Below, one piece after another: positions 1-21,710 of a stretch of 21,710 nucleotides of DNA. Source of the stretch: a virus; IMG/VR virus record IMGVR_UViG_3300015189_000030, positions 1 to 21,710 of that record; one strand, 5' to 3'. Both the position numbers and the translations under genes were made by a program. The notes below the pieces were generated by a model that was not told where the DNA came from, ran no database searches, and worked only from the letters and a program-made list of their open reading frames with translations. Within the stretch, counting starts at the first letter, position 1. Every line of letters begins with the position of its first letter.

Positions 1-68
1 GAATGATTCGGTACGTGACCACCGAAGGCGTGTGGGTCGAAATCGGCGCTAGCGAATCGCGCGTCTAA
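1..68 (+). CDS. C-terminal end of an upstream gene (partial)
   Basis: An open frame enters from the left edge and stops at TAA 66-68, encoding the last ~21 residues of a protein ending GVWVEIGASESRV. An ATG at 3-5 is in frame but is probably internal, because the frame is open to the edge. In Mu-like phages the gene before the capsid gene encodes a protease/scaffold or a decoration protein, so this is probably a head gene. The piece is too short to assign to a family. Confidence 0.5.
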   Translation, partial: MIRYVTTEGVWVEIGASESRV

Positions 69-159
69 CACCAACTCGTAAAAGCCCTATCTCCAATCCA
101 CCTGCCGCTTATGCGCGGCGGAAGAAGGCCGACTTCCGTTCGGCGACAGGACCAAAGCT
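69..159 (+). promoter_or_regulatory. Leader of the capsid gene with two small hairpins
   Basis: This 91-nt gap is one of the longest non-coding stretches in a very compact window. It holds two short GC-rich inverted repeats: GCCGC 104-108 with GCGGC 115-119 (6-nt loop), and GCCGA 128-132 with TCGGC 140-144 (7-nt loop). An AGGA at 148-151 lies just upstream of the capsid ATG and may be its ribosome binding site. The gap may be a processing, partial termination or translation-control leader that lets the capsid be made in excess. The hairpins are short and could be chance in GC-rich DNA. No convincing -35/-10 promoter was seen. Confidence 0.3.
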
Positions 160-1071
160 ATGCTCATCACTCCCGCAACACTCAACGCGATCAATCGACG
201 AATCACGACCACCTTCGACCGCTCGATCGAAGGCACCGAGACCTGGTACCAGAAGGTCGCCACTGAGGTCCCTTCCACCTCAGGGCAGAACGACTACGCG
301 TGGCTTGCCGACACGCTGAGCATGCGCGAGTGGCTCGGCGAGCGCGTGGTCAACAACCTGCGCGCCTACAACTACTTCATCTCGAACCGCACCTTCGAGC
401 TGACGGTCGGCGTGCGCAAGGAGCACATCGAGGACGACGCGCTCGGCATCTACGACACGCGCTCGACCCTCATGGGTGAGGCGGTCAAGAAGCACCCCGA
501 TCAACTGATGATCGACCTGCTCATCGCTGGCACGACCACCAACGGCTATGACGCGCAGTTCTTCTTCGATATCGACCACCCGGTCACCACCGCGGCTGGC
601 GTCGCTTCGACCGCGTCGAACTACAGCTCGACCGGCTTTGCGCTCACCCAGGCGAACGTCATGACGGCGCGGGCCACCATGTTTTCGTACACCGGCGACA
701 ACGGCCGCCCGGTCGCGACGAACCCGCGCCTGCTCGTCGTCCCCCCGCAGCTGGAGACCGCAGCGCGGCTCATCGCCAACGCGCCGGTTGTCGTATCGGG
801 CAACGCTGGCGTGAGCAACATCACGGCGGGGATGTTCGACATCCTCGTGGTGCCCGAGCTCGCGGTGCAGCCGACGGCTTGGTACCTGCTCGACGTCTCC
901 AGGACGATCAAGCCGTTCATCTTCCAGCGCCGCTCGCAGCCGAACTTCCAGGCGAAGTTCTCCCTGAACGACGACAACGTGTTCTGGCACCGCGAGTTCA
1001 TCTGGGGCGTCGACTACCGCGCCAACGCGGGCTACGGCCTCTGGCAGCTCGCCTACAAGGGAGTCGCGTAA
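160..1071 (+). CDS. Major capsid protein, Mu gpT-like
   Basis: The 303-aa product matches the Mu major head subunit gpT in length (about 305 aa) and in character. The N-terminus (MLITPATLNAINRRITTTFD) has the typical opening of this family. It is followed by the WLGERVVNNLRAYNY region, then the LTVGVRKEHIEDDALGIYDT region, and an aromatic-rich C-terminus (FIWGVDYRANAGYGLWQLAYKG). The protein would fold as an HK97-type capsid subunit and build the icosahedral head. The ATG start is preceded by AGGA. The stop overlaps the next ATG by one base (TAATG). Position directly before a FluMu-domain gene and a DUF1320-type gene agrees with Mu gene order. This is the anchor assignment for calling the block Mu-like. 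Confidence 0.93.
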   Translation: MLITPATLNAINRRITTTFDRSIEGTETWYQKVATEVPSTSGQNDYAWLADTLSMREWLGERVVNNLRAYNYFISNRTFELTVGVRKEHIEDDALGIYDTRSTLMGEAVKKHPDQLMIDLLIAGTTTNGYDAQFFFDIDHPVTTAAGVASTASNYSSTGFALTQANVMTARATMFSYTGDNGRPVATNPRLLVVPPQLETAARLIANAPVVVSGNAGVSNITAGMFDILVVPELAVQPTAWYLLDVSRTIKPFIFQRRSQPNFQAKFSLNDDNVFWHREFIWGVDYRANAGYGLWQLAYKGVA

Positions 1072-1451
1072 TGCCTCGCGTATGGGTCAAGTCGCTGCAG
1101 GCGGCTGGACGGTGGCGCGCGGGCATTCAGCACCCGATGCAAGGACACGAGATCGACGTCTCCGACGAGCAGCTGGCGGTGCTGAAGAGCGACGCGATGC
1201 TCGAGGTTGGCGGTCCGGGAAGCAAGGCGCCACCGGGCGACCCGGGCGCGCCGACCAGCCTGAACCAGGCGGAGCTTCAGGAGATCGAAGTCAAGAAGGC
1301 GGAAGCCGCCAAGGCCGCGGTCGAGGCGCAGATGCGTAACACCGAGCAGCAGTCGGGGGACCTTCAGCAGCGGCCCGCGCCGGCGGCCGTGCCCGAGGCT
1401 TCACCCGTGCACGCAGAGCAGCACTCGAAGCACCAGCAGCACAAGCGATAA
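1071..1451 (+). CDS. FluMu N-terminal domain protein (Mu gp35-like)
   Basis: 126 aa. Residues 2-45 (RVWVKSLQAAGRWRAGIQHP, then EIDVSDEQLAVLKSDAMLEV) look like the FluMu N-terminal domain: an R-x-A-G-I segment followed by 'eeqlavLksDpmLeV'. After that comes a Pro/Gly-rich linker and a charged, Ala/Glu/Lys-rich helix (about 64-92). The tail is low in complexity and rich in Gln, His and Pro, ending HSKHQQHKR. The same frame is open upstream, inside the capsid gene, but the ATG at 1071 overlaps the capsid stop as TAATG and gives the correct domain start. In Mu and related phages a gene of this type lies immediately after gpT. Its role is not established; a small head or neck protein is the reasonable inference. 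Confidence 0.75.
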   Translation: MPRVWVKSLQAAGRWRAGIQHPMQGHEIDVSDEQLAVLKSDAMLEVGGPGSKAPPGDPGAPTSLNQAELQEIEVKKAEAAKAAVEAQMRNTEQQSGDLQQRPAPAAVPEASPVHAEQHSKHQQHKR

Positions 1452-1454
1452 GCC

Positions 1455-2204
1455 ATGCCCAGCCCGCTCGCCATCATCGTCGCTGCTTCGGCGGCACGTA
1501 CGACGAGCGGGGCAAGCGCGGCGCTCGACCTGCTCGATCTTGTTGCCTTCCCCGATCAACTGCCGCGGGGCGTCGCCACGCTGCTGCTCGACGTGACCGC
1601 GGCGAGCGGAACGAACGCACGGCTCGACGTGGTCATCGAGACATCGCCGAGCGGGAGCAGCTGGGAGCCCGTCCTAGCCTTCGATCAGGTGGCGGCCACG
1701 AGCTACCACCGGATGAAGTTCGGGACGCTGGAGCGCTACGTGCGCGCGCGCTGGACGGTGGCGGGCACAACGCCATCGTTCACGTTCGCGATCACGGGCT
1801 CGGCGGAGATCATCTACGCCACGCACGACGACTTCTACGGACTCGGACTGCCCAAGTCCGCCGTCGGGATCACCGAGCCGCCTGACCTGCTGACCAGTTG
1901 CCTGCTGGCGGCGAGCAGCTACGCCAGCGGGAAGCTCTCCTGCGTGGCGACGCTGCCCATCGCAGCGCCCTACCCCGAGAGCCTCAAGCTCGCGGTGTGC
2001 GAGGTCGCCGCGTGGAAGTTCCTCGCGCAACGGGGGTTCGATCCCGACGATCCGGCCGACAAGGAGGTCAAGCTGAGGCACGACGCTGCGGTCACGTGGC
2101 TCTATGGGCTGTGCACGGGCGACACCGAGCTTGAGCCAGTCGTCCCCAATGCGGCAACGTCGACCTACGCCGAGGTCTATTCCGACGAACCGCGGGAGTG
2201 GTGA
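1455..2204 (+). CDS. Head-tail connector, DUF1320-like, with extra N-terminal beta domain
   Basis: 249 aa in two parts. Residues about 120-249 (YATHDDFYGLGLPKSAVG, LLAASSYASGKL, ATLPIAAPYPESLKLAVCEVAAWKFLAQRGFDPDD) resemble the DUF1320 / Mu gp36 connector family: an early Y-x-T-x-x-D, an 'as-y-isgkL' helix, a Pro-rich turn and an 'avceiAawkfL' helix. Such proteins sit at the capsid vertex and join the portal to the tail. Residues about 15-117 form a separate, strand-rich region (LLLDVTAASGTNARLDVVIE, then YVRARWTVAGTTPSFTFAIT), likely a beta-sandwich. Usual family members are about 130-150 aa, so the N-terminal half looks like a fusion. The ATG at 1455 follows the previous stop by 3 nt. The stop overlaps the next start as TGATG. 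Confidence 0.75.
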   Translation: MPSPLAIIVAASAARTTSGASAALDLLDLVAFPDQLPRGVATLLLDVTAASGTNARLDVVIETSPSGSSWEPVLAFDQVAATSYHRMKFGTLERYVRARWTVAGTTPSFTFAITGSAEIIYATHDDFYGLGLPKSAVGITEPPDLLTSCLLAASSYASGKLSCVATLPIAAPYPESLKLAVCEVAAWKFLAQRGFDPDDPADKEVKLRHDAAVTWLYGLCTGDTELEPVVPNAATSTYAEVYSDEPREW

Positions 2205-2629
2205 TGGCTCGCTCAGGCCTCACTGGAGACTTCCGAAAGCTGGCAGAGTTTGCCGGCAAACTGAAGCGAACCGACAAGGTTCTGACCACCGTCGCCAAGA
2301 ATATGTGCGAAGAGGCGCTGACCCTCGTCGCCGATGGCTTCCAAGCGGAGACGGACCCGTACGGCAAGGCGTGGGCCAAGCTCAAGGTGCGCCAGGGGAA
2401 GATCCTGCAGGACAAGGGGCGGCTCAAGAACAGCTGGCACCGCGTGCAGGTGAGCGCGGCGGGCTTCCGCATCGCGGCCGGCGTTGACTACGCCACGTAC
2501 CACCAGAGCGGCACGCGCCGCATGGTCGCGCGCAGGATGGTGCCCGACGGGGGCCGACTGCCGCAAGCGTGGCGCGCCAAGATGATCGCGGCGGCGACCG
2601 AGGTGCTCGAGGACCACTTCCGTGGATAG
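2204..2629 (+). CDS. Virion morphogenesis protein (gpG/gpS tail-completion family)
   Basis: 141 aa. The pattern DPYGKAWAKLK, then ILQDKGRLKNSW, then GVDYATYHQSGTRRMVARRMVP is that of the phage virion morphogenesis family (Mu gpG, P2 gpS): 'DP-G--Wa-L', 'iL--tG-L--S', 'YA--HQ-G----paR'. These proteins act at the head-tail junction or in tail completion. Two GTG codons lie just upstream in frame (2198, 2201). The ATG at 2204 overlaps the preceding stop by one base and is the best start. The end overlaps the next gene by 8 nt. Confidence 0.85.
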   Translation: MARSGLTGDFRKLAEFAGKLKRTDKVLTTVAKNMCEEALTLVADGFQAETDPYGKAWAKLKVRQGKILQDKGRLKNSWHRVQVSAAGFRIAAGVDYATYHQSGTRRMVARRMVPDGGRLPQAWRAKMIAAATEVLEDHFRG

Positions 2630-3101
2630 CGCCGACGCGCTCATCGAGGAGATCCGCGTCGAGCTCGACCGGCTCACCGAAGGCGCATGGCCGAGCAGCC
2701 GCTGCGTCGTCGGGCAGCTGAAGAAGCAGCAACGCGCGACGCTCCCCCGGCTCGAATGGGAAGAGCGCGGTGGCGCGCATGAAGACGGCGTGCTCATCGG
2801 CGGCAACGCCGGCAACATCGGCGTAGATGCGGCGCGATTCCAGGTGACCATCTGGAACAGCACCACCGAGCTCTGCCGCAACGCGATGCACGCGCTACGG
2901 CTAGCGGCGCGCAACGTGGCCTACGGGCCCAACGTGGTCTTTGGCGACTACGAATGGGTCGACGACGCCAACCTGAAGCACGGCCGCAAGGTGACGTTCC
3001 TCGTCACGCTGCGATTGCCCATCTCGACTGAAGTGCATCCGACTGCTGACGCGGAAGCTCACGGGCACACCGTGACCGTCGGCGCCGAAGTCATCTGCTG
3101 A
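2622..3101 (+). CDS. Probable tail terminator / neck protein
   Basis: 159 aa, starting at GTG 2622, 8 nt before the stop of the previous gene. An N-terminal helix (ADALIEEIRVELDRLTEG) is followed by an alpha/beta region with WEERGGAHEDGVLIGG, RFQVTIWNSTTELCRNAMHALRLAARN and the strand KVTFLVTLRLPIS. This size, fold pattern and position (after the morphogenesis gene and two genes before the sheath) fit the tail terminator or Gp37-type protein that caps the tail tube and joins it to the neck. The family was assigned from layout and secondary-structure pattern rather than a clear motif. The tail after residue about 140 is short and polar. Confidence 0.5.
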   Translation: MDSADALIEEIRVELDRLTEGAWPSSRCVVGQLKKQQRATLPRLEWEERGGAHEDGVLIGGNAGNIGVDAARFQVTIWNSTTELCRNAMHALRLAARNVAYGPNVVFGDYEWVDDANLKHGRKVTFLVTLRLPISTEVHPTADAEAHGHTVTVGAEVIC

Positions 3102-3108
3102 ACGCCTG

Positions 3109-3116
3109 AAGGAGAT
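3109..3116 (+). promoter_or_regulatory. Strong ribosome binding site for the 3121 gene
   Basis: AAGGAGAT lies 4 nt before the ATG at 3121. It is among the strongest Shine-Dalgarno matches in the window. It marks one of the few genes here not started by overlap with the preceding stop. Confidence 0.75.
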
Positions 3117-3120
3117 ACCG

Positions 3121-3501
3121 ATGAAGGATTCCCCGGCTCAAGTCGAGCCGAAGGCGGACGTGCGTCTGCCCTCGAGCCAGTCTGATTTGCTCACCCCCGA
3201 AGAGCTCGCCGAGCTCACCGGCAACACCCGCGTGGACACCGAAGCGTTCTCGTTCGGCGGTCGCCCGCGCACGTCGATTGCCTATTCGTGGCAGCACGAG
3301 GCCGCGGCGCAGCTCCACGGGTGGAAGGACCACGCGCACCACGCCAACGAGTCGTATCGCCTCACGCGCATCGACTACGAGGCCGCGCTGAAGGCCGCCG
3401 CGGAGCCCGTCAAGGACGAGCGCACCGGCGTCACTGACTACCAGCCGCATCGCGCGGCGATGTCTCAATACGCGCCCGCCGCGAAGAAGGAGCGACGCTA
3501 A
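3121..3501 (+). CDS. Small pre-sheath protein of unknown function
   Basis: 126 aa, highly polar, no signal peptide or membrane segment. Residues about 20-36 (QSDLLTPEELAELTGNTR) are helix-forming and superficially recall the 'LTPEELAELTG' start of DUF4224-type proteins, but the rest does not continue that way. Residues 50-80 are rich in His, Trp and Tyr (SIAYSWQHEAAAQLHGWKDH). The C-terminus is basic (AAKKERR). It stands immediately before the sheath gene, where Mu has its small gp38. A minor tail or assembly role is therefore possible but not shown. The stop overlaps the sheath ATG as TAATG. Confidence 0.65.
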   Translation: MKDSPAQVEPKADVRLPSSQSDLLTPEELAELTGNTRVDTEAFSFGGRPRTSIAYSWQHEAAAQLHGWKDHAHHANESYRLTRIDYEAALKAAAEPVKDERTGVTDYQPHRAAMSQYAPAAKKERR

Positions 3502-4976
3502 TGGTCTATCCCGCAGGGCAGACGATTCAGATCCGCGATGGCGGCATCGGTCTCGTCTCGTCGCAAGCCGCTCTCCCGCTCGTTGTTGGCGTGTGCTCAG
3601 GCGGCACCGCGACCACGCTCTACCAGTTCACCGATCCGAACCAGCTGAAGGACACGCTCGGGCACGGGCCTGGCGTCGAGCTCGGGTTGCCGGTCGTCAC
3701 TGAGGCAGGCGGGTGCCTGTTCCTCAAGACGGCGGCGAGCACCGCTGGCGTCGCTGGCGCTGTGACCAAGACGGCCATCGGCGTGAGCACGGGCACCGTG
3801 ACCGTCGCCGGTGCGCCGCGCGACGCGTACCGCGTGCTCATCGAGATCCGCGTCTCCGGTACCGTTGGAGCGGGGAAGTTCCGCTACGCGCTGGATCGCT
3901 ACTCGGCCGTCGCCTCGGCTACGCCCACCGCGTACACGTTCACCGAGGAGATCACCATCCCGTCGGGCGGCACGTACGCTGTGCCCAACACCAACCTGAC
4001 GCTGACCTTCGTGCCCGGCGCGGGTGCCAACTTCTTCCTGGCCGGCGACTATCACGCCTTCGACTGCACCGCGCCGCACTACACCACGAGCGATCTGGGC
4101 GCCGCCATCACTGCGCTGCTCACGCAGATCGGCGCGCGCAAGATCCGCAAGGTGTTCTTCGCCGGCAAGAACGCCACGTCGAGCGCTGGCGCCACGATGG
4201 CCGCTGCCATCGCGACGCACATGAACACGCTGAAGGCCGCTCAGTTCTACGGGCGCGCCGTCATGGACATGGGCGAGGATGTCGCGGCCACCGCGAAGAC
4301 GTCGTTCGCCTCGTTCGCTAACGACCGCGTGCAAGTCGTATGGGGAAACGCCGACGTGGCCACGCTGAACACATTCCCCGGATGGGGCTTCCCCCGCTAC
4401 CCGGCGATGCTGCCCGTGAGCGAGCGCGCAGCCGGCGCCGACCTCAGCGAGAACCTGGGCCGCAAGGCTTCGGGCACGCTGCGCGGCGTCAAGGCCATCT
4501 ACGGCGACGAGGGAGCGCAGACGGCATTCTCCGAGGCCGACAAGATCACAACGCTCCGCACCTATCGCGGCGACGCCGGGTTCTACATCACCAACGGCTA
4601 CCTCCGCTCGCCGAGCGGCTCCGACTTCCAATACTGGGACTGGGGCTGCACCATCGACGAGATCTGCGAGACCATCGTCACCGCGCAGGACAAGTGGCTG
4701 CTCAAGAAGCTGCGCTCCCTCACCGACGGGACAGGCAAGATCGACAGTCGCGACGCGGCTCGTATCGAGTCGGCGGTGCGCGCGGCGCTCAAGGCCAAGC
4801 TGCTCGATCCGGTCAACGTCGAGGGCTACAAGGCGCACGTTTCGGGCCTCTCCTACGTGGTCGACCGAACGAACGACTACCTGTCGACGCGAACGTTCAT
4901 GAGCGCGTGCGTCGCTGTGCCGCTCGTGCCGGCTGAAACCATCTCCACCCAAGTCGGGTTCGCGAGGAGCCTCTAA
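3501..4976 (+). CDS. Contractile tail sheath protein (Mu gpL / DUF2586-like)
   Basis: 491 aa, close to the length of Mu gpL. The N-terminus (IQIRDGGIGLVSSQAALPLVVGVCSGG) has the form of sheath proteins that begin with a glycine-rich 'i-d-glG' strand and a 'vGvs-gG' turn. Residues about 85-190 form a strand-rich insertion with Val/Thr/Ala repeats, probably a surface domain of the sheath. The C-terminal part has FYITNGYLRSPSGSDFQYWDWGCTIDEIC and a long helix, then the strand VDRTNDYLSTRTFMSACVAVPL. This is the subunit whose polymer contracts during injection. It is followed by the tube gene with a TAATG overlap, the usual sheath-tube order. Confidence 0.88.
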   Translation: MVYPAGQTIQIRDGGIGLVSSQAALPLVVGVCSGGTATTLYQFTDPNQLKDTLGHGPGVELGLPVVTEAGGCLFLKTAASTAGVAGAVTKTAIGVSTGTVTVAGAPRDAYRVLIEIRVSGTVGAGKFRYALDRYSAVASATPTAYTFTEEITIPSGGTYAVPNTNLTLTFVPGAGANFFLAGDYHAFDCTAPHYTTSDLGAAITALLTQIGARKIRKVFFAGKNATSSAGATMAAAIATHMNTLKAAQFYGRAVMDMGEDVAATAKTSFASFANDRVQVVWGNADVATLNTFPGWGFPRYPAMLPVSERAAGADLSENLGRKASGTLRGVKAIYGDEGAQTAFSEADKITTLRTYRGDAGFYITNGYLRSPSGSDFQYWDWGCTIDEICETIVTAQDKWLLKKLRSLTDGTGKIDSRDAARIESAVRAALKAKLLDPVNVEGYKAHVSGLSYVVDRTNDYLSTRTFMSACVAVPLVPAETISTQVGFARSL

Positions 4977-5437
4977 TGAGCACCACGGTCAACAACATCC
5001 CATTCGACCACTGCTCACTCGAGTTCGAGATCTCGTCGAGCGGAGAGAGCTTCGGCATCATGTCCGGCGTCGACTCGATCGACTACACCGAGACGTTCAA
5101 CCGGACCAAGTACGGCGGCACCAACCGACAAGCGACGGCGCGCACGGACGGCGACTCGGAGTGCGAGGGGTCGATCACGTTCTACCAGAGCTGGTGGGAT
5201 TACCTCGCATCGAAGGCCGCCGAGCTGAAGCAGCCGCTCGCGCTGATCGAGTTCACGTTGACCATCAACAAGCAGCACCGAGGCGAAGTGCTCCACACGG
5301 ACACGCTCACCGGCGTGAAGCTTGGCGACATCGGCAACTCGAGCTCGAAGGGGCCCGACGCGCTGATGGTCACGTGCAAGCTCGACGTGATGAACATCTA
5401 CCGAGACGGCGTGGACGCGTGGGGGAACACGCTCTGA
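4976..5437 (+). CDS. Tail tube protein
   Basis: 153 aa. It lies directly after the sheath and before the chaperone, the conserved place of the tube gene in contractile tails. The sequence is mostly beta: FDHCSLEFEISSSGESFGIM, SIDYTETFNR, then DGDSECEGSITFYQSWWDYL, and ALMVTCKLDVMNIYRDGVDAWG. The 'G-T-R--A-GdsecEGSItf' centre followed by an aromatic helix is typical of tube subunits. Subunits would stack as hexameric rings inside the sheath around the tape measure. The start ATG overlaps the sheath stop, with GAGGAG just upstream. Confidence 0.82.
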   Translation: MSTTVNNIPFDHCSLEFEISSSGESFGIMSGVDSIDYTETFNRTKYGGTNRQATARTDGDSECEGSITFYQSWWDYLASKAAELKQPLALIEFTLTINKQHRGEVLHTDTLTGVKLGDIGNSSSKGPDALMVTCKLDVMNIYRDGVDAWGNTL

Positions 5438-5469
5438 GCTGAGCCGTTTCGAATAGCAGTGCACAGAAG

Positions 5470-5487
5470 CAAGTCTGGAGGGACTTG
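5470..5487 (+). promoter_or_regulatory. Hairpin presenting the Shine-Dalgarno of the tail chaperone gene in its loop
   Basis: CAAGTC (5470-5475) pairs perfectly with GACTTG (5482-5487). A G-U pair can extend the stem by one (5469/5488). The loop TGGAGG contains the Shine-Dalgarno GGAGG (5477-5481), 8 nt before the ATG at 5490. The hairpin lies in a 52-nt gap that separates tube from chaperone in an otherwise gapless operon. It could tune chaperone translation independently of the abundant tube protein. The pairing is seen in the sequence; the regulatory role is inferred. Confidence 0.5.
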
Positions 5488-5489
5488 TC

Positions 5490-5816
5490 ATGAACAGCGA
5501 GACACACGAAAGTGTGCTGGCGCCGTTGCGCGCCAAGCACGGGGAGATCGCATCGTGGGACGTGCCAGGCTTCGGCCTGGTCGTCGCTGCCGTGCCGGAG
5601 AACTCGAAGGAGTACCATCGGCTCGTCAACGACCTGAAGAACCCCAAGCTCGACGCCGCTGTCGCAATGGAGAACTTTGCGCTTGCGTGCATCGTGCACC
5701 CGTCGCGTGAGCAGGCGAAAGCTATCTTCAAGGCGCGCCCGGCGTTCGCCCTGAAGGTGTGCGGCCGCGGGCAGGAGCTCTGCGGGAGCGACATCGAAGA
5801 GCTGGGAAAAGACTGA
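5490..5816 (+). CDS. Tail assembly chaperone, short (zero-frame) product
   Basis: 108 aa, ending EELGKD. This is the Mu gp41 / lambda gpG equivalent, recognised by position (between tube and tape measure), small size, helical C-terminal half (AMENFALACIVHPSREQAKAIFKARPAFALKVCG) and, above all, the slippery heptamer four codons from its end. These chaperones coat the tape measure protein during tail assembly and are absent from the finished virion. The ATG at 5490 has GGAGG 8 nt upstream inside a hairpin loop. Confidence 0.85.
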   Translation: MNSETHESVLAPLRAKHGEIASWDVPGFGLVVAAVPENSKEYHRLVNDLKNPKLDAAVAMENFALACIVHPSREQAKAIFKARPAFALKVCGRGQELCGSDIEELGKD

Positions 5817-6007
5817 AAGAAGCGCGCGGCAACCTCCTCACGGGGGCCCGCGCGCTTCTTGCGTTTCAGCGTGGCGAAGACACCGAAGAGGCCATGCTCG
5901 GTGCGCTCATGCACGCGGAGCACCAGGGCGCGGTCATCTCGTACGTGATGGCGTGGGACGAGTGGTGCAAGGCGTGGGTCCGAGTGAACACCCGGCGAAG
6001 GAGGTAG
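5490..6007 (+). CDS. Tail assembly chaperone, long product by -1 frameshift (G-T type fusion)
   Basis: This product joins 5490-5810 to 5810-6007 in the -1 frame. The ribosome reads GGA AAA at 5805-5810, slips back one base and continues AGA CTG AAA GAA. The fusion is 172 residues: 107 from the first frame (…EELGK) and 65 from the second (RLKEARGNLLTGARALLAF…AWVRVNTRRRR). The second frame has no convincing start of its own and stops 3 nt before the tape measure ATG. Its extension is helical with aromatic residues (YVMAWDEWCKAWV) and a basic end. In lambda the equivalent gpGT bridges chaperone and tube subunits at a low, fixed ratio to gpG. The same role is inferred here. Confidence 0.88.
5804..5810 (+). 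promoter_or_regulatory. -1 ribosomal frameshift slippery site GGGAAAA
   Basis: The heptamer is in exact X XXY YYZ register with the zero frame (ctG GGA AAA gac tga). Both P- and A-site tRNAs can therefore re-pair after a one-base backward slip. The zero-frame stop is the second codon after the site. A 13-bp stem starts 6 nt downstream. Position, register and spacing all match the conserved tail-chaperone frameshift of double-stranded DNA phages. Confidence 0.92.
5817..5860 (+). promoter_or_regulatory. Frameshift-stimulating stem-loop
   Basis: AAGAAGCGCGCGG (5817-5829) pairs without a mismatch to CCGCGCGCTTCTT (5848-5860). Inside the loop, CCTCC (5833-5837) can pair with GGGGG (5842-5846) including one G-U, closing a 4-nt TCAC loop. 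The first base pair is 6 nt after the slippery site, the spacing needed to pause a ribosome with the heptamer in its P and A sites. The stem also overlaps the first codons of the -1 frame, so the bases serve coding and structure together. Confidence 0.88.
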
Positions 6008-6010
6008 GTC

Positions 6011-7831
6011 ATGGCTGACGCGTCATTCACGATCAACCTCGTCAACGGGATCACCGGCAAGGCCGAACAGGCAACCAAGTCTCTCGGCGAGATCGAGGGC
6101 TCGTTGCGCAAGGTCGACAAGGCCGCGGGCGGGCTCGACTGGGGGAAGATCAAGGACGGCAAGTCGGCCGTCGCGGATCTCGCTGGCGGCATGAAGGCGC
6201 TCGGCGTGGCTGCAGGGCTGGCCGCCGCCGCTGTTGCCGCCGCTGCGGGCGTGGCGATCGTGAAGTTCGGCGGTGCCGCCATCGAAGCGGCCGGGTTCGC
6301 CCAGAAGTCAAAGCTGGCGCTGACCCAGCTCACCGGTAGCGGAGAGGTGGCCGCTCAGGAGTTCGATGCCGTCCGCAAATCTGCCGCCGACCTCGGGCTG
6401 GACGTCGACGAGTCGGTGAAGAGCTTTCAGAAGTTGCTCGCGGCGCAGTTCTCGATCGGGGAGGCCAAGGGCATCATCAAGATGGGCGCCGACCTGCGCG
6501 CCATCGGAGCCTCCGCGGAGAACGCGCAGAGCGCCATCGTCGCCATCACGCAGATCAAGTCGAAGGGCAAGCTGCAGGGTGAAGAGCTGATGCAGCTGCA
6601 GGAGGCAGGCGTCAGCGGCAAGCTCGTCAACGAAGCGCTTATGAAGTCGACAGGGCAGGACCTAGCCGGCGTGCAGAAGATGATGTCGGCGGGGAAGATC
6701 GACGCTGAGACGGGCGTCGCGGCCATCATCGAAGCCATCAAGCACAAGGTGGGCGAGAGCGAGCTCGGTGAAGCGGGTGCCAAGTTTGCCGCCACCACGA
6801 TCGCCGGCTTCTCGGGCAAGCTGCAGGGTGGCCTCCGCAACGCGATGATCGACATTGGCACGGCGGTCGAGCCAGCCATCGTGCGCATCACCACGCTCAT
6901 CAGCGGCAGCATCGAAAAGCTCACGTCGAGCGGCAAGCTGCAGGCGCTGAGCGACGCGCTCGTGATGGGCTTCGAGCGGTTCGCAGGGTTCATCGAGAGC
7001 AATTGGCCTGCCATCGAGGGCGCGGTGGTGGGCACCATCGACGCGATCATCTCGGGCGTGCAGGGCGCGGTGGTCGTGCTGCAGTACCTGCAGGACCACT
7101 GGGAGACCATCTCCCTGACGCTCAAGATCGTCGGCGGCGTGCTGCTGGCCATCGCAGCGGTCATGGCCACCATCTGGGTCGTCACCAACATCGTGGCGCT
7201 CGCCATCGTGGTCGCGGTCTTGGCCGTCGCCGCCGCCATCGCGTACGTCGCGAACAACATCGCCGCCTGGTGGGACACCATCGTCAGCGGCATCGCCAAC
7301 TTCATCGGCGTGGTCGTCGGCGCGGGCGGCGAGCTCTACGCGGCAGCCGTCGGCTGGGCGTCGAACCTCATCGATGGCCTGGTGAACGGCATCACGCAGT
7401 TTGCGCAGCGGGCGCGCGACGTCGTCGCCAACCTCGGCAGCAGCATCGCGGGAGCGTTCACCGGCATCCTTGCCATCAACTCACCGTCGAAGCTCTTCGA
7501 GGACTTCGGCATGTTCACGGTGCAGGGCTACGTGCAGGGCATCGAGGCGAACGACAACGCGGCGAGCGTGGCCACCGCGGGGCTCGGTACCGCAGCCATC
7601 GACGGCATCAGCGAGGTCAAGCTGCAGGGGGTCACCGCGGGATCGTCCACCGCTGCCGTGCAGAGCGTCGGCACGGGGGCGACAGCGGGCGGGATCGGCT
7701 CGGGCAACACGTTCAACATTCCGATCACCATCACCGGCGCGGATGCGGCCAAGGACCCGGCGGTGCTGGCCGATGACATCGCGGCCAAGGTGCGGCGCAC
7801 CATCAACTCGATGCTGGAGACCGCGGCCTGA
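6011..7831 (+). CDS. Tape measure protein
   Basis: 606 aa. The N-terminal part is Ala-rich, with a hydrophobic stretch at about 60-85. Residues about 95-290 match the phage tape-measure domain (QLTGSGEVAAQEFDAVRKSA, then FSIGEAKGIIKMGADLRAIG, and GKLQGEELMQLQEAGVSG). Residues about 366-425 hold two or three strongly hydrophobic helices, followed by a helical region. The C-terminal INSPSKLFEDFGMFTVQGYVQGIE (about 489-510) is the common 'SPSk-f-e-G---v-G---Gi' motif. The protein sets tail length and may help DNA cross the inner membrane; at about 1.5 angstrom per residue it predicts a tail near 90 nm (inference). The ATG is preceded by GAAGGAGG. The stop overlaps the next start as TGATG. Confidence 0.93.
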   Translation: MADASFTINLVNGITGKAEQATKSLGEIEGSLRKVDKAAGGLDWGKIKDGKSAVADLAGGMKALGVAAGLAAAAVAAAAGVAIVKFGGAAIEAAGFAQKSKLALTQLTGSGEVAAQEFDAVRKSAADLGLDVDESVKSFQKLLAAQFSIGEAKGIIKMGADLRAIGASAENAQSAIVAITQIKSKGKLQGEELMQLQEAGVSGKLVNEALMKSTGQDLAGVQKMMSAGKIDAETGVAAIIEAIKHKVGESELGEAGAKFAATTIAGFSGKLQGGLRNAMIDIGTAVEPAIVRITTLISGSIEKLTSSGKLQALSDALVMGFERFAGFIESNWPAIEGAVVGTIDAIISGVQGAVVVLQYLQDHWETISLTLKIVGGVLLAIAAVMATIWVVTNIVALAIVVAVLAVAAAIAYVANNIAAWWDTIVSGIANFIGVVVGAGGELYAAAVGWASNLIDGLVNGITQFAQRARDVVANLGSSIAGAFTGILAINSPSKLFEDFGMFTVQGYVQGIEANDNAASVATAGLGTAAIDGISEVKLQGVTAGSSTAAVQSVGTGATAGGIGSGNTFNIPITITGADAAKDPAVLADDIAAKVRRTINSMLETAA

Positions 7832-8406
7832 TGGCGTCCACGCAAAAGGCCATGCCCTTCTGGGCGGACAGCGAGGCGGAGTCGTCGGCTTGGAACACGG
7901 TCATCCTGGGCAAGGACTTCCTTCCCGGCATCTGCGAGGTCGAGGCTTCGAAGGGCCGCGATCTCGACATCAAGAAGGCCAAGGGGCAGGACGGCTACAC
8001 GATGACCGACAACGGCGCGACGGCCGGCAAGGTCACCATCACGATGACCCTGGTCACCAAGGACGACTGGATCGTGTGGCAGCAAATTCGCCCGCGCATC
8101 GACCCGAACCGGCCGGGCGCCACGCGCGCGCCGCTCGAGATGTCGCACCCAGAGACGCAGGACCGCGGCATCCAGAACATCGTGGTGTCCAGCATCAAAG
8201 GCTCCGCGCCGACCGCTCGCGCGGGCAAGGTCATCGTCATCGAGTGCGAGGAGTGGTTTGCCAAGCCCAAGAAGGCGAAGACGAAGAGCAAGCCCGACAA
8301 GGCGGATCCGAAGCACCTAGGCGTCGACGAGCGCCGGACCTTCATCGACACCGATTCACTGCAGACGCAGCCGCCAACCCCGGAAGCCTGGAAGCTGAAG
8401 TTCTAA
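7831..8406 (+). CDS. Probable hub-associated / tail-tube-initiator protein
   Basis: 191 aa. An N-terminal beta-rich region (WNTVILGKDFLPGICEVEASKGRDLDIKKAKGQDGYTMTDNGATAGKVTITMTLVTKDDWIVWQQI) reads like a tube-like or DNA-circularisation-type N-terminal domain. It has a conserved-looking 'G-dflPGi-ev' entry and a long 'kvtitmtlvtkddW' strand. A charged Lys-rich stretch (KPKKAKTKSKPDKADPKH, about 148-165) links to a short C-terminus. Between tape measure and hub, Mu carries the much larger N gene; this gene occupies that slot but is shorter. The likely role is joining tube to baseplate hub. Family assignment is tentative. Confidence 0.5.
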   Translation: MASTQKAMPFWADSEAESSAWNTVILGKDFLPGICEVEASKGRDLDIKKAKGQDGYTMTDNGATAGKVTITMTLVTKDDWIVWQQIRPRIDPNRPGATRAPLEMSHPETQDRGIQNIVVSSIKGSAPTARAGKVIVIECEEWFAKPKKAKTKSKPDKADPKHLGVDERRTFIDTDSLQTQPPTPEAWKLKF

Positions 8407-8407
8407 A

Positions 8408-9538
8408 GTGCCTGTCTCGACCGCCAACGGCAAGACGGTACTCACCGCCGAGATCACCGAGCCGCGCACGGGCGCATGGCACGCCGACATCACCCTCGAC
8501 GCGACCGAGCTCACCAGCCCCGTCGCGCTGAGCATCGAGGGCGTCGCGTTCGCGGGCACCGTGCTCCGCTCAGGGGTCCACGGCGGGCGCTTCGGCGCGC
8601 GGGTGGTCGGGGGCAAGGGCGGACTCTCCGTCGAGCTCGTCGCCAAGAACTACTCGACGGTGTCGGGTACCAAGCTCTCGGTCGTTCTGGCCGACATCCT
8701 CCGCGAGTGCGGAGAAACGCTGTCGGCCTCGGCTGAGTCGGCTGTCACGGGCCGGACGCTGACGAAGTGGCACCGCAGCGCGGGCCCAGCCAGCCACGCG
8801 CTGGTGAGGCTCCTGGACGCGGCGGGCGCCGTGTTCCGGGTGCTGCGCGACGGGACCATCTGGGTCGGGGCGCAGACATATCCGGAGGCCAAGCCGACGC
8901 ACACGCTGATCGATGAGGACTGGGTTGCTGGCATCAGCACCATCGCCACGGATACGCCCATCCTCGAGCCCGGGGTGACCTTCCGCGGGCAGAAGATCGA
9001 GAGCGTGGTCCACCGCCTCGAGCCGAATGCGCTCCGCACCGAGGCGCACGCGAACAGCACCAAGTCGGTCTTCGCGGGCATGCTCGCTGGCATTCGGCAG
9101 GACGTCGACTACTCGAGAATGTACCCGGCGCGGGTCAGCAAGCAGAACAGCGACGGCACGCTGCAGTTGGTGCCCGACGACGACGTGATGAAGGGCGCGG
9201 GCTGGGACCGCGTGCCCATCCGCCACGGGCTCCCGGGCATCACCCTTGAAGGCGTGCCCAGCGGCGCGCGCGTGCGGGTGGGCTTCGAGGAGGGCGATCC
9301 GGCCAACCCGTTCGCGGCGCTCTGGGACACCGACACGGGCACGACGGGACTGACCATCGTGGTGCACGCGGCGCACATCAAGCTCGGTGGAGGCGACGCG
9401 ACGAAGGCCGCGCTGCTCGGGCCCGACGTACTGCAGTGGCTCGACACGCACACCCACCCGACGGGCGTTGGGCCCAGCGGACCGCCCATCGTGCCCACGA
9501 CGCCGCTCCTACTCGCCCAGAACGTGACCCAAAAGTAG
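8408..9538 (+). CDS. Baseplate hub fused to central spike (OB fold and HTH tip)
   Basis: 376 aa, GTG start 1 nt after the previous stop. Residues about 1-230 look like a hub of the gpD/gp27 class (strand-rich, with LSVVLADILRECGETL and ASHALVRLLDAAGAVFRVLRDGTIWVGAQ). Residues about 238-312 form an OB-fold spike base (YPARVSKQNSDGTLQLVPDD, IRHGLPGITLEGVPSGARVRVGFEEGDP, PFAALWDT), as in VgrG, gp5 or gpV. The C-terminus has AALLGPDVLQWLDTHTHPTGVGPSGPPIVP. The H348-T-H350 pair resembles the His-x-His metal-binding tip of P2 gpV and Mu gp45 spikes. Mu encodes hub and spike as separate genes, so this is a fusion. It would pierce the outer membrane and close the tube. Confidence 0.82.
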   Translation: MPVSTANGKTVLTAEITEPRTGAWHADITLDATELTSPVALSIEGVAFAGTVLRSGVHGGRFGARVVGGKGGLSVELVAKNYSTVSGTKLSVVLADILRECGETLSASAESAVTGRTLTKWHRSAGPASHALVRLLDAAGAVFRVLRDGTIWVGAQTYPEAKPTHTLIDEDWVAGISTIATDTPILEPGVTFRGQKIESVVHRLEPNALRTEAHANSTKSVFAGMLAGIRQDVDYSRMYPARVSKQNSDGTLQLVPDDDVMKGAGWDRVPIRHGLPGITLEGVPSGARVRVGFEEGDPANPFAALWDTDTGTTGLTIVVHAAHIKLGGGDATKAALLGPDVLQWLDTHTHPTGVGPSGPPIVPTTPLLLAQNVTQK

Positions 9539-9539
9539 C

Positions 9540-10019
9540 TTGGCCCTCGTCGTCGCTTCGCTCCAGTCCGCGCTGGCGAGCGTCTTCTCTGGCTACCCGA
9601 GCTCGCCCGCGCAGGCAGCGGACGGGATGGCCTCGGCCTACTTCGATTACGCGAGCGCGGCGGTGTTCGGCGCTTCAGCGCCCACCCTCACGCCGGGCCA
9701 CAGGTCGGCCATGGCAGCCACGCTGCTCTCGGCCATCAGCTCACCCTCAAGCGGCTCACCCGCCACGCTGGCGGCAGCGTGGGCGTCATCGGTCGCCACC
9801 TTCTGGACGGCCGTGCCGGTCACCGGCGCGCAGACGGGCGCCACGATCACGCCACCTGGCGCGGCTGCCCTCACCGGCACGCTGACCGCGGTCTTTGCCA
9901 ACACCGGGAACACCGCCGCCTCGTGCGCCCAACAGCTCGCTTCAGCGCTCGACATTGCGACCAAGACGACCACGGCCGCTGTCGTGCCGCCGCCCGGAAC
10001 GATTCTCCCGATCGCCTGA
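9540..10019 (+). CDS. Alanine/threonine-rich baseplate-region protein of unknown function
   Basis: 159 aa with an unusual composition: mainly Ala, Thr, Ser, Pro and Val, few charges. No signal peptide or clear membrane helix is seen. The N-terminal 60 residues look helical (LVVASLQSALASVFSGYPSSPAQAADGMASAYFDYASAAVFGA). The C-terminus ends with a short hydrophobic Pro-rich tail (AAVVPPPGTILPIA). The proposed start is TTG 9540, 1 nt after the preceding stop; an internal ATG at 9627 would lose 29 residues. No strong Shine-Dalgarno is visible, so coupling to the hub gene is likely. It sits between spike and wedge genes and is probably a minor baseplate component, but no family was recognised. Confidence 0.6.
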   Translation: MALVVASLQSALASVFSGYPSSPAQAADGMASAYFDYASAAVFGASAPTLTPGHRSAMAATLLSAISSPSSGSPATLAAAWASSVATFWTAVPVTGAQTGATITPPGAAALTGTLTAVFANTGNTAASCAQQLASALDIATKTTTAAVVPPPGTILPIA

Positions 10020-10022
10020 ACC

Positions 10023-10415
10023 ATGGCCGATATCGACTCCACCACCGACCTCGCCGGCATCGACGAGTTTGAGCCACACATGCCCAGCGTGAGCGGCCGT
10101 CTTGCGCTCGTGACGAGGCTCGCTCGGCGCCTGTCGACGCCCCGGGGGCGCTTCATCTATTGGCCCGACTTCGGTGAAGACATCCGGGCTTACCTCCTCA
10201 CGAAGGCGCCAGCGTCGCGCATCGCTGCCGCCGTGGAGTCGGAGTGCCTCAAGGATGAGCAAGTCGAGACGGTCGATGTGACGGTGTCGACGCTCGACTT
10301 CGCCTCGCGGTCGCTGACCATCACCGTGGAAGTCGAAGACGCCGATGGGCCATTCGACTTCACGCTGACCATCACCGAGGCAGCGGTCTCCCTCGTCGAA
10401 TTGCAGGAGTCCTGA
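10023..10415 (+). CDS. Baseplate wedge protein, gp25/gpW-like
   Basis: 130 aa. The segment LARRLSTPRGRFIYWPDFGEDIRAYLLTKAP has the gp25-like signature ('RL-tprG-l-y-pdfG-di--yl'). It is followed by a helix (SRIAAAVESECLKDEQVETV) and three strands (VDVTVSTLDFASRSLTITVEVED, FTLTIT). T4 gp25 and its P2 (gpW) and Mu (gp46) equivalents sit at the inner baseplate and start sheath polymerisation. Length is normal for the family. It is followed with a TGATG overlap by baseplate J, the usual gene pair. Confidence 0.85.
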   Translation: MADIDSTTDLAGIDEFEPHMPSVSGRLALVTRLARRLSTPRGRFIYWPDFGEDIRAYLLTKAPASRIAAAVESECLKDEQVETVDVTVSTLDFASRSLTITVEVEDADGPFDFTLTITEAAVSLVELQES

Positions 10416-11581
10416 TGGCTTTGCTCTGGTCGCAGATCGTCGAGGTGACGCGCGCGGAAGCGAAGCAGTCTCTGCTGACGCTTCTCGATAGCGTCGGGTT
10501 CGCCGCCACGTCGTGGCAAGAAGGATCGATCGCGCTCGGATGCGTCGAGGTTTCGGCGGAAATATGGTCGCAGGGCAGCAAGTACGCCGTCTTTCTGAAA
10601 AACTACGGGCTGAACGCGACGTCGACGGGCGACGGGCTCACGCGCTTTTCCGACAGCCATTACGACAACCAGCGCGCGCTGGCCGTGTCCGCGCAGCGAC
10701 GCATCACGCTGGCGTGCGCCGTCGGCGAGGGTCCGCATTCGATATCGCTTGGCTCCGTCGTCATCAGCAATGCTGGCGGCTACACCGTGCGCAACGTCGC
10801 CGGGCTCAGCGTCATCTACCCCGCCACGCTCTCGTCTGGCGCTCCGCTGGAGTTGCTCTTCGAGGCCGAGGTTGGCGGCGCCGCGTCGAACTCTGGCGCG
10901 GGCACGTACACGTCGCTGGTGACCACGCTGGCCGGCGTCACGGTCACGCAGGATCTGTCCTACGTCGTCGGCGTGGACGAAGAGTCCGACGCCCGGCTGC
11001 AGGCGCGTAACCGCACGAAGTGGGCGACGCTGTCGCAGTTCGAGATCATCGCTGACGCGGTCGAAAACATCGCGCTGAACGCTTCGACGGGGGTCGCCAA
11101 GGTCAAGGGCAACTACGCCAACCCACGCGGCGCGGGAACCTTCGACGTGCACATCGCGGGCGAATCGACGATCGCCGGCGGGGCTGACGTGACGGCGGTG
11201 CAAGCAGCATTCAACCTGCGCGTGTTCGGTGCAACGAGCTGCATCGTCTACGCGTCTCCCGCCGCGCCGCTGTCGCTGGTGGGCAACGTCTACTACGACT
11301 CCAACTTCACAGCAGCGCAGGCGCAAGCGTCGGTCGAGGCGGCCATGCTCGCCTTCATCAAGGCGACACCGCTAGGCGGCTACAGCTTCGCGCCGGGGCC
11401 CACGAACATCGTGGCCAAGAACGACATCGAGGCGGCCATCAAGGGGGCCACGTTCAATGGCCAGCCGGTCGTCAAGACCGTCACGCTGTCGGGCCCCGCA
11501 AGCGATGTGGCGGTGTCCTCGTTCGACATCGTCACGGTCGGTAGCTACGCGGGCCTGGTCTACGTGCCGGTGGTGTCGTGA
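10415..11581 (+). CDS. Baseplate J-like protein
   Basis: 388 aa. The central part contains SGAPLELLFEAEVGGAASNSGAGTYTSLVTTLAGVTVT followed by GVDEESDARLQARNRTKWATLS, the typical baseplate-J pattern: 'a---G--gN----G-i--l', then 'G-d-Esd--lr-R'. The C-terminal third (YYDSNFTAAQAQASVEAAMLAFIKATPLGG, NDIEAAIKGATFNGQPVVKTVTLSGP) is a helix-strand region typical of the family. It corresponds to Mu gp47 and P2 gpJ and forms part of the wedge that triggers sheath contraction. It starts by overlap with the gp25-like gene and ends by GTGA overlap with the gpI-like gene. Confidence 0.9.
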   Translation: MALLWSQIVEVTRAEAKQSLLTLLDSVGFAATSWQEGSIALGCVEVSAEIWSQGSKYAVFLKNYGLNATSTGDGLTRFSDSHYDNQRALAVSAQRRITLACAVGEGPHSISLGSVVISNAGGYTVRNVAGLSVIYPATLSSGAPLELLFEAEVGGAASNSGAGTYTSLVTTLAGVTVTQDLSYVVGVDEESDARLQARNRTKWATLSQFEIIADAVENIALNASTGVAKVKGNYANPRGAGTFDVHIAGESTIAGGADVTAVQAAFNLRVFGATSCIVYASPAAPLSLVGNVYYDSNFTAAQAQASVEAAMLAFIKATPLGGYSFAPGPTNIVAKNDIEAAIKGATFNGQPVVKTVTLSGPASDVAVSSFDIVTVGSYAGLVYVPVVS

Positions 11582-12207
11582 CCACCGAGTCGACGCCTGA
11601 CAACTGGGTCGGCTTCATTCGCAAGATCGGCTTCGGGCCGATGAACGGCTCGTTCGGCGAAGGGTTCTTTGGCGTGCTGACCGGATTCGTCGGCAACCAG
11701 CTCTTCGAGGGCATGGGCCTCGCGCTCAAGGCCGCGTGGCTGCGCGAGCCGGAGAGCCCCGACGACGTGCTCCCAATTGTCGGCGGCGAGCGGCGCATGC
11801 CGCGTTACCCAGTCGAGACGCCAGCGTCGCACCGCGCGCGGCTACTCGACGCGTGGGACACGTACATCTACGCCGGCACCGAGGGCATCCTGACGGCGCA
11901 GCTGGCCGCCGCAGGGCACGCGGGCGTCACCATCTACGACCCGTCCGAGCTCGTGTTCCTGCCGTCCGGCTACTGGTCGCACTTCGTTGTCTCGATACCG
12001 GTCGGATCGCACGCGGTCACCGCGCCAGGGCCCGCGTATGGGGCATTCAGCTGGGGCGACGGCTCGCGGTATGGGCCGCTCGGGCTCACGCCTGAAGTGC
12101 TCGCGACCATTCGCGCGGTCATCGAAAAGTGGAAGCCGGTTCAGTGGATATGCCGTGAAGTCCGCTTCCAACTTGGCGGCGGTTCATACGCCTACATAGG
12201 GATATAG
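11578..12207 (+). CDS. Baseplate/tail protein I-like (Mu gp48 / P2 gpI position)
   Basis: 209 aa, GTG start in a 4-nt GTGA overlap with baseplate J. It has an N-terminal helical part, then RMPRYPVETPASHRARLLDAWDTYIYAGTEGILTAQLAAAG (about 80-120), a strand region VTIYDPSELVFLPSGYWSHFVVSIPV, and a C-terminal helix ATIRAVIEKWKPVQWICREVRF. That last element matches the 'v---i-k-KPa--------v' end of phage tail protein I and gp48-type wedge proteins. Together with gp25-like and J-like genes it completes the standard wedge trio and usually links to the fibre genes that follow, as here. Confidence 0.72.
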   Translation: MTTESTPDNWVGFIRKIGFGPMNGSFGEGFFGVLTGFVGNQLFEGMGLALKAAWLREPESPDDVLPIVGGERRMPRYPVETPASHRARLLDAWDTYIYAGTEGILTAQLAAAGHAGVTIYDPSELVFLPSGYWSHFVVSIPVGSHAVTAPGPAYGAFSWGDGSRYGPLGLTPEVLATIRAVIEKWKPVQWICREVRFQLGGGSYAYIGI

Positions 12208-12210
12208 CCA

Positions 12211-13014
12211 ATGCCGTCAAACCTCACCGACGTGGACGCGTTCACGTCGCCCGTGTCCGTTCCAAACGATGCGGAGTTCGCGACGCAGGCTTCACTGCTT
12301 CTGTTTGCGCAGGGGCTAGCGAACCGTACGCGGTGGCTGCTCAACCGGTCGATCAACGCCCTCACTGGCGGGAGCTACGCGCCTGCCGCGCCGATATCGA
12401 TCGCGGGCGCTGGCCTCGCAACGAGCAACCTCGACGCTACCAGCGTGAACGTGACCACGTCTCTCGTGATGCCGCCCGAGGGGCTCACGACGTTCGCCGC
12501 AGTAGGCGCGAGCCGCATCCAGAAGACGCAGGCCTATCACTACACGTCGAGCGCTTGGATCATGACCCAGATGGGGTCTGGCGCGCTTCGACTCGTGCAG
12601 AACAACGTGGCCGGTGGAGGGCTCGTTGCTTACCGGCTCATCGTTCCGCGAGGCGTGACGATCACCAACGTGGCCATCTCGGTCAAGGGCGGCAGCGGTC
12701 ACGCAGCATCGCTCCCAGTGACGCTGACGATGCCTCGAATTCGGCTCGGGATCATCTCACCATTCGCTGACTCCGCGGTGTTCGGAGCGGACGTGATCGA
12801 CGCGTCGACGACCAACACCGCGTACGAGGCGGCTCACTTCATTCAGATCTCCGGGGCCAACCTTCCCGTAGGCCTCAACCCGGCGACGCCGCAGTCCTAC
12901 AACTACGATCTCCAGGTCGAAGGCGAGTACGGGACGGGTTCGCAAACCGGTCTCACCCTGCTCGGCGTGCTCGTGCAGTTCACGCAAAGCGCAATCGACT
13001 ACGCCGGATCCTGA
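12211..13014 (+). CDS. Tail fibre-like protein
   Basis: 267 aa. The N-terminus (LTDVDAFTSPVSVPNDAEFATQASLLLFAQGLANRTRWLLNRSI) has a form seen in phage fibre proteins: 'dvdtFt-pv-vP-dgd-a---sl----Q-LaNRTr-L'. This is probably the attachment helix to the baseplate. The remainder is strand-rich with Ser/Thr/Gly and ends in LQVEGEYGTGSQTGLTLLGVLVQFTQSAIDYAGS, suggesting a beta-structured head domain. No chaperone or intramolecular peptidase domain is visible. The start ATG follows the previous stop by 3 nt with GGGATATAG just upstream. Host-range or fibre-connector function is inferred from position and composition. Confidence 0.68.
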   Translation: MPSNLTDVDAFTSPVSVPNDAEFATQASLLLFAQGLANRTRWLLNRSINALTGGSYAPAAPISIAGAGLATSNLDATSVNVTTSLVMPPEGLTTFAAVGASRIQKTQAYHYTSSAWIMTQMGSGALRLVQNNVAGGGLVAYRLIVPRGVTITNVAISVKGGSGHAASLPVTLTMPRIRLGIISPFADSAVFGADVIDASTTNTAYEAAHFIQISGANLPVGLNPATPQSYNYDLQVEGEYGTGSQTGLTLLGVLVQFTQSAIDYAGS

Positions 13015-13026
13015 AAGGCAATACGC

Positions 13027-15798
13027 ATGACCTGGCTTGACGACATCGGCGCGACCGAGATCAAAAAGGACGGCGTCAGCGTGGGCGTGCGCCGCACGCT
13101 CGACCTGACGGGCGCTGGCGTCACCGCGACCGACAACCCGGCGACGGGCACCCTGACGCTCAACATCCCCGCCACGGGTGGCGGTGGTGGCGGCGTCACT
13201 TCGGTCGCAGATCACGCTGCACTTCGCGTCGCAACGCCGACCGATGGCTTGGCCTATTCCGTACTGTCCCCGCCTGAGGACTGGGTCTATTCGTCGACCA
13301 CGGGCTCTGGCGTGCCAGATGATGATGAGTCAACCATCAAGCTGACGGCGACGAGCCTAGGCGCTAACGGTCGCTTTTATAGGAAGGGCAGCACCTCCCC
13401 CGCGACCATCGCCGCCCTGCGGCTCAGCGCGAGCGGCAAGCAGAAGCGTACGCGCGTGCTGTGTTACCAGTCGCTGAGGGATCAAGGCGGCGGTGAGTTC
13501 ATCTGGCGCACCGTCGACGGAAGCAACCCGCTGCCCGCAGACGACGGCGGCGTGAACATTCTTGCGACAGGCGTAACCACAGGATGGTGGCAGCGGCAAT
13601 ACGCGGGACCGATTCACGCCGAGTGGTACGGCATCTTTTGCGACAGCGACGATGCGAAGGCGACGACCAATCGCACGCGCTTCAACGCGATGATCCTGGC
13701 AAACCTCACGAACGCGCACTTCGTGTTTGGCAACAAGAGCGGCGGATACATGGCCGTTGACTACGACGCTAGCACGCCGTCCAATCCGCGCTGCCTGATA
13801 CTGGACAACCTAACGGGCGCGACAATATCGGGGCAGGGCAGGAGCACGATCATCAAATTCGTGGGCGCGACGCCGCCGAACACGTCGACCTATCCACTCG
13901 CGACGCTGGCGATGATGCGCGGAGACTTTATCCAAGACTGCGTGCTCGAGAACTTCAAACTCGAGTGCAACAGCAAAGCGCACCTAGGCCTTTGGCTGAA
14001 AAACGGCTGCCAATATAACGACATCTACAACGTAACGGCGCAAAACGCGACGGGCGTAGGCATCCAACTAGGTCAGGGCGACGGAAACGTTTCCACCATA
14101 ACCGACGGAAACAGCCTGTACCACTGCAACACAGGGTTTTGCGGGAACGGCGCTGACCCGGGCACCGGTCGTGGTGGTATGCGCATAACGGACGGGAACA
14201 CGAACAACACCACAATTGCTGAGTGCGTCGTCGGCATATGTGGACCGGCGAACCCGATTGGCGGAGGACCTGGCACGTCGCTAACCGACGGGTTCGGTAT
14301 CGAGATCGACCATTTCCCGCGGTCGACGGTGATCAGCAATTGCCAAATGTACATCAACGGCAAGCGCCAGATCTATGTGCGCAAGGAGTTAGCGCAAGGC
14401 GTGTCGATCCGTGATTGCACGTGGGAGCTCTACGGCGAATCGATCGTAGAAGTCGAGGGCGGCGGCGGGGGCACGCACGCGTCAGGCAACATCATCCTAG
14501 ACAACTGCGGCAACTCCTACTCGTTCCGTGTCGAACACTCACTGTCGTTCACGTTCAACGCAGGAACAGACATCTTTACGACATCCGCGGCACACGGGTA
14601 CTCCGTCGGTGACACCGTGACGATGGCATCGCTCATCAGCGCGGGCGGCGCGCTGCCTTTCGGCTACGACGCAACGACGCTCTACACCGTGCGGGCGGCT
14701 AGTCTGACGTCCACCACTTTTACGCTGTCATCTGCCGCGACGGCGCCCGCTGCGGTGAACGGCACAACGAACGGGACTGGTACCAACTACGTTCGCAAGC
14801 ACTACCGGATCATCAACGATCAGTCCCCTTGCACGCTAACGTTGCGTAACTGCCGTTTCGACGGTCCGAGTATGCAACGGGACGCGGCAAACAACCCTAT
14901 TCCGTCTGTAGACTCTGCCGCTATCGCACCGATTTACAAGAGCATGACGTCCAGCACGCAGGGCGCCAACCTGCTTGAAATCGAGGGCGAGACAGCGTTT
15001 TACGCGGGGGCGTACCCATACACCGGCGGAACGTCGCAAAAGCGCGGGCTCGTCGCAAAAGGCACTTTCAGTGGTCTGCAGGTGCTGGATTCAATCAAGC
15101 TCTACGAGATCATTCTCGGCAACATCACCCCCGCCTCTGGGGATCTGGTGCTAGTCCAGCAGGTGCCTTCGCGTGAGGTCAACACCAGCACGCCAGAGGC
15201 GCTGATCAACGCGCGCGCGATTACTCCTGCGAGTGTGGCGACAACGGGTGCAATGTCTGCCGCCACATCGATATCGTCCGCTACGGCCACGCACACGGGC
15301 GAGATTGTGGCAGCGACATCCGTGTCCCGGATGCGCCTCGCGAACACAGGGACAGGCCTCTATGACGGCATCTGGGTCAACGTCGCGAGTGGGTCAGAGA
15401 CGCTCGCCAACGCGTGCTTCATCAGCAACGGCGGTGAAGCGATCCTCAACGGCCCGTCGACGGCCGCCTCGATTCGCATCGCCAACGCGGCGATGTTCTC
15501 GTGCACAGCCACGACCATGTCGGTGTTTGGCAACCCGCCCATCGCGCGTCCTGGCGCGTACACGCTGACCTACGCGACGAACACGCGCACGCTGAGCGCG
15601 TACACGACGGACCCGGAAAACGTTGCGTACACCGGCGCAGCGGACAGCGAAGCCAAGCTCGCAGACCTGAACGCGCTGCGCGTAGCCTACGAGAACCTGC
15701 GCGCGTCGCACGACAACCTGATCAGCTTCGTTCGCCAATTGGCGGCCGACTTTGGCGCTGGCGGCGCTGGCGTGGCGGGTTACGGGTGGTTGCAGTGA
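13027..15798 (+). CDS. Tailspike with right-handed beta-helix (pectate-lyase-like fold)
   Basis: 923 aa, the largest protein here. Residues 1-55 (WLDDIGATEIKKDGVSVGVR, LDLTGAGVTATDNPATGTLTLNI) look like a virion-attachment domain ending in a poly-Gly hinge. Residues about 200-500 contain many short N/D/G-rich strand repeats (NLTGATISGQGRSTIIKF, NFKLECNSKAHLGLWLKNGC, STVISNCQMYINGKRQIYV) as in beta-helix depolymerases. Residues about 508-600 form a separate strand domain starting FNAGTDIFTTSAAHGYSVGD; the beta-helix pattern resumes afterwards (CTLTLRNCRFDG). The C-terminus has a coiled coil (SEAKLADLNALRVAYENLRA, about 875-905) for trimerisation. It probably binds or degrades a surface polysaccharide; catalytic residues were not identified. 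Codon use in the helix region differs from neighbours. Confidence 0.8.
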   Translation: MTWLDDIGATEIKKDGVSVGVRRTLDLTGAGVTATDNPATGTLTLNIPATGGGGGGVTSVADHAALRVATPTDGLAYSVLSPPEDWVYSSTTGSGVPDDDESTIKLTATSLGANGRFYRKGSTSPATIAALRLSASGKQKRTRVLCYQSLRDQGGGEFIWRTVDGSNPLPADDGGVNILATGVTTGWWQRQYAGPIHAEWYGIFCDSDDAKATTNRTRFNAMILANLTNAHFVFGNKSGGYMAVDYDASTPSNPRCLILDNLTGATISGQGRSTIIKFVGATPPNTSTYPLATLAMMRGDFIQDCVLENFKLECNSKAHLGLWLKNGCQYNDIYNVTAQNATGVGIQLGQGDGNVSTITDGNSLYHCNTGFCGNGADPGTGRGGMRITDGNTNNTTIAECVVGICGPANPIGGGPGTSLTDGFGIEIDHFPRSTVISNCQMYINGKRQIYVRKELAQGVSIRDCTWELYGESIVEVEGGGGGTHASGNIILDNCGNSYSFRVEHSLSFTFNAGTDIFTTSAAHGYSVGDTVTMASLISAGGALPFGYDATTLYTVRAASLTSTTFTLSSAATAPAAVNGTTNGTGTNYVRKHYRIINDQSPCTLTLRNCRFDGPSMQRDAANNPIPSVDSAAIAPIYKSMTSSTQGANLLEIEGETAFYAGAYPYTGGTSQKRGLVAKGTFSGLQVLDSIKLYEIILGNITPASGDLVLVQQVPSREVNTSTPEALINARAITPASVATTGAMSAATSISSATATHTGEIVAATSVSRMRLANTGTGLYDGIWVNVASGSETLANACFISNGGEAILNGPSTAASIRIANAAMFSCTATTMSVFGNPPIARPGAYTLTYATNTRTLSAYTTDPENVAYTGAADSEAKLADLNALRVAYENLRASHDNLISFVRQLAADFGAGGAGVAGYGWLQ

Positions 15799-16517
15799 GG
15801 CTCGGTCTTCAGCTGTCGCTTGGCAACGCCGCTAAACCGCGCGCCACCGTCGCGTCGATCGTCGGTTCGTCGCTGGAGTACTGGGGAGATCCTTCTCAGG
15901 TGGTCATCGAGACGGGCGTGCGGCAGATGACCGACCAATCTGGAAAGGGTCGCCACCCTCTGCAGACGGTGACAACGAAGCAGCCTGTGCTCAACGCAAC
16001 GGGTGCCCCCGGAGGGACGAAGCCCTGCATCACGTACGATGGCGCCGACGACTTCCTCACGACGTCGTTTACTGCCATCGCCAAGCCGGCGCAGATGTTC
16101 GTGGTCGCGAAGTTCAACACCGTCTTTGCTGCCAACAGCTCGTTCATCGACGGCGGCAACGCGAACCGCGCGCGGGTGTACCGCGATCTCGCTGGGCGTC
16201 TCAACATGCTCGGCGGTTCGACAGGCGTCACCGCAACGGGGCTGACCGAAACAGCTTGGCACCTGCTCACTATCACGTTCAACGCCGCATCGTCGGCCGA
16301 GTCGCTGAAGGAAGACGGCACGGTGAGGGGTACCAACACGCAAGGCGTCACGGCCAACACGCTGGACGGTTTAACGTTGGGATCCATCGGTGGCGGCAGT
16401 AGCGATTGGTGGAGCGGGTCGATGTGCGATGTGATCATCAGTTCCGCCGTTCTGACGGCACCGAAGGAAGCAGCGCTGGTCGCGCTCATCAAAGCCAAGT
16501 ATCCCGCGCTCCCCTGA
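15795..16517 (+). CDS. LamG-like (concanavalin-fold) tail adhesin
   Basis: 240 aa from GTG 15795, which overlaps the tailspike stop as GTGA; GTG 15786 in the same frame is a second possibility. Residues about 78-238 fit a LamG/jellyroll lectin fold: ITYDGADDFLTT, AQMFVVAKFN, FIDGGNANRARVYRDLAGRLNMLGG, WHLLTITFNAASSAESLKEDG, LTLGSIGGGSSDWWSGSMCDVIISSAVLT. The order 'idf-G-dD-l', 'ftv-av-k', 'w--vt-t-n', 'l-iG-------w-G---eviiy---lt' is the usual one, ending in a helix (KEAALVALIKAKYPALP). It probably binds a glycan on the host surface and works with the tailspike. The long upstream open frame inside the tailspike is a shadow. Confidence 0.75.
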   Translation: MRLGLQLSLGNAAKPRATVASIVGSSLEYWGDPSQVVIETGVRQMTDQSGKGRHPLQTVTTKQPVLNATGAPGGTKPCITYDGADDFLTTSFTAIAKPAQMFVVAKFNTVFAANSSFIDGGNANRARVYRDLAGRLNMLGGSTGVTATGLTETAWHLLTITFNAASSAESLKEDGTVRGTNTQGVTANTLDGLTLGSIGGGSSDWWSGSMCDVIISSAVLTAPKEAALVALIKAKYPALP

Positions 16518-17068
16518 TGCCCACCGACCCGCGCAACACCGACGCCGCTCGAGCGCGGTTGCGCGAGGCAACGGACATCGCCGCAGTGCGCACGCATCCA
16601 GGCTACGAGACCATCTCTCCGCCCATGCCGCACGGCGGCACCGCGGTACCCTACCGGCCGCCGCAACCGAGCCTGGTCGACACGCTCGAGAAGCACGGGC
16701 GCGGGTGGTCCGCGGCGCAGAAGATCGTGGTGGGCATCGTGGCCGTCTGCGGGGCGCTTGGGGCCATCGCGACGGGCGCGGCGAGCGCCTTCCGCTGGGC
16801 AGTCGAGCGCGCGGTGTTCGAGTCCCTGGCGGCCGAGCGGGCGCACACGAAGGAAGAGATCGCCGCAGCGACGAAGGAGATCCTTCCGCTGGCCGGCCGG
16901 GTGCGCGCGGTAGAGCGGCGAGAGAGCAAGGACGACCAGCGGTGGGACCGGCTTGACAGCTGGCATGCGCGGCAGAAGCGGGCGCCGAGCACGGCCCCGC
17001 CACCGAAGTTTGGACCGGCGGCAGAGAAGCGCGGTGAGGTGCGGTTTGACGACCCTGAGGATGAATGA
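16517..17068 (+). CDS. Single-pass membrane protein with coiled coil (putative lysis region)
   Basis: 183 aa from ATG 16517, overlapping the previous stop as TGATG; the frame is open upstream but only as a shadow. There is one clear membrane helix at about 69-92 (KIVVGIVAVCGALGAIATGA), preceded by a polar, Pro-rich N-terminal region. A long charged helix or coiled coil follows (about 94-142, ERAHTKEEIAAATKEILPLA, RVRAVERRESKDDQRWDRLD), then a Pro-rich tail. It is first in a run of small membrane-associated genes. The layout recalls membrane-bound lysis accessory or inner-membrane spanin proteins, but no family motif proves it. Confidence 0.65.
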   Translation: MPTDPRNTDAARARLREATDIAAVRTHPGYETISPPMPHGGTAVPYRPPQPSLVDTLEKHGRGWSAAQKIVVGIVAVCGALGAIATGAASAFRWAVERAVFESLAAERAHTKEEIAAATKEILPLAGRVRAVERRESKDDQRWDRLDSWHARQKRAPSTAPPPKFGPAAEKRGEVRFDDPEDE

Positions 17069-17391
17069 CCGAACCGAGCGAGCCTGAGATCCCGCAGCCG
17101 AAGCCACCGAGCGGACGCTTTCGACGCACCTACGACGTCGTCGACGACGATGCCACGCCGCACGAGCTCGCGCGCGCGGTGAACGTCATGAACGCCGAGA
17201 TGGGTCTGATTCGCATCGAAGTGCAGCGCATCAGTCGAGGTGTGGCCGCGGTCGAGGCGGGCATGAAGGACGAGCGGCTAAGCGTGCGGTCCGCGCCGCC
17301 GCACGGCTGGCCAGTGGCCGCGATGCTGGTGCTCGCCGCGGTGCTGGGCGCGCTGGCGCTCTACATGCTGATCCACGCGCTGCCCCGATGA
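17065..17391 (+). CDS. Tail-anchored small membrane protein (XhlA-like layout)
   Basis: 108 aa, ATGA overlap with the previous gene. It has a polar Pro/Glu-rich N-terminus, an amphipathic helix at about 33-70 (HELARAVNVMNAEMGLIRIE, VQRISRGVAAVEAGMK) and one C-terminal membrane helix at about 82-105 (WPVAAMLVLAAVLGALALYM) followed by a two-residue basic end. A cytoplasmic coiled coil with a C-terminal anchor is the layout of XhlA-type haemolysin/lysis proteins, which often stand next to holins. The match is by layout only. Confidence 0.65.
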   Translation: MTEPSEPEIPQPKPPSGRFRRTYDVVDDDATPHELARAVNVMNAEMGLIRIEVQRISRGVAAVEAGMKDERLSVRSAPPHGWPVAAMLVLAAVLGALALYMLIHALPR

Positions 17392-17415
17392 CTTTGCTTG
17401 CGAGAGGAGCCACCC

Positions 17416-17691
17416 ATGAGCGAGCCCGATGCGGCGTCGAACGATGCCATCGTGGCCGAAGTGCGCGAACTCGGCCGCAAGATTGAAAACCTCAGCAGTG
17501 TGATCGCTGGCGCGACCAAGACCACCCACCGCTCGAACAATCTAATGATGGTCTTCTCGCTCGAGTTTGAGGAGCTGCGCGTCCACATCAAGCGCGCGCT
17601 GACGGCGTTCGAGCGCCGGTGGCCCGAGCTCGCCCGCAAAGCTGCTCCCACCGAAGACGACGACACCCATTCCGAAGGGACGAAGAGATGA
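17416..17691 (+). CDS. Small soluble helical protein of unknown function
   Basis: 91 aa. ATG 17416 is preceded by GAGAGGAG at 17402-17409; an upstream TTG (17398) is in frame but would put the Shine-Dalgarno inside the gene. Residues 10-32 (DAIVAEVRELGRKIENLSSV) and 45-75 are amphipathic helices. The C-terminus is acidic (APTEDDDTHSEGTKR). There is no membrane segment. The stop overlaps the next ATG as ATGA, so it is translated together with the holin-like gene. A regulatory or antiholin-type partner role is possible from position only. Confidence 0.6.
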   Translation: MSEPDAASNDAIVAEVRELGRKIENLSSVIAGATKTTHRSNNLMMVFSLEFEELRVHIKRALTAFERRWPELARKAAPTEDDDTHSEGTKR

Positions 17692-18365
17692 ACGATCAAG
17701 ACGTAATGGCCATCGGCCAGCTGGTAGTCGATCACAAGTGGGTGGCCGTGGCGTCGGTCGTCATCGGCCTCCTGGTGCGCCTCAGCAAAACGGACGTGCG
17801 GTGGTTCCCGACGCTCGACGCGCGATGGCGCGCCCTCCTCGCCGTGGTGCTGGGCGTCGCGTCGGGCGTGCTCGACAAGGTGGCCACGGGGACCGCATGG
17901 GCGCCCGCGCTCATCGGCGGCCTCGTCTCCGGCATGCTCGCGGTGACGTCGCACGACGTCGTCATCGAGGGCTTCCGACGTGGTCGCGAGCTCGACAAGC
18001 CGAAGGATTCACCGCCGCCTCCGCCCCCGAGCGGCGGCCAGGACGTGCTCCGCGAGTCGCGCCGCGCTCCGCCCATTCCGCCCGTCGACGTCGACATCCG
18101 CGAAGCGGAGACGCCTCCGGAGAGCTTCCCCCGCGTGCCCAAGCTCCCACCGTCCTTCCTGGTGCCGCTGCTACTGGCGCTGGGCGGGTGCGGAGGGTCC
18201 AACGTTGCGCACGCCGAGCGCGTGTCCGCGTGCGGCCTCGTGGTCGACAAGGCCTTCCGTGACCACCCTGGGCGCGGGGAGTGCCTCGCCGCAGAAGAGC
18301 AGATCAACCAGGCCGGCGTCTGCAAGGCCAACTTTTCCCTGCGCTGCCCCCCGGTGACGCCGTGA
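17688..18365 (+). CDS. Holin-like membrane domain fused to a lipobox/Cys-rich segment
   Basis: 225 aa from ATG 17688 (ATGA overlap). Residues 18-33, 47-62 and 70-88 are three hydrophobic helices with a basic loop after the third (FRRGRELDKPKD), a plausible class-I holin layout. A Pro-rich linker with six prolines in a row (about 109-114) and an acidic stretch follow. Residues 150-168 (VPKLPPSFLVPLLLALGGC) look like a lipoprotein signal peptide with lipobox LGGC at Cys168. The remaining ~57 residues carry Cys182, Cys199, Cys212 and Cys220. Thus a holin-like half and a lipoprotein-like half share one frame. The second half may also be started separately (GTG 18135). Function in lysis is inferred from topology and neighbours. 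Confidence 0.65.
   Translation: MNDQDVMAIGQLVVDHKWVAVASVVIGLLVRLSKTDVRWFPTLDARWRALLAVVLGVASGVLDKVATGTAWAPALIGGLVSGMLAVTSHDVVIEGFRRGRELDKPKDSPPPPPPSGGQDVLRESRRAPPIPPVDVDIREAETPPESFPRVPKLPPSFLVPLLLALGGCGGSNVAHAERVSACGLVVDKAFRDHPGRGECLAAEEQINQAGVCKANFSLRCPPVTP
18135..18365 (+). CDS. Possible internally started lipoprotein (o-spanin-like)
   Basis: An in-frame GTG at 18135 would begin a 76-aa protein, MPKLPPSFLVPLLLALGGCG…, with a basic n-region, hydrophobic core and lipobox LGGC with Cys19. CGGAGAG lies about 10 nt upstream and could act as a Shine-Dalgarno. The mature part would be ~58 residues with five cysteines including the lipidated one. Small outer-membrane lipoproteins of this size act as o-spanins in Gram-negative phage lysis. 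The features are visible; separate expression is a hypothesis, and the segment may exist only as part of the fusion. Confidence 0.4.
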   Translation: MPKLPPSFLVPLLLALGGCGGSNVAHAERVSACGLVVDKAFRDHPGRGECLAAEEQINQAGVCKANFSLRCPPVTP

Positions 18366-18535
18366 CGGCCGAGGACGTGGTCCTCGCTGGCCGAGTCGTC
18401 GGGCTCGCGATCGACGCGCTGGCGCGGCTCGTGCGCGCCGGGCACCCGGATCCGGAGCAAGCCCTTGCTGCGGCGCTCGACGGGATCGAGCTGGCAGCGC
18501 AGGAGCGCGCGCAGAAGCAATACGGCGGCGGATGA
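18362..18535 (+). CDS. 57-aa helical protein of unknown function
   Basis: GTG 18362 overlaps the previous stop as GTGA, and the stop overlaps the next ATG as ATGA. The product (MTAEDVVLAGRVVGLAIDAL…ELAAQERAQKQYGGG) is made of two amphipathic helices separated by a GHPDPEQ turn, with no strong membrane segment. A longer open frame from 18281 is only a shadow. The tight overlaps on both sides argue that it is translated. Its position after the holin-like gene suggests the same cassette. Confidence 0.55.
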   Translation: MTAEDVVLAGRVVGLAIDALARLVRAGHPDPEQALAAALDGIELAAQERAQKQYGGG

Positions 18536-18825
18536 GCGCCCGCATCCACCACGGCGCCGCCGCGCCCGAGGCGCTCGTCGTCACCATCACGCCGGGCACG
18601 AGCGGACTCGACATGACCACCGTGACCGTGGTGGTATTTCAGGTCGGCGAAACCGCGGTGACATGGGCAACGACGCTCTCCGCGGTGAGCACGTCGTCGC
18701 TCAAGGCCACGCACATCTTTGCCGCCGACGACGTGCCGGTCGCGACGAGCAAGTCGCTGATGGCCAAGCTCACGACCCCCGCGGGCGTGATGCGTGCCGG
18801 CCCGTTCACGCTGACCGTCACCTAA
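18532..18825 (+). CDS. Small beta-rich protein, Ig-like or BppU-like pattern
   Basis: 97 aa, ATGA overlap. The sequence alternates strands and turns: PEALVVTITPGTSGLDMTTVTVVVFQ, VTWATTLSAVSTSSLKATHIFAADDV, AKLTTPAGVMRAGPFTLTVT. This is the pattern of small Ig-like or baseplate upper-protein domains used in tails. It closes the small-gene run, and a 63-nt gap follows. It could be a structural accessory protein rather than part of the lysis group. Confidence 0.55.
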   Translation: MSARIHHGAAAPEALVVTITPGTSGLDMTTVTVVVFQVGETAVTWATTLSAVSTSSLKATHIFAADDVPVATSKSLMAKLTTPAGVMRAGPFTLTVT

Positions 18826-18873
18826 CGCAGCACGAGTGCACATAGGCGCCGAGCAGGCGTCGCCACATCACGC

Positions 18874-18879
18874 AAGGAG
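18874..18879 (+). promoter_or_regulatory. Ribosome binding site for the 18889 gene
   Basis: AAGGAG lies 9 nt before ATG 18889, within the 63-nt gap 18826-18888. The gap separates the small membrane-gene cassette from the second virion cluster. No convincing terminator or promoter was seen in it. Confidence 0.6.
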
Positions 18880-18888
18880 CGAGCGCCC

Positions 18889-19752
18889 ATGTCCGCACGC
18901 CTATTCGACTTTGGACGATCAGGATTCTCAGACGCGATCAATTGGCTCACCGACACCATCAAGGCCATCCAGCTGCAGCTCGACGGCGCGCTGACCGACG
19001 TCGGGGTGAAGGCCATCACCGGCGCCACCAACGCGTCGCCCATCGTCATCACCTCGACGGCTCACGGGTTCGCCAACAACGATATCGTCGTGGTGCGCGG
19101 CGTCGGTGGAAACACCGCGGCGAACGGTACGTGGCAGATCGCCAACGTAGCCGCGAACACGTTCGAGCTCAAAACGCTCACGTTCCAGAACCTCAACTCG
19201 ACCGGCAACGCTGCGTACACGTCGGGGGGCTGTGCGATCAACCTCACGCTGCCGGACTTCCTCGACGACATCAGCGCGGCGCGCGTAGGATCGGACACCG
19301 CTGCGTTCACGAGCAAGACGAACACCGCGGGCGTGCTCGACGCGGCAGACCTCTCGTTCTCCGGCGTGACAGGCACCATCCACGGGCTCGCCATCTACAA
19401 GGACGCGGGCACTGAAGCGACGGATCCGGTCATCTTCTTCTTCGACGGCAAGACGCAGGTCACCGTCGCAGCGGACGCTGCCTCGTCGGCCACCACGCTG
19501 TGGGTCGAGACGCTCGAAGGGGCCATCGCCAACGGCACGGCGATTGTGTTCTCCAACGGCGTCACCGCCACGCTGACCGCTGGCGCATCGGCTGGCGCTC
19601 GGAGCCTCACGGTGTCCGCGCTGTCGGGGGCCATTCCGGCAGGGCACACCGCCGACGCGCAGACGACCGGGAGCGGTTTGCCGCTCACGCTGTCGAGCGG
19701 CGCATACACGATAGCTTGGGACAATACGAGTAATCGTATCGTCAAGATCTGA
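18889..19752 (+). CDS. Virion/tail accessory protein with two inserted beta domains
   Basis: 287 aa. Residues 1-35 (RLFDFGRSGFSDAINWLTDTIKAIQLQL), 119-185 (LPDFLDDISAARVGSDTAAF…SFSGVTGTIHGLAIYKDAGTEATDPVIFFFD) and 262-287 (GLPLTLSSGAYTIAWDNTSN…) together read like one small phage structural scaffold of about 130-160 aa. Between them sit two additional pieces: about 43-118, beginning SPIVITSTAHGFANNDIVVVRGVGG, and about 189-256, beginning QVTVAADAASSATTLWVETL and ending SLTVSALSGAIPAGHTAD. Both look like independent beta domains. Strong AAGGAG precedes the ATG. It is probably on the virion or tail surface; exact function is unknown. Confidence 0.65.
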   Translation: MSARLFDFGRSGFSDAINWLTDTIKAIQLQLDGALTDVGVKAITGATNASPIVITSTAHGFANNDIVVVRGVGGNTAANGTWQIANVAANTFELKTLTFQNLNSTGNAAYTSGGCAINLTLPDFLDDISAARVGSDTAAFTSKTNTAGVLDAADLSFSGVTGTIHGLAIYKDAGTEATDPVIFFFDGKTQVTVAADAASSATTLWVETLEGAIANGTAIVFSNGVTATLTAGASAGARSLTVSALSGAIPAGHTADAQTTGSGLPLTLSSGAYTIAWDNTSNRIVKI

Positions 19753-19755
19753 CCT

Positions 19756-20052
19756 GTGGCGAGCGCGCAAGGCGTGGCAACACTGAACTTCGGAGCCTAC
19801 CCAGGCACCAACGAAGCCAGCGTTGCGGTAACGGGTCAAGCCACCATCTCCGCCACGAGCAAGGCGGAGGCTTACATTATGGGCGACGACACGACCGTCG
19901 ATCATGACGCCGCCGACCATCGTTACGGCGCAGCCCTCATTGGCTTGTCCTGCGGCACACCGACAGCGTCGACGGGGTTCACCATCTACGGTCGCAGCGT
20001 GGCCGGCGAATTAACTGGCCTATGGTCCATACGTTGGGTCTGGGCAGACTGA
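19756..20052 (+). CDS. Small phage structural protein, unknown function
   Basis: 98 aa, GTG start 3 nt after the previous stop. The pattern GVATLNFGAYPGTNEASVAVTGQATI, SKAEAYIMGDDTTVDHDAADHRYGAALIGLSCG, GFTIYGRSVAGELTGLWSIRWVWAD is one I associate with short proteins in phage tail/virion clusters: 'a-l-FGa-PGsneAsvaVtGq--I', 'eA-im---t-dH---eH', 'GFtiy------l-G-w-vrWvW'. All parts are strand-rich. Conserved His and Asp residues in the middle could bind metal, but this is a guess. It is presumably coexpressed with both neighbours. Confidence 0.6.
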   Translation: MASAQGVATLNFGAYPGTNEASVAVTGQATISATSKAEAYIMGDDTTVDHDAADHRYGAALIGLSCGTPTASTGFTIYGRSVAGELTGLWSIRWVWAD

Positions 20053-20064
20053 GGATATAGCACA

Positions 20065-21519
20065 ATGGGATTGCCGTCAGACATCAAGTCGCCGGTGGAC
20101 GCGGGCGGAAACGTACTCGTCAACCTGTCGCAGACGTTCGCGCTCGCAGGGTACGCGCGACCCTACAGCGAGGTGGATGCTGGTCAGGTCACGGGCATTC
20201 CGTACGGCTTAGCTGCGGAGGTTTCGGAAGACTATCGCATGCGAGTCGAACTCGACTCGCTGCTCGACTACGACAAGCTCATCAACCAGACGGCGCAGAA
20301 CTTCAACAAGCACAAGCTGACAGCGACCACGATGGCCGCGTCGTTTCCGTTCACCTCGAACAGCGGCAACATCACCACTACGACGACGGGTCTGCTCTTC
20401 CAGACGTACAAGCACTTTGCGCTCACGTCTGGCGCGCAGACGTTGCTCTATTGGAAGATGGCCTACACGGGCACGTGGGCGGTCACCAACAAGACGATCG
20501 ACGTCGGGCTCTTCACGGCCGGCGCAGCGAACCCGTTCACGCCTTCGGACGGTTGCTACATCCGGGCCAACGCGTCTGGCATGCAAGCCGTCATCTGCCA
20601 GGCAGGCGTCGAGACCACCTCGGCGACGTTCAAGCTCGTGTCAGCTGGAGCGGCGTTCGTTCCGACGATCGGCACGTTCTACGACTGCATCATCTCTTTT
20701 GGCGAAGTGTTCGTCCAATTCTGGATCAACATGCGCGACGCTGACGGTTACGTGAAGATGCAAGCGCACGTGGCCATGCCGATTGGCAACGGAGTGCCGT
20801 CCAGCGTGGCGTCGCTGCCGTTCTCGGTGCGGGATGTGAACACCGGCACAACGAGCGCTGCAATGGGCGTTCGGATTTCGACATACGCCGTGACGGTCGG
20901 CGGCTTTCAGACCGGCCGATCGTGGTCGGAGGTGATGGCGTCACTCGGCCAGAACGCCATTCAGGGCGCTCCTGGAATGGCGACGGGATCGCTCGCGAAC
21001 ATCGCGAACAGCACGGCGCCGAGCAGCGCCACGCTGAGCAATACGGCAGCGGGATACACCACGCTCGGCGGCAAGTGGCAGTTCGCTGCCGTGGCTGGCG
21101 CAAACACAGACTATGCCCTGTTCGCATACCAAGTCCCGGTGGCAGCGGCGGCGGTGTCAGGGAAGAACCTGGTGGTGAAGGGCATCGAGATCCACGCCAT
21201 CAACACGGTCGCAGCGGTGGCGACGACCGCGACGGTGCTTGAGTGGATCATTGGGGTAGGCTCAACGGCGGTGTCGTTGGCGACGACGGACACGGCCACA
21301 ACCAGATCGCCAAAAAAGAAGATGCTCGGCATCCAGACGTTCGCCATCGGCGCTGCGGTGAATGCTGCAGCTGACAAGACCATATCGAAGCGGTTCGATC
21401 CTCCGCTTTACGTTGAGCCAGGAACGTACCTGCACATCATCCTGGCGATGCCAACGGCGACAGCTACGGCCACGGAGGTCTTCCGTGGGACCTGTGACGT
21501 CGACGCCTACTGGGAATAA
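20065..21519 (+). CDS. Large virion-associated protein of unknown function
   Basis: 484 aa with no signal peptide or membrane helix. The N-terminus (MGLPSDIKSPVDAGGNVLVNLSQ) is short and polar. Residues about 75-290 are strand-rich with aromatic pairs, for example TYKHFALTSGAQTLLYWKMAYTGTWAVTNKTIDVGLF and GTFYDCIISFGEVFVQFWIN, suggesting a carbohydrate-binding-like beta sandwich. Residues about 325-484 form a second strand-rich region (YTTLGGKWQFAAVAGANTDYALFAYQVP … RFDPPLYVEPGTYLHIILAMPT), a jelly-roll-type pattern. It is likely a surface or fibre-associated virion protein. The ATG is 12 nt after the preceding stop, with GAGGATATAG upstream. Confidence 0.6.
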   Translation: MGLPSDIKSPVDAGGNVLVNLSQTFALAGYARPYSEVDAGQVTGIPYGLAAEVSEDYRMRVELDSLLDYDKLINQTAQNFNKHKLTATTMAASFPFTSNSGNITTTTTGLLFQTYKHFALTSGAQTLLYWKMAYTGTWAVTNKTIDVGLFTAGAANPFTPSDGCYIRANASGMQAVICQAGVETTSATFKLVSAGAAFVPTIGTFYDCIISFGEVFVQFWINMRDADGYVKMQAHVAMPIGNGVPSSVASLPFSVRDVNTGTTSAAMGVRISTYAVTVGGFQTGRSWSEVMASLGQNAIQGAPGMATGSLANIANSTAPSSATLSNTAAGYTTLGGKWQFAAVAGANTDYALFAYQVPVAAAAVSGKNLVVKGIEIHAINTVAAVATTATVLEWIIGVGSTAVSLATTDTATTRSPKKKMLGIQTFAIGAAVNAAADKTISKRFDPPLYVEPGTYLHIILAMPTATATATEVFRGTCDVDAYWE

Positions 21520-21533
21520 GTGGCTGACGCCTC

Positions 21534-21710
21534 GTGAGTCTCCTCCTCGCGCTCACCGGCGCAAGCTCGTCCACGGTCCTGCCCGCGGGCGCGGCAACGC
21601 GCTCGGTCGTCGGGGCCATCGCGATCGTCGTCACCGCTGGACTTGCGGGGGGGCGCACGAGCGAGGCTCGAGGCGCGGCCACCGCGTCGGCGACGGTCGC
21701 AGCGGCCGGG
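21534..21710 (+). CDS. Start of another virion-type gene (partial, runs off right edge)
   Basis: The frame is open from GTG 21534 to the window end (59 codons): MSLLLALTGASSSTVLPAGAATRSVVGAIAIVVTAGLAGG and onward, very rich in Ala, Gly, Thr and Val. The 'SLLLALTG' opening is one I associate with repetitive, beta-rich phage tail proteins. The start overlaps, as GTGA, the stop of a five-codon mini-ORF (GTG 21520 to TGA 21537) that begins right after the previous stop. Start choice is uncertain. Confidence 0.5.
   Translation, partial: MSLLLALTGASSSTVLPAGAATRSVVGAIAIVVTAGLAGGRTSEARGAATASATVAAAG

Follow-up and report, generated by a model that had tools for sequence, protein, structure and literature searches.

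The question raised by this locus was whether the gene at 5490-5816 yields a single tail assembly chaperone or, by means of a programmed -1 ribosomal frameshift, a pair of products that share most of their sequence. The window, i.e., the whole 21.7-kb virus record that was analysed, carries genes for head and tail of a Mu-like contractile-tailed phage (Table 1). Within it the chaperone gene is located between the probable tail tube gene and the tape measure gene, and the latter is followed by further genes, probably also for the tail. An initial annotation, made from the sequence alone, had described a slippery heptamer in exact register close to the zero-frame stop, a 6-nt spacer, an uninterrupted 13-bp stem with a small stem inside its loop, a -1 frame open to 6007 and ending just before the tape measure gene, and products of 108 and 172 aa. 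All of these elements were recovered when the coordinates were read directly. The final codons of the zero-frame ORF are CTG GGA AAA GAC TGA, with GGGAAAA read as G_GGA_AAA, and the stem begins at 5817, 12 nt past 5805, where the P-site codon GGA starts. From 5711 the -1 frame stays open as far as a TAG at 6005-6007, the tape measure ATG is located 3 nt past this stop, and the fusion length follows from 107+65 aa. On the + strand, the whole window contains just five X3Y3Z motifs in which Y is A or T. An SD-like GGAG (5785-5788) is located 16 nt ahead of the second base of the motif, on the margin of the range (6-17) with reported stimulation; L087, the nearest relative, has no SD-like counterpart at this place.

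Table 1. Features of the window at and around the candidate frameshift site.
Feature	Coordinates	Strand	Basis
Mu-like major capsid (gpT)	within window, among head genes
Tail sheath (DUF2586)	3501..4976	+	domain match and relatives
Probable tail tube protein, upstream of chaperone gene	4976..5437	+	position; relatives' counterparts annotated XkdM or tail protein
Tail assembly chaperone, zero-frame product, 108 aa	5490..5816	+	ORF, predicted fold, profile match to 3FGX
Slippery heptamer G_GGA_AAA in register	5804..5810	+	sequence; recurs in nearest relatives
6-nt spacer, holding GAC and zero-frame stop TGA	5811..5816	+	sequence
13-bp stem, 5' arm	5817..5829	+	complementarity, folding, recoding test, pair probabilities
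Inner 5-bp stem with 4-nt loop, inside 18-nt loop	5833..5846	+	folding, pair probabilities
13-bp stem, 3' arm	5848..5860	+	complementarity, folding, recoding test, pair probabilities
-1 frame extension, 65 aa plus stop, giving 172-aa fusion	5810..6007	+	open frame; homologous extension in about 30 loci
Tape measure protein	6011..7831	+	TMP_3 match, E 1.3e-15

The product of 5490-5816 was compared with known tail proteins by structure prediction and profile searches. An AlphaFold2 model of the chaperone, based on a 23-sequence alignment, had a pLDDT of 91.7 and matched the folds of 3FGX (Z 11.4), 3KLU (YqbN, Z 6.1), and 2OB9 (HK97 gp13, Z 6.0); 3FGX and 2OB9 were also the top ranks in Foldseek. 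These three structures have been described as tail assembly chaperones (PMC9603447, citing Pell et al. 2013). The 108-aa protein thus shares its fold with XkdN/YqbN and RBSTP2171 (3FGX) but is only 12-19% identical to them, and the family profile matches 3FGX by sequence (E 7.5e-9). Against Pfam DUF6848 the window protein scored 19.8 bits, below the gathering cut-off of 27, and 10 of 14 family members matched at E <= 0.01. Fold, profile match to the solved 3FGX, and position between the tube and tape measure genes support the assignment as a tail assembly chaperone, as the initial annotation had named it. The NCBIfam model LIC_10177_fam, which bears a Leptospira-type name, matches 13 of the 23 family members and suggests that related prophages may be present in Leptospira.

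The hairpin is formed by AAGAAGCGCGCGG (5817-5829) and its exact complement CCGCGCGCTTCTT (5848-5860), with all 13 pairs Watson-Crick and the 5-bp stem contained in the 18-nt loop between the arms. Folding of a 67-nt segment with an RNA structure program, the check proposed in the initial annotation, gave -35.5 kcal/mol (z -4.4), and none of 200 dinucleotide shuffles was as good. It is the only perfect hairpin of at least 12 bp (loop 3-40) in the window, the runner-up being 11 bp. Because the region after the TGA codes in the -1 frame only, synonymous recoding provided a sharper test: the 18 extension codons past the zero-frame stop were swapped for synonyms using the phage's own codon usage. 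The 13-bp stem was obtained in 0 of 20,000 recoded versions, and 0.03% of these folded as stably (MFE P 0.0003). Pair probabilities were at least 0.99 for all but the outermost two pairs, both in the local fold and in a 180-nt context. An alternative lower helix, in which the spacer segment CTGAA (5813-5817) pairs with TTCAG (5866-5870) and takes in the stop codon, is also available, and the consensus fold of four relatives retains a similar outer helix. For bacterial signals, published rules place the start of the hairpin 4-10 nt past the motif (PMC4066793) and its point of action at a distance of 11-12 nt from the P-site codon (PMC7282821). The window hairpin fits both placement rules, and its role would be stimulatory. 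The length of the perfect stem had been singled out as unusual, and it stands apart among its homologues: near the slip site, the uninterrupted Watson-Crick stems of distinct homologous sites measure 3-8 bp. The L052 site forms a long helix of nearly equal stability, with a bulge and shifted by 3-4 nt.

When the chaperone, the 172-aa fusion, or the tube protein was used directly as query against viral contigs, no relatives were returned, and a search of phage records with the chaperone gave none either. Since sequence searches with the chaperone itself found none, relatives were reached through a profile of the sheath protein, of which a narrower version yielded the nearest ones; a chaperone profile then placed the chaperone in about 60 loci. 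In the great majority of these loci the zero frame ends just past the slip region, and the shifted frame contains a homologous extension up to the tape measure gene, with the consensus-like pattern A-R-x-L-L-A-F-x-R-G-E-D-x-x-E-A-x-x-G-A-L. Among relatives whose site is complete, the nearest four carry GGGAAAA (L087, L089, L052) or GGGAAAC (L088) at the homologous codons, and the contig of a fifth near relative (L028) ends before the slip site. The extension is conserved from the first codon past the slip (RLKEARGNLLTGARALLAF / RLKRARADHIVGGRALLAF / RLEATRGDLESSARALLAF / RLERANERIEESARCLLAF) and can be aligned directly with those of L087, L089, and L052, starting at the slip site. About 30 more distant relatives retain the layout, mostly with A-rich slip sites; A6N predominates in the more distant -1 relatives (19 of 34 scored sites), and GGGTTTT, AAATTTG, or other motifs are present in some. 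Most -1 relatives likewise have a heptamer in exact register. The initial annotation had held that homologues without both the heptamer register and the open -1 frame would speak against its reading; the relatives keep slip motif and extension. Three of the near relatives (L028:6559-7161, L052:6505-7164, L089:6521-7165) have a chaperone twice as long, of over 200 aa, which by eye resembles a tandem duplication of the chaperone domain, and in L052 and L089 it is the second copy that ends in the putative frameshift site.

Structure next to the slip site was compared across the relatives using recoded versions as the reference. All four nearest relatives were more stable than the mean of their recoded versions (z -2.9 for L087, -2.7 for L089, -4.3 for L052, and -1.5 for L088). 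The mean z of 34 -1 sites was -1.50 vs -0.78 in 102 control windows from the same genes (P 0.005), and the window, at -4.4, was the extreme of the set. No excess structure was found in relatives of the +1 type (mean z +0.40, n=15). Modest z values in the relatives are weak evidence because coding sequence in these phages is already somewhat more structured than its recoded versions (control means -0.69 and -0.78). GGGAAAN sites had a mean z of -2.5 vs -1.3 at A6N sites (P 0.03, with shared ancestry ignored, and with 5 of the 7 GGGAAAN sites in one clade), a difference that is only suggestive. Covariation in the 13-bp stem was assessed on the four sequences alignable from the slip site, where three pairs had two-sided changes, a number reached by 162 of 500 shuffles; L087 cannot covary at the stem core because it shares GCGCGCG unchanged. 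Individual pairs are not conserved by column, and the relatives re-form hairpins in other registers. What appears to be kept, then, is the position and stability of the hairpin rather than any particular pairs.

In phages of Thermus/Meiothermus and their relatives (L018, L019, L021, L035, L036, L039, L041, L044-L047, L049-L051, and L053), the homologous chaperone extension is in the +1 frame, and -1 heptamers are absent. At all 15 distinct +1 sites the overlap contains an in-frame TTT followed by C, never TTC, even though each of these 15 loci uses TTC more often than TTT for Phe. The TTT.C is located 4-6 codons before the stop at 14 sites and 16 codons before it in Riverbug. This pattern suggests that the frames may be joined by a +1 slip of Phe-tRNA from UUU to UUC.

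The anatomy of the site, the improbable hairpin, and the conserved heptamer and extension all agree with the initial annotation in that the locus very probably carries a programmed -1 ribosomal frameshift, which would set the ratio of 108-aa to 172-aa chaperone in a Mu-like contractile-tailed phage. Slippage, its efficiency, stimulation by the hairpin, and the functions of the short and long forms are inferred, as follows. GGA-AAA would be decoded in the P and A sites while the 13-bp hairpin sits at the mRNA entrance, and ribosomes would pause there. A fraction would re-pair on GGG-AAA and continue in the -1 frame through the extension, and the remainder would terminate at TGA 5814. If the two products work as lambda gpG/gpGT do, the tape measure protein would be coated by the short form, and tube subunits would be recruited by the extension. 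Frameshifting in tail genes, by -1, -2, or +1, is how the chaperone ratio is set across a wide range of tailed phages (PMC5009743). Earlier work in E. coli found G_GGA_AAA to be inefficient, and a full survey placed V_VV.A_AA.R among the efficient bacterial motifs (PMC4066793). A strong stimulator beside G_GGA_AAA makes sense because the earlier work found the motif poor; a very stable stem could also act as a roadblock, which would be a point against the frameshift reading.

Other explanations for the split frame and for the hairpin were weighed against the same data. In the annotations of Mx4, Riverbug, and MMP7 the second ORF appears as a small gene in its own right, and in the window an independent start (GTG 5759 or ATG 5894, both in frame) or re-initiation after TGA 5814 could in principle express the extension with no frameshift. 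However, conservation of the extension begins at the slip site, upstream of ATG 5894 and before any plausible start codon, GTG 5759 falls within the chaperone gene, no start codon is present at the stop, and the recurrence of heptamers in register in most -1 relatives likewise argues against a separate gene, which is considered very unlikely. A reading of the hairpin as a transcription terminator or attenuator between the chaperone and tape measure genes, with the heptamer incidental, would draw on the GC-rich perfect stem, its T-rich 3' arm (CTTCTT), and the A-rich segment upstream, but a T tract is absent after the stem, where GCGTTTCAG follows, and termination at this point would deprive the tape measure and baseplate genes of transcription. 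A terminator scan placed no + strand site here, with a loop limit of 3-8 that would miss the 18-nt loop. The hairpin is located inside a conserved coding segment and the relatives keep structure beside the slip site, which makes a terminator highly unlikely.

Two further alternatives concern the frame change itself. Runs of 7-8 A, at which slippage of RNA polymerase rather than of the ribosome is possible, are present in several relatives (Mx4, L043, L038). In the window and the relatives nearest to it the run is no longer than GGG followed by AAAA, on which polymerase would not slip efficiently, and the layout is nevertheless the same; polymerase slippage as the source of the frame change is extremely unlikely. 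The window is also an IMG/VR-type virus record, and single-base errors occur, such that an indel from sequencing could have broken an intact gene in two in this metagenome contig. An assembly error of this kind is effectively refuted by the relatives, since dozens of independent contigs as well as sequenced phages (Mx4, Mushuvirus, MMP7) share the split, most with the slip motif at the same place.

With ribosomal -1 frameshifting as the preferred reading, a broader and distinctly tentative proposal can be made for the chaperone family, namely that the strengths of slip motif and hairpin may trade off. A-rich sites would need little structure, the G_GGA_AAN phages, including the one in the window, would retain a strong hairpin whose pairing register changes with drift of the coding sequence, and the Thermus/Meiothermus sister lineage would have switched to +1 at UUU.C. 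If this is true, the family is a natural series for measuring how different signals keep a fixed chaperone ratio. The homologous signals (GGGAAAN, A6N, GGGTTTT, AAATTTG, and +1 UUU.C) can be used to test how differing slip sites and structures reach a workable ratio.

The window signal is regarded as a very clean new instance of the known lambda G/GT-type programmed -1 frameshifting. To the DUF2586-sheath Mu-like lineage, in whose best-known members two separate genes are annotated, it contributes a bacterial -1 signal that is clean and predictable. As in lambda gpG/gpGT, the gene is located between those for tube and tape measure and combines a short chaperone with a presumed low-frequency -1 extension, and the window motif GGGAAAA is near-identical to that of lambda, GGGAAAG (G_GGA_AAG). 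Unlike lambda, the window phage has a contractile Mu-like tail and a long perfect stem past the slip site, and no sequence similarity to lambda proteins was found. The E. coli dnaX -1 signal also combines a slip site with a simple hairpin 11-12 nt from the P-site codon (PMC7282821), but its motif is A_AAA_AAG rather than G_GGA_AAA, its stem is about 10 bp rather than 13 bp, the only SD-like element near the slip site here is the GGAG 16 nt upstream, and the frameshift outcome here would be a longer protein, not a shorter one. The Myxococcus phage Mx4 (Mx4_p57/p58) shares the homologous chaperone with its -1 extension, the same gene order, and a stable hairpin (z -3.2); it differs from the window in that its slip site is an A8 run. 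In Mx4, p57 and p58 (L017:6865-7412) are annotated as two hypothetical genes and not as frameshifted, and they look like one frameshifted chaperone gene with the A8 run as its slip site.
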